The notes under the pieces are model-generated. The model was not told the origin of the DNA and made no database searches. It was given only the letters and a program-made list of their open reading frames with translations. Position numbers and translations under genes: made by a program. From Chryseobacterium salivictor (lineage in GTDB: Bacteria > Bacteroidota > Bacteroidia > Flavobacteriales > Weeksellaceae), in assembly GCF_004359195.1 (NCBI RefSeq), contig NZ_CP037954.1:496001-560000 (forward strand): DNA of 64,000 nt. Direction: 5' to 3'. Positions 1 to 64,000 of this stretch are shown piece by piece. How positions within the stretch are numbered: the first letter of the stretch is position 1; each line of letters starts with the position of its first letter.

Positions 1-1332
1 ATCAATACAGGTTTTGGTCCGCTTTGCGATGTGAAAATTTCGGAAGAAGAAACAGCTCAACTTCAGTATAATTTAATTATTTCGCATGCAGTAGGCGTTG
101 GAAAACCAATTGCCAAGGATTATTCGAAAGTGATGATGATTGCAAAAATTCATGCGTTGTCAAAAGGATTTTCAGGCGTTTCTCTGGAAGTGATTGAGCG
201 ATTGATTCTGATGCTTGAAAATGATATTATTCCGGTGGTGCCTGAGCAAGGTTCTGTAGGCGCTTCCGGAGATTTGGCTCCGCTGGCGCATTTGGTTTTA
301 CCGCTTTTAGGTTTGGGAAAAGTTTGGCAAAAAGATGAAATTCAAGAGACTGGAAAAGTTCTGAAAAAGCATGGTTTAAAACCGTTGCAACTCGGTCCGA
401 AAGAAGGATTGGGTCTAATTAACGGTACCCAGTTTATTTTAGCACATGCTATTTTAGGTTTGCATCGATTTGAATATTTACTCGACCTGGCAGATTTAAC
501 GGCGGCTGTAAGTTTGGAAGCTTATCGCGGTTCGGCAAGTCCGTTTAAAAAGGAACTTCATGATATCCGTCCGTTTGACGGCAGCCGGAAAGTGGCATCA
601 AGGATGCGGAAATTTTTAAAAGATTCTGACAATTTAAAAAGTCATGAATTTTGTGACCGTGTTCAGGATCCTTATTCTATGCGTTGTGTTCCTCAGGTTC
701 ATGGGGCGAGCAGAAATTCTTTTGAACATTTAAAAAATTTAGCAGAAACCGAATTGAATTCGGTGACGGATAATCCGATTGTATTAAGTGCGGAAGAGTC
801 GATTTCAGGTGGTAATTTTCACGGACAGTTATTGGCTTTACCATTGGATTACGCCACTTTAGCTGTAGCGGAACTGGGAAATATTTCTGACCGAAGAAGT
901 TATCTTTTACTGGAAGGAAAATATGGTTTACCAAGATTATTAACGGAAAGTTCAGGATTAAATTCCGGCTTTATGATTCCACAATACACTTCTGCTGCGT
1001 TGGTTACGGAGAATAAAACCTTGTGTTTTCCGGCTTCGGCAGATTCTATTCCAACGAGTTTGGGACAGGAAGACCACGTTTCTATGGGAAGTATTTCCGG
1101 TAGAAAATTCAATCAGGTTTTGGGGAATTTAGAAAATATTCTTGCTGTAGAATTAATGTTTGGAGCGCAGGGATTAGAATTCCGGCGACCGGCAAAATGC
1201 GGAAAGTTTGTAGAAAACGCCTATTCATTAATCCGGACGAAAGTAGCCAAATTAGAAGAAGACCGACTGATCGGCGAAGATATGTTGGCAATCGCAGAGT
1301 TAATCAGAGAAAGAAAGTTTGAGGTGAATTAA
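1..1332 (+). CDS. hutH: Histidine ammonia-lyase, 5' end cut by window
   Basis: Deaminates histidine to urocanate, the first step of histidine breakdown. The reading frame is open from base 1 (starting INTGFGPLCD, the conserved N-terminal block of the family), so the true start lies outside the window; roughly 50-60 residues are missing if the family length of about 500 holds. The Ala-Ser-Gly that forms the MIO electrophile sits in GSVGASGDLAPL (about base 255). Further family motifs are the SHAVGVG stretch, SVTDNPI and the C-terminal LEFRRP. Tyrosine or phenylalanine ammonia-lyases share this fold, so substrate is inferred from overall similarity; histidine is the likeliest. No other hut genes are visible. 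A strong bidirectional terminator follows. Confidence 0.88.
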   Translation: MNTGFGPLCDVKISEEETAQLQYNLIISHAVGVGKPIAKDYSKVMMIAKIHALSKGFSGVSLEVIERLILMLENDIIPVVPEQGSVGASGDLAPLAHLVLPLLGLGKVWQKDEIQETGKVLKKHGLKPLQLGPKEGLGLINGTQFILAHAILGLHRFEYLLDLADLTAAVSLEAYRGSASPFKKELHDIRPFDGSRKVASRMRKFLKDSDNLKSHEFCDRVQDPYSMRCVPQVHGASRNSFEHLKNLAETELNSVTDNPIVLSAEESISGGNFHGQLLALPLDYATLAVAELGNISDRRSYLLLEGKYGLPRLLTESSGLNSGFMIPQYTSAALVTENKTLCFPASADSIPTSLGQEDHVSMGSISGRKFNQVLGNLENILAVELMFGAQGLEFRRPAKCGKFVENAYSLIRTKVAKLEEDRLIGEDMLAIAELIRERKFEVN

Positions 1333-1408
1333 GTCTGACTTCAAATAAAATGAAGTTGTTTAAAAAAAGCAATTTACCACATCATTTTAAGACAAAAATT
1401 TCAAAATA

Positions 1409-1442
1409 AAAAATTCCATCAAAATTAATTGATGGAATTTTT
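1409..1442. terminator. Bidirectional intrinsic terminator
   Basis: A 14-bp perfect stem (1409-1422 with 1429-1442) and a 6-base loop, with A-run on the left and T-run on the right. It lies between the convergent hutH and outer-membrane-protein genes and can serve both. Confidence 0.85.
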
Positions 1443-1447
1443 ATTTA

Positions 1448-2116
1448 TTATTGAAAAATATAACTTAAGCCCAGGCTAAGCACCTGTTCCGATTTCTTTT
1501 TTGCAATATTGGGATCAGATCCCGGTTCATTCATTAAACCTTTGTAGGTATTGCTCAATCCAAGATCATATCTTGCAGCGATTTCAAGTTGCCGCTTCAA
1601 TGAATAACCCACGCCGAAACCCAAAGCAAAATTAAAACTGTTTGCCTTTCCGTTTACGCCTGGGTAAGCAGACAGTTCGTCAACAGCATAATATGGCTTA
1701 CTTGGATCGGTGACTTTCTGATTCACCAAAAAATTAAATTTCGGTCCGGCCATTGCAAAAAACTCGGACTCGGCTTCAGAAAAATACGCTTTAAAATAAA
1801 TAGGAACACTGATATAGTTGTTGGCATAAACTGCATCGTACCCAATTTTTCCTTTCGCATCTTTATCCTTTCCGGTTTCACCGGCTCCCAGATATTCAAC
1901 CTGAGGCTGAATGTAAAACTGGTTATTACTGTCTACAGGGATCATTGCCAAAACCCCACCATAACCAGAAAATCTGGGACCTGATGGATTATGGGCATTA
2001 CTTATCCTCGAATAAGTTCCTCCTGCGGTAATTCCGAATCGCGTGCTGCTGAAATCAATTTGAGCTGATAAAACGGCAGCTGCACATAGTGCTGAACTGA
2101 GTAATAATTTTTTCAT
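1448..2116 (-). CDS. Outer membrane beta-barrel (porin family) protein
   Basis: About 222 residues. The chosen start (ATG at 2116) gives a classic signal peptide, MKKLLLSSALCAAAVLSAQ; a longer frame begins 20 codons upstream but those codons overlap the promoter. The mature part alternates short beta strands rich in G, Y and F and closes with LGLSYIFQ, a terminal aromatic that fits a beta-barrel end. It resembles the PorT/OmpW-like barrels common in Bacteroidota. It should sit in the outer membrane; ligand and function cannot be told. It is a single gene with its own promoter and shares a terminator with hutH. Confidence 0.72.
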   Translation of the reverse strand: MKKLLLSSALCAAAVLSAQIDFSSTRFGITAGGTYSRISNAHNPSGPRFSGYGGVLAMIPVDSNNQFYIQPQVEYLGAGETGKDKDAKGKIGYDAVYANNYISVPIYFKAYFSEAESEFFAMAGPKFNFLVNQKVTDPSKPYYAVDELSAYPGVNGKANSFNFALGFGVGYSLKRQLEIAARYDLGLSNTYKGLMNEPGSDPNIAKKKSEQVLSLGLSYIFQ

Positions 2117-2155
2117 ATTGTGTTTTTTAAAATCTGTTTTGTACTTGCGTTCATA

Positions 2156-2183
2156 CAAAGATATAAAAAAATGCAACCAACAA
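2156..2183 (-). promoter_or_regulatory. Bacteroidota-type promoter for the outer membrane protein
   Basis: On the minus strand TTG (2181-2183), 17 bases, then TATCTTTG (2156-2163), a full match to the TAnnTTTG -7 box. The -33 element overlaps the T-run of the sucD terminator. The leader would be about 35-40 nt. Confidence 0.65.
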
Positions 2184-2215
2184 AAAAGCGTCTTGCAAAA
2201 ATTACAAGACGCTTT
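2182..2215 (-). terminator. Terminator of sucD
   Basis: An 11-bp perfect stem (AAAGCGTCTTG at 2185-2195 with its complement at 2205-2215), followed on the minus strand by a run of T. It lies 17 bases past the sucD stop. Confidence 0.85.
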
Positions 2216-2231
2216 ATATTATTAAGGAAAA

Positions 2232-3104
2232 TTATCCTAAAACTTTGGCCACCGTAGCGCCGATCTCCGCTGGAGAATCTACTACGTGAATTCCGTTTTC
2301 TCTCATAATGGCCATTTTTGCCTGAGCAGTATCATCATCACCACCAACGATTGCACCTGCATGACCCATTGTTCTACCTTTAGGAGCAGTTTGTCCCGCG
2401 ATAAATCCAACAACCGGTTTTTTAGAACCACTTTCTTTGTACCATCTTGCAGCTTCAGCTTCTAAGTTACCACCGATTTCACCAATCATCACTACTGCTT
2501 CAGTTTCCGGGTCATTGATGAATAATTCCAACGCTTCTTTTGTCGTTGTTCCGATAATCGGGTCACCACCAATTCCGATTGCTGTAGAAACACCGTAACC
2601 GGCTTTTACCACCTGGTCTGCTGCTTCGTAAGTTAAAGTTCCTGATTTAGAAACGATTCCTATTTTTCCTTTTTTGAAAACGAAACCAGGCATAATTCCT
2701 ATTTTGGCTTCATCAGAAGTAATAATTCCCGGGCAGTTTGGCCCAATCAATCTGCTATCTTTGTCAGCAAGGTATGCTTTCACTTTCACCATATCTGCAA
2801 CCGGAATTCCTTCGGTAATACATACGATTACTTTGATTCCTGCTTCTGCTGCTTCCATAATCGCATCTGCAGCAAATGCCGGCGGCACGAAAATAATACT
2901 CACATTAGCTCCGGCTTTTTCTACCGCATCTGCAACCGTATTAAAAACCGGTTTTCCCAAATGCTCAGAACCTCCTTTTCCTGGGGTAACTCCACCTACG
3001 ACATTTGTTCCGTATTCGATCATTTGCCCTGCATGGAAAGTTCCTTCATTTCCGGTAAATCCCTGTACGATTACTTTAGAATCTTTGTTTACTAATACTG
3101 ACAT
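2232..3104 (-). CDS. sucD: Succinyl-CoA ligase (ADP-forming) alpha subunit
   Basis: 290 residues, the usual length. The enzyme interconverts succinyl-CoA and succinate with substrate-level phosphorylation in the TCA cycle. The N-terminal CoA-binding Rossmann domain starts at [14 protein letters not shown]; the active-site histidine that is phosphorylated lies in [11 protein letters not shown] near residue 248; GPNCPGII and SKSGTLTYE are family signatures. The beta subunit sucC is not adjacent, so the two are encoded apart here. A -7-like box (TAATTTTG, 3142-3149) upstream suggests its own promoter, although no good TTG element is seen. Confidence 0.95.
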
Positions 3105-3185
3105 TTTTTATTTTTTAAATTTATTATTCAATTAATGATTACAAAATTACTTAATAATATTTGAACTTGCTGGCATCTATAGCCG

Positions 3186-4088
3186 TTATTTCAACTTCTT
3201 AAGCTTCACTTCCTTTCTTAAATACTGCCGGAATTCTTCCGCAATGGGTCCGAAATAAGTTCCTTTTTGCAAATCCCTGTTTACACCGCATTTTGCTAAA
3301 AGAACCGTTCCGCTTTCTACACGGACACCTGAGGCCATCCCCACCTGTCCCCAAATGGTGACTTCATCTTCGATGATGCAGCATCCTGCAATGCCTGTTT
3401 GGGAAGCAATGAGGCATTTTTTTCCGATAATGGTGTCGTGTCCGATCTGGATTTGATTGTCTAAAACAGAACCTTCGCCAATCACCGTAGCATCGGTAAC
3501 TCCTCTGTCGATGGTACAGCCGTTTCCTATTTCTACATTATTTTCTATAATGACATTTCCGACTGAAATTAACCGGTCAAAATTTCCGTTAAATTTTCTG
3601 TAATAAAAGGCATCACCGCCCACAACTGTATTGGACTGAATGATGACGTTATCGCCAATTACCGTTCGGTCGCCAATCACAACATTCGGAAAGATGATAC
3701 AGTCGTTTCCGATTTTCACATTATTACCAATGACTACAGAAGAATGAATTTGCGTGCGTTCTCCTACTTCCAGTTCATGCAGCGTTTCGCCGAAGTTGGT
3801 AATTTTTGTAAAATGGGTATTGATTTTATTAAAATCCCTGAACGGATCATCAGAAACGAGCAGTGCTTTTCCGGCTGGGCACTCTACTTCCTTATCGATA
3901 AGAATAATGGTTGCCGCAGAATGGAGTGCTTTATCATAATATTTCGGATGATTTACAAAAACAATTTCTCCACTTTTCACCCTATGAATTTCATTGGTTC
4001 CTAAAACCGGAAAATTTTCGTCGCCAATCATTTTAGCGCCAATAATTTCTGAGATTGATTTCAGGGTTTGTGGTTTTGTAAAAGTCAT
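3186..4088 (-). CDS. LpxD-like acyltransferase (second copy)
   Basis: 300 residues with an N-terminal LpxD-type UDP-binding domain (about 1-100), then a left-handed parallel beta helix of hexapeptide repeats such as [14 protein letters not shown]. The histidine in [10 protein letters not shown] aligns with the catalytic base of LpxD. A longer paralogue that looks like the true LpxD lies upstream at 6987-8018. This copy is shorter and ends in a basic tail ([10 protein letters not shown]). It follows efp by 18 bases, so it is probably co-transcribed with the lipid A genes. It may add a different acyl chain or act on another UDP-sugar; substrate cannot be read from sequence. Confidence 0.8.
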
Positions 4089-4106
4089 CGGTCGGTTTTA
4101 TTAAAA

Positions 4107-4670
4107 TTATTTCACTCTTTCCAAGTAAGATCCATCTTCGGTATTTACTTTAATTTTATCACCAGCTTCGATGAACAATGGCACCATTACTCTGGCTCCT
4201 GTTTCTACGATGGCATTTTTCAATGCGTTGGTTGCAGTATTTCCTTTCACTCCCGGATCTGCTTCAATTACTTCCAAATAAACTGTTGGTGGGATTTCGG
4301 CTGACAAAGGAGATTCGTCGCTGTCTTTTAAAATGATGGTTACTTCTTCGCCTGCCTTCATAAACTGAGCGTTTTCAATCATTTCTTTATCAAGATAGAT
4401 CTGCGAAAAATCTTCATTATTCATAAAGTGATATCCATTATCATCTTCATACAGATATTGGAATTTTCTGGTAATTACCTTGACCTCATCGATTTTGTGA
4501 CCTGCCGAAAAAGTATTGTCTAAGACTTTACCATTGGTAACCGACTTCATTTTTGTTCTTACGAAAGCTGGACCTTTACCTGGTTTCACGTGTAAAAAAT
4601 CAATAATTTTGAAAATATCGTTACTGAATTCGATACACATTCCTTTTTTAATATCGTTGCTTGTTGCCAT
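4107..4670 (-). CDS. efp: Translation elongation factor P
   Basis: 187 residues, standard length. EF-P binds ribosomes stalled on proline runs and stimulates peptide bond formation. The N-terminal KOW-like domain carries the tip loop KPGKGPAF with lysine at position 32, the residue modified in many bacteria. Two OB-fold domains follow; TNGKVLDNTF and DGSYLERVK are recognisable. Which modification is used here is unknown: no epmA/epmB-type gene is seen in the window. It sits inside the lipid A gene row, a recurrent placement in Flavobacteriia as I recall. Two degenerate repeat units fill the gap before it. Confidence 0.93.
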   Translation of the reverse strand: MATSNDIKKGMCIEFSNDIFKIIDFLHVKPGKGPAFVRTKMKSVTNGKVLDNTFSAGHKIDEVKVITRKFQYLYEDDNGYHFMNNEDFSQIYLDKEMIENAQFMKAGEEVTIILKDSDESPLSAEIPPTVYLEVIEADPGVKGNTATNALKNAIVETGARVMVPLFIEAGDKIKVNTEDGSYLERVK

Positions 4671-4692
4671 ATATTATGTTATTATAATCACA

Positions 4693-4770
4693 GGATTACG
4701 TCCTGTTCTTTCCCTTCGGGACTTGTTGTTTTTTTATTGGTAATAGTCAGCGGATTATCTCCTGTTCTTT
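4693..4770. repeat. Two imperfect direct repeat units between lpxA and efp
   Basis: The 19-mer GGATTAnnTCCTGTTCTTT occurs at 4693-4711 and 4752-4770. Each is followed by a small GC-capped hairpin (TCCCTTCGGGA near 4711-4721; ATCCCTTTGGGGAT near 4779-4792). The first unit also forms a CAGGA/TCCTG hairpin. The two units fill most of the 137-bp gap upstream of efp. No promoter of the local type is evident in this gap. Confidence 0.6.
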
Positions 4771-4807
4771 ATTAAATGATCCCTTTGGGGATTTATGAAA
4801 ATCGATA

Positions 4808-5596
4808 TTATTCTTTACCGGTCCCATATCCTTTTACGATTCCGCGTGGTGAATTTCTGATGAACTCAAGAATTTCATCGCGCTCTGCGGTAGGCAGCAT
4901 TTCCTTTTCTATATAACTTGAAGCTTGAGAAACATTCATTTTCATTTGATAAACAGCGCGGTAAATTTTCTGAATTTCAAAAATTTTATCATTGGTAAAC
5001 CCTCTTCTTCTAAGACCCACGGAATTAATTCCAGCGTAATTCATTGGTTCACGCGCCACTTTAACATAAGGAGGAATGTCTTTTCTCACTAAAGTTCCTC
5101 CTGAAATCATGACATGTTTGCCAATTTTACCAAATTGATGTACGGCCGAAAGTCCTCCCATAACGGTATAATCGCCCACCTCTACATGACCTGCAAGCGC
5201 AGAGCCGTTTACAATGATAACATGATCACCCAAAACGCAATCGTGGGCAATATGAACAGTAGCCATGATCAAACAATCTTCACCAATTTTGGTATAACCA
5301 AGGGCTTTTGTTCCTCTGTTGATGGTCACACATTCTCTAACGGTTGTTCTGTCGCCGATAATCACCTGCGTTTCTTCACCGTCGAATTTCAAATCCTGTG
5401 GAATTGCGGAAATTACAGTGCCCGGAAAAATCCTACAATTTTTGCCGATTCTGGCTCCATCCATGATGGTCACATTCGACCCAATCCAAGTTCCTTCGCC
5501 AATTTCCACATCACCGGCAATCGTTGTAAACGGTTCTACGGTAACGTTTTTGCCTATTTTTGCACGCTGGTCTACGGCAGCTAATTGATGTACCAT
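4808..5596 (-). CDS. lpxA: UDP-N-acetylglucosamine acyltransferase
   Basis: 262 residues, the expected length. First step of lipid A synthesis: transfer of a 3-hydroxyacyl chain from acyl carrier protein to UDP-GlcNAc. Hexapeptide repeats build a left-handed beta helix (IGEGTWIGSNVTIM and so on). The catalytic histidine lies in VHIAHDCVLG near residue 120, and the C-terminal helical part has the family's REPMNYAGINSVGLRRRGF block. Its ATG follows the lpxC-fabZ stop with no gap (TAAATG), implying translational coupling. Confidence 0.95.
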   Translation of the reverse strand: MVHQLAAVDQRAKIGKNVTVEPFTTIAGDVEIGEGTWIGSNVTIMDGARIGKNCRIFPGTVISAIPQDLKFDGEETQVIIGDRTTVRECVTINRGTKALGYTKIGEDCLIMATVHIAHDCVLGDHVIIVNGSALAGHVEVGDYTVMGGLSAVHQFGKIGKHVMISGGTLVRKDIPPYVKVAREPMNYAGINSVGLRRRGFTNDKIFEIQKIYRAVYQMKMNVSQASSYIEKEMLPTAERDEILEFIRNSPRGIVKGYGTGKE

Positions 5597-6994
5597 TTAA
5601 TCCGGTTTGTTTTTTGCCACCTGGGCCATCAGCTCTGCTTCTACCACAACGCTGTCGCCGACATATCCGTATCCTTGCATGTGCACAATTCCCCGTCTGA
5701 TAGGTGAAATCAATTCTATTTTAAATACCATCGTATCTCCCGGCACTACTTTTTTCTTGAACTTTACTTTATCCATTTTAATAAAATAAGTCGAGTAATT
5801 TTCGGGATCGGGTACGCTTGCCAGAACCAAAATACCTCCGGTCTGGGCTAAAGCTTCTACTTGTAAAACGCCTGGCATCACAGGTTCTTTCGGAAAATGC
5901 CCAACGAAAAACGGTTCGTTCATCGTTACATTTTTTAAACCGACCACGTGAGAATCTGAAAGTTCTAAAATCTTGTCAATTAATAAAAACGGTGGTCTGT
6001 GCGGCATCAATTTCATAATTCCATTGATGTCGTAAACCGGTTCTTTATAAATATCGATATCGGGAACATTTTTCTTTTTCTGCAGTTTCCACTGTCTGTT
6101 TAATTTCTTTGCAAACTGTGTATTGACGAAATGTCCCGGTTTGTTTGCAATAACTTTTCCTTTGATTTTAACACCAACCAGAGCCAAATCGCCTATCACA
6201 TCGAGTAATTTATGACGTGCTGCTTCGTTAGGATAATTTAAGGTAAGATTGTCTAAAATTCCATTCGGACGGATTGAAACTTCATCTTTTCCGAACGCTT
6301 TTTTCAGTCTCTCTGCTGTTTCAGGAGTAAGTTCTTTATCAACATAGACGATGGCGTTTGAAATGTCACCACCTTTAATTAAGCCGGCATCCAAAAGCAT
6401 TTCCAGCTCGTGTAAAAAGCTGAAAGTTCTTGCTGATGATATTTCGGTTTTGAATTCTGAAATATCCTTTAAAGTGGCGTTTTGGGTTCCCAATACTTTG
6501 GTTCCAAAATCGACCATGGTTGTTACTTCATACGTATCGGAGGGAATAATTGTAATTTCTGAACCGGTTGCAGGATCACTGTAACTCAGCACCTCTTTTA
6601 CAATCAGATATTCTCTTGCTGCAGATTGTTCGATGATCCCTGCTTTCTCGATTGCTTCCACGAAAAATTTAGAAGATCCATCTAAAATTGGTGGTTCTGC
6701 ACTGTCCATTTCCAAGATGACATTATCGATATCACATCCTACCAAAGCAGCAAGCAAATGCTCGCAGGTATGTATTCTGACGCCCAATTTTTCCAGAGTT
6801 GTTCCTCTTTCAGTGGTGGTAACATAGTTGACATCTGCTTCGATATGAGGATTCCCCTCAAGATCGGTTCTTACGAAAACGAAACCTGTATTTTCTTTTG
6901 CAGGTTTCATGGTAAGGGTTACTTCCCGACCAGTATGAAGGCCGATTCCGGAGAGAGAGATCTCTTCGTTTAAGGTTTTTTGTTTATCACTCAT
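5597..6994 (-). CDS. lpxC/fabZ: Bifunctional LpxC deacetylase / FabZ dehydratase
   Basis: 465 residues from the ATG at 6994. Residues about 1-300 are LpxC, the zinc deacetylase that commits UDP-GlcNAc to lipid [24 protein letters not shown] and [11 protein letters not shown] carry the zinc ligands and acid/base residues. Residues about 325-465 are FabZ, the 3-hydroxyacyl-ACP dehydratase: [11 protein letters not shown] has the catalytic His, and [11 protein letters not shown] the catalytic Glu. This fusion is characteristic of Bacteroidota. The start at 6994 overlaps the lpxD stop (ATGAGTGA, 8 bases); a frame opening nine codons earlier would lie deeper in lpxD. The fusion ties lipid A commitment to fatty acid elongation. 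Confidence 0.95.
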
Positions 6995-8018
6995 TAGTTT
7001 TATCTTTTGAGTTGAGCTCAAGATTATTTATTCGTTTAACAATATCGGTGAAATTTCTGAAATGCACATAGTTTCTTCGGTATTCGCCTGCGTTGATGGC
7101 AGGGGAGCCGTACAGAATTTCGCCGTCTTTGGTGTTAGAATTCACACCACTTTGTGCCTGTATTTTTACTTGATTACCAATCTGAATATGTCCCACAATA
7201 CCGACTTGACCGCCGATTTGATTCCAGTCGCCAATTACTGTAGAACCTGCAATTCCGGCTTGTGCGGCAATTACATTATTCTGGCCAATTTTTACATTAT
7301 GAGCGATTTGGATTAAGTTATCGATTTTGGTACCTTTCCCAATAACCGTCGATCCGATAGTTCCTCTGTCAATGCTACAGTTAGAACCAATTTCTACATG
7401 ATCTTCTAAAATAACATTTCCTAACTGCGGAATTTTCTGATAGCCATCTTTCGTCGGTTGAAAACCAAAACCATCTGAACCGATTACCGTATTGGAATGA
7501 ATGATGCAGTTATCGCCAATCACACAATAATCGTAAACTCTTACACCACTGTATAAGACACAGTTTTTACCAATCTTTACATTTTTACCGATAAATACCT
7601 GCGGATAAATTTGGGAACCATCTCCTATTTTTACCTTTTCAGAGACGCAGGTAAAAGCGCCTACATATACATTCTCGCCTACCGAGGCAGACTCGTGAAA
7701 CACCGCTCCATCTTCAATTCCAGATTTACGCCCCTGCATTTCCTGATACAGATTCATTAAAACCTGAAACGCCAGATAAGCATCTTCTACAGCAATAATA
7801 GTGGGTTGATAAGTTTTTTCGGTTAATAGTTTCTCAGAAACAATTAGAACTGAGCATTTCGATCGATCAATATGCTCTGCAAATCTTTCTTGCGCGACGA
7901 AAGAAAGATGGCCTTCTTCTCCACTTTCTATAGGCGATACGCCCGTGATGAGCGCATGCTCATCCCCTATGATTCGTCCGTTAATAAAATTTGCAATCTG
8001 CGATGCGGTAAATTCCAT
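6987..8018 (-). CDS. lpxD: UDP-3-O-acylglucosamine N-acyltransferase
   Basis: 343 residues, typical of LpxD. Third step of lipid A synthesis, adding the N-linked hydroxyacyl chain. The N-terminal uridine-binding domain ([14 protein letters not shown]...) is followed by hexapeptide repeats; the catalytic His is in [10 protein letters not shown], and [10 protein letters not shown] is the typical LpxD signature. The ATG at 8018 is chosen because a promoter -7 box ends only six bases upstream; the longer TTG frame (8036) would begin inside that box. It is the first gene of the operon lpxD, lpxC-fabZ, lpxA. Confidence 0.94.
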
Positions 8019-8024
8019 ATCCTG

Positions 8025-8054
8025 CAAAGATAACAAATTCCCAAATATTGCAAA
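8025..8054 (-). promoter_or_regulatory. Promoter of the lipid A operon
   Basis: On the minus strand TTTG (8051-8054), 18 bases, TATCTTTG (8025-8032). Both boxes match the Bacteroidota sigma consensus. The box ends six bases before the lpxD ATG, so the transcript should have almost no leader. Confidence 0.75.
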
Positions 8055-8078
8055 TCATTTAGGTGACAAAAAACGGCT

Positions 8079-9290
8079 TTAAATTTCTCGGGGAAATGAT
8101 AAAATATACTTGGTATTCAGTTGATTGATAAAGGAGGACAGAATTTGATTCTCAGAATGGTCAAGCTTGGTTTTTTCGCCATCTTTTTGCAGTAAATAAA
8201 TCGGCTGATGCTCTGCATTATACGGCAGAAGATTTCTGGCTATCTGATCTACAAGTTCTGAACCGATATCTTGTCCAAATTTTAGATTTGTTCTGGCGAT
8301 TTTATCTTCAATAAATTCTTTATCGAAAGGTTTGGAAGACATCAGTGTTTTGGGAAATTTTCTTTGAATAACACAATTACACAGATAAGACAAAACAACA
8401 TCATCACTTTTTGTCCAGAATTTAATGGCTTGAATTACATCATTATCATCAAGTTCTGTAAAACGCTGAATGTCTTCTCCGGTCGCTTTTTCAAACTCAT
8501 TTTTGTGTAGGAAATAAGCCAAGTTCTCTGAAGCTGGAAGTTTTTTGCCCTGAGAAACCAGAAATTTTGCCCGTGCTAAAATTTTCACCAAAAGATATTC
8601 TGCCAATGCAGACGTTTTATGATAATACACCTGCCAATACATAAACATTCTTGCCGTCAGAAAATTTTCGATGGAATAAATCCCCTTTGCATCGATCACC
8701 AGTTCGTCTTCAGAAACATTCATCATCGAAATAATTCTCTGGGTATTTACATTTCCCTCTACGACTCCGGTATAGAAGCTGTCGCGCTTTAAATAATCAA
8801 GACGGTCGACATCCAACTGGGAGGAAATCAGCTGATTAAAGAATTTTCTCTGGTATTTTCCCTGAAACATTTCTATCGCCATCGAAAGTTCACCATTGAA
8901 CTCCTCATTCATTTTATTCATCAGCAACAGCGACAGTTTCTCGTGATGCCAGTCATCCATCAGCATATTTTCTAAAGCGTGCGAAAACGGACCGTGCCCA
9001 ATATCATGGAGAAGAATGGCCAGCATTGCGGCTTTTTCTTCTTCTTTAGAGATTGTAACACCTTTCAATTTCAAAGTTTCCAACGCGGTAAACATCAAAT
9101 GCATTGCGCCTAAAGCATGATGAAATCTGGTATGTGTTGCACCGGGAAAAATTAAATTCAATAAACCGGTCTGCGAAATCCGCCGTAATCTTTGAAAATA
9201 AGGATGCTCGATCACATCAAAAAGAATTTCGTGGGGAATATTGATAAATCCGTGTACCGGATCATTGATTATTTTAAATTTATTGGTCAT
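8079..9290 (-). CDS. HD-domain phosphohydrolase
   Basis: 403 residues from ATG 9290. The metal-binding HD signature is clear: a histidine in THTRFHHALG, then LHDIGHGPFSHALE (His-Asp pair) and a downstream SSQLDVDRLDYLKRD block. This places it with the dGTPase/SAMHD1-like HD superfamily (COG1078), predicted to hydrolyse dNTPs or related phosphoesters in the cytosol. The C-terminal 150 residues are the family's helical region. A -7-like box, TAAATTTG (9312-9319), lies upstream without a clear TTG partner. The substrate is not known for close relatives. Confidence 0.85.
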   Translation of the reverse strand: MTNKFKIINDPVHGFINIPHEILFDVIEHPYFQRLRRISQTGLLNLIFPGATHTRFHHALGAMHLMFTALETLKLKGVTISKEEEKAAMLAILLHDIGHGPFSHALENMLMDDWHHEKLSLLLMNKMNEEFNGELSMAIEMFQGKYQRKFFNQLISSQLDVDRLDYLKRDSFYTGVVEGNVNTQRIISMMNVSEDELVIDAKGIYSIENFLTARMFMYWQVYYHKTSALAEYLLVKILARAKFLVSQGKKLPASENLAYFLHKNEFEKATGEDIQRFTELDDNDVIQAIKFWTKSDDVVLSYLCNCVIQRKFPKTLMSSKPFDKEFIEDKIARTNLKFGQDIGSELVDQIARNLLPYNAEHQPIYLLQKDGEKTKLDHSENQILSSFINQLNTKYILSFPREI

Positions 9291-9521
9291 AATAGAAACT
9301 TCGATCTGCAAATTTACGATTTAGTTTTAAGGTAAGTGCTTCGGTGTCGGTTATGAATTATTCACATCAAGCATTTATCAATTATGATTAAATTTAACGC
9401 AACTTTAACTTGATATTACAGAAAAGTTGGCAGTTTTTGGTTGTATTTTTGATGGCAGTTAGATAATAGAATTGCGAGTATCAATACTCCTTTCTGTAAC
9501 AATAAACAAATTAAGAAATAG

Positions 9522-11063
9522 ATGTCAAAAATTATTTGGATAGATGATGAAGTAGATTTACTAAAACCTCATATTGTATTTTTAGAAAACAAAGGCTACA
9601 AAGTTTCACCGGTGAATAACGTGAATGAAGCGCTGGAAATGATTGAAAAAGAAAATTTTCAATTGGCTTTGCTGGATGAAAACATGCCTGGGATTTCTGG
9701 ATTGGAGGCGATTCCGATGATTAAGAATATCGACTCTGCCATTAAAATCGTAATGGTTACCAAAAATGAAGAAGAACTGATCATGGAACAGGCCATTGGT
9801 TCACAGATTGCAGATTATATTTTGAAACCGGTAAATCCGAATCAGATTTTACTTTCATTAAAAAAGAATTTGCAGGAGGAAACCTTAATCGAGCAAAAAA
9901 CCATACTCGAATACCAGCAGGAATTCCGAAATCTCTCGATGGAGCTGTCTTATTTGAAAACCTATCAGGAATGGGCAGAATATTATAAGAAAATCCTGAA
10001 CTGGGAAATTAAATTTGATAAAGTTTTCGACAATGAGTTTTCAGATTTGCTGCAATCTCAAAAAGAGGAAGCCAATATTCAGTTCGGAAAGTTCATTGAA
10101 AAAAATTATGAACATTGGTTGAATTCATCTGATAAACCGATGATGAGCCATACGTTGTTTAAAGACAAAATAAAGCCGGAAGTAGAAAAAGATAAGGTTC
10201 TTTTATTAATGATTGATAATCTGCGCTATGATCAGTGGAAAGTCATCGAGCCGCTATTTACCAAATTTTATCAGAAAACATCTGAAGATTATTATTACAG
10301 CATTCTCCCCACGGCAACACAGTACGCGAGAAATGCTTTCTTCGCCGGATTAATGCCGTCAGAAATTGAAAAGAGATTTCCGCAATATTGGATCAATGAT
10401 AACGAAGACGGCAATAAAAATGAGCATGAACGCGATTTTTTAGAAGATCAGATGAAACGCCTCGGTTTATCCGGAAAGTCTATGAAGTATTTGAAAATAT
10501 TAAATGCAGATTTTGAACGCAAAATTTTAGAAGATTTCAACCAGCATAAAAACAACGATTTGTTGGTCATTGTCTATAATTTCATCGATATATTATCTCA
10601 TGCAAAAACAGACAACGTCATTGTCAATCAACTGATCAGAGATGACAAGACCTTCCGATCACTGACGTATAACTGGTTTGAAAACTCTTCATTATTAAAG
10701 ATTATTAAACAGGCCGCAGAAAATGGTTTCAAACTCGTCATCACGACTGACCACGGAACTATTTATGTGAAGAAACCCAGTAAAGTGGTTGGCGACAGAG
10801 AAACTTCAACAAATATCCGGTATAAAACGGGCAGAAGTTTAACCTACGAAAACAATGATGTATGGGCAATTTCCAATCCCGAGAAATTATTTTTACCGAA
10901 AGGAAATTTAAGTTCCAAATACATCTTTGCAAAGAATAATACTTTTTTGGCTTATCCGAAAAATTATAATCATTTTGTAAACTATTACAAAGAAACCTAT
11001 CAACATGGCGGGATTTCTTTGGAGGAATGCATTATTCCGATCAGCATATTAGAACCCAAATAG
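9522..11063 (+). CDS. porX: PorX-type response regulator with PglZ domain
   Basis: 513 residues. Residues 1-120 are a receiver domain: acidic pair D8/D9, phospho-acceptor D52 in LLDENMPG, a threonine in VMVTKNE and the lysine in YILKPVN. After a helical linker, residues about 205-510 form a PglZ (alkaline phosphatase superfamily) domain with metal-site motifs LLMIDNLRYDQW, PTATQYAR and ITTDHGT. This architecture is PorX, which in Porphyromonas and Flavobacterium controls type IX secretion and gliding, with a PglZ domain reported to act on oligonucleotides. The partner kinase PorY is not in the window. An upstream TATTTTTG (9444-9451) is a possible -7 box. A terminator follows. Confidence 0.93.
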   Translation: MSKIIWIDDEVDLLKPHIVFLENKGYKVSPVNNVNEALEMIEKENFQLALLDENMPGISGLEAIPMIKNIDSAIKIVMVTKNEEELIMEQAIGSQIADYILKPVNPNQILLSLKKNLQEETLIEQKTILEYQQEFRNLSMELSYLKTYQEWAEYYKKILNWEIKFDKVFDNEFSDLLQSQKEEANIQFGKFIEKNYEHWLNSSDKPMMSHTLFKDKIKPEVEKDKVLLLMIDNLRYDQWKVIEPLFTKFYQKTSEDYYYSILPTATQYARNAFFAGLMPSEIEKRFPQYWINDNEDGNKNEHERDFLEDQMKRLGLSGKSMKYLKILNADFERKILEDFNQHKNNDLLVIVYNFIDILSHAKTDNVIVNQLIRDDKTFRSLTYNWFENSSLLKIIKQAAENGFKLVITTDHGTIYVKKPSKVVGDRETSTNIRYKTGRSLTYENNDVWAISNPEKLFLPKGNLSSKYIFAKNNTFLAYPKNYNHFVNYYKETYQHGGISLEECIIPISILEPK

Positions 11064-11098
11064 TTTTTTTCATAGTTTATTTGATTTTGGGCTCTAGG

Positions 11099-11131
11099 GC
11101 GGAGAGAATCTTAGATTCTTTCCGCTTTTTT
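11099..11131 (+). terminator. Terminator of porX
   Basis: A 13-bp stem with one G-T pair (11099-11111 with 11113-11125) and six T. The effective loop opens the inner A-T pairs. Confidence 0.8.
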
Positions 11132-11187
11132 ATTGACCACCATTTTCACGCGCAAAAATCTTTTTAAAAAATGATCTAAAATTTCCG

Positions 11188-11985
11188 TTATTTTTTAAAC
11201 AAATTCATCTGAGACAAATCATGATAGGCAAGCCCTTTGATTCCTTTTTCAATTAATTTATTTTCAGTTTCCTGCAAACTGGTATAATCCGGAAAATCAT
11301 CAATCTCGAATACCCAGCGGTAATTATTTTTTAAAATTTTCCTGATGGCTTCTGTTTTGTCCATCTTTTTTTCTAAACTCAAATGGTCGTAGGCCATAAT
11401 ATAGGTTGTGATATTATTTCTGCTCAAGTTTTTTGCCACCTCAATTGGTAAATGCATCGGAACACTTGTGCTCAGATCCATGCCGTTTTCTGCACACCAT
11501 TTTTTCGCCTGGGTGTATAACTTGATTTGCCTCTTCGAATAAACCTTTATATTTTCATGGTAATCATCAAAAGTATGTGGCTCAATATCCAGATGGATTC
11601 CGGCAAATCCTAGATCTCTACCTTCGATCATTACTTTTTCTAAGTGGGTAAATCCATCATCTTCTTCCAGATAAGAATTTTCTCCGATTAGAAAATCGAC
11701 TTTAATTCCATTTTGTGAAGCAAGAATTTTAAAAGAACGCAGTTTTGCCAAATCCATTGTCGGATTCACAGAAAGAAAAAGTGTTTTGATATTCCATTCC
11801 TTCAGTAAAGCCATTAAATAAGCATTGCTTTTCTGATTAAAAAAAGAAGTCCATAAATAACTATCGCCTCCCTGCCTTTTTTCTAGCTGGGTGTGCAACA
11901 AATCTTCACCGCTTTTCGTAGATCGAAAGTGTTCTGAAAGAGTTCCCAAATTAAACAAGAGCATCAAAATCAAGCCTTTTACCAT
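11188..11985 (-). CDS. Putative TIM-barrel glycosidase-like protein
   Basis: 265 residues from ATG 11985, which begins with a short hydrophobic stretch (MVKGLILMLLFNLGTLSE) that may be a weak signal sequence or anchor. The body reads as a TIM barrel: KTLFLSVNPT, IKVDFLIGENS, GFAGIHLDIEPH, YIMAYDHL and GLAYHDLSQM. The LDIEPH block resembles the catalytic strand of GH18-like families but lacks the full DxxDxE, so activity is uncertain. A -7 box TACCTTTG (12010-12017) lies upstream with a near-match (GTG) at 19 bases. It stands divergent from xth. I do not recognise a named family. Confidence 0.55.
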   Translation of the reverse strand: MVKGLILMLLFNLGTLSEHFRSTKSGEDLLHTQLEKRQGGDSYLWTSFFNQKSNAYLMALLKEWNIKTLFLSVNPTMDLAKLRSFKILASQNGIKVDFLIGENSYLEEDDGFTHLEKVMIEGRDLGFAGIHLDIEPHTFDDYHENIKVYSKRQIKLYTQAKKWCAENGMDLSTSVPMHLPIEVAKNLSRNNITTYIMAYDHLSLEKKMDKTEAIRKILKNNYRWVFEIDDFPDYTSLQETENKLIEKGIKGLAYHDLSQMNLFKK

Positions 11986-12159
11986 AATGATTCTGTAACA
12001 AACAGGCCTCAAAGGTATATAAATATAAAGTAAAAACACTTGGATAAACCCGTGATAAAGCAATCAATTTTTTTTGGAATCTCTGTATTTTCTTTGATTA
12101 ACTCATTTTCGTTACTAGTTACAAATCGTAATTTGTATTTTTGGGCATTAAATAATTTT

Positions 12160-12927
12160 ATGAAAATCATCTCTTATAATGTCAATGGAATTCGGGCGGC
12201 TTTTACCAAAGATTTTTTAGGCTGGCTGAATGTTGCTGATCCTGATGTCATCTGCATCCAGGAAAGCAAAGCAGGCAACGACCAAATCGATATCGAAAGT
12301 TTAGAAAAAAACGGTTATTTCAGTTACTGGCATTCTGCCCAGAAAAAAGGCTATTCCGGCGTTGGAATCGCTTCAAAAATCAAACCCAAGCACATTGAAT
12401 ATGGCTGCGGTATTGAAGACTATGATTCTGAAGGCAGAATTATGCGCGCAGATTTCGAAGGTTTTTCGGTGATTTCTGTATATGTCCCGTCTGCATCGAA
12501 TATCGAAAGACTCGATTTTAAAATGAAGTTCTGTTACGATTTCCTGACCTATATTAAAGAATTAAAAAAAACAATCCCTAACTTGGTTATATGCGGAGAT
12601 TTCAATATCTGTCATCACGCTATTGACATTCACAATCCTGAAGGTTTAAAGAACACTTCCGGATTCCTGCCGATGGAAAGAGAATGGATGACTCTGTTCA
12701 TCGAAGAATGCGAGCTAATCGACAGCTTCAGGTTTTTCAATGATCAACCCGATAATTATTCCTGGTGGAGTTACCGACAAAATTCCAGAGCAAGAAATAA
12801 AGGGTGGAGATTAGATTATAATTTCGTGTCTTACTCATTGAAGAAGAAGCTTTCACGTGCTGCGATTTTAAAAGAAGCCGTTCATTCTGATCATTGTCCG
12901 GTTCTGGTAGAATTGTCGTTGAATTAA
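12160..12927 (+). CDS. xth: Exodeoxyribonuclease III
   Basis: 255 residues from ATG 12160; the frame is open for 40 further codons upstream but these include the promoter box. It cleaves at abasic sites and removes 3' blocking groups in base excision repair. Exonuclease/endonuclease/phosphatase fold: YNVNGIRAA, the metal-binding Glu in CIQESKAG, CGDFNICHHAIDIHNP and the catalytic SDHCPVLVEL at the C-terminus. TATTTTTG at 12136-12143 is a -7 box; TTA lies 21 bases further up. Leader about 10 nt. Confidence 0.93.
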   Translation: MKIISYNVNGIRAAFTKDFLGWLNVADPDVICIQESKAGNDQIDIESLEKNGYFSYWHSAQKKGYSGVGIASKIKPKHIEYGCGIEDYDSEGRIMRADFEGFSVISVYVPSASNIERLDFKMKFCYDFLTYIKELKKTIPNLVICGDFNICHHAIDIHNPEGLKNTSGFLPMEREWMTLFIEECELIDSFRFFNDQPDNYSWWSYRQNSRARNKGWRLDYNFVSYSLKKKLSRAAILKEAVHSDHCPVLVELSLN

Positions 12928-13018
12928 TTTACATTCTTTTTGTCGAATAAACTGAGCGGGCTTTTGTAGTGCTACAGGCCAAAAAAATTATCCTGATTTA
13001 GATTTTAATACCTGGAGA

Positions 13019-14179
13019 TTAAAAAATTTCATAAATCGTTTTCAGAATTTTCTGATCCATTTCAGTAAAAGGAACTTTTCTCCGAGCCATGGCCAAATCT
13101 GCGACTTCATACGCTTTTTCCAGTTTGAATTTCTCATCGCCTTTCATTCCGCCCCAAGAAAAACTCTCGATTAGGTTTGGCGGAAAGCCGCTTTTGAAAA
13201 TATTGGCAGCAACTCCTACCACTGTTCCGGTATTAAACTGTGTATTGATCGCCGATTTCGAATGATCACCCATAATCAAACCTACAAATTGCAATCCGGT
13301 ATTCACAAATTTTTTCGCTTTGTAATTCCACAGTTTTACTATAGCGTAATTATTTTTAAGATTCGAAGAATTGGTATCTGCACCGAGATTGCACCATTCG
13401 CCAATGACCGAATTACCAATGAACCCGTCATGACCTTTATTGGTATATCCAAAAATGACGACATTATTCACTTCACCACCGACTTTGCAATGCGGACCAA
13501 CCGTTGTCGCACCGTAAATTTTTGCTCCTAAATTAAATTTCGATTCTTCACACAATGCGATTGGGCCACGAAGATTGCAACCTTCCATCACTTCTGCATT
13601 TTTACCGATGTAGATTTTTCCGGTTTTGGTATTTAAGGTTGAGAACTCAACTTCTGCTCCTTCTTCAATGAACAAATCTTTTTTGTCACCTAAGAAACCA
13701 TTGGTTTCAGAAAGAGGTGCCGAAACTCGCCCTTTTGTAAGAAGTTCAAAATCAAAATCGATTGCTTTTTCATTAAATGAAAACAAATCGGTTGGTTGAT
13801 TAAAAAACAAAACTTCTTCCTCAATATCAGTCATTTTATTAATGTGACTTAAGGCAAAATTATCCATATTAATTCTGACTGCGAGTAATTCATCTTTGTA
13901 AACCAACGCTTCTCCCAATTGCAAGTCTTTAATTTGGTTTAAAAGATTTTCGCTGGGCAGAAAATTAGGAACAATGAAAAGGCTTTCTTTCAGGTCGTAT
14001 TTTTTAAACTTTTCCTGCAAATAATCTTCTGTGAGATAAGAAACATCTGCGGAACCCAACAGCTTTTGCCATCTTTCCGAAAAAGTCAAAATCCCGCAAC
14101 GCATTTCTGCGACAGGCCTGGTAAAAGTAAGCGGTAAAAAATCTTCCCAAAACTGGGCGTCTGAAAATACGAGTTGCAT
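13019..14179 (-). CDS. Alternative GlmU-like sugar nucleotidyltransferase
   Basis: 386 residues. The N-terminus (MQLVFSDAQFWEDFLPLTFTRPVAEMRCGILTF) and the C-terminal left-handed helix repeats (GKIYIGKNAEVMEGCNL, GEWCNLGADTNSSNLKNNY) match the Bacteroidetes-specific GlmU-like family (TIGR03991 as I recall it). The role proposed for that family is formation of UDP-GlcNAc from glucosamine-1-phosphate, feeding peptidoglycan and lipid A. The first half lacks the usual GxGTRM nucleotidyltransferase signature, though PLTFTRPV is conserved in the family. It lies upstream of nothing in the same direction except rpmE2, which has its own terminator. Confidence 0.8.
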   Translation of the reverse strand: MQLVFSDAQFWEDFLPLTFTRPVAEMRCGILTFSERWQKLLGSADVSYLTEDYLQEKFKKYDLKESLFIVPNFLPSENLLNQIKDLQLGEALVYKDELLAVRINMDNFALSHINKMTDIEEEVLFFNQPTDLFSFNEKAIDFDFELLTKGRVSAPLSETNGFLGDKKDLFIEEGAEVEFSTLNTKTGKIYIGKNAEVMEGCNLRGPIALCEESKFNLGAKIYGATTVGPHCKVGGEVNNVVIFGYTNKGHDGFIGNSVIGEWCNLGADTNSSNLKNNYAIVKLWNYKAKKFVNTGLQFVGLIMGDHSKSAINTQFNTGTVVGVAANIFKSGFPPNLIESFSWGGMKGDEKFKLEKAYEVADLAMARRKVPFTEMDQKILKTIYEIF

Positions 14180-14250
14180 ATCGGCTTAAGTTTAAAGTTC
14201 TATTTTTATCAAAAATTAATAGTTTGACAAAGTGAATCAAATTTACACTA

Positions 14251-14282
14251 AAAAAAGTCTTTCAAAAAACTTGAAAGACTTT
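14251..14282 (-). terminator. Terminator of rpmE2
   Basis: A 12-bp perfect stem (14254-14265 with 14271-14282), loop AAAAC, followed on the minus strand by T. It separates L31 from the glmU-like gene. Confidence 0.87.
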
Positions 14283-14304
14283 AATTATCATTAAAATTCG
14301 AAAA

Positions 14305-14556
14305 TTACTTCGCGAATTTTTTGTACTTGTTCATGAATTTGTCAACTCTACCTGCGGTATCAACTAATTTCACTTTTCCGGTATAGAAAGGGTGAGAAGT
14401 TGAAGAGATTTCCATTTTGATCAATGGGTAAGTTGAACCTTCATATTCAATTGTATCTTTTGTATCTGCAGTAGATTTGCAAAGAAACATCTCGTCGTTA
14501 CTCATATCTTTGAAAACAACAAGTCTATAATTTTCTGGGTGGATTCCGTTTTTCAT
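14305..14556 (-). CDS. rpmE2: Ribosomal protein L31, type B
   Basis: 83 residues. Large-subunit protein that bridges the two subunits. It is the type B form: the CxxC zinc ligands of type A are absent, and the sequence has the longer [23 protein letters not shown] block. Type B forms replace the zinc version under zinc limitation in some bacteria; in Bacteroidota it is often the only L31, so no zinc control is assumed. A very good promoter (14632-14662) gives a leader of about 75 nt containing a small AAAGC/GCTTT hairpin. Confidence 0.95.
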
Positions 14557-14631
14557 AACTTATTTTATTATTAATAATTAAAGCTTTGCTTTCGAAATAG
14601 TAATGGTATTTCTCTGCTAAATTTTAGACCG

Positions 14632-14662
14632 CAAAAGTACAAATAATTTTCTTATCTCCAAA
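14632..14662 (-). promoter_or_regulatory. Promoter of rpmE2
   Basis: On the minus strand TTTG (14659-14662), 19 bases, TACTTTTG (14632-14639). This is the best consensus promoter in the window. Confidence 0.8.
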
Positions 14663-14740
14663 TAGTATATCAACTTAATTAATAATTTTTATGTTCAACA
14701 ATTTTAATTAAATTTGAAACCTACATCTATTCCTACATAA

Positions 14741-16126
14741 ATGAACAAATTTAAACTTATTCTTGCTTTTTCTTTTTGGATTCTTTTAACGGCAATAAGC
14801 TGTAACAGAGACGATATCAACTTTGAATCCCCCACTCAGCTGCTTCGTTTTTCGCAAGACACCCTTTTCCTGGATACTGTTTATAATCAGGTCCGGTCGG
14901 AAACTTACGCTGTGAAAATTTATAACAACGAAGACAAAGACGTTATGATTCCGAAAATCTCTCTTGAAAAAGGAGCCGGCTCTTTATACCGAATCAATGT
15001 TGATGGCAAAGCGGGGACAGATTTCAGTAATATTCCTTTGCGGAAAAAAGACAGTCTGTATATTTTTGTAGAAATTGCACCGATTGCCAACGCACCGGAA
15101 GCGATTGCCGAGGATCGTATTAATTTTCAAACGCCGGCCGGAAATCAACATGTGACTTTGTTTTCGGTCGTTCAGGATGCTGAATTTTATATTGAAAGTA
15201 AAACCAATCCAAATATTTTAAATTCAAATACATTGTGGACCGGCAATAAGGCGAAAATCATTTTCGGAGATTTGACTTTGGCGGAAGGAAAAACTTTAAA
15301 TATTGAAAAAGGAACTAAAATTTATTTTCACAAAAACAGTGGACTGAAGATTTCTAAAAATGCCAAACTGAATATTAATGGTGATTTAGGAGAAGAAGTC
15401 ATTTTCCGTGGCGACCGAAATGATACGCGCTACGACACGATTCCTAAAAACTGGCAGGGAATTTCTATGGATCCTAATTCTACTTTAACAATGAATTACA
15501 CGAAAGTTTTCGGTGGAACCGTTGGTTTAGAAATGAATCAAACAACTGCAACGATTGACAATTCCATTTTTCACACGCATCAGGAATTTGGAATTATGGC
15601 GATCAACTCGGTTGTTACTGCTAAAAACTTAGTGATGAATAATTGTGGGAATGCCGACTTTGCCATTTTTAAAGGCGGAACCTATAATATCACCCACTCT
15701 ACTTTGGCGAATTACTGGAGCCTAAATTCAGCGCTTCAGGGACTTGGATTGTACGCCACCAATGAGTATGATAACGGAACTTCTGTTGAACAGGGAGCAT
15801 TAAATTTAAATGTTAAAAACTCGATTATTTATACCGATAATGATAACGCAGTTCTTTTTAAGCCAACAGCCGGACAGACTTTTAATTACAGCTTCCAGAC
15901 TTCATTACTGAAATACGGAAGTACCGCAAATTATACTTTGGATGCCGGTTCGGTTAAGAATCAAGATCCCAAATTCCAAAATTATTTTACCCAAAAAATG
16001 AATCTGAGACTGAAAGCTGATTCTCCTGCAAAAGGAAAAGGAAATATGGCGGCAGCTGCGACGGCGCCTTTGGATATTGTGAAAATTTCCCGATTGGTCA
16101 ATCCAAGTATGGGCGCTTATCAATAA
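14741..16126 (+). CDS. Beta-helix surface lipoprotein
   Basis: 461 residues. The N-terminus is a lipoprotein signal with lipobox AISC and Cys at position 21. Residues about 30-150 look like an immunoglobulin-like N-terminal domain; from about 160 on there are repeated short strands typical of a right-handed parallel beta helix (GDLTLAEGKTLNIEKG, KISKNAKLNINGD, NSTLTMNYTKVFGG, KNLVMNNCG), ending with ADSPAKGKG and MGAYQ, common at the end of right-handed helix proteins. It likely sits in the outer membrane; binding or polysaccharide activity is unproven. TAAATTTG (14709-14716) is a possible -7 box. mazG-like and aroA follow on the same strand. Confidence 0.75.
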   Translation: MNKFKLILAFSFWILLTAISCNRDDINFESPTQLLRFSQDTLFLDTVYNQVRSETYAVKIYNNEDKDVMIPKISLEKGAGSLYRINVDGKAGTDFSNIPLRKKDSLYIFVEIAPIANAPEAIAEDRINFQTPAGNQHVTLFSVVQDAEFYIESKTNPNILNSNTLWTGNKAKIIFGDLTLAEGKTLNIEKGTKIYFHKNSGLKISKNAKLNINGDLGEEVIFRGDRNDTRYDTIPKNWQGISMDPNSTLTMNYTKVFGGTVGLEMNQTTATIDNSIFHTHQEFGIMAINSVVTAKNLVMNNCGNADFAIFKGGTYNITHSTLANYWSLNSALQGLGLYATNEYDNGTSVEQGALNLNVKNSIIYTDNDNAVLFKPTAGQTFNYSFQTSLLKYGSTANYTLDAGSVKNQDPKFQNYFTQKMNLRLKADSPAKGKGNMAAAATAPLDIVKISRLVNPSMGAYQ

Positions 16127-16152
16127 TTCAGTTCTGCCCAAATAAAAGAAAT

Positions 16153-16479
16153 ATGGAAATAATTAAACTCCAGGAAGAAGTCGATCAATGGATAAAAACC
16201 ATCGGCGTCCGGTATTTTAACGAACTTACGAATATGGCGATGCTTACTGAGGAAGTGGGTGAAGTTGCGCGGATTATTGCCAGAAGATATGGTGAACAAA
16301 GTGAAAAAGAATCTGATAAAGTGAAAGATCTCGGTGAAGAATTAGCGGATGTTTTATTTGTCACTTTATGCCTGGCGAATCAAACCGGAACTAACCTGCA
16401 GGAAGCGTTTGACAGGAAAATGAAAGTTAAAACTGACCGCGACAAAGACCGTCATCAGAAAAACGAAAAACTGAAATAA
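16153..16479 (+). CDS. MazG-like nucleotide pyrophosphohydrolase
   Basis: 108 residues, one MazG domain. MLTEEVGEVAR and LGEELADVLFVTLCLAN provide the ExxE and ExxD magnesium-binding motifs of the all-alpha NTP pyrophosphohydrolases. It should hydrolyse a (d)NTP to NMP and pyrophosphate as house-cleaning. The short single-domain form is widespread in Bacteroidota. It starts 26 bases after the lipoprotein gene and precedes aroA by 41 bases, so co-transcription is likely. Confidence 0.85.
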   Translation: MEIIKLQEEVDQWIKTIGVRYFNELTNMAMLTEEVGEVARIIARRYGEQSEKESDKVKDLGEELADVLFVTLCLANQTGTNLQEAFDRKMKVKTDRDKDRHQKNEKLK

Positions 16480-16520
16480 GAATCAAAAAATTCAGAATTT
16501 AATCAGACAAAAGTATCAAT

Positions 16521-17750
16521 ATGAGGCTGGAAAAATCAACCTTAAAAGACAATGAAACGATTAAAATAAGCGGTTCGAAAAGTATTTCGAATCGTCTTTT
16601 AATTTTAAGCTATCTTTTTAAAAACCTGAAAATTGAAAACCTTTCTAATTCTCAGGACACTCAACTTTTACACAGAGCTCTGGAAAGCAATGCTGACCTC
16701 GTCGACATTCATCATGCCGGAACGGCGATGCGGTTCCTCACCTCCTACTTTGCAATTCAGGAAGGAAAGACGACTGTTTTGACGGGATCTGAGCGGATGA
16801 AAGAGAGACCGATTCAATTCCTGGTCGATGCTTTACGGGATTTGGGAGCCGATATTTCTTATCTAGAAAAAGAAGGTTTTCCTCCATTAAAGATTAACGG
16901 AAAAAAACTGGAAAAAAGTTCGGTAGCAATTCCTGCGAATATTTCAAGTCAGTTTATTTCTTCCTTAATGTTGATCGGATCGAAATTAGAAAACGGCCTG
17001 GAAATTAATCTGGTTGGAAAAATTACATCGCGGCCTTATCTGGAAATGACTTTAAAAATCCTTCGAAACATTGGGATTTTAACGCAATGGGAAGGCCAGG
17101 TGATTCAGATTTTCCCAAATATTCACAGCGATAAAAGTTCGCAGATTATCAAATGTATTTGTGAAAGCGACTGGAGTTCTGCTTCCTATTTTTATTCTTT
17201 GGCGGCCATCGGCAGAAAGTCCATTAACCTTAAAAGTTTCCGGCCACACTCGCTTCAGGGCGATTCTGTAATCAAGGAAATTTACTGGAAGTTTTTCGGA
17301 GTCAACACGATTTCTCAAGGTTCGGAAAGTAAGATTTCACTAATGCCGGAAAGTTCATTTGTTTTTCCGGAACACATTTCTCTGGACATGAATGACTGCC
17401 CGGACATTGCGCAAACGCTTTGTGTCACGGCAACGGCATTACAAATCCCTTTTGAAATCACCGGATTATCAACTTTAAAAGTAAAAGAAACCGACCGTCT
17501 GGTCGCTTTAAAAAATGAACTTTTCAAAATCGGTTGTATTTCTGAAATCACCGACGATTCCATTTACTCGGTAAAATTCTTTGAGGCGAATGAAAATATT
17601 TCGATTGAAACCTATAACGATCACCGGATGGCCATGAGTTTTGCACCGTTTTGCCTCATCACGCCGCTAACAATTGAAAATGAACAAGTGGTCGAAAAAT
17701 CCTATCCGCAGTTTTGGGATGATTTCGCCCAGGTTCTTGATCAATATTAA
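16521..17750 (+). CDS. aroA: 3-phosphoshikimate 1-carboxyvinyltransferase (EPSP synthase)
   Basis: 409 residues, slightly shorter than the 427 of E. coli. It joins shikimate-3-phosphate and phosphoenolpyruvate in aromatic amino acid synthesis. Motifs: SGSKSISNRLLIL (substrate lysine and arginine), HAGTAMRFLTSYF, ISSQFISSLML, the catalytic Asp in MNDCPDIAQTL, KVKETDRL and NDHRMAMSFA. The loop that is normally LPGSKS is ISGSKS, a frequent variant in this phylum. The rest of the pathway is not in the window. Confidence 0.95.
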   Translation: MRLEKSTLKDNETIKISGSKSISNRLLILSYLFKNLKIENLSNSQDTQLLHRALESNADLVDIHHAGTAMRFLTSYFAIQEGKTTVLTGSERMKERPIQFLVDALRDLGADISYLEKEGFPPLKINGKKLEKSSVAIPANISSQFISSLMLIGSKLENGLEINLVGKITSRPYLEMTLKILRNIGILTQWEGQVIQIFPNIHSDKSSQIIKCICESDWSSASYFYSLAAIGRKSINLKSFRPHSLQGDSVIKEIYWKFFGVNTISQGSESKISLMPESSFVFPEHISLDMNDCPDIAQTLCVTATALQIPFEITGLSTLKVKETDRLVALKNELFKIGCISEITDDSIYSVKFFEANENISIETYNDHRMAMSFAPFCLITPLTIENEQVVEKSYPQFWDDFAQVLDQY

Positions 17751-17759
17751 ATTACAAAA

Positions 17760-18548
17760 ATGACAATACTTATCACCGGAACTTCTGCCGGAATTGGTTT
17801 TACCCTGGCTAACTATCTCGGCAAGAAAGGACATACCGTTTACGGACTGAGCAGAAAAAGTGCGGACTCTACCTATTTCAAAACAATTGCGACCGACATT
17901 ACAGACAATACTCAGGTTCAGAATGCAATTGCCGAAATATTAAAAACAGAATCCAGAATCGATATTCTCATCAATAATGCAGGAATGGGAATGGTGGGCG
18001 CAGTTGAAGATTCTTCACAGGAGGAAATCCTGAAATTATTTAACTTAAATTTAGTTGGTTCCGTACAGATGATGACCGCTGTGCTGCCGACAATGCGGGC
18101 GCAAAAATTGGGAAAAATCATTAATATTTCCAGTATCGGCAGTGAAATGGGATTGCCGTTCCGTGGATTTTATTCGGCTTCAAAATCGGCTTTAGATAAA
18201 GTGACAGAAGCAATCCGCTACGAAGTTTCTCCCTGGAATATTCAGGTTTGTGTTTTGCATTTAGGAGACATTAAAACAAATATTGCTGAAAACAGAGTAA
18301 AAACCAAAGTTTCTGAACCGTATCAATCTACTTTTACTAAAGTATATTCTCTAATGAATTCTCACGTAGACGATGGAACAGAGCCACTTGAAGTCGCAGC
18401 GTATATTGAAAAACTTTTAAATAAAAAATCATGGAAAGCTCATTTTTATTTTGGGAAATTCGGACAGAAGATTGGGATTCCGCTAAAATGGATTCTGCCG
18501 CAGAACTTTTATGAGAATTTAATGAGGAAATACAACAAAATGGATTAA
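17760..18548 (+). CDS. Short-chain dehydrogenase/reductase
   Basis: 262 residues. Classical SDR with cofactor motif GTSAGIGF (TGxxxGxG variant), NNAG at about residue 70, catalytic Ser in NISSIGS and YSASK with the catalytic Tyr and Lys near residue 150. The early acid/basic pattern (YGLSRKSAD) suits NADP. The C-terminal half is variable, and the substrate cannot be predicted. It starts 9 bases after aroA, likely the last gene of the mazG-aroA-SDR run; a terminator follows 160 bases on. Confidence 0.85.
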   Translation: MTILITGTSAGIGFTLANYLGKKGHTVYGLSRKSADSTYFKTIATDITDNTQVQNAIAEILKTESRIDILINNAGMGMVGAVEDSSQEEILKLFNLNLVGSVQMMTAVLPTMRAQKLGKIINISSIGSEMGLPFRGFYSASKSALDKVTEAIRYEVSPWNIQVCVLHLGDIKTNIAENRVKTKVSEPYQSTFTKVYSLMNSHVDDGTEPLEVAAYIEKLLNKKSWKAHFYFGKFGQKIGIPLKWILPQNFYENLMRKYNKMD

Positions 18549-18706
18549 TTTGTATTAAAAATCAAAGTGTCCTGGCTAAAAGATTTTGAGCCGATTTCCC
18601 CGTAAAGAACATAAAAGAGTTTACTGATAAAAATAAGCCCAAACCTAATAATAAGGAACAGGATTTAATAAAATCCCGAAATTTCCTGAATCAATAATTC
18701 AGTCTT

Positions 18707-18744
18707 AAAAACCCACGTTTCAATTTTTTTGAACGTGGGTTTTT
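18707..18744. terminator. Bidirectional terminator
   Basis: A 13-bp perfect stem, AAAAACCCACGTT (18707-18719) with its complement at 18732-18744, between the convergent SDR and metF genes. Confidence 0.88.
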
Positions 18745-18762
18745 TGCGTTATTTATCTTTAA

Positions 18763-19719
18763 TTAAAAAAGTTCGCGAGCAATTTTTTTAATATTATCGC
18801 TTTTTCCCATCGAGTAAAAATGCAAGACCGGAACACCGAAATCCAATAATTCACGACATTGATTGATCGTCCATTCGATTCCGATTTGCTTTACAGCGGC
18901 ATTATCCTTTGCATTCTCTACGGCGGAAATCAAATCTTCCGGCAAATCAATTTTAAAAACCTGTGGCAAAAGTTGCAGCTGTTTCTTCGTTGCAATGGGC
19001 TTAATTCCCGGAATAATCGGAACATTAATGCCGATTTCCCGGGCACTTTTTACAAAATCAATAAATTTTTTATTATCGAAAAACATCTGGGAAACGACAT
19101 AATCCGCACCGGCATCTACTTTTTGTTTCAGCCATTTTAAGTCGTAATTCATCGACGGCGCTTCGATATGTTTTTCGGGATACCCCGCAACGCCAATACA
19201 GAATTTGTTGTTTCCGTCACAGATTTTTTCATCATGAAGATATTTCCCGCGTCCCAAATCGTTCATTTGTCGAACCAAATCCACTGCATTTTTATGACCG
19301 CCTTCGGTTGGTTCGAAATACTGTTGTCCTTTCATCGCATCGCCTCTTAAAGCCATAATATTTTCGATTCCCAGATACATACAGTCGACCAAAAGATACT
19401 CTGTTTCCTCTTTAGTAAAGCCGCCGCACAAAACGTGCGGAACGGTATCTACATTATATTTATGCTGAATTGCCGCGCAGATCCCCAAAGTTCCCGGCCG
19501 CATTCTGGTAATTTTCCGCTCCATCAAACCGTTGCCTTTATCGAGATAAATATACTCTTCCCGCGAAGTTGTGACGTCGATGAATGGAGGTTTGAATTCC
19601 ATTAAAGGATCGATGTTTTTATAGAGATCTTCGATACCTGTTCCTTTGGTGGGCGGCACAATTTCGATGGAAAACAAGGTTTTACCTTTGGCGTTATTGA
19701 TATGTTCTGTAATTTTCAT
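18763..19719 (-). CDS. metF: Methylenetetrahydrofolate reductase
   Basis: 318 residues from ATG 19719. It reduces 5,10-methylene-THF to 5-methyl-THF, the methyl donor for methionine synthase. Flavoprotein TIM barrel: FSIEIVPPTKG (catalytic Glu region), DVTTSREEY, ITRMRPGTLG, ALRGDAMKGQ, DYVVSQMFFDN and PVIPGIKP. It is the last gene of the methionine operon; an inverted repeat and 157 bases separate it from metH. Confidence 0.95.
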   Translation of the reverse strand: MKITEHINNAKGKTLFSIEIVPPTKGTGIEDLYKNIDPLMEFKPPFIDVTTSREEYIYLDKGNGLMERKITRMRPGTLGICAAIQHKYNVDTVPHVLCGGFTKEETEYLLVDCMYLGIENIMALRGDAMKGQQYFEPTEGGHKNAVDLVRQMNDLGRGKYLHDEKICDGNNKFCIGVAGYPEKHIEAPSMNYDLKWLKQKVDAGADYVVSQMFFDNKKFIDFVKSAREIGINVPIIPGIKPIATKKQLQLLPQVFKIDLPEDLISAVENAKDNAAVKQIGIEWTINQCRELLDFGVPVLHFYSMGKSDNIKKIARELF

Positions 19720-19828
19720 TTTGTCAATGTTAGAGAAGCGAAGCACTATTTGCTCATAGTTGTTTTTGTGTTATTTATGACCGAGGATTTACGCTGGCAA
19801 AAAAGGATGCAAATCCCATCGGTTCCAG

Positions 19829-19861
19829 AGCGCTGTTAGAGCTTGAAGCTCTAACAGCGCT
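19829..19861. repeat. Perfect 33-bp palindrome between metH and metF
   Basis: 16-base arms (19829-19844 and 19846-19861) around a single central G. The stem is GC-richer than its surroundings. Neither side has a long T-run (three T on the plus side), so it is a poor terminator. It could protect an mRNA end, weaken read-through to metF, or bind a dimeric regulator. Confidence 0.7.
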
Positions 19862-19876
19862 TTACGCATATCCCGA

Positions 19877-22537
19877 TTATTCCGCAAGATTCGGACTCAA
19901 CCATTTTCTTGCGAATTCCAAATCGATTCTTTTTCTTTCAGCATAATTTTTCAACTGGTCCTCTTTAATTTTTCCAACGCCGAAATATTTAGCTTCCGGA
20001 TTGGCGAAATAATAACCCGAAACTGCGGCTGTTGGAAACATGGCTAAACTTTCAGTCAATTCCAATCCGATATTTTCTTTTACTTTTAATAAATTCCAGA
20101 TCGTGGTTTTTTCCAAATGATCGGGACAGGCAGGATAACCGGGAGCCGGACGTATTCCTGAATATTTCTCTGCGATAAGATCCTCATTTTCTAAATTTTC
20201 ATCTTTCGAATAACCCCAGAATTCCGTTCGAACTTTATGATGCAGAAATTCGGCAAACGCTTCTGCCAAACGATCGGCTAATGCCTTAACCATAATGGCA
20301 TTATAATCGTCGCCATCATCGTAATATTTCTGCGCCAATTCTTCGGTTCCAAATCCTGTCGTCACCGCAAAAGCGCCCACATAATCTTTTTTACCGGAAG
20401 ATTCCGGCGCGATAAAATCACTTAAAGCCAAATATTTTTTCCCTGCAGATTTCTTCAGTTGCTGTCTTAAAGTTCGGAATTGTGAGATTTCATTTCCATC
20501 TTTATCATAAAGCAAAATATCATCCTCTTCGTTTGAATTTGCCGGGAAAATTCCAAAAATCCCTTTCGCGGTAAATAATTTTTCATCCAAAATTTTATTT
20601 AATAAAACTTTGGCTTCTTTATACAATTCGGTTGCTTGTTCACCCACAAACTCATCAGTTAAAATCTGAGGAAATTTCCCGTGGAGTTCCCAACTTCTGA
20701 AAAAAGGAGTCCAATCCATAAAATCTAATAATTCTCTTAAATCTTGATTTTCTATAATATAGATTCCTAAAGTTTTAGGTTTTACGGGTTCTTCGTTTTT
20801 CCAGTCGATCGTGAACTTTTGTTTTCTGGCGTCTTCGATAGAAACATATTCTTTTTCAATTTGCCGGTTCAAAAATTTCTCTCGGAAATCTTCATAATCA
20901 ACTTTTAAATCTGCTTTATACTGTTCATTATTATGATCCAAAAGTTGCGAAACTACGCCCACTGCCCGGGAAGCGTCATTGACATGAATAACTGTGTTTC
21001 CATATTTGGGGAAGATTTTCACGGCAGTATGCGCTTTTGAAGTGGTGGCACCACCTATTAACAATGGAAAATTCAGATTTTTTCTTTGCAGTTCTTCCGC
21101 GACGTGAACCATTTCGTCTAAACTCGGTGTAATCAATCCGCTCAAACCGATCACATCAACATTGTGGTCAATCGCTGCCTGAATAATTTTCTCCGCCGGA
21201 ACCATGACACCCAAATCGATGATTTCATAATTGTTGCAGCCTAAAACTACGCTCACAATATTTTTTCCAATATCGTGGACATCGCCTTTTACAGTCGCCA
21301 TCAAAATTTTGCCATTGGGTTTTTGCTTTTCATCTTTTTCCGCTTCAATAAAAGGCTGCAAATAAGCAACGGCTTTTTTCATTACCCGCGCGGATTTTAC
21401 GACTTGCGGCAAAAACATTTTTCCGCTTCCGAAAAGATCGCCGACAACACCCATTCCGTTCATAAGATTAATTTCAATAACACCTAAAGGTCTTTTAGAA
21501 ATAATTCTTGCTTCTTCAACGTCTTCAATAATGAATCGATCAATTCCTTTTACCAAAGCGTGGGTGATTCTATTTTGTAATGGTTCTTTCCGCCATTCTA
21601 ATTCTTCTACAAATTCTTTTTTAGTAGATTTTACCCGCTCGGAATAATCTAAAAGTCGCTCGGTTGCGTCGTCTCTTCTGTCGAGCATCACATCTTCTAC
21701 CAACTCCAGCAACTCTTTCGGAATTTCGTCATACACTTCTAACATCGATGGATTCACAATTCCAATATTCATTCCGGCTCTGATTGCATGATAAAGAAAA
21801 ACGGAATGCATCGCTTCCCGTACATTATCATTTCCACGGAAAGAAAACGAAACATTGGAAACGCCTCCACTCACCGAAACATTTGCCAAATTTCCTCGAA
21901 CCCATTTTGTAGCCTCAATGAAATCCAAAGCGTTTCTGCGGTGTTCTTCCATTCCCGTTGCGACGGGGAAAATATTGAGATCGAAAATAATATCCTCGGA
22001 TGGAAACCCCACTTGGTTCACTAGAATATCGTAGGATCGTTTGCAAATTTCTATTCTTCGGTCGTAATTATCGGCTTGTCCATTTTCGTCGAAAGCCATT
22101 ACAATTACTGCAGCGCCGTATCTTTTTATCGTCTTTGCATGGCTGATAAATTCCTTTTCTCCTTCTTTTAAACTGATGGAATTCACCACACATTTTCCCT
22201 GAACGACCTGTAATCCGGCTTCCAGAATTTCCCATTTTGAGGAATCGATCATCATCGGAATCCGGGAAATATCCGGTTCGGAAGCAATTAAATTCAGGAA
22301 TTTCACCATTGCCATTTTTCCGTCGAGCAATCCATCATCAAAATTAACATCGAGGATTTGTGCGCCGCCATCCACCTGATCGCGGGCAATATTAAGTGCT
22401 TCTGAATAGTTTCCTTCTTTAATGAGTCGAAGAAATTTCTTAGAACCAGCGACATTGGTTCGTTCTCCAACATTAATAAAATTGGATTCCGGCGTTATAA
22501 TTAAAGGTTCGAGACCTGAGAGTTTTAGATATTTCAT
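19877..22537 (-). CDS. metH: Methionine synthase, folate-, cobalamin- and SAM-binding part
   Basis: 886 residues, corresponding to E. coli MetH from about residue 350 to its end. Domains: pterin-binding ([13 protein letters not shown]; about 1-290), cobalamin cap and B12-binding ([12 protein letters not shown] carries the DxHxxG lower ligand; [10 protein letters not shown]; about 300-560) and the reactivation domain ([12 protein letters not shown]; about 570-886). The homocysteine domain is a separate upstream gene. Together they give 1222 residues, close to a full MetH. Split forms are known in Flavobacteriia, so this is not decay. The enzyme moves methyl from 5-methyl-THF through cobalamin to homocysteine. 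Confidence 0.95.
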
Positions 22538-22610
22538 AATATTTTAATGTAACAATATAAAAGTGTAGCAATGTAACGATGAAGACCATGATTGGTAAAT
22601 TGTTACATCA

Positions 22611-23621
22611 CTAAACTGGTACATTTTTTAAACGCGGTACGTAATCCTTCACCAAATCAGCGATGGCTTTGATATGTGGAGGTGTTGTTCCGCAGCAACC
22701 GCCAATAATATTGATGAGACCTTTTTCGGCATATTCGCGAATCTGTTCTGCCATAAATTCCGGGCTTTCATCGTATTGACCGAAAGCATTGGGTAATCCT
22801 GCATTGGGATAAGCAGAAATATAGAAGTCGGAATTTTTGGATAAAGTTTCCAAATAAGGCGTTAATTGTTTTGCTCCCAAAGCGCAGTTTAATCCAACAC
22901 TCAATAAATTTAAATGAGAAACAGAAATTAAAAATGCTTCTGCGGTCTGTCCGCTCAAAGTTCGTCCCGAAGCGTCAGTAATCGTTCCCGAAACCATGAT
23001 TGGAATTTTAATATTTCTTTCTTCCTGAATTTCATCAATCGCAAAAAGCGCTGCTTTCGCATTTAAAGTATCGAAAATTGTTTCGACCAAAAGAATATCT
23101 GAACCTCCGTCTAGAAGTGCTTCTGCCTGTAATTTGTACGCCAGTCGCAATTCATCAAAAGTAACCGCCCGAAAACCCGGATCATTCACATCCGGACTTA
23201 AACTCGCTGTTTTATTGGTCGGACCCATGGACCCTGCCACAAATCTAGGTTTATCAGGATTTTTTAAAGTAAACTCATCGCAAATTTTGCGCGCAATTTT
23301 TGCCGATTCATAATTGAGTTCGTAAACCAATTCTTCCATGTGGTAATCAGCCATAGCGATGGTAGTTCCCGAAAAAGTATTCGTTTCAATAATATCAGCA
23401 TCGGCTTCTAAATACTTTCTGTGAACTTCTTCGATGGCGTGAGGTTGCGTAAGTGAAAGTAAATCGTTGTTTCCTTTTAGAGAATATTCCCAATCTTTGA
23501 ATCGTTCACCTCGGTAATCTTCTTCTGAAAATTTATAGCGTTGAAGCATCGTTCCCATCGCCCCATCGAGGACGAGGATTCTTTCATTTAAGACTTTATA
23601 AAGTGCTGCTGTATTTTTCAT
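22611..23621 (-). CDS. Methionine synthase, homocysteine S-methyltransferase part
   Basis: 336 residues equal to the N-terminal barrel of MetH. Zinc-site cysteines are in LNCALGA and [23 protein letters not shown] opens the fold. It ends in a proper stop, and a 73-base gap with a 10-bp inverted repeat (22547-22556, 22599-22608) precedes the rest of MetH. It should form a complex with that protein. It follows the homoserine dehydrogenase gene by 27 bases. Confidence 0.93.
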
Positions 23622-23648
23622 TTTTTTCCAATAAAATTAAAATGACGG

Positions 23649-25187
23649 TTATTTATTTTCAGATAATCTCAGAATATCTCCGAACACACCTCTGGCAGTT
23701 ACTTTTGCTCCGGCTCCGGCACCCATAATTACGATCGGATTTTCACCATAACTTTCGGTATAAATTTCAAAAATAGAATCTGAATCTTTTAACTGTCCGA
23801 GGGCAGAATTGGAAGGAACTGAAATTAACTGAACATCGAGTTCTCCTTTTTCTTGTTGCAAATCACCATGTAAATCTCCTACCAAACGCAGAACGTGATT
23901 TTCTTTTTGATTCTTTTTCACTTCATCAAAATGAGCATCCAAAACATCTAAATTGTTTAGGAAATCATTTCTATCGAGATTCAATAAACTTTCCGCAATT
24001 AAACTTTGAACATTGATGTCGCTAAATTCATTACTTAAATCGAGCTCTCTGGCCAGAATTAATAATTTTCGGGCGACATCATTTCCCGATAAATCTTCCC
24101 GGGGATCCGGCTCTGTGAATCCTTGCTCCATTGCTTCTTTCAAAACCGTCGAAAACTTCTCATCACGAACTGAAAAATTATTAAAAATATAACTGAGAGA
24201 ACCGGAGAAAACGCCTTTTATCCTGGTAATATTTTCTCCCGACAAATGCAGTAATTTAATGGTATCAATTAAAGGTAAACCTGCTCCAACATTGGTTTCA
24301 TATAAATATTTTTTATTTCTCTTATTTAAAACACGTCGGAAATCCCGGTATTCAGAAATAGATAAAGTGTTGAAAATCTTGTTGGATGAAACCAGATCGA
24401 AGCCGTTTTCTGCCAGAAGCGTATAGTTTTTCACAAAATCGACACTTGCGGTATTATCGACTACGATTAGGTTTTCGAGTTGATTAACCTGTGAAAACTG
24501 TATTAAGGAATCCATGTTCGATTCATGTTCCGCGACTAAAACGTCCTGTTCCCAGTTTTCATTAAACCCTTTTTTATTAAAGGCGATTTTTCTGGAATTT
24601 GCCACTGCAATAATTTTTAAATCAAGATTTTTACGATTCCTGATTTCTTTTGAATTTTGCAGAACCTGCTCAATCAGCGTCGATCCCACTTTCCCATGTC
24701 CGATCACCGCTAAATGGACCGTTTTAGGTTTTGAATTGATTTCGGCTTCGATGATGTTTTTCGCTTTCTCGTCCTGCAAAGAAGTGACCACGATATTGAT
24801 CCTGTTTTCGGCCGCAATCTGATTCAGAATCAAAGGAAAAATATTATTCCTCGCCAGTTCCGACATGATCTTATTAAAATCTTGGGCAACAAATCCTAAA
24901 ACAGAAACATTATTAATGCTGAAAATCTGACTTACTTTTCCTGATTTTCTTTCTTTTTCAAATTCATCGATCAAACAGTTCACTGCTTTTTCGGAATCAC
25001 TTTCGTTCACCAAAACTGAAATGCCGTTTTCTATTGCCTGTTGGGAAATAACGCCCACGCTGATTCTTGCGTAAGTCAGTGCTTTGAAGATTCTGCCGTC
25101 GATACCGACTTCGCCTAAGAAATCTTTTCCTTCGAATTTGATGATGGATCTGTTTTTTAAAATCTTTATTTCGGTTTTATTTTTCAT
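23649..25187 (-). CDS. Homoserine dehydrogenase with N-terminal ACT domains
   Basis: 512 residues. The first 155 or so form two ACT-like repeats (KFEGKDFLGEVGIDGRIF... and NNVSVLGFVAQDFNKI...) like the regulatory part of the bifunctional aspartokinase/homoserine dehydrogenase ThrA. The kinase catalytic domain is absent. The dehydrogenase follows: Rossmann GHGKVGSTLI, VSSNKIFN, ETNVGAGLPLI, SGSLSYIFN, and the catalytic EPDPREDLSGNDVARK. It reduces aspartate semialdehyde to homoserine, the metX substrate; the ACT part probably senses an end product. Its ATG overlaps the metX stop by 11 bases. Confidence 0.9.
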   Translation of the reverse strand: MKNKTEIKILKNRSIIKFEGKDFLGEVGIDGRIFKALTYARISVGVISQQAIENGISVLVNESDSEKAVNCLIDEFEKERKSGKVSQIFSINNVSVLGFVAQDFNKIMSELARNNIFPLILNQIAAENRINIVVTSLQDEKAKNIIEAEINSKPKTVHLAVIGHGKVGSTLIEQVLQNSKEIRNRKNLDLKIIAVANSRKIAFNKKGFNENWEQDVLVAEHESNMDSLIQFSQVNQLENLIVVDNTASVDFVKNYTLLAENGFDLVSSNKIFNTLSISEYRDFRRVLNKRNKKYLYETNVGAGLPLIDTIKLLHLSGENITRIKGVFSGSLSYIFNNFSVRDEKFSTVLKEAMEQGFTEPDPREDLSGNDVARKLLILARELDLSNEFSDINVQSLIAESLLNLDRNDFLNNLDVLDAHFDEVKKNQKENHVLRLVGDLHGDLQQEKGELDVQLISVPSNSALGQLKDSDSIFEIYTESYGENPIVIMGAGAGAKVTARGVFGDILRLSENK

Positions 25188-26127
25188 GAATGATGGTATT
25201 TAAAATTTGATTAAGTTGGTCGTATTCCATTAAAAAAGCGTCGTGCCCGTGAATGGATTTTATTTCGTGGTAGAAAGTATTTGATTTTGATTCGAGTAAA
25301 AACTGATAACATTTTTGCATATCAAAAGCGGGGAAAAACAAATCGGAATCGACAGCGATGAGATGAATATTGGCTTTGATTTTTTTGAGTTTCTTTTGAT
25401 CTGTATTAATGGTCATCAGCAGATGATTCATCAACCGATAGGCATTCAGACTAAATCTCTCGTTTAATTTTTCACCGTGGAAACTGAGCCAGTCGTGGGA
25501 TTTCAGAATCTGCTTTTCTGGATGAATTTCATTTTTAAATCTTTCATTTAAAGATGCCGGCGTTCGGTAACACAACATGGCGTGAATTCTGGCTTTTTGC
25601 AAAGGCTGATCATTTTGATTCAATAAGAATTGCTGAACCAAGCACTGCGCATGCAACCAATCGGAGGTTTTATAATCACAGGCTACCGGAATGAAACTTT
25701 CTGCCAAGTCGGGTTTTAATGCCAACATTTCCCAGCCAATCGCTCCGCCTAAGGATCCGCCAATCAAAGTATGAAGTCTGGAAATATTTAAAAATGATAA
25801 ACCTTTAAGGAAAATAGCCGCAATATCTTTTGGTGTAAAATCCTGTTCATTTTCAATTAAATTTCCATCGAAACCATTCCCGGGAATATTAAAACAGATG
25901 ACAGAAAAAGTATTGGTATCAATAATTTTATGCTCTCCGATTAAAGAATTCCACCAGCCGTTTTCTCCGGCAACATTCGAATTTCCGGTTAAGGCATGAT
26001 TGACCAAAATAATTGGAGCAGCGTGTAAATCTTTACCATAAAGTTGATACGATAAATCAATATCAAGGATTTTTCCTGATACTAAATGATGATTTTTGAG
26101 TTTGAGATGTTGTAGCGAATTTTTCAA
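25177..26127 (-). CDS. metX: Homoserine O-acetyltransferase family protein (MetX-like)
   Basis: 316 residues, shorter than the usual 350-380. Alpha/beta hydrolase: VNHALTGNSN oxyanion region, nucleophile Ser in GGSLGGAIGW, an acid candidate in VDSDLFFP and the catalytic His in HGHDAFLMEY. It activates homoserine by acylation for sulfur assimilation. No ATG opens the frame; a TTG at 26127 is the only reasonable start. That TTG is inside the 3' arm of a long hairpin downstream of a SAM-I riboswitch, fitting control of initiation. Acetyl versus succinyl specificity is inferred. Confidence 0.88.
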   Translation of the reverse strand: MKNSLQHLKLKNHHLVSGKILDIDLSYQLYGKDLHAAPIILVNHALTGNSNVAGENGWWNSLIGEHKIIDTNTFSVICFNIPGNGFDGNLIENEQDFTPKDIAAIFLKGLSFLNISRLHTLIGGSLGGAIGWEMLALKPDLAESFIPVACDYKTSDWLHAQCLVQQFLLNQNDQPLQKARIHAMLCYRTPASLNERFKNEIHPEKQILKSHDWLSFHGEKLNERFSLNAYRLMNHLLMTINTDQKKLKKIKANIHLIAVDSDLFFPAFDMQKCYQFLLESKSNTFYHEIKSIHGHDAFLMEYDQLNQILNTIIHEK

Positions 26128-26158
26128 TTTTTCTTAAAATTAAAATTGAAAATGCTAC
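26112..26158 (-). promoter_or_regulatory. Hairpin enclosing the metX start
   Basis: On the minus strand GTAGC plus an A/T-rich stretch (upstream arm, about 26142-26158) pairs with a complementary arm (26112-26132) that contains the TTG start. Nothing like a T-run follows. A short TACCT/AGGTA hairpin just upstream (about 26156-26170) competes for the base of this stem, a plausible switching element. Confidence 0.5.
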
Positions 26159-26181
26159 CTGAGAAAGGTAAAATAGGATTC

Positions 26182-26283
26182 TGTTATCTCTTCCCAAATC
26201 GGGATAGAATGTAGCACCTTCTCCGTTTCCGAAGGGTTGCCAAGGTTTCATTGAGTCTAATCTCTCCACCTTTCTTAATAACA
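26182..26283 (-). ncRNA. SAM-I (S-box) riboswitch
   Basis: On the minus strand the conserved core is present in order: GGTGGAG (26264-26270), ATGAAACC (26244-26251), GGCAACC (26235-26241), AAGGTGCTA (26212-26220). P1 closes as TGTTAT (26278-26283) with ATAACA (26182-26187). Length 102 nt. It binds S-adenosylmethionine and should turn off the metX-hom-metH-metF operon when SAM is plentiful. Confidence 0.93.
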
Positions 26284-26287
26284 TTTT

Positions 26288-26319
26288 CAAATATGTAAAT
26301 GAACTTATTTCGGTGCAAA
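26288..26319 (-). promoter_or_regulatory. Promoter of the methionine operon
   Basis: On the minus strand TTTG (26316-26319), 20 bases, CATATTTG (26288-26295; one mismatch to TAnnTTTG). It would start transcription a few bases before the riboswitch P1. Confidence 0.6.
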
Positions 26320-26400
26320 GGAAAGCATTAAAATATAATCTCACAAATTTTAGGAATCTATTTTATTCCTTAATTTCGCACCAGAAATTATTTTAGAAAG

Positions 26401-29022
26401 ATGACGGAGAAAGAAAGAATGCTCGATGAGAACTGGAAAACGTGGGGACCGTACGTAAGCAACAGACAATGGGGAACGGTTCGGGAAGATTACAGCAATG
26501 ATGGAAATGCCTGGGGATATACAACTTACAACCAGGCCATCAGCAGAGCCTATCGCTGGAGTGAGGACGGAATCGCAGGAATCTGTGACTCTAAACAAAG
26601 ATTATGTTTTGCTTTTTCATTTTGGAACCGCAAAGACAAAATGATCAAAGAACGTTTCTTTGGATTGAGTAATCATGAAGGAAATCATGGCGAGGATTTA
26701 AAAGAACTCTACTATTATCTGGATAATACACCGACCCATTCTTACATGAAAATGGTGTATAAATATCCGGTCAGTGAATTTCCTTATGACTATTTAATTG
26801 CAGAAAACGCAAGGAGATCGAAGCACGATCCGGAATTTGAGTTGATCGACACCGGGATATTTAATGACAATAATTACTTTGATCTTTTCATTGAATATGC
26901 TAAAATAAATCATGATGATTATCTAATCCGTGTCACGGCAGTAAACCGGAGCCGTCACAAAGCGCCGCTTGTTATTTTACCAACAATCTGGTTTAGAAAC
27001 AACTGGAACTGGGGCTTCGGAGATTATCAACCTCAACTAAAATCTTCGGCAACCGGCGACATTGAAATTCATCATGAGTCTTTACCCGTCATCAAATTAT
27101 ATTCCCGGGATCAAAATACAGAAGCTCTTTTTTGCAATAACGAAAGTAATCCGGCTACAATTCATGGCGCGAGCAGTGAACCAAAATACTATAAAGACGG
27201 CATCAATAATTTTATAATTCATGACGACCGAAATGCTGTAAATCCTGACCAAACCGGAACTAAAGCCTGTTTCGCAATCGATACAGAAATTGAAGCCGGC
27301 GAAAGCAAAACTTTCGATTTCCGGTTGAGTCCGCATGATATGAAAAATGCTTTCTTTGACTTCGACGACGTTTTTAGTTTAAGAAAAAAAGAAGCCGACG
27401 AATACTACCAAGGAATCCAAAAAGAAATTACCGATGAAGAAGAAAAAATGATTCAAAGACAGGCATTTGCAGGACTATTATGGAACAAACAGTTCTACCA
27501 TTATAATGTCTCTAAATGGCTGAAAGGAGAGCCGAAACTGAATGCCCCAAGAAATTTCCATCATCATGTGAGAAATAAAGAATGGGAACACATGCAGAAT
27601 AAGGACATTATTTCGATGCCCGACAAATGGGAATATCCGTGGTTTGCGACGTGGGATTTGGCGTTTCATTGTGTCCCCTTTGCTATTCTGGATTCCGGTT
27701 TTGCGAAACAACAATTAAGGTTACTCACTAAAGAATGGTACATTCATCCGAACGGACAATTGCCGGCTTATGAGTGGGATTTCAGCGACGTCAATCCGCC
27801 TGTTCATGCGTGGTCCACTTTCCGGGTTTTTAAAATTGACCAGATGATCAACGGAAAACCCGATGTTCCTTTTCTGGAAAGTGTTTTTCAAAAATTATTA
27901 TTGAATTTTACCTGGTGGGTGAACCGAAAAGATAAAAAAGGAAACAATGTTTTTGGCGGCGGATTTTTAGGCTTGGATAATATCGGTGCTTTTGACCGTA
28001 ATATGGAATTCAAAAACGGCGACCATTTAGAGCAAGCCGACGGCACGAGTTGGATGGCGATGTTTGCTCTGAACATGATGCGGATTTCAATGGAACTGGC
28101 ACAGTACAATCCGATTTATGAAGATATGGCGATTAAATTTTTCGAGCATTATCTCTATATCGCCGAAGCCATGGAAAATATCGGCGAAACGAAAAATGGT
28201 TTGTGGAATGACGAAGACGGTTTTTTCTACGACCTTCTGCAATTGAACAATGGCGATTCTATTTCCTTAAAATTGAGAAGTATTGTTGGGTTAATTCCTT
28301 TGTTTGCCGTAGAAATTGTAGAACACAGTATGCTGGAAAAACTGCCTAATTTTCTGGATAGAATGCAGTGGATTCTTAAAAACAAACCGCATTTGGCTGA
28401 TTTGGTTTCACATTGGGAAGTAGAAGGAAAAGGCGGAAAACACCTGATGAGCATTCTGCGAAAAACCCGGCTGAAAAGAGTTCTGTGCCGAATGGTTGAT
28501 GAAAATGAATTCTTATCAGATTACGGAATCCGTTCGATGTCGAAAATTTATGAAAATGAGCCCTATCTCTTCACCGTCGATGGCAAAGATTTCAAAGTGA
28601 AATATACTCCGGCAGAAAGTGATAGCAGCATGTTCGGGGGTAACAGCAACTGGCGCGGCCCCATTTGGTTCCCAATTAATTTTCTGATTGTAGAGAGTTT
28701 ACAGCGTTTCCATTATTATTATGGCGACAGTTTACAGATCGAATATCCTACCAACAGCGGAAAAAGCCGGAATCTCGATTTTATCGCTACCGACTTGAGC
28801 AAAAGACTCTACTCGATTTTCAGTAAAGATGAAAACGGGAACAGGCCTTTCAATGGCGGAAATGATCTGTTGAACCACAATGAATTTTTCAAAAACTACA
28901 TTATGTTTCACGAATATTTCAACGGTGATACGGGCGAAGGAATTGGTGCATCTCACCAAACCGGCTGGACGGCGACGATTGCAAAATTGATACAGCCGAG
29001 AATGGGTTCGCGGCCGAGGTAA
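26401..29022 (+). CDS. GH63-like glucosidase
   Basis: 873 residues, cytosolic (no signal peptide). The N-terminal half (WGPYVSNRQWGTVREDYS...) is a beta sandwich; from about residue 380 an (alpha/alpha)6 barrel follows with WEYPWFATWDLAFHCVPFA (likely general acid Asp), PAYEWDFSDVNPPVHAW and, near the end, GASHQTGWTATIAKLI. This is the MGH1-type/GH63 family, whose bacterial members cleave alpha-glucosides such as mannosyl- or glucosylglycerate or nigerose-type linkages. Exact substrate unknown. It is divergent from the metX operon and has no sugar-uptake genes beside it. The 122-bp repeat with its hairpin forms its 3' end. Confidence 0.8.
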   Translation: MTEKERMLDENWKTWGPYVSNRQWGTVREDYSNDGNAWGYTTYNQAISRAYRWSEDGIAGICDSKQRLCFAFSFWNRKDKMIKERFFGLSNHEGNHGEDLKELYYYLDNTPTHSYMKMVYKYPVSEFPYDYLIAENARRSKHDPEFELIDTGIFNDNNYFDLFIEYAKINHDDYLIRVTAVNRSRHKAPLVILPTIWFRNNWNWGFGDYQPQLKSSATGDIEIHHESLPVIKLYSRDQNTEALFCNNESNPATIHGASSEPKYYKDGINNFIIHDDRNAVNPDQTGTKACFAIDTEIEAGESKTFDFRLSPHDMKNAFFDFDDVFSLRKKEADEYYQGIQKEITDEEEKMIQRQAFAGLLWNKQFYHYNVSKWLKGEPKLNAPRNFHHHVRNKEWEHMQNKDIISMPDKWEYPWFATWDLAFHCVPFAILDSGFAKQQLRLLTKEWYIHPNGQLPAYEWDFSDVNPPVHAWSTFRVFKIDQMINGKPDVPFLESVFQKLLLNFTWWVNRKDKKGNNVFGGGFLGLDNIGAFDRNMEFKNGDHLEQADGTSWMAMFALNMMRISMELAQYNPIYEDMAIKFFEHYLYIAEAMENIGETKNGLWNDEDGFFYDLLQLNNGDSISLKLRSIVGLIPLFAVEIVEHSMLEKLPNFLDRMQWILKNKPHLADLVSHWEVEGKGGKHLMSILRKTRLKRVLCRMVDENEFLSDYGIRSMSKIYENEPYLFTVDGKDFKVKYTPAESDSSMFGGNSNWRGPIWFPINFLIVESLQRFHYYYGDSLQIEYPTNSGKSRNLDFIATDLSKRLYSIFSKDENGNRPFNGGNDLLNHNEFFKNYIMFHEYFNGDTGEGIGASHQTGWTATIAKLIQPRMGSRPR

Positions 29023-29030
29023 GAATTATG

Positions 29031-29152
29031 AAGAAAGTGTCTCAATACTCCAACTAACCCTCAGAGATTCTAATATTTGAACCCTATGCTCGAACAGGAG
29101 TCCGTGAGAAAACCATAAAAGAAGCCGTTTCATATAGTTATGAGACGGCTTC
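29031..29152 (+). repeat. 122-bp dispersed repeat, copy 1, ending in a terminator
   Basis: Matches 39437-39557 in every base except one inserted G (29121). The last 32 bases form a 13-bp hairpin, GAAGCCGTTTCAT (29121-29133) with 29140-29152, followed by an AT-rich run ending TTTTT, so it works as the glucosidase terminator. The front 85 bases have no reading frame of note and are not a tRNA. Both copies lie just 3' of a plus-strand gene and face a minus-strand gene. Confidence 0.9.
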
Positions 29153-29191
29153 TATTATTTTTAAATGTGATTGATCAGTTTCTACAAATTT

Positions 29192-29446
29192 TTAAATCTG
29201 TTCAATGGATTTCCGTTCGGTCAAGGATTTTTTCATTATAAAATTCTGAAAAATAAATATTACTAAAGTAAGACAAATGATAATTTCGGCAACAATTCCT
29301 GATACATATCCGATTTTATAAGCCATTGATTCAGTTGAACTGCTTATGATTATACTATCTTTAATAAATATTATTTTTCGTAATGCAGCAACACCTTTAA
29401 CTAATAAATATATACACGCGACATAATAAAATATCTTTTTATTCAT
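29192..29446 (-). CDS. Small two-helix membrane protein, unknown
   Basis: 84 residues with two hydrophobic helices (about 5-25 and 45-70) and basic ends (MNKKIF..., FIMKKSLTERKS). No family recognised. Codon use is more A/T-rich than neighbours. It is downstream of the osmC-like gene by 20 bases, so it may share its transcript. It could be a real small membrane protein; conservation would be needed to be sure. Confidence 0.5.
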   Translation of the reverse strand: MNKKIFYYVACIYLLVKGVAALRKIIFIKDSIIISSSTESMAYKIGYVSGIVAEIIICLTLVIFIFQNFIMKKSLTERKSIEQI

Positions 29447-29466
29447 TTTTTTATTTAAAATTTTTA

Positions 29467-29895
29467 CTATATTCCTACTTTCTCACCATTCACGAAAACC
29501 TCGTAATTCACCGTCACATTCGGTTCCAGGGTTTTAGAAACCGAACAGTATTTTTCGAAAGATAATGCAGCGGCTCGTTCGGCTTTTTTCGGATCTATAT
29601 TTCCGTCAACAAAAAATGTAACCAAAATGGTTTTAAACGGTTTTGCTTCGTCAACCTGAATCCTTTCACCAACCACTTCTGCAGAAAATTTGGTAATTTC
29701 CTGTCTTTGCTTTTTCAGGATTGAAACCATGTCGATTCCGCTGCAACCGGCAACAGCCATCAAAAGAGTTTCCATGGGAGAAACGCCTTTCGTTCCTTCA
29801 GATTGCGACGTATTGTCTAAAAGAATTTTGTTGCCCAACGAATTGGTGCATTCAAACAAGTAATCATCGTTGATTCTATTTAGGGTAATTTTCAT
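29467..29895 (-). CDS. OsmC family protein
   Basis: 142 residues. OsmC/Ohr fold with both reactive cysteines: MAVAGCSGIDM (about residue 51) and FEKYCSVSKTL (about 115). The family reduces organic hydroperoxides with thiols; this YhfA-like branch is less well characterised. SPMETLLMAVAGC is typical. It lies downstream of the MoxR/DUF58 cluster, 181 bases past DUF58. Confidence 0.87.
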   Translation of the reverse strand: MKITLNRINDDYLFECTNSLGNKILLDNTSQSEGTKGVSPMETLLMAVAGCSGIDMVSILKKQRQEITKFSAEVVGERIQVDEAKPFKTILVTFFVDGNIDPKKAERAAALSFEKYCSVSKTLEPNVTVNYEVFVNGEKVGI

Positions 29896-30076
29896 ATCTC
29901 AAATTTATTAAAACTTTATTGGATTTCTATAAAAAAGCCAGTACACAAAAGCCAGTTTCTCATTTTTAAAAACTAAAAAAAATTGCAGACCATAACTTTT
30001 GCATTCTTTGATTTGCTCGTTTTTCACACTGAAACTTTTGTCTCTTTTGCGGTAAAATATATCATGTTTAAAGAAA

Positions 30077-31399
30077 TTATAAAATTCCTCTCGCTTTAAT
30101 TTCCAGATATTTATTGATGACTTCAATATTCAAATTTTCCGGCAAAGTATAAACCGTGTAAATCCCGTATTTCCGAAGTTCCTGAATAATTAATTTCTTT
30201 TCGTACTCGAATTTTTCGGCGATGATCTCATCATAGACTTCCTGAATATTTTCCGGATTCGTATTGATTAAACTCTGAAGTTCAGCATTTTTAAAGAAAA
30301 TAATCACCAACAAATGGTTTTTTGCAATTCCGCGGAGATATTTCATTTGTCGGTTTACCGCGTCCAAAGTTTCAAAATTAGTAAAAAGTAAAATCAAACT
30401 TCTTTGTCCCACTGTATATTTTACATCCTGATACAATCTGCTGAAATCACTTTCGAAAAAATTAGTTTGAATATTATAAAGCGCTTCCGAAATCTTTTTC
30501 AACTGTCCTGATTTATTGTCGGCAGCCACTTTATGTTCTGTTTTTTTGGAGAAAGTCATCATTCCGGCACGGTCATTTTTTTTCAGGATAATGTGACTTA
30601 AAGCCATCGTTGCATTAATCGAATAATCGAGTAAACTTAATCCATTAAAAGGCATTTGCATCGTTCTGCCATTATCGATCAACATGAAAATCCGTTGCGA
30701 TTTCTCGTCCTGAAACTGATTGACCATCAATTGATTTCTTTTCGAAGTCGCCTTCCAGTTAATCGTTCTTACGTCATCACCGGGCACATATTCTTTGATT
30801 TGTTCAAATTCCATCGTGTGACCCAGTTTGCGGATTTTTTTAATTCCACCCAAAAGAAATTCGTTTTGAAGCGCCATCAATTCATATTTTCTTAAATGAA
30901 TAAAAGATGGATAACTCGGCAACACCGCTTCTTTCTGATAAGTAAATCTTCTGGAAACCAATCCCAAAGGCGATTCTACAAAAACATTGAGGTTCCCAAA
31001 ACTGTATTCACCGCGTTCTTTCGGTTCAAGTAGATATTCAAAAAGCATATTTTTATTTGGTTTAATGGTTCTTTCAATATTGAAATCCCGCTTCTGAAAC
31101 TGAAAAGGAATTTCATCAATCACTTTCGTTTTAATGGTAAACGGATAATTATTTTTTAAATCAATTTTTATCGAATTCTGATCACCGTTCGATAACTTTT
31201 CAGGTAAAATTCTTTGTGCCTGAACTGCCTTTTTTTGATTAAATAAAAGCATATAATCAACGATAAATACGATGAGAATTAAAACCAAAACCCCATGTGC
31301 AATCCACATTAAAACCGGAAAGAAAAACGCCAGAACGTAAGTAAATCCCACACCGAAAAGCGCGAAGAAAAGACGGTTGTTAAGGTATAGGTTTTTCAT
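30077..31399 (-). CDS. DUF58 domain membrane protein
   Basis: 440 residues. Two adjacent transmembrane helices at the N-terminus (about 8-48), a beta domain, then the DUF58 block (YVPGDDVRTINWKATSKRNQLMVNQF) and a von Willebrand A-like fold with metal-site-like FMLIDNGRTM. Partner of MoxR AAA+ ATPases in many bacteria. It follows moxR by 35 bases. Function of such pairs is still poorly defined; chaperone or envelope-stress roles are proposed. Confidence 0.85.
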   Translation of the reverse strand: MKNLYLNNRLFFALFGVGFTYVLAFFFPVLMWIAHGVLVLILIVFIVDYMLLFNQKKAVQAQRILPEKLSNGDQNSIKIDLKNNYPFTIKTKVIDEIPFQFQKRDFNIERTIKPNKNMLFEYLLEPKERGEYSFGNLNVFVESPLGLVSRRFTYQKEAVLPSYPSFIHLRKYELMALQNEFLLGGIKKIRKLGHTMEFEQIKEYVPGDDVRTINWKATSKRNQLMVNQFQDEKSQRIFMLIDNGRTMQMPFNGLSLLDYSINATMALSHIILKKNDRAGMMTFSKKTEHKVAADNKSGQLKKISEALYNIQTNFFESDFSRLYQDVKYTVGQRSLILLFTNFETLDAVNRQMKYLRGIAKNHLLVIIFFKNAELQSLINTNPENIQEVYDEIIAEKFEYEKKLIIQELRKYGIYTVYTLPENLNIEVINKYLEIKARGIL

Positions 31400-31434
31400 T
31401 TTTTAATGTTTTAATATTTTCACCACAAAATTCA

Positions 31435-32442
31435 TTACCTCGGAATTTCTATCGCTTCCAAAATTTGACGGATAATTTCGTCAGCCGTTAAACCTTCCAT
31501 TTCGCGTTCCGGGGAAACCATCACGCGGTGGCGAAGAACGGCGTAACTGGCTTCTTTGATATCTTCCGGCGTTACAAAATCTCGTCCACGAACGGCGGCA
31601 AATGATTTAGAAGCCGTCAGTAAGGCCAAACTCGCTCTGGGGGAAGCGCCCAAATAAAGGAATTGATTTTCTCTCGTATTCACAATGATTTTTGCAATAT
31701 ATTCGAGCAGCTGAGTTTCCACAACAACGTCTTTCACCAGATTTTGATAATTTTTCAACTGTGCGCCGGTAATCACTTTCTGCACAGCATCGGTTTTATC
31801 TTCCAGTTTATTTTCATGCTGATTTTTAATGATTTCTATTTCTTGCGAAAGATTTGGATAACCGACATTTATTTTGAAAAGAAAACGGTCGAGTTGCGCT
31901 TCCGGAAGGCGATATGTTCCTTCATGTTCGATTGGATTTTGTGTGGCGACCACCAAAAAAGGTTCCTGCATTTCGTATTGCTTCCCATCCATCGTGATTT
32001 GGCGTTCTTCCATCACTTCAAATAAAGCGGCTTGGGTTTTCGCAGGTGAACGGTTGATTTCATCAATCAAAATAAAACTGGAGAATATTGGTCCTTTTTT
32101 GAATTCAAATTCTGAATTTTTAACATTAAAAATTGACGTTCCCAAAATATCAGAAGGCATCAAATCCGGTGTAAACTGAATTCTGCTGAAACCGACCTCT
32201 ACCGTTTTCGCCAGTAATTTTGCCGTGATGGTTTTTGCAACTCCGGGAACGCCTTCGATCAAAACATGACCATTAGACAAAAGTGCCACCAACAAATGTT
32301 CGATCATCGATTCCTGACCGATAATCACTTTCCCTATTTCGGTTTTTACACCTTCCAAACTTTGTTGAAGTTCGGTCATATCCAATCGCGGGCGAAATTC
32401 AGTATTTAGATTTTCTTGATTTTGAGTTGCAAAATTTTCCAT
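31435..32442 (-). CDS. MoxR-type AAA+ ATPase
   Basis: 335 residues. Walker A GVPGVAKT (about 57-64), Walker B FILIDEINR, sensor region ATQNPIEHEGTYRLPEAQLDRF and the C-terminal lid with GASPRASLAL. It is the motor of the cluster; MoxR proteins act as chaperone-like ATPases with vWA partners, here DUF58. Neighbouring genes read the same way with gaps under 50 bases. Confidence 0.93.
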   Translation of the reverse strand: MENFATQNQENLNTEFRPRLDMTELQQSLEGVKTEIGKVIIGQESMIEHLLVALLSNGHVLIEGVPGVAKTITAKLLAKTVEVGFSRIQFTPDLMPSDILGTSIFNVKNSEFEFKKGPIFSSFILIDEINRSPAKTQAALFEVMEERQITMDGKQYEMQEPFLVVATQNPIEHEGTYRLPEAQLDRFLFKINVGYPNLSQEIEIIKNQHENKLEDKTDAVQKVITGAQLKNYQNLVKDVVVETQLLEYIAKIIVNTRENQFLYLGASPRASLALLTASKSFAAVRGRDFVTPEDIKEASYAVLRHRVMVSPEREMEGLTADEIIRQILEAIEIPR

Positions 32443-32490
32443 AATTATTTTGGGTTGAATGGTCTTTTTTTTAATTAAAGTTGATGGATT

Positions 32491-33648
32491 TTATTGTAAA
32501 ATCCCGTCTAACAATGTATTCATTTTTATTAAATCTTCTTTCATCACACTGGCATAAGGATCCTGTCCTTTCTTAATCAATTCGGTGACTTCTGTAATTT
32601 CCTCTACACTTTTTCCGGTTTTCAGATGGAGAAGATGAATGAATTTCTCATCTAAATCCTTGGTATCGATTAACAGATCCATTCTCACCCGATTGAGAAA
32701 ATATTGCGCTTTTTTTGCCATCATATCATGGAAATCGCCTTCCTGCAAATATAAATTCCCGATGCTTTTTACAAATTCGACCGACTTATTTTTCTTCGGT
32801 TCAATCACGGGAACGATTCTCTGTTTGCGTTTCGCATTAAAAATGATAAACAATAAAAGTCCACCTAAAAACAACCACCAGGCGTAACGGAGCGCGGGTT
32901 TCGACAAAATAAACCGCAGTGGCGACCGGGATTCTGTTCTGTTTTTATTGGCTCCCGAAAACCAAACCGTTTCCCGGTCCGGAAGATAAGAAAATACATC
33001 CTGAACATATTTTTCATTCCCGGGCTTTAGCAAATAATAATTAGTTAAAATCAATGGTTCTGCATGTAAATAAAGATTTCCTTTGCCGTGACTGATTTTA
33101 ATAAAATTCGCCATTTTACTGTCACTTTCCTCTTTTCCTAAGATTTCATCACTTTCAAGAATAAGTTCAAATCCTTTTCCAGACGGTAACTTATCGATTT
33201 TTAAAGAATCCTGAGCGAATTTTTCGTCGGTCAACAATAAAAGATTAGAATCTTCATAACTTATTCTTGAAGGTAAAAAACCGAGCGAGTCGGCCACTTT
33301 TTTATTGAAAGAATCTGAAATAATCATCGCATCGGATCCGCTTTCGACGTTCTGCAGAATTTTATTCCAGGATTCCGAATCGATTTCTGACTGGACGATT
33401 AAAATATTATGAGGTTTTAATTTTTGCGTTTTATAGAAATCATAAGGTGAAAGATCGGTTCGCTGTACTTTATTTTTTAAAAGGTGATCCACTTCTTTGC
33501 TAAAGATCAACAAACCAAAAGGCGACTTTTCATGAACATCGAAATTCTTGCGCCAATCGGTAACGTCGGATTTTGTCAGTTCCAGCAACGCCAAAACCGC
33601 CATCACGATGATGAAAATCAAGCCATATAATTTGAGTGTTTTATTCAT
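32491..33648 (-). CDS. DUF4350 domain membrane protein
   Basis: 385 residues. One transmembrane helix at the N-terminus (YGLIFIIVMAVLALLEL) and one near 255-275 (WWLFLGGLLLFIIFNA), so a periplasmic domain of about 220 residues is held between them, with a cytosolic C-terminal part. The periplasmic portion has the ThuA-like DUF4350 fold pattern (PHNILIVQSEIDSES, SDAMIISDSFN). Role unknown; consistently found with MoxR and DUF4129. Confidence 0.8.
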   Translation of the reverse strand: MNKTLKLYGLIFIIVMAVLALLELTKSDVTDWRKNFDVHEKSPFGLLIFSKEVDHLLKNKVQRTDLSPYDFYKTQKLKPHNILIVQSEIDSESWNKILQNVESGSDAMIISDSFNKKVADSLGFLPSRISYEDSNLLLLTDEKFAQDSLKIDKLPSGKGFELILESDEILGKEESDSKMANFIKISHGKGNLYLHAEPLILTNYYLLKPGNEKYVQDVFSYLPDRETVWFSGANKNRTESRSPLRFILSKPALRYAWWLFLGGLLLFIIFNAKRKQRIVPVIEPKKNKSVEFVKSIGNLYLQEGDFHDMMAKKAQYFLNRVRMDLLIDTKDLDEKFIHLLHLKTGKSVEEITEVTELIKKGQDPYASVMKEDLIKMNTLLDGILQ

Positions 33649-33673
33649 GTTTCACTAAATCCCAATGAGATTT

Positions 33674-34462
33674 CTAGATCTTAAAATTTAAAAATTTCTG
33701 TTTAAAATAAAGATAATTTTCTTCATTAATCTCAAATTCGCCATACCAGACATACTCGAAAACGTAAGCCAGTTCTTTAAAACCCGATTTTACATCTTTT
33801 GATTTTAATTCTGAAAGATAATCTTTATTGGTTTTTTCGGGATTCCAGGCAATCAGTTTTTTATCGGCCAGTTTCTTTAAAACCAATAAAAACTGATAAC
33901 GAACCGCGGAACGGTACTCTTTCTGACTTTCAAATTTTTCAATGCTTTCACTGAAATTTATTTCATGGATATTTTCGTGAAGATCCTGATCGTCGACATT
34001 GATTTTCTTATTTTTCTTACTGAAAAATAAATTTCCGTCTTTGCCCAGTAAAAATTTAATTAAAAAATAGAGCACAAAACCGATAATGATCACTGCGAAA
34101 ATCCGCATGATATTTTCCGCATACGAAGCAGTTTTGCTGGGATCAACTTTTCCAAAAATCGCTTCCAGAATTTTCATTATTCTTTTCTGAATCTTTTGCC
34201 AGATCGATTCTCTGGGTTTTACCGTCGTGTAATCATAATCAGACCCTTTATATTTGGACTGAAATTTTTGATCAAAACTTTTTGGAAAAACAATATTATT
34301 GGTCGTAGGCTTTTCGAGCAGAAGAGAATCGGTGTAATATTGTCCGTTTTCATAAGTTTCCAACGAATCGGGAAAACGGGTAATGGGCGGTGGCGGAAGT
34401 TCCTTAGAATTCCCGGCTATAAACTGTAATATAAAAAAGAAGAGGAATATCCTAAATTTCAT
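33674..34462 (-). CDS. DUF4129 domain membrane protein
   Basis: 262 residues from the ATG at 34462, which overlaps the upstream stop by 11 bases; the longer TTG frame adds only three codons. Signal peptide-like start (MKFRIFLFFFILQFIAG), a periplasmic Pro-rich part, one transmembrane helix (IMRIFAVIIIGFVLYFLIKFLL, about 118-139) and a C-terminal DUF4129 helical domain (FESQKEYRSAVRYQFLLVLKKLADKKLI, FEYVWYGEFEI). Part of the MoxR cluster. Confidence 0.78.
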   Translation of the reverse strand: MKFRIFLFFFILQFIAGNSKELPPPPITRFPDSLETYENGQYYTDSLLLEKPTTNNIVFPKSFDQKFQSKYKGSDYDYTTVKPRESIWQKIQKRIMKILEAIFGKVDPSKTASYAENIMRIFAVIIIGFVLYFLIKFLLGKDGNLFFSKKNKKINVDDQDLHENIHEINFSESIEKFESQKEYRSAVRYQFLLVLKKLADKKLIAWNPEKTNKDYLSELKSKDVKSGFKELAYVFEYVWYGEFEINEENYLYFKQKFLNFKI

Positions 34463-35420
34463 TGCTGCCAATCGTATCGATTTCTGATAAGTCTAAATTC
34501 CTGTGAAGGTCTGTGCGGCTGTCATAATACTGCAATCCGGAGTTTACAAAAATAACGTTAATCATTAAAAAAGAAAAAAGAAGGGAAATTCCGTAGATGA
34601 TAAAAATAAAAATTCCCATAGTCCCTTCAAAAGGGTTTTGCTGCAATTCTCCCGATTGCGGAACCGTCATCATCCCGCCAAAAATAATCATCATCGGTAT
34701 CATCGTGAAAATGGACGAAACCGTTTGAATGATTAAATACATCACGACGGTGGAACCCCAATATTTCCAAAAAGGAGATTTTTCCCGACCGTTTCGATAA
34801 GAGAACTGCGCTCTTACGGCATAACTCAAAGATTCGAAAAAACCTTTCCTGGTATTGAAATAATCGAACATTAAAAAATTAACGATGTTCATCAAAGTGG
34901 GTCCGACTAAAAATATCAGCAAAAACCCGATCAGGATAAACATCAACATCACCGATAGTCCGAAGACGATCATCGCCAGCGGTGTTACGATAAAAAGCAG
35001 TCCGAGAAACAATTTCAGAAACCGTCCGATATTGCTTTTCAGATCACTTAAAATATCGTCGGCTTTAATATTTTTATCACCGGTTTCAGTCAGCCTTTTC
35101 AGATACAGAATCGGGTACGAATAGGAAACCATCGTGACGGCCAGAAACAGAATAAACACAATAGTGGAAACGAAAATAAGCATCGTCTGGTTTTCCTGAA
35201 AATAAGCCTCAAAATAATAATTCTGTCCGCTGGTATTGGAACCCATCATTTGTGAGAATAATTCACGGTATCCTAAAACAAAAATCAGAACCATCAGAAT
35301 TAATAAAATCCCGTTGATTAAAAGATAATTTTTAAAGTAGTTTTTTCCGTGTTCTTTAAAAAAGGCAAATGTGTCGCTAATAAAGGTTCCGAAGTCCCGT
35401 TTCTGATAAAACTGCATCAT
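34452..35420 (-). CDS. Multi-pass membrane protein, unknown
   Basis: 322 residues with about six hydrophobic helices. The first 30 residues (FGTFISDTFAFFKEHGKNYFKNY) resemble the amphipathic start of DUF4013/Yip1-like inner membrane proteins. It overlaps the SpoIIM-like gene by 44 bases and the DUF4129 gene by 11, so all three should be translated from one message. Function unknown. Confidence 0.75.
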   Translation of the reverse strand: MMQFYQKRDFGTFISDTFAFFKEHGKNYFKNYLLINGILLILMVLIFVLGYRELFSQMMGSNTSGQNYYFEAYFQENQTMLIFVSTIVFILFLAVTMVSYSYPILYLKRLTETGDKNIKADDILSDLKSNIGRFLKLFLGLLFIVTPLAMIVFGLSVMLMFILIGFLLIFLVGPTLMNIVNFLMFDYFNTRKGFFESLSYAVRAQFSYRNGREKSPFWKYWGSTVVMYLIIQTVSSIFTMIPMMIIFGGMMTVPQSGELQQNPFEGTMGIFIFIIYGISLLFSFLMINVIFVNSGLQYYDSRTDLHRNLDLSEIDTIGSNEI

Positions 35421-36381
35421 GTATTCTTGTTTTTTTTGCTACTGAATATGGATAGATAAAATAATAGTAACCGACCAATGAAAGCGTGCCGAAAATGATA
35501 AGTCCATTAATAATTCCCGGCATTACCAACGCATATCTTGTCACATAACCTTCGATAATTCCCGCGACAATAGTAAAGGGAACGGTACTTAAAAATATTT
35601 TAAAAGCATCTTTAAAACCCAATTTAAAGGAATTAAAACGCGAATAGGTTTTCGGAAATAAAATGGAAGCGCCTAAAATCAATCCTGCCATCGCTTCTAC
35701 AACCATGCTGAAAATTTCGAAAACGCCGTGGAGCCAGATTCCACTCGCACTTTCTTTCAATGCGCCATGTTCGTGAAAAAAATACTGAAATGAGCCGAGC
35801 ATAATACTGTTCTGCAACAAAGCATACAAAGTTCCTACGCCACCGAAAACGCCATAGACAAATAGAATAGCGCCGACTTTCAGATTGTTAAAAATGATGG
35901 CAATGGCACTTCCCCAATCCGAACCTTGCTGATAAACGCCCACCGCATTTCCCTTTTCAATATTCTCAAGCGTTGTATTTACATATTCATCACCCAAAAT
36001 AATTCTGACAAATTCTTTATCATAATACGCTGAAATAAAACCGATTAACGTAAATATAATAAAAAATCCGAACGCATAAAACAAATACCTGCGGTACTGA
36101 TGAACCAAAAGCGGAATTTCAGTTTTGAAAAACTCAAACAGTCGGTTTTGTTCGGCTCTTTTTGTTTTATAAATTCTTTGGAAAATAAGGGAAGAAAGAT
36201 GGTTCAGGTAAACCGTGGTTTTGCTTTTGGGATAGTAGGTCTGTGCAAACGAAAGGTCATTCACCAAATTAATGTACAGCGAAGAGAGATCATCCGGATT
36301 TTTTTTAACTTTTCCCGCGATAACCTGCTCGATTCCCAACCATTTTTCTTTATTTTGTTTGATAAATGCAACCTCTCTCAT
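35377..36381 (-). CDS. SpoIIM-like (DUF95) membrane protein
   Basis: 334 residues. A cytosolic N-terminal helical part (about 1-95) is followed by five or so transmembrane helices with the family blocks NNLKVGAILFVYGVFGGVGTLYALLQN and SGIWLHGVFEIFSMVVEAMAGLILG. The family is named after a sporulation protein but is common in non-sporulating bacteria, often beside RDD proteins, as here. First gene of the MoxR cluster. Confidence 0.85.
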   Translation of the reverse strand: MREVAFIKQNKEKWLGIEQVIAGKVKKNPDDLSSLYINLVNDLSFAQTYYPKSKTTVYLNHLSSLIFQRIYKTKRAEQNRLFEFFKTEIPLLVHQYRRYLFYAFGFFIIFTLIGFISAYYDKEFVRIILGDEYVNTTLENIEKGNAVGVYQQGSDWGSAIAIIFNNLKVGAILFVYGVFGGVGTLYALLQNSIMLGSFQYFFHEHGALKESASGIWLHGVFEIFSMVVEAMAGLILGASILFPKTYSRFNSFKLGFKDAFKIFLSTVPFTIVAGIIEGYVTRYALVMPGIINGLIIFGTLSLVGYYYFIYPYSVAKKTRIHDAVLSETGLRNLY

Positions 36382-36403
36382 CTGACGCTAAAATAATAAA
36401 AAT

Positions 36404-37156
36404 ATGTCGCTGATCGCTATAAATACTTCACAAAATGTAAATATTAATTTCAATACGGCAAGTATTGGCGAAAGAATCCTGGCTTTCTTTATTGATATTT
36501 TAATAAAAGCAGCCTATTTATTTGTTCTTTTTTTGGTGTTTTTTCGAATTCTAAATCTTGGTTCGGTGCTCGACGGTATGGATAATTGGTCGAGAATGGC
36601 AGTTATTCTCATCATCACATTTCCGATTTACATTTACACTCTGGTGTGCGAAAGTCTCATGGAAGGGCAGACTATTGGGAAGAAAATCGTCAAAATAAAA
36701 GTGGTAAAAATCGATGGATTTCAGGCTGGCTTTGGCGATTATCTGATGCGCTGGTTTTTCCGTCTGATCGATGTTTTCTCCAACTCCGGCGTGGTCGGAT
36801 TAATCAGCATGATTGTTTCTAAAAACAACCAGCGGTTAGGAGATATCGCCTCCGGCACAGCAGTTATTTCTTTAAAAAACGGAGTGACTATTTCGCAGAC
36901 GATTCTTGAAAACCTGAAAGAAGACTACGTTCCCCTTTTTCCGCAAGTCATTGCGCTGACCGATAACGACGTGAGAATCATTAAAGAAAATTATCAAAAA
37001 GCCTTGAAAATTGATGACCGACAAGTCGTTTCAAAACTCTCAACTAAAATTAAAGAAATCCTGAAATTAGAAATCGATCCAACGAAAATGACGGAGCGAC
37101 AATTCATCAACGTCATCATCAAAGATTATAATTTTTATACCGGAAAAGATCTTTAA
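36404..37156 (+). CDS. RDD family membrane protein
   Basis: 250 residues. RDD domain in residues about 15-150 with three or four helices; the family's Arg and Asp occur in IGERILAFFIDILIKA and GDYLMRWFFRLIDVF. The last 90 residues are soluble and helical. It is divergent from the SpoIIM-like gene by only 22 bases, so the two promoters must overlap or lie inside the genes. RDD proteins have been linked to ion transport in a few bacteria; role here unknown. Confidence 0.85.
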   Translation: MSLIAINTSQNVNINFNTASIGERILAFFIDILIKAAYLFVLFLVFFRILNLGSVLDGMDNWSRMAVILIITFPIYIYTLVCESLMEGQTIGKKIVKIKVVKIDGFQAGFGDYLMRWFFRLIDVFSNSGVVGLISMIVSKNNQRLGDIASGTAVISLKNGVTISQTILENLKEDYVPLFPQVIALTDNDVRIIKENYQKALKIDDRQVVSKLSTKIKEILKLEIDPTKMTERQFINVIIKDYNFYTGKDL

Positions 37157-37263
37157 TCTAAATCTTATGGCGCAGCGATTTTATCAAAACGAAAAACTGT
37201 ATTTAAGCAGAAAAACGTCTTTTAATTTATTTTCCTTAAATTTAAAGAACAAAATCGATTATC

Positions 37264-37554
37264 ATGAAATACGAAAATAACAGATCCGGAAACGGCGGCG
37301 TACTGATTTTAAGCAATGACGACGAAGAAGTTGGAAGATTAACCTACACCATTTTCCCGGACGAAAATAAATTAGTTATCTCTTACGTCTTGGTTCATTC
37401 AAAATTCGAAGGAAAAGGAATGGGCAAATACCTGGTCGAAGAAGGCATCAAATTCGCCAGAGAAAACAACTGGAAAATATATCCGCATTGCTCCTATGCG
37501 CGTTCCGTTATGCAACGAATGAAAGACGTTGACGATATTTTATTAGAACGTTAA
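37264..37554 (+). CDS. GNAT-like N-acetyltransferase domain protein
   Basis: 96 residues, the minimal YjdJ/NATD1-like form of the GNAT fold: VISYVLVHSKFEGKGMGKYLVEEG holds the acetyl-CoA loop, and IYPHCSYARSVMQR ends the domain. The substrate is unknown. Terminator 3 bases past the stop. Confidence 0.85.
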   Translation: MKYENNRSGNGGVLILSNDDEEVGRLTYTIFPDENKLVISYVLVHSKFEGKGMGKYLVEEGIKFARENNWKIYPHCSYARSVMQRMKDVDDILLER

Positions 37555-37557
37555 AAT

Positions 37558-37588
37558 AAAAAACCCATAGAAATTCTACGGGTTTTTT
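37558..37588. terminator. Bidirectional terminator
   Basis: Stem AAAAAACCCATAG (37558-37570) with CTACGGGTTTTTT (37576-37588), one mismatch, loop AAATT, between convergent GNAT and speB genes. Confidence 0.85.
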
Positions 37589-37607
37589 ATTTTTGATTTA
37601 TCGTTTC

Positions 37608-38462
37608 TTAATTCTTACTGATGTGATAATACGCCAACATTTTGTAATACAGTTTTGCAGCTAAGAACGCCGTAGGTTTTGGCATCGGAGAATCCATCAA
37701 TTCAACAATATCAAAAGCGACCACATTGCATTTTTCAAATACTTTTCTCAGCAGTTCCAAAGTTGGATACCATTGCAAACCGCCTGGTTCCGGAGTTCCG
37801 GTTGATGGTGCAATCGAAGGATCAAAAGCATCCAAATCAATCGTGATATAAACATTCCCTGAAACCTTTTCTAAAACATCATTGATCCAGTTTTCGTTAT
37901 TGGCAATTTGGTGCGCCCAAAAACACTGCTCCTTGTTCACATATTCCATTTCTTCAATATCCATGGAACGAATCCCGACCTGAACTAAATTATGTTTTTG
38001 GCTGGCTTCATAAACCGCGCAGGCGTGATTAGAAGTAGATCCGTGAAACTCCGGACGCAAATCGGTATGCGCATCTAACTGCAAAACAGTCAGGTTTTCA
38101 TATTTTTCACCCACCGCGCGAATGGAACCAATCGATACAGAATGTTCGCCGCCGAAAAGGGTAAATAATTTTCCGTCGTTCGCCAAAAGTTCTTTGGTTT
38201 TATTATAAACCGCTGCCGTCATCGCTTCCGGCGAAGATTTCTCGGTGATTTCCCCTGCGAGAAAAACACCTTCCAAATAAGGTTCTGTACTGGTTTCGAT
38301 ATCGTACAGTTCCATGTTTTCGGAAGCGTCTAAAAAAAGTTCCGGGCCTTTGTCAGCACCTTTTCCCCAAGTAGAAGTTCCGTCATAAGGAACAGTTACC
38401 AGCATCACTTTCGAGGTTTCTAACTGAGCATTTTCTTCTGGAATATCGGCGTAGGTTTTCAT
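37608..38462 (-). CDS. speB: Agmatinase (arginase family)
   Basis: 284 residues. Manganese ureohydrolase: GGEHSVSIG, LDAHTDLR, SNHACAVY and IDLDAFDPSIAPSTGTPEPGG carry the metal ligands. Agmatinase is preferred over arginase because speA lies 1.1 kb away and the sequence reads as the agmatinase branch; it would give putrescine and urea. TATCTTTG at 38499-38506 upstream is a full -7 box without a clear TTG. Confidence 0.9.
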   Translation of the reverse strand: MKTYADIPEENAQLETSKVMLVTVPYDGTSTWGKGADKGPELFLDASENMELYDIETSTEPYLEGVFLAGEITEKSSPEAMTAAVYNKTKELLANDGKLFTLFGGEHSVSIGSIRAVGEKYENLTVLQLDAHTDLRPEFHGSTSNHACAVYEASQKHNLVQVGIRSMDIEEMEYVNKEQCFWAHQIANNENWINDVLEKVSGNVYITIDLDAFDPSIAPSTGTPEPGGLQWYPTLELLRKVFEKCNVVAFDIVELMDSPMPKPTAFLAAKLYYKMLAYYHISKN

Positions 38463-38602
38463 GAGTTTTTAAATTTTAAATGATAAGTTTTCGATTTTCA
38501 AAGATAAGAAAATGCCTGCTGCTATTTATTACCGTCATCTAAATCTTTAGTGAAAATTTCCGGAAACTCTGTAAAAACCCTTATTTTTACAAAAAACAAT
38601 CA

Positions 38603-39262
38603 ATGCCATTAAAAGCAGTTTTATTCGATATGGACGGTGTTATCGTTGATACCGAACCTCTTCACAGGAAAGCCTATTTCCAGATGTTCGCCGATTTGGG
38701 AATTGAAGTTTCTGAAGAGTTATACACGACCTTCACCGGCGCTTCTACAAAAAAAGTTTCTAACACCCTTATCGAAAGATTCCAACTTGAAAATACTCCC
38801 GAAGAATTAGCAATTGTCAAAAGAAAATATTTCAAACAGTATTTTTACGGCGATGCAGATTTTAATTTAATTCCGGGTGTCAAAAATCTGATTGAAAATT
38901 ATTTTGAAAATAATATAAAACTCGTTTTGGCTTCGTCTGCCAGCATGACTACGATTGATATGGTTTTTGAAAAGTTTGATTTGGGCAAATATTTTCTTGG
39001 AAAAATCAGTGGCGCCGATTTAAAGGAATCGAAACCGCATCCTGAAATCTTTCTGTTAGCCTCTGAAATCGCTGACGAAAAAAGAGAAAGCTGCATGGTC
39101 ATTGAAGATTCTACCAACGGAATCATGGCAGCTCACTCGGCCGGGATTTTCTGCACCGCCTACAAAAGTGAACATTCCATCAATCAGAATTATGACCAAG
39201 CCAATCTTTTGATTTCTAATTTTTCGGAGATTGAGTTTGAAAAAATTATTAAATACTTTTAA
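38603..39262 (+). CDS. HAD family phosphatase / phosphoglucomutase-like
   Basis: 219 residues. HAD subfamily I with helical cap: nucleophile Asp in LFDMDGVIVDTEPLH, motif II LASSAS, motif III Lys in KESKPHPEIF and motif IV VIEDSTNGIMAA. The beta-phosphoglucomutase-like branch includes phosphatases of sugar phosphates. It lies between speB and speA on the opposite strand. Confidence 0.87.
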   Translation: MPLKAVLFDMDGVIVDTEPLHRKAYFQMFADLGIEVSEELYTTFTGASTKKVSNTLIERFQLENTPEELAIVKRKYFKQYFYGDADFNLIPGVKNLIENYFENNIKLVLASSASMTTIDMVFEKFDLGKYFLGKISGADLKESKPHPEIFLLASEIADEKRESCMVIEDSTNGIMAAHSAGIFCTAYKSEHSINQNYDQANLLISNFSEIEFEKIIKYF

Positions 39263-39358
39263 CGGTAAGTTGATTTTATTTTTTATTCTAAAGACATAAT
39301 CGTCGCAAAGTATTTTTAGAGAGGTTGCCTTTGAAAAAAAACCTGAAAGTTGTTTTAG

Positions 39359-39426
39359 CCCCGATGGAAACGGCATCCTTTTTCTTTTCACGACAGTGAA
39401 AGAAAAAGATATAGTGGACAGCGGGA
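39359..39426. repeat. Imperfect long hairpin element
   Basis: The inner stem pairs ATCCTTTTTCTTTTCAC (39375-39391) with GTGAAAGAAAAAGAT (39396-39410), two bulged bases, loop GACA. Symmetric outer pairs CCCG, TG, AC and ATC (39360-39377 with 39408-39425) extend it. From memory this resembles a hairpin element scattered through flavobacterial genomes; I cannot confirm that here. It fills the 302-bp gap between the HAD gene and speA together with repeat copy 2. The remaining 96 bases (39263-39358) show nothing. Confidence 0.55.
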
Positions 39427-39436
39427 CCGAAAAATA

Positions 39437-39557
39437 AAGAAAGTGTCTCAATACTCCAACTAACCCTCAGAGATTCTAATATTTGAACCCTATGCTCGAA
39501 CAGGAGTCCGTGAGAAAACCATAAAAAAGCCGTTTCATATAGTTATGAGACGGCTTC
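39437..39557 (+). repeat. 121-bp dispersed repeat, copy 2, ending in a terminator
   Basis: Identical to 29031-29152 but for one missing G. The hairpin AAGCCGTTTCAT (39527-39538) pairs with 39545-39556 around ATAGTT, with an AT-rich tail, terminating the HAD gene and perhaps, in reverse, speA. Confidence 0.9.
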
Positions 39558-39564
39558 ATTTATT

Positions 39565-40956
39565 TTAATATCCTAATAATTTCAAAACATCATCCGGTTT
39601 TTGCTCTTCCCGGAAAACGGTATATACAAAATTGCCTTCTTCGTCTTTGTCGATCAAAATATGTTTCGGCTGAGGCATCAAACAATGGTGAACGCCGCCG
39701 TAACCGCCGATGGTTTCCTGATAGGCACCGGTATTGAAAAAACCGATATACAAAGGTTTTGTGTCGCTGAAAGTCGGTAAATAAATCGCATTGGTATGCT
39801 GCTCTGAATTATAGTAATCGTCTGAATCACAGGTTAATCCTCCTAAGAAAACCCGTTCGTACGTATCTTCCCAACGGTTGAGTGGCAACATAATAAATTT
39901 GCGGGAAATCGCCCAGGTATCTGGTAAAGTCGTCATAAAAGACGAATCGATCATATTCCATTTCTCGCGGTCGTTCTGGCGTTTTTGAGAGATTATTTTA
40001 TAAAGATGTCCACCACTTTCGCCAACGGTAAAACTACCAAATTCGGTATAAATATTTGGTTCTTCTACGCCTTCTTCTTCACAGAATTTTTTGATTTGAG
40101 AAACAATTTCGTTCACCATATATTGGTAATCGTAATCGAAATTCAAAGAAGTTTTTATCGGAAAACCACCACCAATATTCAAAGAATCAACTTCGGGCGC
40201 GATTTTTTTCAAACGGGCATAAACGCGTAAACATTTGTATAATTCATTCCAATAGTAAGCCGTATCCTTGATTCCGGTATTGATGAAAAAGTGCAGCATT
40301 TTCAATCTTGCATTCGGATGGTCTGCAATTTTCTGGCTGTAATAAGGAATAATATCTTTGTATCCAATCCCCAATCTGGAGGTGTAAAATTCGAATTTCG
40401 GTTCCTCTTCCGAGGCGATACGGATCCCGATATTGAAGGTAGAATCAATGCTTTCTGTAAGTTTGTCGAGTTCCCGGTAGTTATCGAGAATCGGCGTAAT
40501 ATTGTGAAAACCTTTATTAATTAAATCAGAGATTTTTGCTAAATAATCGTCGGTTTTAAAACCGTTGCAGATCACTTCCACCGTTTTATCGAACTTCCCT
40601 TTTTCGTAAAGAGATCTTACGATATCGATATCATAAGCAGAAGAAGTCTCGAGTGAAATGTCATTTTTCAGTGCTTCTTCCAGCACAAAAGCAAAGTGGC
40701 TGGATTTGGTACAGTAGCAGTATCGGTAACTTTTTTTGTAATCATTGATTTCGAAAGCTTCTTTGAACCATGCTTTTGCACGCTGAATATTGGTAGATAT
40801 TTTCGGCAGATAATTAAATTTCAAAGGCGTACCGAACTGTTCAATAACCTCCATCAAAGGAATGTCATGAAATTGAAGCATATTTTCCGAGACGTTAAAT
40901 TCTTCGGTTGGAAAATACAAAGTTTGATCGATAAGTTCTGAATATTTAATTTTCAT
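39565..40956 (-). CDS. speA: Arginine decarboxylase, biosynthetic type
   Basis: 463 residues, shorter than the 630-650 of enterobacterial SpeA. PLP fold III: the lysine of YCTKSSHF is the likely Schiff base, and SLNIGGGFPIKTSL and ETIGGYGGVHHCLMP are conserved; GGLTCDSDD holds the cross-subunit active-site Cys and Asp. It makes agmatine from arginine, which speB turns into putrescine. A CAACTTTG upstream is a weak -7 box. Confidence 0.92.
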   Translation of the reverse strand: MKIKYSELIDQTLYFPTEEFNVSENMLQFHDIPLMEVIEQFGTPLKFNYLPKISTNIQRAKAWFKEAFEINDYKKSYRYCYCTKSSHFAFVLEEALKNDISLETSSAYDIDIVRSLYEKGKFDKTVEVICNGFKTDDYLAKISDLINKGFHNITPILDNYRELDKLTESIDSTFNIGIRIASEEEPKFEFYTSRLGIGYKDIIPYYSQKIADHPNARLKMLHFFINTGIKDTAYYWNELYKCLRVYARLKKIAPEVDSLNIGGGFPIKTSLNFDYDYQYMVNEIVSQIKKFCEEEGVEEPNIYTEFGSFTVGESGGHLYKIISQKRQNDREKWNMIDSSFMTTLPDTWAISRKFIMLPLNRWEDTYERVFLGGLTCDSDDYYNSEQHTNAIYLPTFSDTKPLYIGFFNTGAYQETIGGYGGVHHCLMPQPKHILIDKDEEGNFVYTVFREEQKPDDVLKLLGY

Positions 40957-41036
40957 TTTGTTGCTGAAATTTTACAGTTTTAAAAATGCAAAGTTGAGGA
41001 AAAAAGTTGGGTTTTTATTTTAAAATTCCTTAAAAA

Positions 41037-41669
41037 TTAGCGTTGGTCTGTTTTTCCTACAAAGACGACTAAATTTCCACTTTCAAATTCGATGGTCACC
41101 TGGTCATCTTTTGCGAAATTCCGCGTTCCGATTCTGCTGGTGATATCTAAGTTTTCCTTATTTAAAGGCCAGTTCAGACCTTTTGTTATCACCTTTTCTG
41201 CCACAGGATACGGATATAATGAAATCATGCAATTCTTACTGTTTTCGAGAACTAATTTTTTCGGCGCAAAAAAATAGGTGGAATATTCATCAAAAAAAGT
41301 AATCTTTAAATCGTCTTTAAATAAAAATGCCACGGTCAGATTCCCTAAAAAATGATCCATTTCGCCACCACTTCCGCCGTAAACGTCAATCGTTTTAAAT
41401 CCTTTTTCTTTGATAATCTCGAGTGATTTTTCAAAATCGGTTCTATCCTGATCTGGCGTATATATAAATTTATCATTATAAATTTGTTCGTCTTTCCCGG
41501 AATGCGAATCGAAATCCCCGGAAATAAAATCGAGTTTTTCAAATGGAAAATCCATCTCTTTCAAATAATGAAATGCTCCATCGGAACAGGCTATTAACGA
41601 ATACCCCTCAGTTTGTGGAAGATATTTTGGCGGGATTCCGTTGATGAAAAGGAGCGCTTTATCGGTCAT
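41037..41669 (-). CDS. thiN: Thiamine pyrophosphokinase
   Basis: 210 residues from ATG 41669, whose first 11 bases overlap the upstream stop; a frame ten codons longer is less likely. It makes thiamine diphosphate from thiamine and ATP. Motifs: LIACSDGAFHYL, FISGDFDSHS (Asp cluster), DQDRTDFEKSLEII and YGGSGGEMDHFLGN, all typical of the TPK catalytic domain. Coupled to the adenosyltransferase gene. Confidence 0.9.
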   Translation of the reverse strand: MTDKALLFINGIPPKYLPQTEGYSLIACSDGAFHYLKEMDFPFEKLDFISGDFDSHSGKDEQIYNDKFIYTPDQDRTDFEKSLEIIKEKGFKTIDVYGGSGGEMDHFLGNLTVAFLFKDDLKITFFDEYSTYFFAPKKLVLENSKNCMISLYPYPVAEKVITKGLNWPLNKENLDITSRIGTRNFAKDDQVTIEFESGNLVVFVGKTDQR

Positions 41670-42228
41670 TTGGATTCCAGTATTCTTCGGTTTCCCCATT
41701 TATTTTCGAAACGTAACGTGCCAAAACGAATAAATAATCAGAAAGCCGGTTCAGATATTTGATGAGTTCCGGGCGAACTTCTTCAGATTCACCGAGGAAA
41801 ACCAAACTGCGTTCTGCCCGTCTGCAAACAGTTCTGCAAACATGAAGTGCCGTGGCAGATTTGCCGCCTCCCGGCAGAATAAAATATTGTAAAGGCTCCA
41901 GTTCTTTCTCAAAAGCATCCATCCAGTTTTCGAGTTCTTCAATTTCGGTATCGGTAATCATTAAAGCCAGGCGTGATTTCCCATTGGCTAAAGTTAATTT
42001 ATCGGTAGGTGTCGCCGATTCTGAACCGACGGTAAATAAATCAAACTGGATTTTCCTGAGTTGATTTAAAATTTCCTCTTCTATAATTTCACATTTCGCA
42101 ACACCGATAAAAGAGTTGAGTTCATCGATCGTCCCGTAAGATTCTACTCTTGCGGACGCTTTGGAAACACGGGTTCCGCCATATAGTGCAGTTTCGCCCT
42201 TGTCACCGGTTTTGGTGTAGATTTTCAT
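41659..42228 (-). CDS. Cob(I)alamin adenosyltransferase, PduO type
   Basis: 189 residues. KIYTKTGDKGETALYGGTRVSK is the ATP loop, ELNSFIGVAK and CRTVCRRAERSLV the helix-bundle signatures with the conserved Arg. It makes adenosylcobalamin, needed by methylmalonyl-CoA mutase or class II ribonucleotide reductase (neither is here); metH uses methylcobalamin, so the link between them is shared vitamin supply only. Confidence 0.92.
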   Translation of the reverse strand: MKIYTKTGDKGETALYGGTRVSKASARVESYGTIDELNSFIGVAKCEIIEEEILNQLRKIQFDLFTVGSESATPTDKLTLANGKSRLALMITDTEIEELENWMDAFEKELEPLQYFILPGGGKSATALHVCRTVCRRAERSLVFLGESEEVRPELIKYLNRLSDYLFVLARYVSKINGETEEYWNPNDR

Positions 42229-42445
42229 TGGATTTACTTTGTTGTAAATTTAATGATTTTAAAAGTGTTGCATAATAAAGAATTTAATTATTTGACACGA
42301 TCGATTTTTTTCATCCATTTTTGTAATAATTTTAGACTATTTGTATCCAATGTACAGAAACCAGAAAATCTGATTTTATTAACACCAATAGCTTTGAAAT
42401 GAAAAATTATAAATTCAAAATTGACCTTTACAAAATATTCAAAAG

Positions 42446-42931
42446 ATGACTTACGATTTTGATCAACTTTATAAAGAGTTTTCTGCCAGAATTTACAAAT
42501 TATGTTTGAGTTACTCGGGTGAAAAATTATTTGCGGACGATCTTCACCAGGAAACGTGGATTTCAGTTTGGAACAGTTTGCCCAAATTCCGGAACGAAAG
42601 CAAAATTAGCACTTGGATTTACAGAATCGCCATTAATACATGCTTGGTTGGAATTAAAAAGCAAAAAAACAAAGCGGAGAATTCTGAACTGATTTTATCA
42701 AAACTCGTTCATGAAGAAACTTATGACAACTCTAAGGAAATCAACCGATTGTACGAATGCATCAGCAAATTGAAAGAAAGTGAGAGAATTATCATCACTT
42801 TGGTTTTGGAAGAAAAACCTTATGAAGAAATTGCAGAAATCACAGGAATTACCGAAAATAATCTGCGTGTGAAAATTCACAGAATAAAAAAAGAACTTCA
42901 GGAAACATATATGAATTATGGAAGAATTTAA
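42446..42931 (+). CDS. ECF-type RNA polymerase sigma factor
   Basis: 161 residues. Region 2 (about 8-75: FADDLHQETWISVWNSLPKFRNESKISTWIYRIAINTC) and region 4 (about 100-155: LEEKPYEEIAEITGITENNLRVKIHRIKKEL) with a short linker. Its stop overlaps the next gene by 14 bases. The usual anti-sigma domain is not recognisable in that neighbour, so control is uncertain. Confidence 0.92.
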   Translation: MTYDFDQLYKEFSARIYKLCLSYSGEKLFADDLHQETWISVWNSLPKFRNESKISTWIYRIAINTCLVGIKKQKNKAENSELILSKLVHEETYDNSKEINRLYECISKLKESERIIITLVLEEKPYEEIAEITGITENNLRVKIHRIKKELQETYMNYGRI

Positions 42932-43511
42932 CGAACTGGAAAACCTTTGGAAACAATCAGAAACCAAGGTTCCAACAAAAAGCACAAACATTTCAAAAAT
43001 AAAAAACAATCGTATGAAACTGAAAAACACTTACACAAAAGGAGCCATATTATTGATGCTTACAGGGATTTTCATCTTGGTTTTAATGTTTTTATTAGAC
43101 TCTAAATTACAAACCATTTCAATCATTTCATCAATGGTCATTATTTCATCAACTTGTTTTCTTCAAGCGCTATTAATGCTTTTCACAGCAAATGAAATCA
43201 ATAAAATTGATGAAACGCAAACCCCTGGTTTTCATTTGAAACAATGGCAGAATTTCAGAGCTTTTCAGAAAAAACAGAGATCTTGGAACATGCCGGTTTA
43301 TTACACTTTACTAAGTATTGCACTCGGAGTTTATCTCTATGAATTACTGAAAAATGTAGATTTATGGAAGATGATTCTCACTTTTGTGATCACTTATTTA
43401 TGGATGCTTTTTGCTTATTTTTATCTCGGTAAAAAGGAAATTAAAAAACAGGATGCAAAATTAGACCACATCATTTCGGAGCTTAAAAATCTCGAAAATC
43501 AATTTCAATAA
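42918..43511 (+). CDS. Membrane protein coupled to the ECF sigma factor
   Basis: 197 residues. A soluble N-terminal 35 residues (MEEFNELENLWKQSE), then helices at about 40-60, 68-88, 125-142 and 148-166, and a charged C-terminal coiled coil (KKDAKLDHIISELKNLENQ-like). Size, position and topology fit an anti-sigma factor or sensor: the LWKQSE N-terminus resembles short sigma-binding segments, but no ZAS zinc motif (HxxxCxxC) is present. The role is inferred from overlap with the sigma gene only. Confidence 0.65.
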   Translation: MEEFNELENLWKQSETKVPTKSTNISKIKNNRMKLKNTYTKGAILLMLTGIFILVLMFLLDSKLQTISIISSMVIISSTCFLQALLMLFTANEINKIDETQTPGFHLKQWQNFRAFQKKQRSWNMPVYYTLLSIALGVYLYELLKNVDLWKMILTFVITYLWMLFAYFYLGKKEIKKQDAKLDHIISELKNLENQFQ

Positions 43512-43513
43512 TT

Positions 43514-43552
43514 AAAAAAATTCCGGGAACTAAAACTTCCGGATTTTTTTTT
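43514..43552. terminator. Bidirectional terminator
   Basis: Stem around CCGG (A-run plus TTCCGG on the left, TTCCGGA and a nine-T run on the right), between convergent genes. Confidence 0.7.
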
Positions 43553-44390
43553 AAAGTTCATCTAGTGCAATCTTCCAAAGTCTTTTATTGAAACTTCTGA
43601 AAAAATTGATGTGTCCGATTTCGCCTTTCTCAGATTCAGAAGCTTTAACTTCTCTAAATGTTGTTTTTAAATCAGGATAAACATTTTTCAGGAGATTTTT
43701 CATCCCTTTTTCAGTCACCCAGTTGTCATCTTCGGCGTGGATAATAAAGGTTTTCTGTTTTAATTTCCGGGCATGATTTTCTTTAATTTCTCTATAAAGT
43801 TGGCTTGTGGATTTTTTATTTAAAATTAAAGTCTGCCAGTCGAAAGCAACTCCTTTTGGTAAAGATTCTCCCAAACCGAAACGGTGAGCCGGGAAATATC
43901 CAAAAAAATGAGTCATCACCGGAAGTGCGATTCCGAAGCCCAGCAAAGCGGTAACCGCAACGCTGAAATTTAAATTTCCAATATAAGCGTCCTGCGTTCC
44001 TACAAAAATAAATTTCTCGAAATTACCAGAATAATCATTCATCCCAAGAATTAAAGCACCGACGGAATGGCCTAAACAAAATTTAGTATAATCCGGATAT
44101 TCCTGTTGAATAAAATCAGTAACCGTTTTAAAATCTACCGTTCCCCAAATTCTCATCGAGGCTTTGAAACCGCTCATTTGTTCTGGTTTCGATTCCCCGA
44201 TTCCCCGATAATCGTAGGTGATGACGACGAATCCGTTTTCTGCCAAATATTTTGCGAAGGAAAAATAAATCTGCTGTTTCACTCCGGTTGCAGAATTAAT
44301 GAGCAATAATTTTCCGTTTGAAGATTTCGGTTCGAAAATCTTTACAGAAAGTTGGATTTTATCTGGAGTATTTAAAGTAAGTTCTTTCAT
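43551..44390 (-). CDS. Alpha/beta hydrolase
   Basis: 279 residues. Nucleophile Ser in CLGHSVGALILG, YDYRGIGES upstream, acid region HAEDDNWV and a His in GEIGHINFFR near the end. It resembles COG4757-type predicted esterases. Cytosolic; substrate unknown. It follows the ribokinase terminator, so it is probably transcribed alone. Confidence 0.8.
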   Translation of the reverse strand: MKELTLNTPDKIQLSVKIFEPKSSNGKLLLINSATGVKQQIYFSFAKYLAENGFVVITYDYRGIGESKPEQMSGFKASMRIWGTVDFKTVTDFIQQEYPDYTKFCLGHSVGALILGMNDYSGNFEKFIFVGTQDAYIGNLNFSVAVTALLGFGIALPVMTHFFGYFPAHRFGLGESLPKGVAFDWQTLILNKKSTSQLYREIKENHARKLKQKTFIIHAEDDNWVTEKGMKNLLKNVYPDLKTTFREVKASESEKGEIGHINFFRSFNKRLWKIALDEL

Positions 44391-44393
44391 TTA

Positions 44394-44424
44394 ATAAAAA
44401 TTCCACCTTTCAATAAGTGGAATT
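44394..44424 (-). terminator. Terminator of the ribokinase gene
   Basis: Stem AATTCCAC (44399-44406) with GTGGAATT (44417-44424); on the minus strand T-run follows. Confidence 0.75.
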
Positions 44425-44489
44425 GCTTTTTTAAAAATATAAAATTTAAATGAAATAAAAGGAAAAACCGATATGCTCAATATAGCAAA

Positions 44490-45383
44490 TTATCCTTCAA
44501 TTATATCTTTCAGGTACGGTAGTCCGCTTTGGGAACCTCTGTTTTTGGTTACTTTCAAAGACACATCATTACCAAATTTCACGCAGTCGTCGATATTATT
44601 CCGGTGACAAAGCGCGACCGCAAAACCTGCGGTAAAGGCATCGCCCATACCCATTTTGTGAGATACAGAATCATGATCATTCCGATAATACTTCATTTCT
44701 GTACCATTGAAATAGGTTGTAGAATTGGTGTCATCGCGGACAAATAATTTATTCGGATATCTTCTTAAAATCTGTTCTCTGGGTTCATCACCAAAAATAA
44801 TTGATAATTCATTGCTTTTGGCAACGATGAAAGAGGCGGTATCAATCACTTCAGAAGAAAGAGGTTTGGCAGGAGAAGCGTAAATTCCCAATTTTTTATC
44901 ATTTTTCTTCACCAATTGCGCAGTATACTCTACAACGTCCATCGGAATTTCAAGCTGAATTAAAACCAGATCTGCGGTAGCAAAAAGCTTTTCAGCCTCC
45001 TCTACATGTTTTGGCTGCAGGTAATAATTCGATGCGGGAACAACGACAATGGAATTAATTCCTTTTGCTGCAACAACGTACGCGGTTCCGGTTGGGGCGT
45101 CTTCAATTTCGACAACATAGCTGACATTTACCCCTTCATCCACTAAATTGCGGAAAATCTGCTGGCCAAAAGGATCCATTCCAACCGCTCCGATAAAGTA
45201 AACGCTTGCACCCAATCTGGAAGTTGCGACTGCCTGATTGGCGCCTTTCCCACCAAAAAAACTCTCAGACTTTTCTGCCATAACCGTTTCATTAGGTTGT
45301 GGAGTATGCGCGGTGTTCAAAACTAAATCGATAGAAGAACTGCCAATTACAATAATTTTCGGTTGCTCGGAAGTGATATTCAT
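44490..45383 (-). CDS. Ribokinase-like PfkB sugar kinase
   Basis: 297 residues. PfkB signatures: FFGGKGANQAVATSRLGA near the N-terminus and the catalytic Asp in GMGDAFTAGFAVAL. The second signature is usually GAGD; here GMGD, and the preceding DTT is SHK, so the anion hole is unusual. Ribose is the likely substrate but not certain. No transporter lies nearby. Confidence 0.82.
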   Translation of the reverse strand: MNITSEQPKIIVIGSSSIDLVLNTAHTPQPNETVMAEKSESFFGGKGANQAVATSRLGASVYFIGAVGMDPFGQQIFRNLVDEGVNVSYVVEIEDAPTGTAYVVAAKGINSIVVVPASNYYLQPKHVEEAEKLFATADLVLIQLEIPMDVVEYTAQLVKKNDKKLGIYASPAKPLSSEVIDTASFIVAKSNELSIIFGDEPREQILRRYPNKLFVRDDTNSTTYFNGTEMKYYRNDHDSVSHKMGMGDAFTAGFAVALCHRNNIDDCVKFGNDVSLKVTKNRGSQSGLPYLKDIIEG

Positions 45384-45444
45384 TGTGCTGATAACTTATC
45401 TTTCAAATGTACTTAAATATAGAATGATTAGGAAATATTACATC

Positions 45445-46080
45445 CTAATTAATTTCTACAAATTCAGAAACGACTTTTACAGGATTGTTACTGCGGTCAA
45501 AACCTATATAACTCGCATAAAAACCTTCACCATAACCCGTTTCAAAAGCGAACAGGTTCCCCGGTTTTTTTTCGTTCGGTTTTAGAAAAGCGTACTGATT
45601 AACAGCGCCTTCTTCCTGAAAAAAATGCTCATGAAAAAACTCTTCATAAATTCCCATAAAATCGGCTCCTTTTCTTTTAAACAAATGCTGTTCGAGAAGA
45701 TTCAGATTTTGTTGCGTTTCGAAATCCATCAAACATCCCATCCCACTTTCTACGGGAAAACCGAAGATTTCTTCCTCCTGTAAATCAGCTATATTCTGAC
45801 CTTCCGAAGTTGCGAGCTTCCAATCTGTAATTTCTGAATCATTAAAAACGATTTCTACATAAGCGATGCAATTGCTTTCGATTTCTTTATGAACCAAAAC
45901 CGAAAAATCCCCTTTAGGAAAATCCGTGGTGAAAACAGGCATTTCGCTGGTAATCAAAGGATCGCAGATCACCAGCTTCCCAGTTGTAAGCGTAATATTT
46001 CCTGCGTCGAAAGTCTCAATCAAAGGACTTTCTATAAAATTTCTGGTGAAAAGTTTTTTGATATTTTCGATGTGGTTCAT
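45445..46080 (-). CDS. DUF4241 domain protein
   Basis: 211 residues, soluble. The whole length matches the pattern of DUF4241 (LVICDPLI, FPKGDFSVLVHKE, ETGYGEGFYASYIGFD with a C-terminal Asp-rich strand). Function unknown; relatives occur in some polymorphic-toxin immunity contexts and as single genes. Its ATG overlaps the valS stop by 4 bases (ATGA). Confidence 0.75.
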   Translation of the reverse strand: MNHIENIKKLFTRNFIESPLIETFDAGNITLTTGKLVICDPLITSEMPVFTTDFPKGDFSVLVHKEIESNCIAYVEIVFNDSEITDWKLATSEGQNIADLQEEEIFGFPVESGMGCLMDFETQQNLNLLEQHLFKRKGADFMGIYEEFFHEHFFQEEGAVNQYAFLKPNEKKPGNLFAFETGYGEGFYASYIGFDRSNNPVKVVSEFVEIN

Positions 46081-48698
46081 GATAGCGTTTTCAGTTTTTC
46101 TTCGAGAAGGATTAATTTATCCTGCGCGTCTTTTTTCTTTTTCAATTCATTATCTACCACTTGCTGCGGCGCTCCTGCCATGAATTTTTCGTTGGATAAT
46201 TTTTTATCTACAGACATCATGAATCCTTTCAGATATTTGATTTCTTCTTCAGTTTTTGCTTTCTCTTCTGCTAAATCTAAGTTTTCACTTAACGGAATCG
46301 AAACTTCTGTTCCTCCAATTATGAATGAAAAAGTAGGTTTGTCTGTTTTTTCAGCAAAATGGATTTGTGCAATATTCGCCAGTTTCTTTACTAAATTCAT
46401 ATTGTCAAAAGAAGTAGCATTGGTGAATACCTCAACACTTTCACGTGGTGAAATCCCTTTGCTCTGACGGTAATTTCTAACGCCGGAAATCAATTCTTTC
46501 GAAACTTCAAACTGTTTGATCACCTCTGAATTATAAGACTGTACTTTTCTTTGCTGCGCAATTACCAAAGCATTTTCCACTGTTCTTTCAGAAATATTCT
46601 GCCATAATTCTTCAGATAAGAACGGCATGAAAGGGTGCAGTAATTTCATTAATTCTTCAAAATACTGGATCGTCTGATCATAAACTTCAGTAGAAATCGG
46701 TTCACCAAAATTAGGTTTAATGGCTTCTAAATACCAGGAACAGAAATCGTCCCAGATTAGTTTATACACCAAATGCAAAGCATCAGAAATACGGAATTTT
46801 TCAAATTGATCTGCTATTTCAGCAATGGTTTTATCCATTTGATTTCCAAACCAGGCGATTGCCTGTTGATCTGCCTCATTCGCTTTTATCGAATCGTCTT
46901 TTTTCCAGCCTTGAATTAATTTATTTGAATTCCAGATTTTGGTGGCGAAATTTCTTCCCTGCAACATTAACTCTTCATCAAAAAGCAAATCGTTTCCGGC
47001 AGCCGAACTCAATAAAATCCCGACACGAACACCATCTGCTCCATATTTCTCAATCAATTCAATTGGATCTGGCGAATTACCCAGCGATTTCGACATTTTC
47101 CGTCTTTGCTTATCCCGTACAATTCCGGTGAAATAAACATTTTTAAAAGGAACTTCTTTTCTATATTCAATTCCCGCCATAATCATCCGGGCGACCCAGA
47201 AAAAGATAATATCCGGACCGGTAACCAAATCAGAAGTTGGATAATAATAATTGATCTCTTTATTTTCAGGATCCAGAAGTCCGTCGAAAACCGACATCGG
47301 CCACAACCAGGAAGAAAACCAGGTATCGAGCGCGTCTTCATCCTGACGAAGATCTGAGATTTGAAGATTTGACATTTGAGACTTTTCTCTTGCTAAAACC
47401 AGGGCATATTCAATTGTTTCTGCTACGACAAAATCATCCTGACCATCACCATAGAAGAAAGCCGGAATTTGCTGACCCCACCAAAGTTGACGGGAAACAT
47501 TCCAGTCGCGGATATTTTCCATCCAGTGTTTGTAGGTGTTTTTGAATTTTTCCGGGTGAAATTTCACCTCATCATTCATGACCACATCCAAGGCTGGTTT
47601 TGCCATTTCCGACATTTTTAAAAACCATTGAACAGAAACTTTCGGTTCGATTACCGCTCCCGTTCTTTCAGATGTTCCCACTTTATTTACGTAGTCTTCT
47701 GCTTTTAACAAAAGATCATTTTGCTCTAATTCTTTTACGATTTCTTTGCGGACGACGAATCTGTTTTTACCGGCATAATGTAAACCGTGCTCATTCAAAT
47801 TGGCATCATCATCCAAAGAATCGATCATTGGCAACTGATGCCGCTTTCCGATTTCATAGTCATTGGTATCATGAGCCGGTGTAATTTTCAGCGCTCCGGT
47901 TCCGAATTCGATATCCACATAATCATCTTCAATAATCGGAATCACTCGGTTTACGATCGGAACAATTACATTCTTCCCTTTTAAATGTGCATATCTTTCA
48001 TCATTAGGATTGATACAAACGGCAGTATCACCGAAAATCGTTTCCGGACGTGTGGTCGCAACAGAAAGGAAATCTTCTGTGCCTTCGATTTTATATTTTA
48101 AATAAAACAGTTTTCCGTTTTGCTCTTTGAAAATAACTTCTTCATCAGAAATATTGGTTTTCGCTTCCGGATCCCAGTTTACCATTCGGTATCCTCTATA
48201 AATCAAACCTTTATTATACAAATCGACAAACGACTTCACCACCTGCTGTGAAAGTTTTGGTTCCATAGTGAAACGGGTACGCTCCCAATCGCAGGAACAA
48301 CCCAGTTTTTTCAACTGTTCCAGAATAGTACCGCCATATTTGTCAGTCCAGTCCCACGCATGTTTTAGAAATTCTTCGCGGGAAATATCTGCTTTATTGA
48401 TTCCTTCTTCTTTCAGTTTCGCCACTACCTTCGCTTCCGTCGCAATTGATGCATGGTCAGTTCCCGGAACCCAGCATGCATTAAACCCCTGCATTCTGGC
48501 TCTGCGAACCAAAATATCCTGAATGGTATTGTTCAGCATATGTCCCATGTGAAGAATCCCTGTCACGTTGGGTGGCGGGATGACGATCGTATAGGGAGGT
48601 TTTTCGTTGGGTTGGGAGTGAAAATAATTATTTTTTAGCCAGAAATCATACCATTTCTGTTCTGTTTCCTGGGGCGTATATTTCTCTGAAATCTGCAT
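46077..48698 (-). CDS. valS: Valyl-tRNA synthetase
   Basis: 873 residues. Class I synthetase: HIGH motif as HMGHMLNN, KMSKS as RRKMSKSLGNSPDP, the editing (CP1) domain between, DTWFSSWLWP, anticodon-binding region and the C-terminal coiled coil (LAEEKAKTEEEIKYLKGF). An A/T-rich run (47351-47382) encodes SQMSNLQISDLR ahead of the conserved QDEDALDTWF, a stretch that looks like an octamer repeat carried in frame. TATTTTTG (48725-48732) is a -7 box with no good TTG. Confidence 0.95.
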   Translation of the reverse strand: MQISEKYTPQETEQKWYDFWLKNNYFHSQPNEKPPYTIVIPPPNVTGILHMGHMLNNTIQDILVRRARMQGFNACWVPGTDHASIATEAKVVAKLKEEGINKADISREEFLKHAWDWTDKYGGTILEQLKKLGCSCDWERTRFTMEPKLSQQVVKSFVDLYNKGLIYRGYRMVNWDPEAKTNISDEEVIFKEQNGKLFYLKYKIEGTEDFLSVATTRPETIFGDTAVCINPNDERYAHLKGKNVIVPIVNRVIPIIEDDYVDIEFGTGALKITPAHDTNDYEIGKRHQLPMIDSLDDDANLNEHGLHYAGKNRFVVRKEIVKELEQNDLLLKAEDYVNKVGTSERTGAVIEPKVSVQWFLKMSEMAKPALDVVMNDEVKFHPEKFKNTYKHWMENIRDWNVSRQLWWGQQIPAFFYGDGQDDFVVAETIEYALVLAREKSQMSNLQISDLRQDEDALDTWFSSWLWPMSVFDGLLDPENKEINYYYPTSDLVTGPDIIFFWVARMIMAGIEYRKEVPFKNVYFTGIVRDKQRRKMSKSLGNSPDPIELIEKYGADGVRVGILLSSAAGNDLLFDEELMLQGRNFATKIWNSNKLIQGWKKDDSIKANEADQQAIAWFGNQMDKTIAEIADQFEKFRISDALHLVYKLIWDDFCSWYLEAIKPNFGEPISTEVYDQTIQYFEELMKLLHPFMPFLSEELWQNISERTVENALVIAQQRKVQSYNSEVIKQFEVSKELISGVRNYRQSKGISPRESVEVFTNATSFDNMNLVKKLANIAQIHFAEKTDKPTFSFIIGGTEVSIPLSENLDLAEEKAKTEEEIKYLKGFMMSVDKKLSNEKFMAGAPQQVVDNELKKKKDAQDKLILLEEKLKTLS

Positions 48699-48747
48699 AT
48701 ATAAAATCTTTGGCTTAATAGTTGCAAAAATAGCGAAATAAAGAAAA

Positions 48748-48780
48748 TTGACCGTACTATTAAAATAATTTTTAACTTTG
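48748..48780 (+). promoter_or_regulatory. Promoter of the DUF1573 gene
   Basis: TTG (48748-48750), 22 bases, TAACTTTG (48773-48780), leader about 40 nt. Faces the valS promoter box. Confidence 0.7.
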
Positions 48781-48824
48781 TTTGTTAAATTTAATCAAAA
48801 AACCAATTACTAAAAATTAAAAAA

Positions 48825-49313
48825 ATGAAAAAAATCTTCGCAGGCCTATTTTTAGCCGGAACTTTTGCATTAGCATCAGCACAAACTATTTCCTTCGATA
48901 AAACAGTTTACGAATATGGGAATGTTCCAGTTGGCGCTGATGGCCACAGAATTTTTATCATTAAAAACACTGGCGATAAACCTCTTATTATTTCAAGAAC
49001 GCAGGCATCTTGTGGCTGTACAACTCCTGAGGTTACCAAAGACCCAATCATGCCGGGAAAAACCGCTGAATTAAAAGTAGGTTACGACACCAAAATCGTA
49101 GGACCTTTTACAAAGATTATCGAAGTATATTCCAATGATGCTGAAAACAGCAGATCTGTAATTACCATTAAAGGAAATGTTGGCGAGGCATCAGCTACCA
49201 TCGCTCCACAAACAGCGATTAAGACTGAAGCTAAATTAATGAGTACTCCACAAACGATGAAAGTTGCTCCTGCAGCTAAAAAAGCAACGGCAAAAAAATT
49301 ACAGGCACTGTAA
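48825..49313 (+). CDS. DUF1573 secreted protein
   Basis: 162 residues with a clean signal peptide (ending LASAQ). One Ig-like DUF1573 domain with TQASCGCTTPEVTKDPIMPGK, including the paired Cys. These are periplasmic or cell-surface proteins of unknown role, very common in Bacteroidota. The tail is Ala/Lys-rich. Confidence 0.85.
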   Translation: MKKIFAGLFLAGTFALASAQTISFDKTVYEYGNVPVGADGHRIFIIKNTGDKPLIISRTQASCGCTTPEVTKDPIMPGKTAELKVGYDTKIVGPFTKIIEVYSNDAENSRSVITIKGNVGEASATIAPQTAIKTEAKLMSTPQTMKVAPAAKKATAKKLQAL

Positions 49314-49337
49314 TTTGTGCTAACAAATAAAAAATCT

Positions 49338-49368
49338 AAAATCATTTCAGAATTGAAATGATTTTTTT
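49338..49368 (+). terminator. Terminator of the DUF1573 gene
   Basis: A 12-bp stem AAAATCATTTCA (49338-49349) with 49354-49365, loop GAAT, then T-run. Confidence 0.87.
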
Positions 49369-49391
49369 ATTTTAGTAGAAATATTACAACA

Positions 49392-50261
49392 ATGGATTTA
49401 GATTTTACGGATAATTTCATCGTGAACGGAAAATTCTCTCTCAAAGATTTTTCTACAGAATACGAGGGAAAACTCTCGAAAGACGCTGCAAAAAAAATGC
49501 TGGCTAAGGAGAAAGAAAAACTCCGTGAACTTCAGGAACGGCTGTACAGTGATGGCAGCAAATCTATACTGATTGTTTTGCAAGCGATGGATGCAGCTGG
49601 AAAAGATTCTCTGATCAAGCACGTGTTTAGTGGCGTAAATCCGCAGGGCTGTGCAGTAACCAGTTTCAAAACGCCAAATAATAAAGAATATGCCCATGAT
49701 TTCCTGTGGAGACATTATACCGCACTGCCTGAAAAAGGAAAAATCGGTATTTTCAACAGAAGCCATTACGAAAGTGTTCTGGTATGTAAAGTTCATCCTG
49801 AATATAATCTGAATGAAAAAGTCTGGAAATCAGTGGATGATTTTGATAACGAATTCTGGGAAAACCGGTACAGAAGCATCAGAAACTTTGAAAAAACTTT
49901 AGCTGAAAACGGAACGACGATTATTAAAATATTTTTGAACGTTTCCCAAAAAGAACAGAAAAAAAGATTCCTGGAAAGGATTGACAATCCCACCAAAAAC
50001 TGGAAATTCGCCGCCGGAGATTTACCCGAACGCGCCCTGTGGAATAAGTACATGTCTGCATACGAAGAAGCCATCAATGAAACATCAAAAGATGATGCAC
50101 CATGGTACGTGATTCCGGCTGACCACAAATGGTTTACGAGAGTGGCTGCCATTCAGATTATTATCGATGCAATGGAAAAAATGGATTTGCAATATCCCAC
50201 CCTTTCAGAAAATCAAACAGCCGAGTTAGCTGATGCGAAGAAGCAGATGAAAAGTGAATAG
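49392..50261 (+). CDS. Polyphosphate kinase 2 family protein
   Basis: 289 residues. P-loop kinase: Walker A AMDAAGKDSLIKH (about 65-77), lid VNPQGCAVTSFKTPN, Walker B IGIFNRSHYESVLV. It should phosphorylate nucleotides with polyphosphate (PPK2; class III-like members from this phylum use AMP and ADP). A substrate choice cannot be made from the sequence alone. Confidence 0.9.
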   Translation: MDLDFTDNFIVNGKFSLKDFSTEYEGKLSKDAAKKMLAKEKEKLRELQERLYSDGSKSILIVLQAMDAAGKDSLIKHVFSGVNPQGCAVTSFKTPNNKEYAHDFLWRHYTALPEKGKIGIFNRSHYESVLVCKVHPEYNLNEKVWKSVDDFDNEFWENRYRSIRNFEKTLAENGTTIIKIFLNVSQKEQKKRFLERIDNPTKNWKFAAGDLPERALWNKYMSAYEEAINETSKDDAPWYVIPADHKWFTRVAAIQIIIDAMEKMDLQYPTLSENQTAELADAKKQMKSE

Positions 50262-50348
50262 CAATGCTGAATTTCTCGAAAAATACAGGATTCATTTTAA
50301 ACCGGTGAATTTTTAAATATTTGTTTTGAAAAATGAAAAAGAAAATGA

Positions 50349-50379
50349 AAAAAGCAGAAACCTCAATTTCTGCTTTTTT
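50349..50379. terminator. Bidirectional terminator between ppk2 and rnpB
   Basis: A perfect 12-bp stem AAAAAGCAGAAA (50349-50360) with 50367-50378, loop CCTCAA, T-run on both exits. Confidence 0.87.
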
Positions 50380-50393
50380 CAGTTTTTAAAAAA

Positions 50394-50727
50394 CCCACAA
50401 GAAAAACTATAAGCCGGATTCTGTACATTGACCGAAGTCAAAATGCCTGTTATTTATCTGCGCTTTACATTGCTGCAAAACTTTTGCTGTTTACCCCTCG
50501 GTTTTTGGAGCGAGCCGCTCCTATTTTCATTGCTGAAAAAATCCGATATACTTAACATTGCACCGCAAAGAGTTTACCTGGTTTCACTATAAATTAATAT
50601 ACATACTTTCTGTTGCACTTGTCCTGATCTCGCGACCGACGGATGTTATCCGCTTTGCTGCTCTATGGTGTCCGGACTTTCCTACCCCCAACGAATCGGG
50701 AATCAACAAGCCGTTTTTCTTGTGGGA
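50394..50727 (-). ncRNA. rnpB: RNase P RNA (bacterial type A-like)
   Basis: Catalytic RNA that trims the 5' ends of tRNA precursors. On the minus strand the 5' part has GGAAAGTCCGGACACC (CR I) and the 3' part ACAGAATCCGGCTTAT (CR V hallmark). P1 is a 13-bp helix: CCCACAAGAAAAA near 50714-50726 with its complement 50394-50406. Between are the GATCAGGACAAGTGCAACAGAAAG region and the GAGCGGCTCGCTCC-type hairpin. Ends are set from P1; about 334 nt. A T-run follows P1. Confidence 0.95.
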
Positions 50728-50730
50728 CAA

Positions 50731-50759
50731 CAAAGATACATAAAGTTGAAAATTTACAG
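50731..50759 (-). promoter_or_regulatory. Promoter of rnpB
   Basis: On the minus strand TATCTTTG (50731-50738), a full -7 box four bases from the RNA start; CTG lies 18 bases upstream in place of TTG. Confidence 0.65.
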
Positions 50760-50821
50760 TACCTTTTTTTTGGAAAGAAATTTGCTATTACGACACCTTG
50801 AATTATTGGTATATTTGAATT

Positions 50822-51658
50822 ATGAATTATTATGAAATCATTATGTCTGTGCTGGACCGCTGGTACACAAGCTTTGCACAGGCGACCCCTAAACTTGCAG
50901 TTGGGATTTTAGTATTCCTGCTCTTTTTAGCGCTGAGCACCTACCTGAGCAAGATATCGGTAAGAATTTTTCATAAGTTTTTCCCAAAAAGCAACAACAG
51001 TTCCATTGTGACTTTAATTAAAGTCTTTAAGTTTTTAATTATTCTTTCAGGAGCATTTATCGCCTTTGAAATAATGGGATTGGGCGGATTTATTCTAAAA
51101 TTCATCGGCAGTTTGGGAGTTGCGGGAGTTGTGGCCGGTGTCGCTTTGAAAGATTTAGTCTCCTCCATGTTTTCGGGAGCGCTGGTGGGAATCGATAAAT
51201 CTTTTGCCGATGGCGATTATGTTTCCATTAAAGACGTAACCGGTGTGGTAGAAAAAATCGGATTTTTGACTACGAAGATTATTACAGACGACGGAAAAAA
51301 AGTCTTCGTACCCAACCAATTAATTTTCAGTGCTCCTTTTACCAATTATTCATCTTCCGGACAGCGGAAAGTTTTTCTGGAATTACAGGTGGCCGGCAGT
51401 CAGGATTTAGAAAAAACAAGAGAGATTATTTTAGACCAGATCAAAAATTTTGATTTCACAGACCATATTGAAGAATCCCAGGTTATTATCCTGAAACAGT
51501 CTTTTGGCATTTTCTATTTTCAAGCCCGATTTTTCATGAAAAGTGGAAAAAACATCATGAAAGTTAAGAGTGACGCATTACTGATACTGAAAAACAAACT
51601 GGAAGAAGCCGGCATCGAACTGGCGAGCCAAATGCAAACCGACATTGGCATTTCGTAG
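50822..51658 (+). CDS. MscS-type mechanosensitive channel
   Basis: 278 residues. Helices at about 23-43, 62-82 and the pore helix about 88-110 (GSLGVAGVVAGVALKDLVSSMFSGALV, with Gly/Ala packing), then the beta domain (IDKSFADGDYVSIKDVTGVVEKIG, VFVPNQLIF) and the C-terminal vestibule. It opens under membrane tension to release solutes. A -7 box, TATATTTG (50810-50817), ends only four bases before the ATG, implying an almost leaderless mRNA. Confidence 0.9.
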   Translation: MNYYEIIMSVLDRWYTSFAQATPKLAVGILVFLLFLALSTYLSKISVRIFHKFFPKSNNSSIVTLIKVFKFLIILSGAFIAFEIMGLGGFILKFIGSLGVAGVVAGVALKDLVSSMFSGALVGIDKSFADGDYVSIKDVTGVVEKIGFLTTKIITDDGKKVFVPNQLIFSAPFTNYSSSGQRKVFLELQVAGSQDLEKTREIILDQIKNFDFTDHIEESQVIILKQSFGIFYFQARFFMKSGKNIMKVKSDALLILKNKLEEAGIELASQMQTDIGIS

Positions 51659-51660
51659 CT

Positions 51661-51912
51661 TTGGCAATAGAACTGGCCACTGCCGAAGTCAAAACAGATT
51701 TAACTGTTTACCCGAATCCGGCGAAAGATTTCATCAACATCAAAACCAGCAAATCCAATATTGAAAAAGTATTTATTTTTGATTTAAGCGGAAAATTAAT
51801 CATGACTGAAAAATCGAAAAGAATCGACATCAGCCTTTTACCGTCGGCAACTTATATCATTTCAATTAAAACTTCTGATGGTTTGAAATCGTTTAAATTC
51901 ATCAAGATTTAA
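51661..51912 (+). CDS. Orphan type IX sorting domain (Por tail)
   Basis: 83 residues, all of it a T9SS type A C-terminal domain: LTVYPNPAKDFINI at the start, FDLSGKLI in the middle, and KTSDGLKSFKFIKI at the end. It lacks a signal peptide and a cargo domain. The frame is open upstream into mscS in another frame, with no convincing start; TTG at 51661 is the first. It begins 3 bases after the mscS stop. Probably the remnant of a secreted protein whose front was lost, though a real small protein or programmed fusion cannot be excluded. Confidence 0.7.
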   Translation: MAIELATAEVKTDLTVYPNPAKDFINIKTSKSNIEKVFIFDLSGKLIMTEKSKRIDISLLPSATYIISIKTSDGLKSFKFIKI

Positions 51913-52013
51913 TAGAAAACCACAATCGATAAAATAATTATGATAGCTTTCGTCAATCAACAATAATAGGAAAACCCTTTTATAATCAGTATATTTGACT
52001 TTAAATAAAGATT

Positions 52014-52490
52014 ATGAACAATTCAAAAATTATCGGTTTAGACGAAACCGACTGTAAAAAAATTTCAGAAAAATTAAATATTCTTTTAGCCGATTATTCT
52101 GTTTTTTATCAAAATACGAGAGGCGCACACTGGAATATTAAAGGAGACCAATTTTTTACCCTACATCCCAAATTTGAAGAACTCTACAATAATCTGGTTT
52201 TAAAAATAGATGAAATTGCAGAAAGAATTCTTACATTAGGATCTACGCCCAACCATAATTATTCGGATTATTTAACGCTTTCTACCATCAAAGAAAGTAA
52301 AGAAGTTTCCAACGCTGATAAAGCGGTAGAAAACATTTTGGCTTCCTTTAAAACCGTTATTGATTCGCAAAGGGAACTCTTAGATCTTACCGAAAAAGCG
52401 GGTGATGAAGGAACGAATTCCCTGATGAGTGATTACATTACGGAGCAGGAAAAAGAAGTGTGGATGTACAACTCCTATCTCGGAAAATAA
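52014..52490 (+). CDS. dps: Dps-family ferritin-like protein
   Basis: 158 residues. Four-helix bundle with intersubunit ferroxidase residues: His in RGAHWNIKG, the acid/His set in FFTLHPKFEELYNN and KIDEIAERIL. Dps shells store iron and protect DNA from peroxide. TATATTTG (51990-51997) is a -7 box 16 bases upstream of the ATG. Confidence 0.93.
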   Translation: MNNSKIIGLDETDCKKISEKLNILLADYSVFYQNTRGAHWNIKGDQFFTLHPKFEELYNNLVLKIDEIAERILTLGSTPNHNYSDYLTLSTIKESKEVSNADKAVENILASFKTVIDSQRELLDLTEKAGDEGTNSLMSDYITEQEKEVWMYNSYLGK

Positions 52491-52515
52491 CAGTTAAAAA
52501 AATCACCAACCGAAG

Positions 52516-52546
52516 AAATCGTCTTTTTAAAGGCGATTTTTGTTTT
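52516..52546 (+). terminator. Terminator of dps
   Basis: Stem AAATCGTCTTT (52516-52526) with AAAGGCGATTT (52529-52539), one G-T pair, then T. Confidence 0.75.
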
Positions 52547-52581
52547 TGAATTTTTACATTTGTTTGAATATATAATTAACC

Positions 52582-53763
52582 ATGATTGAAGTCCGTCTAA
52601 AGTCAATTCTCGATAATGATTTCTATAAAATCACCATGCAAAATGCTGTGATTAAACTTTTTCCGAACGAGAAAGTGAAATACCAGTTCATCAATCGCGG
52701 CAACCATAACTTCCCTCCTGGATTTGCAGAAGAACTCAGAAAATCGGTCAACGCAATGGCAGAGCTGAAATTAAGCAAAGATGAAAAGCAATTCTTAAAG
52801 GAAACCTGTCCTTATTTAGACCTTCCCTATTTAGATTTTCTAGCAGGCTATCATTACGATCCCGCAGAAGTACAAATTGTGCAGACCGAAGATTCTTTAG
52901 AAGTTACCGTGGACGGCGAATGGTACAGGACCATTTTGTGGGAAGTGCCTATTTTGTCTTTGATTTCAGAATTACATTATGAGATGAATCACATGGAGCG
53001 TAATTCTAATGAAGCGGTTATTCAAACAACTTTAGAAAAGGCCGATCAACTCAACATTCTTGGTGTTACTTTCGCCGAATTTGGCACGCGCAGAAGGCAT
53101 TCTTATAAAGTACACGACTTGGTGGTAGATTCTCTGGTAAGGAACAATCGATCCGGAAATTTCATCGGAAGTTCAAATGTTCACTTTGCCATGAAATATG
53201 GCATAAAACCCATCGGAACCCATGCGCACGAATGGTTTATGTTTCACGCTGCAGAATATGGATTCAAGATGGCCAACGCGCTTTCGCTGGAACACTGGGT
53301 AGATGTGTACCGCGGTGATTTGGGAGTTGCCCTTTCGGATACTTATACGACAGAAGTTTTCTTTCAGCAGTTTGATAAGAAATTCGCAAAATTATTTGAT
53401 GGCGTTCGTCACGACAGCGGAGATCCAATCGAATTTGCCAATAAAACCATTGAACATTATAGGAAAAACGGAATCAATCCTTTATTTAAATACATTATTT
53501 TTTCCGACGGACTGAATCTGGAAAAAGTGGAAGAAATCACGAAAGCCTGCAAAGGCAGAATCGGAATTTCTTTCGGAATCGGAACGAATTTAACAAACGA
53601 TGTCGGTCTAAAACCAATGAATATCGTCATGAAACTCATTGCCGCACAATCGATTAACGGCGACTGGATTCCAACGGTAAAACTTTCTGATGAACACGGA
53701 AAGTATACAGGAGACCCAAAAATGATCGATCTTGCCAAGGAATTTCTGCGCATTAAAAACTAA
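52582..53763 (+). CDS. pncB: Nicotinate phosphoribosyltransferase
   Basis: 393 residues. Salvages nicotinate to nicotinate mononucleotide for NAD synthesis. LDNDFYKITMQNAVI at the start, FGTRRRHSYKVHD, the activating His in GTHAHEWFMFHAAEYGF and DGVRHDSGDP with GIGTNLTNDVG for the phosphate site. TACATTTG (52555-52562) is a likely -7 box. Confidence 0.95.
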   Translation: MIEVRLKSILDNDFYKITMQNAVIKLFPNEKVKYQFINRGNHNFPPGFAEELRKSVNAMAELKLSKDEKQFLKETCPYLDLPYLDFLAGYHYDPAEVQIVQTEDSLEVTVDGEWYRTILWEVPILSLISELHYEMNHMERNSNEAVIQTTLEKADQLNILGVTFAEFGTRRRHSYKVHDLVVDSLVRNNRSGNFIGSSNVHFAMKYGIKPIGTHAHEWFMFHAAEYGFKMANALSLEHWVDVYRGDLGVALSDTYTTEVFFQQFDKKFAKLFDGVRHDSGDPIEFANKTIEHYRKNGINPLFKYIIFSDGLNLEKVEEITKACKGRIGISFGIGTNLTNDVGLKPMNIVMKLIAAQSINGDWIPTVKLSDEHGKYTGDPKMIDLAKEFLRIKN

Positions 53764-53815
53764 GAGGATTAATTTCTTTCTGCATTACTGAAATTAACTT
53801 TTGTATTTTTGAAAA

Positions 53816-55324
53816 ATGGATTTCACCTCTATATTAACCGGCTTTATGTTCGGCGCTGTTTTCGGTGCGGTTATTCTGTATTTCATATTTAAAGCTTCTC
53901 ATATTCCGCGACAGAAATTCGATGATTTGAATCAAAGTTTTATTAAAACAAATTCAGATTTAGAGAATTATTCGAAACGGAATCAGGAATTTCAGGAGGA
54001 GATTTCGCAACAGAAAGAAGCCAGCCAATCTCAGCAGGAAAACATTAATCAACTGAAAAATAAGATGGCAACTCTTTCGGCAGAAAACTTTTCCATCAAT
54101 TCTCAGTTGCAGGACCAGCGGGAATTTAACTTCAAACAAAGTTCGCAAATTGAAAATCTACATCAGGAAAAACAAAATATTTTCGCCAGGAATTCCGAAC
54201 TTTCAGCCATTAACGACGCTTTAAAAAACTCACTGGAAAACCAGAAAGAGGAGATTACCAACATGCAGGAACTGGCCAAAAATGAATTTCAAAATTTAGC
54301 CAATAAAATTTTAGAAGAAAAAACAGAAAAATTCACGGAACAGAACCAACTTCAATTAAAAACAATACTCCATCCATTACAGGAAAAAATCAACGATTTC
54401 GAGAAGAAAGTAGAAAACACCCACAAAGAAAGTATCGATTATCACGCGGCTCTGCGACAACAAATTATCGGTTTGCAGGATTTGAATAAGCAAATGAGCA
54501 AAGAAACCGTCAACCTTACTAAAGCTTTAAAAGGCGACAACAAGATTCAGGGAAATTGGGGCGAACTGGTTTTGGAAAGAGTTCTGGAAAAATCCGGATT
54601 AGAAAAAGGCAGAGAATACGAAGTTCAGAAAAGCCATCAAACCGAAAACGGACGCCTGCAGCCTGATGTTGTCATAAATTTACCCGACGGCAAAAAAATG
54701 GTCATCGATTCAAAAGTTTCGCTGAATGCCTATGAAAGACTGATCAATGAAGAAAACGACGAACTCAAGCCAAGTCATTTGAAAGAACACGTGCTTTCAC
54801 TGAAACGTCACGTGGACCAGTTAAGCAATAAAAATTACCAAAGTTTATATCATATCGAAAGTCCGGATTTTGTCTTACTTTTCGTTCCCATCGAACCTGC
54901 TTTTGCGATTGCGCTGAATGAGGACACTCATCTTTACAATAAAGCTTTTGAAAAAAACATTATTATTGTCACACCTTCTACTCTTTTGGCAACTCTGAAA
55001 ACCATTGACAGCATGTGGACAAATCAGAAGCAACAGGAAAACGCCGTAGAAATAGCCAGACAAGCCGGTGCTTTATATGATAAGTTCGATGGATTTGTTA
55101 CCGATTTATTAAGAATTGGAAAAAAAATGGAAGAAACAAAAACAGAATACGAGGGAGCGATGAATAAATTAGTTACAGGAAAAGGGAATTTGGTAAACAG
55201 TGTTCAGAAATTAAAAATAATGGGCGCAAAAGCTAAAAAAACTTTACCGGAAAACTTAATTTCGCGGGCCAATCCGGAGAATCAGATATCGCTCAGTATT
55301 GATGAAGAACAAAATTTCAATTAA
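53816..55324 (+). CDS. rmuC: DNA recombination protein RmuC
   Basis: 502 residues. One N-terminal transmembrane helix (SILTGFMFGAVFGAVILYFIF), a long coiled coil rich in Q, E and K (about 30-215), then the nuclease-like RmuC domain (IQGNWGELVLERVLEKSGL, PDVVINLPDGKKMVIDSKV, VTPSTLLATLKTI). RmuC limits inversions at short repeats. TATTTTTG (53804-53811) ends four bases before the ATG, with CTG 21 bases upstream. The next gene starts 7 bases past its stop. Confidence 0.92.
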   Translation: MDFTSILTGFMFGAVFGAVILYFIFKASHIPRQKFDDLNQSFIKTNSDLENYSKRNQEFQEEISQQKEASQSQQENINQLKNKMATLSAENFSINSQLQDQREFNFKQSSQIENLHQEKQNIFARNSELSAINDALKNSLENQKEEITNMQELAKNEFQNLANKILEEKTEKFTEQNQLQLKTILHPLQEKINDFEKKVENTHKESIDYHAALRQQIIGLQDLNKQMSKETVNLTKALKGDNKIQGNWGELVLERVLEKSGLEKGREYEVQKSHQTENGRLQPDVVINLPDGKKMVIDSKVSLNAYERLINEENDELKPSHLKEHVLSLKRHVDQLSNKNYQSLYHIESPDFVLLFVPIEPAFAIALNEDTHLYNKAFEKNIIIVTPSTLLATLKTIDSMWTNQKQQENAVEIARQAGALYDKFDGFVTDLLRIGKKMEETKTEYEGAMNKLVTGKGNLVNSVQKLKIMGAKAKKTLPENLISRANPENQISLSIDEEQNFN

Positions 55325-55330
55325 ATAAAA

Positions 55331-56095
55331 ATGATAGAAAGTTTTCAAAACGAAAAAATAAAATATGTCACCCGACTTTTGACAGACAACAGGTTTCGAA
55401 AAAAAGAAAATGTTTTCGTGATCGAAGGGAAGCAGGAGAACGATAGAGCGTTAAAATTCGGTTTTGATGCCCAGGAATTTTATATCGCCGACAGTATCTT
55501 TAATGAAGATTTACCGGAAGGAAAAGTACATTTGGTCTCAGAAAAAATCTATGATAAAATCGCCTATCGTGGTTCTTCAGAAGGAATCATAGGAATTTAC
55601 CACACGAAAAACTTTGATTTAAAGGATTTCAACCCTAAAAAAAACTCATCGGTAATTATCGTAGAAAGTATCGAGAAACCAGGAAATCTGGGCGCAATAT
55701 TGCGGAGTTGCGAAGCGTTTGGGATTGATGCCTTAATTGTAACTGATGCGAAAGTTGACTTCTATAATCCAAATGTGATCCGTTCCAGTGTGGGTTGTCT
55801 TTTTGGGATGAACATTTTCTATTCCAGCAATGATGAAGTGTACGAATTTCTCACTGAAAACCGTTACGCAGTTTATACTACCATCATGGATAAAGCATCT
55901 GAAAATATCCAAACAAGAAATTTAAAAGAAAAAAGCGCAGTACTCTTTGGAACAGAACATTCGGGACTGACCGATTTCTGGGTGGGGAAAGGAAAGAATA
56001 CGGTTATTCCGATGTCGGGAAGTATCGACTCTTTGAATTTGAGCAATGCCGTTGCCATCACCTGTTATGAGATTTTAAGACAAAAAATGACATAA
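55331..56095 (+). CDS. SpoU-family RNA 2'-O-methyltransferase
   Basis: 254 residues. N-terminal substrate-binding domain (KIKYVTRLLTDNRFRKKENVFVIEG) and a knotted SPOUT domain: motif 1 EKPGNLGAILRSCEAF, motif 2 LFGTEHSGL, motif 3 IPMSGSIDSLNLSNAVAITCYE. It should methylate a ribose 2'-OH in 23S rRNA or tRNA with SAM. Target undetermined. Co-transcribed with rmuC. Confidence 0.92.
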   Translation: MIESFQNEKIKYVTRLLTDNRFRKKENVFVIEGKQENDRALKFGFDAQEFYIADSIFNEDLPEGKVHLVSEKIYDKIAYRGSSEGIIGIYHTKNFDLKDFNPKKNSSVIIVESIEKPGNLGAILRSCEAFGIDALIVTDAKVDFYNPNVIRSSVGCLFGMNIFYSSNDEVYEFLTENRYAVYTTIMDKASENIQTRNLKEKSAVLFGTEHSGLTDFWVGKGKNTVIPMSGSIDSLNLSNAVAITCYEILRQKMT

Positions 56096-56123
56096 AAAAA
56101 CCGCTTCTTAAAGAGAAACGGTT
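56093..56123 (-). terminator. Terminator of the Ala-rich lipoprotein
   Basis: On the minus strand AACCGTTTCT (56114-56123) pairs with AGAAGCGGTT (56099-56108), one G-T pair, followed by seven T. Confidence 0.85.
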
Positions 56124-56144
56124 AATTTGTAAATCAGTTACTAA

Positions 56145-56423
56145 TTATTTAGTAGCATCTTTAGCGTCTTTAGCAGCATCAGTTGCAGCATTAGCAGCAC
56201 CTTTAGCAGCATCAGCAGCTCCTTCTACAGTTGCGTTAGCAGCATCAGCAGTAACAGTAGCAGCAGAATCTACAACAGTAGCAGCAGAATCTACAACAGC
56301 AGCAGCAGAATCAACAACAGCAGCAGCAGAATCAGTTGCGTTAGCAGTTTCTACAGTTTCAGTTTTGTTACAAGCTACAAGAGCTAAAGCAGCGATAGCA
56401 GCTACGAATAATGACTTTTTCAT
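56145..56423 (-). CDS. Alanine-rich repeat lipoprotein
   Basis: 92 residues. Lipoprotein signal MKKSLFVAAIAALALVAC, then a low-complexity mature part: DSAAAVV/DSAATVV heptads (four copies) and a run of DAAK/NAA units ending KDAKDATK. It should form a single amphipathic helix, like the Lpp or apolipoprotein type, anchored in a membrane. The DNA for the heptads is a 21-bp near-perfect repeat, so copy number may vary. No family recognised. Confidence 0.75.
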   Translation of the reverse strand: MKKSLFVAAIAALALVACNKTETVETANATDSAAAVVDSAAAVVDSAATVVDSAATVTADAANATVEGAADAAKGAANAATDAAKDAKDATK

Positions 56424-56603
56424 AATAAATTAAATTTAATTGTTTTGTTATTGTAAAATTTGTTTGTTCTCATTTATCATTTTGAACAGGACAAAGATAG
56501 GGTGAGAAATAAATTTGCATTCGAAAATTAATTGTAATATCTTTGTAAAATCGTTTTACAAAACAATATAACTGGAAATCAATAAATTACATAAAAATAG
56601 CAA

Positions 56604-57773
56604 TTGAGCGATTTAGATTTATTACACTTTGAACAGCTAAAAAATGAGGTTCAAACTCAATATTTAAGCCAACACACCCCTTCCTATGATAATATATCAA
56701 AATGGAAAGGGATTGACATCATCTATTTTCAAGAAGATCTACGAAAAATCGCTAAAGGAAATATCAGCGAAAAATCGTTTTACACCTATTTTAAAAATTC
56801 TCCTGTAACCAGACTTCCCAGGATTGACATGCTTAACATCCTCAGCATTTATGCGGGTTATGTCTCATGGTACGACTTTAAAAAGAAACATCTTTTTGCC
56901 AATGAAATCTTAAAAGAATTGGAAGATTCTGATGAAAATCCAGAGGCCGAATTGGAAAATCATCCTGAAAACGCAGAAAACACATTACAACAAACCAGAA
57001 TTATCCAGAAACAGGATATTTCCGCACATAACCAGGCTGAAACGACGACTGAAAAATCTGATTTACAAATATCTAATACTGATAATCAAAACATTAAGGA
57101 AAAGAAAGGCACATTCACTACTTACGATACCACTGAACAAAAATCAACCATATCAATTGTAAAAAAGTATATCTGGTTGGGAATCTCTGCTATTTTAGCA
57201 GTTTTGGTGGGACTTTTAGTATTCAAAGAGGAACTCTTCAGTAAAAAATTCTATTATAGCTTTGTTGATGCAGACCGGAATACAACAATTAATGCAGAAT
57301 TACAAGTACAGATCCTCAAAGAAAACGAATCGCCGATTTTATATAATGCCAAACCCAACGAAGCGTTTGTTTATACCACCAAATCAAAAAACCTGACGAT
57401 GGTCGTATCTTCACCCTATTATAAGACAGATACCATCCGACGGAATCTGGAAACCGCGCCCGAGGCGGAAACCATCGAGCTGAAACCTAATGATTATGCG
57501 ATTATGCTTTTCTACTATTCAAAATCGATCAAAGATTTAAAGAAGAAAAGAGAATCATTAAATTATCTGATCAGTGATGACGCTCTGATTTACCAGGTTT
57601 ATGATAACGAAACCTACGGCGTAGAAACCATGGATAAACAACGGTATATCAATCTGGTCACCCTGCCATCGACCTCACTGGAAAACCTACAGGTCATCGA
57701 CACCAGGAACGATAAAAACAACAAAATAATAATGATTAAATTTAAAATTGCCACCGATGAAAAACCAAAATAA
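56604..57773 (+). CDS. Single-pass membrane protein, unknown family
   Basis: 389 residues from a TTG (56604; no ATG nearby in frame). Residues 1-110 are helical (HFEQLKNEVQTQYLSQH, ISEKSFYTYFKN, LPRIDMLNILSIYAGYVSWYDFKKKH); about 110-185 is a Glu/Asn/Gln-rich linker; one helix lies near 190-210 (YIWLGISAILAVLVGLLVF); then a periplasmic beta-rich domain. I recall similar N-terminal domains in other Weeksellaceae, with no assigned function. The next gene overlaps its end by 17 bases. Confidence 0.7.
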   Translation: MSDLDLLHFEQLKNEVQTQYLSQHTPSYDNISKWKGIDIIYFQEDLRKIAKGNISEKSFYTYFKNSPVTRLPRIDMLNILSIYAGYVSWYDFKKKHLFANEILKELEDSDENPEAELENHPENAENTLQQTRIIQKQDISAHNQAETTTEKSDLQISNTDNQNIKEKKGTFTTYDTTEQKSTISIVKKYIWLGISAILAVLVGLLVFKEELFSKKFYYSFVDADRNTTINAELQVQILKENESPILYNAKPNEAFVYTTKSKNLTMVVSSPYYKTDTIRRNLETAPEAETIELKPNDYAIMLFYYSKSIKDLKKKRESLNYLISDDALIYQVYDNETYGVETMDKQRYINLVTLPSTSLENLQVIDTRNDKNNKIIMIKFKIATDEKPK

Positions 57774-58341
57774 AATTGTTCTTCTCCTCATCAGTTTACT
57801 TTTAATTACTTTTTCCTGTAATAAAGAAAACACACAAATATCTGATTTAGAAATCGTTAGAAACAACAACAATAAAAAATCCTACCCTGTCACCAAAATG
57901 GACAGCGCGCAGGCAATCACTTTTATTACGAAACAAAAGATTCAAGAGCTGCTCGATCTCTCTACTTTATATACCGCGGGAAACCGGGATACCGAAATTG
58001 ATTCTGTAATTTATGCTCAGATGAAAAGCTATTTCGTAGATCCTAACTCCAATAGACTAAAACCACTTCTCCAGCAACTCGACAGCTTGAAAGTACAAAC
58101 GGCAAAAGTGGGAGATATTTCTGTAACGAAAGAAATCAGAGGGAACGACACTTTGGATCTTGCAAAATTTTATGTAGAATACTTCGATTTCAAAAACCGC
58201 TTAATCGGGTCATTTGAAAAAAGTGCGCATTACGTACTGGAACCTTCACCCATCAAATTTAAAAAGGAATTCAAATTTTACTTCGTCGATTTCGATTCAA
58301 AAGTGCCAAAAGACAGTATTTCTGTCGGGGTTACCAAATAA
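57757..58341 (+). CDS. Lipoprotein paired with the preceding membrane protein
   Basis: 194 residues from ATG 57757. Lipobox TFSC with Cys about 20 residues in. The mature part is helical, then beta (DISVTKEIRGNDTLDLAKFYVEYFDFKN). Not recognised. Overlap with the membrane-protein gene suggests the two work together across the envelope. Its 3' end overlaps the convergent fcl gene by 64 bases. Confidence 0.7.
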   Translation: MKNQNKIVLLLISLLLITFSCNKENTQISDLEIVRNNNNKKSYPVTKMDSAQAITFITKQKIQELLDLSTLYTAGNRDTEIDSVIYAQMKSYFVDPNSNRLKPLLQQLDSLKVQTAKVGDISVTKEIRGNDTLDLAKFYVEYFDFKNRLIGSFEKSAHYVLEPSPIKFKKEFKFYFVDFDSKVPKDSISVGVTK

Positions 58342-58865
58342 TCCAACGGGACATCAAAAGCTGAAATATCTTCCACTTTTTCTTCGGGAGGAAAGAAACT
58401 TACGCCAACTTTAACCGCATTCGGATTGATTTCTGAAAAAAACCGGTCATAAAAGCCTTTTCCGTAACCCACTCTGTTTCCAAAATGATCGGAATACAAA
58501 AGCGGCGTAATGATGATATCAAAATCTTTGACGCCACAATCTTCTTCACCAGCGGGCTCTTTTATTCCCCAGGAGTTCTCAATTAAAGTCGTTTCTTTGG
58601 TAATTTCAAGCGCGATTAATTTTGTGTTTATCATTTTCGGTACAAAAACACGGATTTTATTTTCAAAAAAATAGTTGAGAAACTCCTTCGTATCAACTTC
58701 ACCTTTCCCAGGAATAGAAAGGAAACAATGCACTTTCTGATTTTCCTTCAATTGAAATTCAGAGATAAAACGGGAAAATATTTTCTTAGAGAAGCCTTCA
58801 ATCTCGGCTTTACTTAATTTCTCCTTTTTCGCTAAATATATTTTTCTGATTTCAGTTTTTTTCAT
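58278..58865 (-). CDS. 5-formyltetrahydrofolate cyclo-ligase
   Basis: 195 residues from ATG 58865. It returns 5-formyl-THF to 5,10-methenyl-THF. ATP-binding MKKTEIRKIYLAKKEKL, SIPGKGEVDT and the signature RVGYGKGFYDRFF, then PLDYLVTPTE. About ten residues beyond the normal end (GTFESKSTK) lie in the overlap with the convergent lipoprotein. It is the last gene of the trhO-trhP-ferredoxin run. Confidence 0.88.
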   Translation of the reverse strand: MKKTEIRKIYLAKKEKLSKAEIEGFSKKIFSRFISEFQLKENQKVHCFLSIPGKGEVDTKEFLNYFFENKIRVFVPKMINTKLIALEITKETTLIENSWGIKEPAGEEDCGVKDFDIIITPLLYSDHFGNRVGYGKGFYDRFFSEINPNAVKVGVSFFPPEEKVEDISAFDVPLDYLVTPTEILSFGTFESKSTK

Positions 58866-58927
58866 ATTCAAAAATAGTGAAAAAAAATCGCGTTCCAGTG
58901 AAACACAATTGATCATTAATTTGAAGT

Positions 58928-59158
58928 TCAAATTTCTTTTACCGAAATAATCTTGACCGGACAGGCTTTTGCGGCTTTGTCGCAAGGTTCAAACGCTTCT
59001 GGATTTGGAATTTTTAAAGTGTAAAACCCTTTCTTGTTTTCCGTTTTCAATAAAACTGATTTCCCATCTTTTTTCGACATCCGAAAATACTCCGGTGCAA
59101 ATTCTGCACAGTAATTACAGCCGATACATTTATCCCGTTGAAGCGTTATAATGACCAT
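58928..59158 (-). CDS. Ferredoxin, single cluster
   Basis: 76 residues. KCIGCNYCAEFAP gives CxxCxxC and a distant CDKAAKACPVK gives the fourth ligand with the Cys-Pro typical of [4Fe-4S] or [3Fe-4S] ferredoxins. Between trhP (gap 82 bases) and fcl (gap 62). It may supply electrons to the iron-sulfur protein TrhP, which is an inference from position. Confidence 0.88.
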   Translation of the reverse strand: MVIITLQRDKCIGCNYCAEFAPEYFRMSKKDGKSVLLKTENKKGFYTLKIPNPEAFEPCDKAAKACPVKIISVKEI

Positions 59159-59160
59159 TT

Positions 59161-59200
59161 TTGAATAGTTGGATGCTTGAATATTTGAGTGCTTGAGTAA
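59161..59200 (+). repeat. Five tandem degenerate octamers
   Basis: TTGAATAG, TTGGATGC, TTGAATAT, TTGAGTGC, TTGAGTAA in direct succession, between the ferredoxin start and trhP. It fills half the 82-bp gap. Confidence 0.75.
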
Positions 59201-59240
59201 AATATTTACCTAAATTCTCAAGTACAAAATAATTTATCAA

Positions 59241-60461
59241 TTAATTAGCTTGCACAATTTTATACAATTTATCAGAAGGTCTTACTTTAAAGTCCGTTTT
59301 AAAAGTAACCACGTCAGATTTCGCGGCTTTTGCTGCATCGGGTTTTTCGTCTACTCTCATCGCTTCCAAAATCATTTCCCGCGAACCTGTTGTAGGTCCC
59401 TGAATCAAAACTTTATCACCAATTTTTAAATCGTAGGCTTCAATTAAAAATTCTGCGATATTTGATTTTGGATAAAAATGTCTGCCTTTCCCGATATAGA
59501 CCTTTTTCTGGGTTGCGGCAGAACCGTTATCTGCAGACCATTCTCCCAGCTCTTGTCCCAAATAATAACCTCCCCAAAATCCTCTGTTATAAACAGTTTC
59601 AAGCTGTTTCATCCAGTCTTCTACTTTTTCCTGGTTGAAAGTTCCCTCTGCAATTGCATCGATGGCTTCGCGGTAACATTTTGTCACGGTTGCGACATAT
59701 TCCGGTGCTCTTCCGCGACCTTCGATTTTAAGAACGCTAACTCCAGCGTCCACAATTTGATCTAAAAAACTGATGGTACACAAATCTTTTGGCGACATCA
59801 TATATTCGTTGTCCAACTCGATTTCGAAACCCGTTTCCTGATCAATAACCGTGTATTTTTTACGGCAGTTCTGTTTGCAGGCTCCACGGTTTGCAGAAGA
59901 ATTCGCGGAATGCAGACTCAAATAACATTTTCCGGAAACCGCCATACAAAGCGCTCCGTGCCCAAAAATCTCGACTTCGACCAAGTTTCCTGAAGGACCT
60001 TTTACCTGTTCCTTGACAATCTGATCGCAGATCTTTTTAATTTGAGTCATGCTTAGTTCACGGCTCATCACCATGGTATCGGCGAAAAGTGCGTAGAATT
60101 TCACCGTTTCGATATTGGTAATATTAATTTGGGTAGAAATATGAACTTCCATTCCTATTTGTCTCGCATAAGATATCACCGCCTGATCCATCGCAATTAC
60201 TGCCGTAAGATGAGCAGCTTTTGCCTTATCTAAAAGGGTCTTGATTAAGGATAAGTCGTGATCGTAAATAATCGTATTCAGTGTCAGATAAGTGCGAACG
60301 CCTTTTTCTGAGCATCTTCTGGAGATTTCCGACAAATCATCTAAAGTGAAATTCATGGAAACTCTCGCTCTCATATTCAACTGTTCCACGCCAAAATAAA
60401 TGGAATCTGCTCCGTTATCAATCGCTGCCTGCATGGAAGTGAAATCACCGGCCGGCGACAT
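59241..60461 (-). CDS. trhP: tRNA hydroxylation protein TrhP (U32 family)
   Basis: 406 residues from ATG 60461. U32 family: PAGDFTSMQAAIDNGADSIYFGV, the STQINITN and SRELSMTQI strands, and the four cysteines in HGALCMAVSGKCYLS and GACKQNCRKKY that bind the iron-sulfur cluster. C-terminal domain from about residue 320 (KKVYIGKGRHFYPKS...). It hydroxylates U34 in tRNA. Family members start ten residues earlier (MTKxxKIELMSPAGD). That ATG exists at 60487, overlapping the trhO stop, but the frame is broken by a one-base-short A-run (60470-60474). Confidence 0.88.
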   Translation of the reverse strand: MSPAGDFTSMQAAIDNGADSIYFGVEQLNMRARVSMNFTLDDLSEISRRCSEKGVRTYLTLNTIIYDHDLSLIKTLLDKAKAAHLTAVIAMDQAVISYARQIGMEVHISTQINITNIETVKFYALFADTMVMSRELSMTQIKKICDQIVKEQVKGPSGNLVEVEIFGHGALCMAVSGKCYLSLHSANSSANRGACKQNCRKKYTVIDQETGFEIELDNEYMMSPKDLCTISFLDQIVDAGVSVLKIEGRGRAPEYVATVTKCYREAIDAIAEGTFNQEKVEDWMKQLETVYNRGFWGGYYLGQELGEWSADNGSAATQKKVYIGKGRHFYPKSNIAEFLIEAYDLKIGDKVLIQGPTTGSREMILEAMRVDEKPDAAKAAKSDVVTFKTDFKVRPSDKLYKIVQAN

Positions 60462-60483
60462 TAATTCTATTTTTCCGCTTTTG

Positions 60484-61842
60484 TCATGATCCTAAAATTT
60501 TATATAATTTGTCAGACAAACGGATTCTAAACGGAGTTTCAAAAGTGACTTGATCGCCTTCTTTAGCGTTTTCACAAGAACCTCCATTCGCGAACATTTC
60601 AGTGATTATCAGTTCCTGATCTCCCGTTGTCGGACCGGAAATCAGAACCTTGTCTCCTACTGAAAGTTCTTTATTTTCAATTAAAAACTGGGCAATTCTT
60701 GATTTGGTGTAATAATGTTCTGCCTTTCCAACCCATACTTTCTTAACGGATATTTTTTGACGGATATTTTTCGTTTCTGCTTTTGCTAAAGGTTTTGCAG
60801 GTAAATCACCGGAATTTTTAAAAGTCAAAGCATCGGATTTTCCTTTTCGGAAAACTTTGTTTCCGACTTCTTTTCCCTTTCTTAATTTTACCTGTTCAGC
60901 TAAAGGTAAATGGGTTATTTCTAAACATTCGGTAGAACAGCAGTTTTCCATCGCAGCTTTGCAATCGTCACATTGAATAAACAATAAATGACAGGCATCA
61001 TTCGCGCAATTCGTATGATTATCACAGGGTTTGCCACATTGATGGCATTGCGAAACAATATCGTCGGTAATTCTTTCGCCTAATCGATGATCAAATACAA
61101 AGTTTTTACCGATGAATTTACTTTCAATATTTTCTTCTTTGATTTGACGGGTATATTCGATAATTCCGCCTTCCAGCTGGTAAACGTTTTTAAAACCCTG
61201 ATGTTTAAAATAAGCGCTGGCTTTTTCGCAACGAATTCCGCCTGTACAGTACATCAACAGGTTTTTATCTTCTTTAAAATCCTGTAACTGTTGATTAATA
61301 ATGGGCAGGCTTTCTCTAAAAGTTTCCACATCGGGCGTGATTGCGCCTTCAAAATGACCAACTTCACTTTCGTAATGATTTCTAAAATCGACTACAATCG
61401 TATTTGGATCTTCAAGTAAGCTATTGAATTCCTGGGCTTTCAAGTGAATTCCTTTATTGGTCACATCGAAAGAATCATCATTCAAACCGTCGGCAACAAT
61501 TTTATGTCTGACTTTAATGGTGAGTTTTAAAAAAGAATGATCGTCTTGCTCAACAGCCACATTCAACCTGATGCCTTTCATAAAATCGTAAACTTTCAGC
61601 GTCTCGCGGAAACCGTCTATATTTTCTGCAGGAATACTCATTTGAGCATTAATTCCTTCATGGGCAACATAAATACGGCCTAGCGCATCGAGTGCGTTCC
61701 AGGCTATAAATAATTCGTCGCGAAATTTTTTTGGATCTGAGATTTTAGCGTACGCATAGAAAGACAAAGTAAGACGTTGCTTACCGGCTTCATCAATAAG
61801 TTGAGCTCTTTCTTCTGCGCTTAAGGTGTTGTACAGTTGCAT
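60484..61842 (-). CDS. trhO: TrhO with an added TrhP-like C-terminal domain
   Basis: 452 residues, against about 320-350 in E. coli TrhO. Residues 1-100 are the acylphosphatase-like domain, 125-225 the rhodanese domain with both active-site cysteines in YCTGGIRC, then a Cys-rich zinc-type segment (CHQCGKPCDNHTNCANDACHLLF..., eight or more Cys). From about 360 a further domain (KKVWVGKAEHYYTKS, KVLISGPTTGDQE, RLSDKLYKIL) matches the C-terminus of the next gene, TrhP. Oxygen-dependent tRNA U34 hydroxylation is the family role. TATCTTTG (61877-61884) is its -7 box. Confidence 0.9.
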   Translation of the reverse strand: MQLYNTLSAEERAQLIDEAGKQRLTLSFYAYAKISDPKKFRDELFIAWNALDALGRIYVAHEGINAQMSIPAENIDGFRETLKVYDFMKGIRLNVAVEQDDHSFLKLTIKVRHKIVADGLNDDSFDVTNKGIHLKAQEFNSLLEDPNTIVVDFRNHYESEVGHFEGAITPDVETFRESLPIINQQLQDFKEDKNLLMYCTGGIRCEKASAYFKHQGFKNVYQLEGGIIEYTRQIKEENIESKFIGKNFVFDHRLGERITDDIVSQCHQCGKPCDNHTNCANDACHLLFIQCDDCKAAMENCCSTECLEITHLPLAEQVKLRKGKEVGNKVFRKGKSDALTFKNSGDLPAKPLAKAETKNIRQKISVKKVWVGKAEHYYTKSRIAQFLIENKELSVGDKVLISGPTTGDQELIITEMFANGGSCENAKEGDQVTFETPFRIRLSDKLYKILGS

Positions 61843-61876
61843 GCTATAAACGGGTTAAGTGAGAAAAATAATTTTG

Positions 61877-61884
61877 CAAAGATA
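61877..61884 (-). promoter_or_regulatory. -7 box of the trhO operon
   Basis: TATCTTTG on the minus strand, 35 bases before the trhO ATG. TTT rather than TTG lies about 20 bases upstream. Confidence 0.5.
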
Positions 61885-62370
61885 AACATTTCTGTCTTTA
61901 ATTTAAACCTGAAGGCATTTCCATCCTTTATAACAGATTTAGCAGGAAAATTTTGACAGGCGGCTCATAAAAAGGTTGGTGAAGAAAGTAAAATATAGAT
62001 TTTGAACCTTCCTTCATCAATAGAAATCAAATACTTACACCAAAACTCATCAACCATAATATTCCCAAAAACTATTTTACAGCAAAAACCGGAGAAAAGA
62101 AAAACTCTCAATTTTATTTTCAGCGACTATAATGATTTATGTAAATAAAAATAAAAAACATGTAATCCGCTGCCTTTTATTTTACATATCATGAAGAGCA
62201 AACAATGAATAGTAAAGGATTTCAGCCTTCTTTCAATACTGCAAAATTTTAATCATTTTAAAAATTTAAAATAAGAATTCTCACCATGCACTGCTTTCTT
62301 GGCAAATAAATTGCTGAAATACAGAGAGATGAAAATATAGTATTTATTTAACATTTTTAAAATCACTATT
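61885..62370. other. Gene-free gap before DUF4142
   Basis: 486 bases of A/T-rich sequence. No credible reading frame, structured RNA, tRNA or terminator was seen on either strand. It holds whatever regulates the DUF4142 gene; no full TAnnTTTG box was found near that ATG. Confidence 0.5.
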
Positions 62371-62982
62371 ATGAAAAATTCAATTGTAACGGTTCTCGCT
62401 ATTTCTGCATTGGTAGCTTGTAAAAAGAGTGAAACTACCACCATAGATCATTCTGCAGATGGCACCTCTACTACAGCTCCGGCTGAGCCTACCACCACGC
62501 CGACAGAATCGGCAAATATGCCAGGACCCAAAGAAAATATAAGTATGATGACCGATCAGGATAAAAAATTCGCTGAAGCCGCGGCAAAAGGGGGAATGAT
62601 GGAGGTAATGCTCGGAAAAATTGCTGAAACAAATGCCGGTAACGAGCAGGTAAAAGCATTTGGAAAAATGATGGTTGAGGACCATACAAAAATTAACGAT
62701 GAATTGAAAAACTGGGCTTCCAAAGGCAGCTACAAACTACCCCCATCTTTGGACGCCAGCCAACAGAAAAAAGTCGATGATTTGAAAATGAAAAAAGGGA
62801 TGGATTTTGATAAATCTTATACTGAACTAATGATCAGCGATCACAAAATAGATATTGCAGAATTTAAAAAAGAAATATCCAGTGGGACTGAAGCTTCTCT
62901 AAAATCCTTTGCTTCTGCCCATCTGCCAACTTTAGAGCATCACCTCACGAAAGCGGAAGAAGCGAAAAAAGCATTGAAGTAA
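62371..62982 (+). CDS. DUF4142 lipoprotein
   Basis: 203 residues. Lipoprotein signal with LVAC (Cys 17), a Thr/Pro/Ser-rich linker (about 20-50) and a DUF4142 helical bundle (DQDKKFAEAAAKGGMMEVMLGKIA, DHTKINDELKNWA, MISDHKIDIAEFKKE, HLPTLEHHLTKAEEA). The domain resembles ferritin-like bundles and is often stress-induced; the metal role is untested. No partner gene. Confidence 0.85.
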   Translation: MKNSIVTVLAISALVACKKSETTTIDHSADGTSTTAPAEPTTTPTESANMPGPKENISMMTDQDKKFAEAAAKGGMMEVMLGKIAETNAGNEQVKAFGKMMVEDHTKINDELKNWASKGSYKLPPSLDASQQKKVDDLKMKKGMDFDKSYTELMISDHKIDIAEFKKEISSGTEASLKSFASAHLPTLEHHLTKAEEAKKALK

Positions 62983-62997
62983 TACTTCTGAATAAAA

Positions 62998-63026
62998 CAA
63001 AATCCCGAAAAAAATTCGGGATTTTG
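62998..63026. terminator. Bidirectional terminator
   Basis: A perfect 12-bp stem CAAAATCCCGAA (62998-63009) with 63015-63026, followed by T; lies before the convergent symporter gene. Confidence 0.87.
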
Positions 63027-63102
63027 TTTTTCTTTATTGCTAAATAGATGGGGTTGTTTAATAATACTCGATTTACCCATATTCAGCAGTGTTTTTTACT
63101 AT

Positions 63103-64000
63103 TTACAAATCTCCACCGTGATTTTCCAGTTGTCCTTCCCATTTCGAAACTGCAGAAGTTGCTAAAGCATTTCCTAAAACATTGGTCATACTTCTTCCCA
63201 TATCGCAGAAATGGTCAATCGGTAAAATCAAAGCAATTCCTTCCGGCGGAATTCCGAACATAGTACAGGTTGCTACAATAATAACCAGACTCGCTCTTGG
63301 AACTCCGGCGATTCCTTTGGAGGTTAACATTAAAACCAAAAGCATAATAACCTGTTGTCCTAGAGTCATATCAATCCCGTAAATCTGGGCGATAAAAATC
63401 GCTGCAAAGGTCATATACATCATACTTCCATCCAGATTAAAGGAGTAACCTAAAGGTAAAATAAACGATACAATTCTGTTATTACATCCGAATCTCTCGA
63501 GTTCTTCAACCAATTTCGGGAAAACTGCTTCTGAACTTGTTGTAGAAAATGCGATCAATAAAGGCTCTTTGATTCTCCGTAATAATTCGAATAAGCGGTT
63601 TCCCAAGATCATATACCCTACGATACAAAGTACCAACCACAAAACAGCTAAAGCAAAAAAGAAATCCCGCAGGTAAATCGCATATACTTTGAAAATATCA
63701 AATCCGTTGGTAGCGACAACCGCAGCAATTGCACCTAATACTCCAAGCGGCGCAAACCACATGATATACCCTACCATTTTTAAAATAGCATGGGCACAAA
63801 TATCCAAACCTCTAACAATAGGTTTTGTATACTCTTCACCCATATTGGCTAACGCAACGCCGAACATAATAGAGAATACTACGATTTGCAAAACCTCATT
63901 GGTCGCAAAAGCTTCGAATAAACTTTTCGGAATAATATGAGTCACAAACTGCTCCAAAGAAAGGCCCTGACTGTGTGCAACCATTTCTCCGGCAGCATCT
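63103..64000 (-). CDS. Dicarboxylate/amino acid:cation symporter, 5' end cut by window
   Basis: 299 residues of the C-terminal part; the frame stays open to base 64000, so the start is outside. DAACS (GltP/DctA) family: the serine-rich loop FSTTSSEAVFPKLVEELERFG, FNLDGSMMYMTFAAIFIAQ (cation site) and the helix-rich GIAGVPRASLVIIVATCTMFGIPPEG and DHFCDMGRSMTNVLGNALAT with the substrate Asp/Arg. It imports glutamate, aspartate or C4-dicarboxylates with protons or sodium. Specificity not resolved. Confidence 0.92.
   Translation of the reverse strand, partial: DAAGEMVAHSQGLSLEQFVTHIIPKSLFEAFATNEVLQIVVFSIMFGVALANMGEEYTKPIVRGLDICAHAILKMVGYIMWFAPLGVLGAIAAVVATNGFDIFKVYAIYLRDFFFALAVLWLVLCIVGYMILGNRLFELLRRIKEPLLIAFSTTSSEAVFPKLVEELERFGCNNRIVSFILPLGYSFNLDGSMMYMTFAAIFIAQIYGIDMTLGQQVIMLLVLMLTSKGIAGVPRASLVIIVATCTMFGIPPEGIALILPIDHFCDMGRSMTNVLGNALATSAVSKWEGQLENHGGDL

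Follow-up and report, generated by a model that had tools for sequence, protein, structure and literature searches.

The metX operon and its leader

The window analyzed here, a stretch of 64,000 nucleotides (nt) from the genome of Chryseobacterium salivictor, carries on its minus strand four methionine genes in the order metX, ACT-homoserine dehydrogenase, metH N-terminal part, and metH C-terminal part. The features of this operon and its leader, in the direction of transcription and in window coordinates, are as follows.

26316..26347, minus strand: probable Bacteroidota-type promoter, read from the sequence
26292..26304, minus strand: boxA-like element GTTCATTTACATA between promoter and aptamer, conserved in metX leaders
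26268..26290, minus strand: predicted antisequestor 5' strand TTGAAAATGTTATTAAGAAAGGT (leader, P1 5' strand, junction, and 5' part of P2)
26181..26284, minus strand: SAM-I (S-box) aptamer (Rfam RF00162, 74.7 bits, E 1.1e-15)
26156..26170, minus strand: small hairpin TACC...GGTA, probably accessory, its stem kept with other letters
26146..26169, minus strand: shared arm ACCTTTCTCAGGTAGCATTTTCAA, predicted partner of the leader (ON) or of the start region (OFF)
26112..26158, minus strand: long, AU-rich sequestor hairpin burying the metX start
26125..26127, minus strand: metX start codon TTG, predicted OFF-state partner of the shared arm's CAA
25177..26127, minus strand: metX, homoserine O-acetyltransferase (TIGR01392, E 7.7e-44, below the equivalog cut-off)
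23649..25187, minus strand: ACT part and homoserine dehydrogenase without the kinase domain (matches NF006959 positions 309-814)
22611..23621, minus strand: metH N-terminal part (NF007024 positions 8-336 of 1234)
19877..22537, minus strand: metH C-terminal part (TIGR02082, 1230 bits)

Judged by its sequence, the host belongs to the order Flavobacteriales (Bacteroidota) and is no firmicute. The nearest named metX proteins are those of Kaistella (83 to 84% identity), followed by those of Chryseobacterium, Cloacibacterium, Riemerella, Elizabethkingia, and Flavobacterium. The methionine synthase MetH is encoded by two adjacent genes of 336 and 886 amino acids (window 19877-23621, minus strand). 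Many Flavobacteriaceae (locus L166) have metX inside an open frame of ~1,130 amino acids that runs on into kinase-like sequence, suggesting a fusion, and in some Chryseobacterium-type genomes metX continues in the same open frame (829 amino acids) past a single TAG (G055:C2:129590-130501, G121:C1:3015341-3016279, and G141:C25:324779-325702), suggesting a recent split or a possible readthrough site. Elsewhere the window holds a Flavo-1 RNA (RF01705, 72.9 bits, 39353-39432, plus strand) and a bacterial class A RNase P RNA (196 bits, 50394-50722, minus strand).

The aptamer was scored with the Rfam RF00162 covariance model, and no custom model was needed: the match covers model positions 1-108 of 108 and reaches 74.7 bits against a gathering score of 44.4. 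It is an ordinary member of RF00162, which bears out the S-box aptamer recognized in an earlier, sequence-only reading of this DNA, and it sits upstream of metX, homoserine dehydrogenase, and metH on the same strand. By its family, it would be expected to bind SAM. Ahead of it lie a -33-like TTTG (26344-26347) and a -7-like TTCCTTTG (26316-26323; consensus TAnnTTTG). Boxes of the TAnnTTTG type, such as TATCTTTG, occur at equal distance in relatives, and the segment is probably a Bacteroidota-type promoter.

A conserved hairpin encloses the only start codon of metX

The TTG at 26127 is the only start of the metX frame; an in-frame TAA lies just 5' of it, and the next ~30 codons contain no ATG, GTG, or TTG. 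The hairpin that encloses it (26112-26158) has a folding energy of -11.8 kcal/mol (z = -4.3), which was matched by 0 of 200 shuffles, and both hairpin and start lie exactly where the sequence-only reading had put them. In 21 of 22 congeneric loci, and in most loci of the family, TTG occupies the same place of the frame and of the stem, and in the genus the stem is likewise conserved. The exception, L020, reads ATT where the others align TTG and offers a possible GTG 9 nt further on, within the same hairpin, from which its metX probably starts. Translation might begin elsewhere (at AUU, at CUG, or further down), leaving the buried TTG uncontrolled; L020 and the difficulty of seeing non-canonical starts in sequence speak for this, but the constancy of TTG, and the ATG or GTG that occupies the same hairpin where TTG is missing, make it very improbable.

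No terminator-like site was found in positions 25900-26500, in agreement with the earlier reading that no T-run terminator follows P1, and the intrinsic terminator of a classical S-box is accordingly absent from this interval. The earlier comparison with firmicutes was right in that most firmicute S-boxes attenuate transcription (PMC2258182), but it was drawn for a host that belongs to Flavobacteriales. Attenuation would require a SAM-bound terminator composed of the small hairpin and Ts, or Rho acting on the untranslated leader, with the start hairpin as a by-product. Besides the firmicute precedent, it can appeal to the metY switch of the same genome, in which a 12-bp stem is followed by a T-run, and to Chryseobacterium-type loci in which the ATTTTCAAT after GCCAT/GTGGC weakly matches a terminator. 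We consider it unlikely, given that the metX locus lacks such a site and that attenuation fails to explain why the start-codon stem is conserved and, elsewhere, rebuilt around ATG or GTG, or why the switch was rewired to metH (see below), although Rho could act secondarily at this leader.

The sequence-only reading had also proposed that a short TACCT/AGGTA hairpin might trade places with the base of the start-burying stem. The hairpin is indeed present, and base changes in most loci preserve its stem (TTACC/GGTAG, CCAT/GTGG, CTACA/TGTAG, and TTACATA/TATGTAG in relatives), but it appears to be accessory and not the main switching partner; in the ON state it may steady the base of the arm.

The start-hiding arm has a predicted competing partner in the leader

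Computation shows not only the aptamer and the two rival helices but also that these helices are conserved and have been rebuilt in other lineages. In the minimum free energy fold of the whole leader, the start hairpin gives way to a long helix that joins 26268-26290 to 26146-26169, in which TTGAAAATGTTATT-A-AGAAAGGT (26290-26268) pairs with ACCTTTCT..GGTAGCATTTTCAA (26169-26146), and the same strands pair in duplex tests. The 3' part of this shared arm (26146-26158) is the 5' arm of the start-burying hairpin, and its sequence CATTTTCAA pairs either with TTGAAAATG of the leader or with the TTGAAAA that holds the start codon; the metX start region practically repeats the leader sequence. In these models, the main competing structure is a long antisequestor formed by the leader and the P1 and P2 5' strands, which the sequence-only reading had overlooked.

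Over 82 distinct leaders from across the order, pairing of the leader and P1 5' strand with the expression platform averaged -20.9 kcal/mol (z = -5.5; all z-scores of the strand tests are relative to dinucleotide shuffles). Classical S-boxes switch with the P1 3' strand. When that strand was tried as antisequestor or antiterminator in the same 82 leaders, it gave a z-score of +0.27, nothing beyond chance, and the classical arrangement was not recovered. The result for the 5' side holds by group, in Kaistella-, Chryseobacterium-, Riemerella-, and Flavobacterium-type loci and in a further genus (g9), and pairing is weakest in four mixed loci of group f3, where up to 6 of 60 shuffles were as good. 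Combining leaders and platforms across groups gave a mixed picture: for Flavobacterium-type platforms the best partner is the own leader (one Riemerella-type combination is as good), but when the groups are close, swapping in a foreign leader or platform can give pairing no worse than the native combination.

Conservation was measured on an alignment of 55 sequences from the family, as raw percentages that ignore common descent. Antisequestor pairs are kept in 97.2% of cells, falling to 35 to 51% when the partner is slid by 1 to 3 columns, and sequestor pairs are kept in 89.7%, falling to 34 to 52%. In the sequestor, 15 cells have changed on both sides, compared with 3.4 in shuffles. The antisequestor covaries little within the family (one pair with a double change) and is too conserved there for informative covariation, for which reason the order-wide duplex, strand, and opening-energy tests were used.

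P1 formation is predicted to make the start region harder to open

The cost of opening positions -6 to +9 around the start was computed with and without P1 enforced in the 55 family loci. Enforcing P1 raised this cost in 54 of 55 loci, from a median of 3.9 to 7.6 kcal/mol, the exception being L020. The cost rose as well in 13 of 13 further loci (eight Flavobacterium-type TTG starts, one ATG, one GTG, and three metH ATGs). With shuffled platforms the change was about 0, and the real value was reached by 0 of 40 shuffles in each of five loci. In silico, and against this shuffle control, P1 makes the start region less accessible, as is expected of a SAM-I riboswitch that acts on translation.

In C. 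salivictor itself, opening the start costs 4.5 kcal/mol in the ON state and 7.3 kcal/mol with P1 enforced. The UUG of the modeled ON state is still held in a weak AU hairpin, with an unpaired probability of 0.01, so the switch may leak or depend on cotranscriptional folding. Because the antisequestor form is ~11 kcal/mol better than the P1 form when no ligand is present, the OFF state must rely on early, ligand-locked folding.

Start burial is rebuilt with other letters in other lineages

The same arrangement recurs with different sequences and start codons. In Riemerella-type loci the pair is GAAATG/CATTTC, a base shorter on each side, and an ATG is buried in GCAACATT/AATGTTGC; in loci of the Cloacibacterium and Amniculibacterium types, GTAGCAT/ATGCTAC encloses a buried ATG. 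In Flavobacterium-type loci, GAAATGTTATAAAGAAAG pairs with CTTTCTTTCTAATATTTC and the TTG is buried by TTTCCA/TGGAAA. The buried start is an ATG at L125 and a GTG at L122, which belong to two further genera. As far as sequence comparison can show, the start-hiding design is old and has been rebuilt with different letters in different lineages.

Three congeneric loci (L005, L008, and L024) have lost metX and the homoserine dehydrogenase gene, and the platform abuts the metH N-terminal part. At L008 the new start lies in AATTGAAATGCTAC, which is complementary to GTAGCATTTTCAATT save for one bulge; here the start codon hidden by the same arm is the ATG of metH. With P1 enforced, the opening cost at the metH start rises from 6.3 to 10.5, from 3.7 to 8.6, and from 5.0 to 9.2 kcal/mol in the three loci.

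These stems might be conserved merely through the shared descent of coding sequence, start context, and leader, with no switch beyond the aptamer. In its favor, most positions are invariant within the genus, and covariation there is therefore weak. It is nevertheless the least probable of those considered, since the pairings persist between genera and between families although letters, lengths, and start codons differ, two-sided changes in the sequestor exceed those in shuffles, and the pairings survive replacement of the downstream gene (metH for metX).

The riboswitch is also kept ahead of broken or deleted metX genes at four loci of the genus (L006, L019, L022, and L031) and one of the family (L087). 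These cases count against the model, as a start would be buried there without evident purpose, and can be explained within it only as decay in progress.

A boxA-like element in the leader

The element GTTCATTTACATA resembles GATCATTGACATA in the rrn leaders of the same genome, closely enough to count as boxA-like in sequence. The rrn leaders of a relative carry GTTCATTGACATA, and the rrn leader motif of the family is G[A/T]TCATTGA-, 86 to 98 nt ahead of the 16S start motif (rrn leaders L111 to L114). The boxA-like motif is present in 47 of 74 distinct SAM leaders of the set, compared with 0.18 expected, and the metY SAM-I leader of the same genome has GTTCTTTAAAACAT (L001, about 1484-1497). 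It is absent from nearly all TPP and cobalamin leaders examined, and mostly absent from those SAM leaders of other genera in which promoter and aptamer adjoin. A search of the C. salivictor genome for the leader motif returned the metX locus itself as the best match; the remaining two-mismatch matches numbered 22, versus 8 in a reversed control, and the rrn leaders were not among them.

The element may serve to recruit NusB-NusE as a counter to Rho, or it may tether the leader so that the long-range helix can form. One version of the second option, which we regard as rather doubtful, is that NusB-NusE bound to boxA, which lies immediately ahead of the antisequestor strand, would tether the 5' leader to RNA polymerase, where it would await its partner ~110 to 130 nt downstream. 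On this reading, the leader would beat P1 unless SAM had locked the aptamer. If true, this would mean that a riboswitch borrows the rRNA tethering machinery for a long-range switch by its 5' strand, in a phylum without Shine-Dalgarno sequences. The literature covered, which mostly excludes subscription journals, yielded no account of a boxA in a riboswitch leader. An rRNA-like boxA in a metX leader raises a directly testable question.

Proposed mechanism and comparison with known switches

We infer the direction of regulation and the effect on translation from the structures described above. The most probable reading, to which we assign a probability of roughly 0.8, is an OFF SAM-I riboswitch that acts on translation initiation by burying the start codon and is switched from the 5' side. 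When SAM is scarce, P1 would not hold, and the leader with the P1 and P2 5' strands (UUGAAAAUGUUAUU-A-AGAAAGGU) would pair with ACCUUUCU..GGUAGCAUUUUCAA, an antisequestor helix that keeps the start-hiding arm occupied. Binding of SAM would let P1 form and take its 5' strand out of play. With the leader strand thus removed, the arm GUAGCAUUUUCAAUUUU would be free to fold onto AAAAUUGAAAA...GCUAC, placing its CAA on the UUG start codon; metX would not be initiated, and probably neither would the genes translated after it in the operon. The central proposal of the sequence-only reading, that a SAM-I riboswitch controls metX translation through a buried TTG, thus gains support from the conserved start and stem, from burial in other lineages with other letters and starts, and from the lack of a terminator.

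This reading bears on the choice of start codon. According to automated start calls, and ignoring common descent, metX genes with a directly adjacent riboswitch have 65 non-ATG and 11 ATG starts (65 of 76 loci non-ATG), as opposed to 6 and 26 for those without one (6 of 32 non-ATG). We propose that UUG is kept because the CAA of the hiding arm must also match the UUG of the leader. The TTG start looks secondary to the base pairing of the switch, and a weak start may also help tight repression.

The metX switch shares with the firmicute S-box (RF00162) its aptamer family, its ligand class (by family), its association with methionine genes, and, as predicted, its OFF logic. It differs from that system in having a start-codon sequestor in place of a terminator, and in its predicted switching strand, which comes from the leader and the 5' halves of P1 and P2 and not from the P1 3' strand. 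In the Xanthomonas campestris met operon, a SAM-I riboswitch acts mainly on translation, hides both Shine-Dalgarno (SD) sequence and AUG, and senses uncharged tRNA-fMet (PMC7270179); in the literature covered, it is the only translational SAM-I riboswitch with experiments that we found. It resembles the metX switch in its SAM-I aptamer, its Gram-negative host, and a start codon hidden in the SAM-bound state (here predicted), but an SD sequence and an AUG are hidden there, whereas the metX locus has no SD sequence and a UUG start. By default, Barrick and Breaker (2007) placed most riboswitches from outside the firmicutes in a translation-attenuation class, with the hiding structure unpredicted (PMC2258182). 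That class would include the metX locus, which has no terminator and an aptamer well upstream of the start; unlike the default members, the metX locus is given a hiding structure here, and one compared across relatives. In the Flavobacteriales, no description of SAM-I expression platforms was found in literature that for the most part does not extend to subscription journals.

The metY SAM-I switch (L001) has the same aptamer family, host, and boxA-like leader as that of metX but a classical terminator stem and T-run, so the aptamer alone does not dictate the platform. Terminator and start-burying mechanisms appear to coexist in one cell. Immediately behind the metY terminator (L001, 1640-1695), part of its stem sequence is repeated (GCTCTTTCGACAAG).

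Bacteroidota lack Shine-Dalgarno sequences, and in Flavobacterium johnsoniae translation is tuned by structure around the start codon (PMC6847099), making the start codon and its flanks the natural target for a translational riboswitch. The picture of translational riboswitches as hiding the SD sequence cannot apply in this phylum. The metX locus offers instead a testable scheme in which the start codon is hidden, the switch is thrown by the 5' side of P1, and base pairs set the identity of the start codon. This scheme would account for the conserved UUG, and it predicts double mutants that restore regulation; with UUG, GUG, and AUG starts, and with metX or metH downstream, the relatives provide a natural experimental series.
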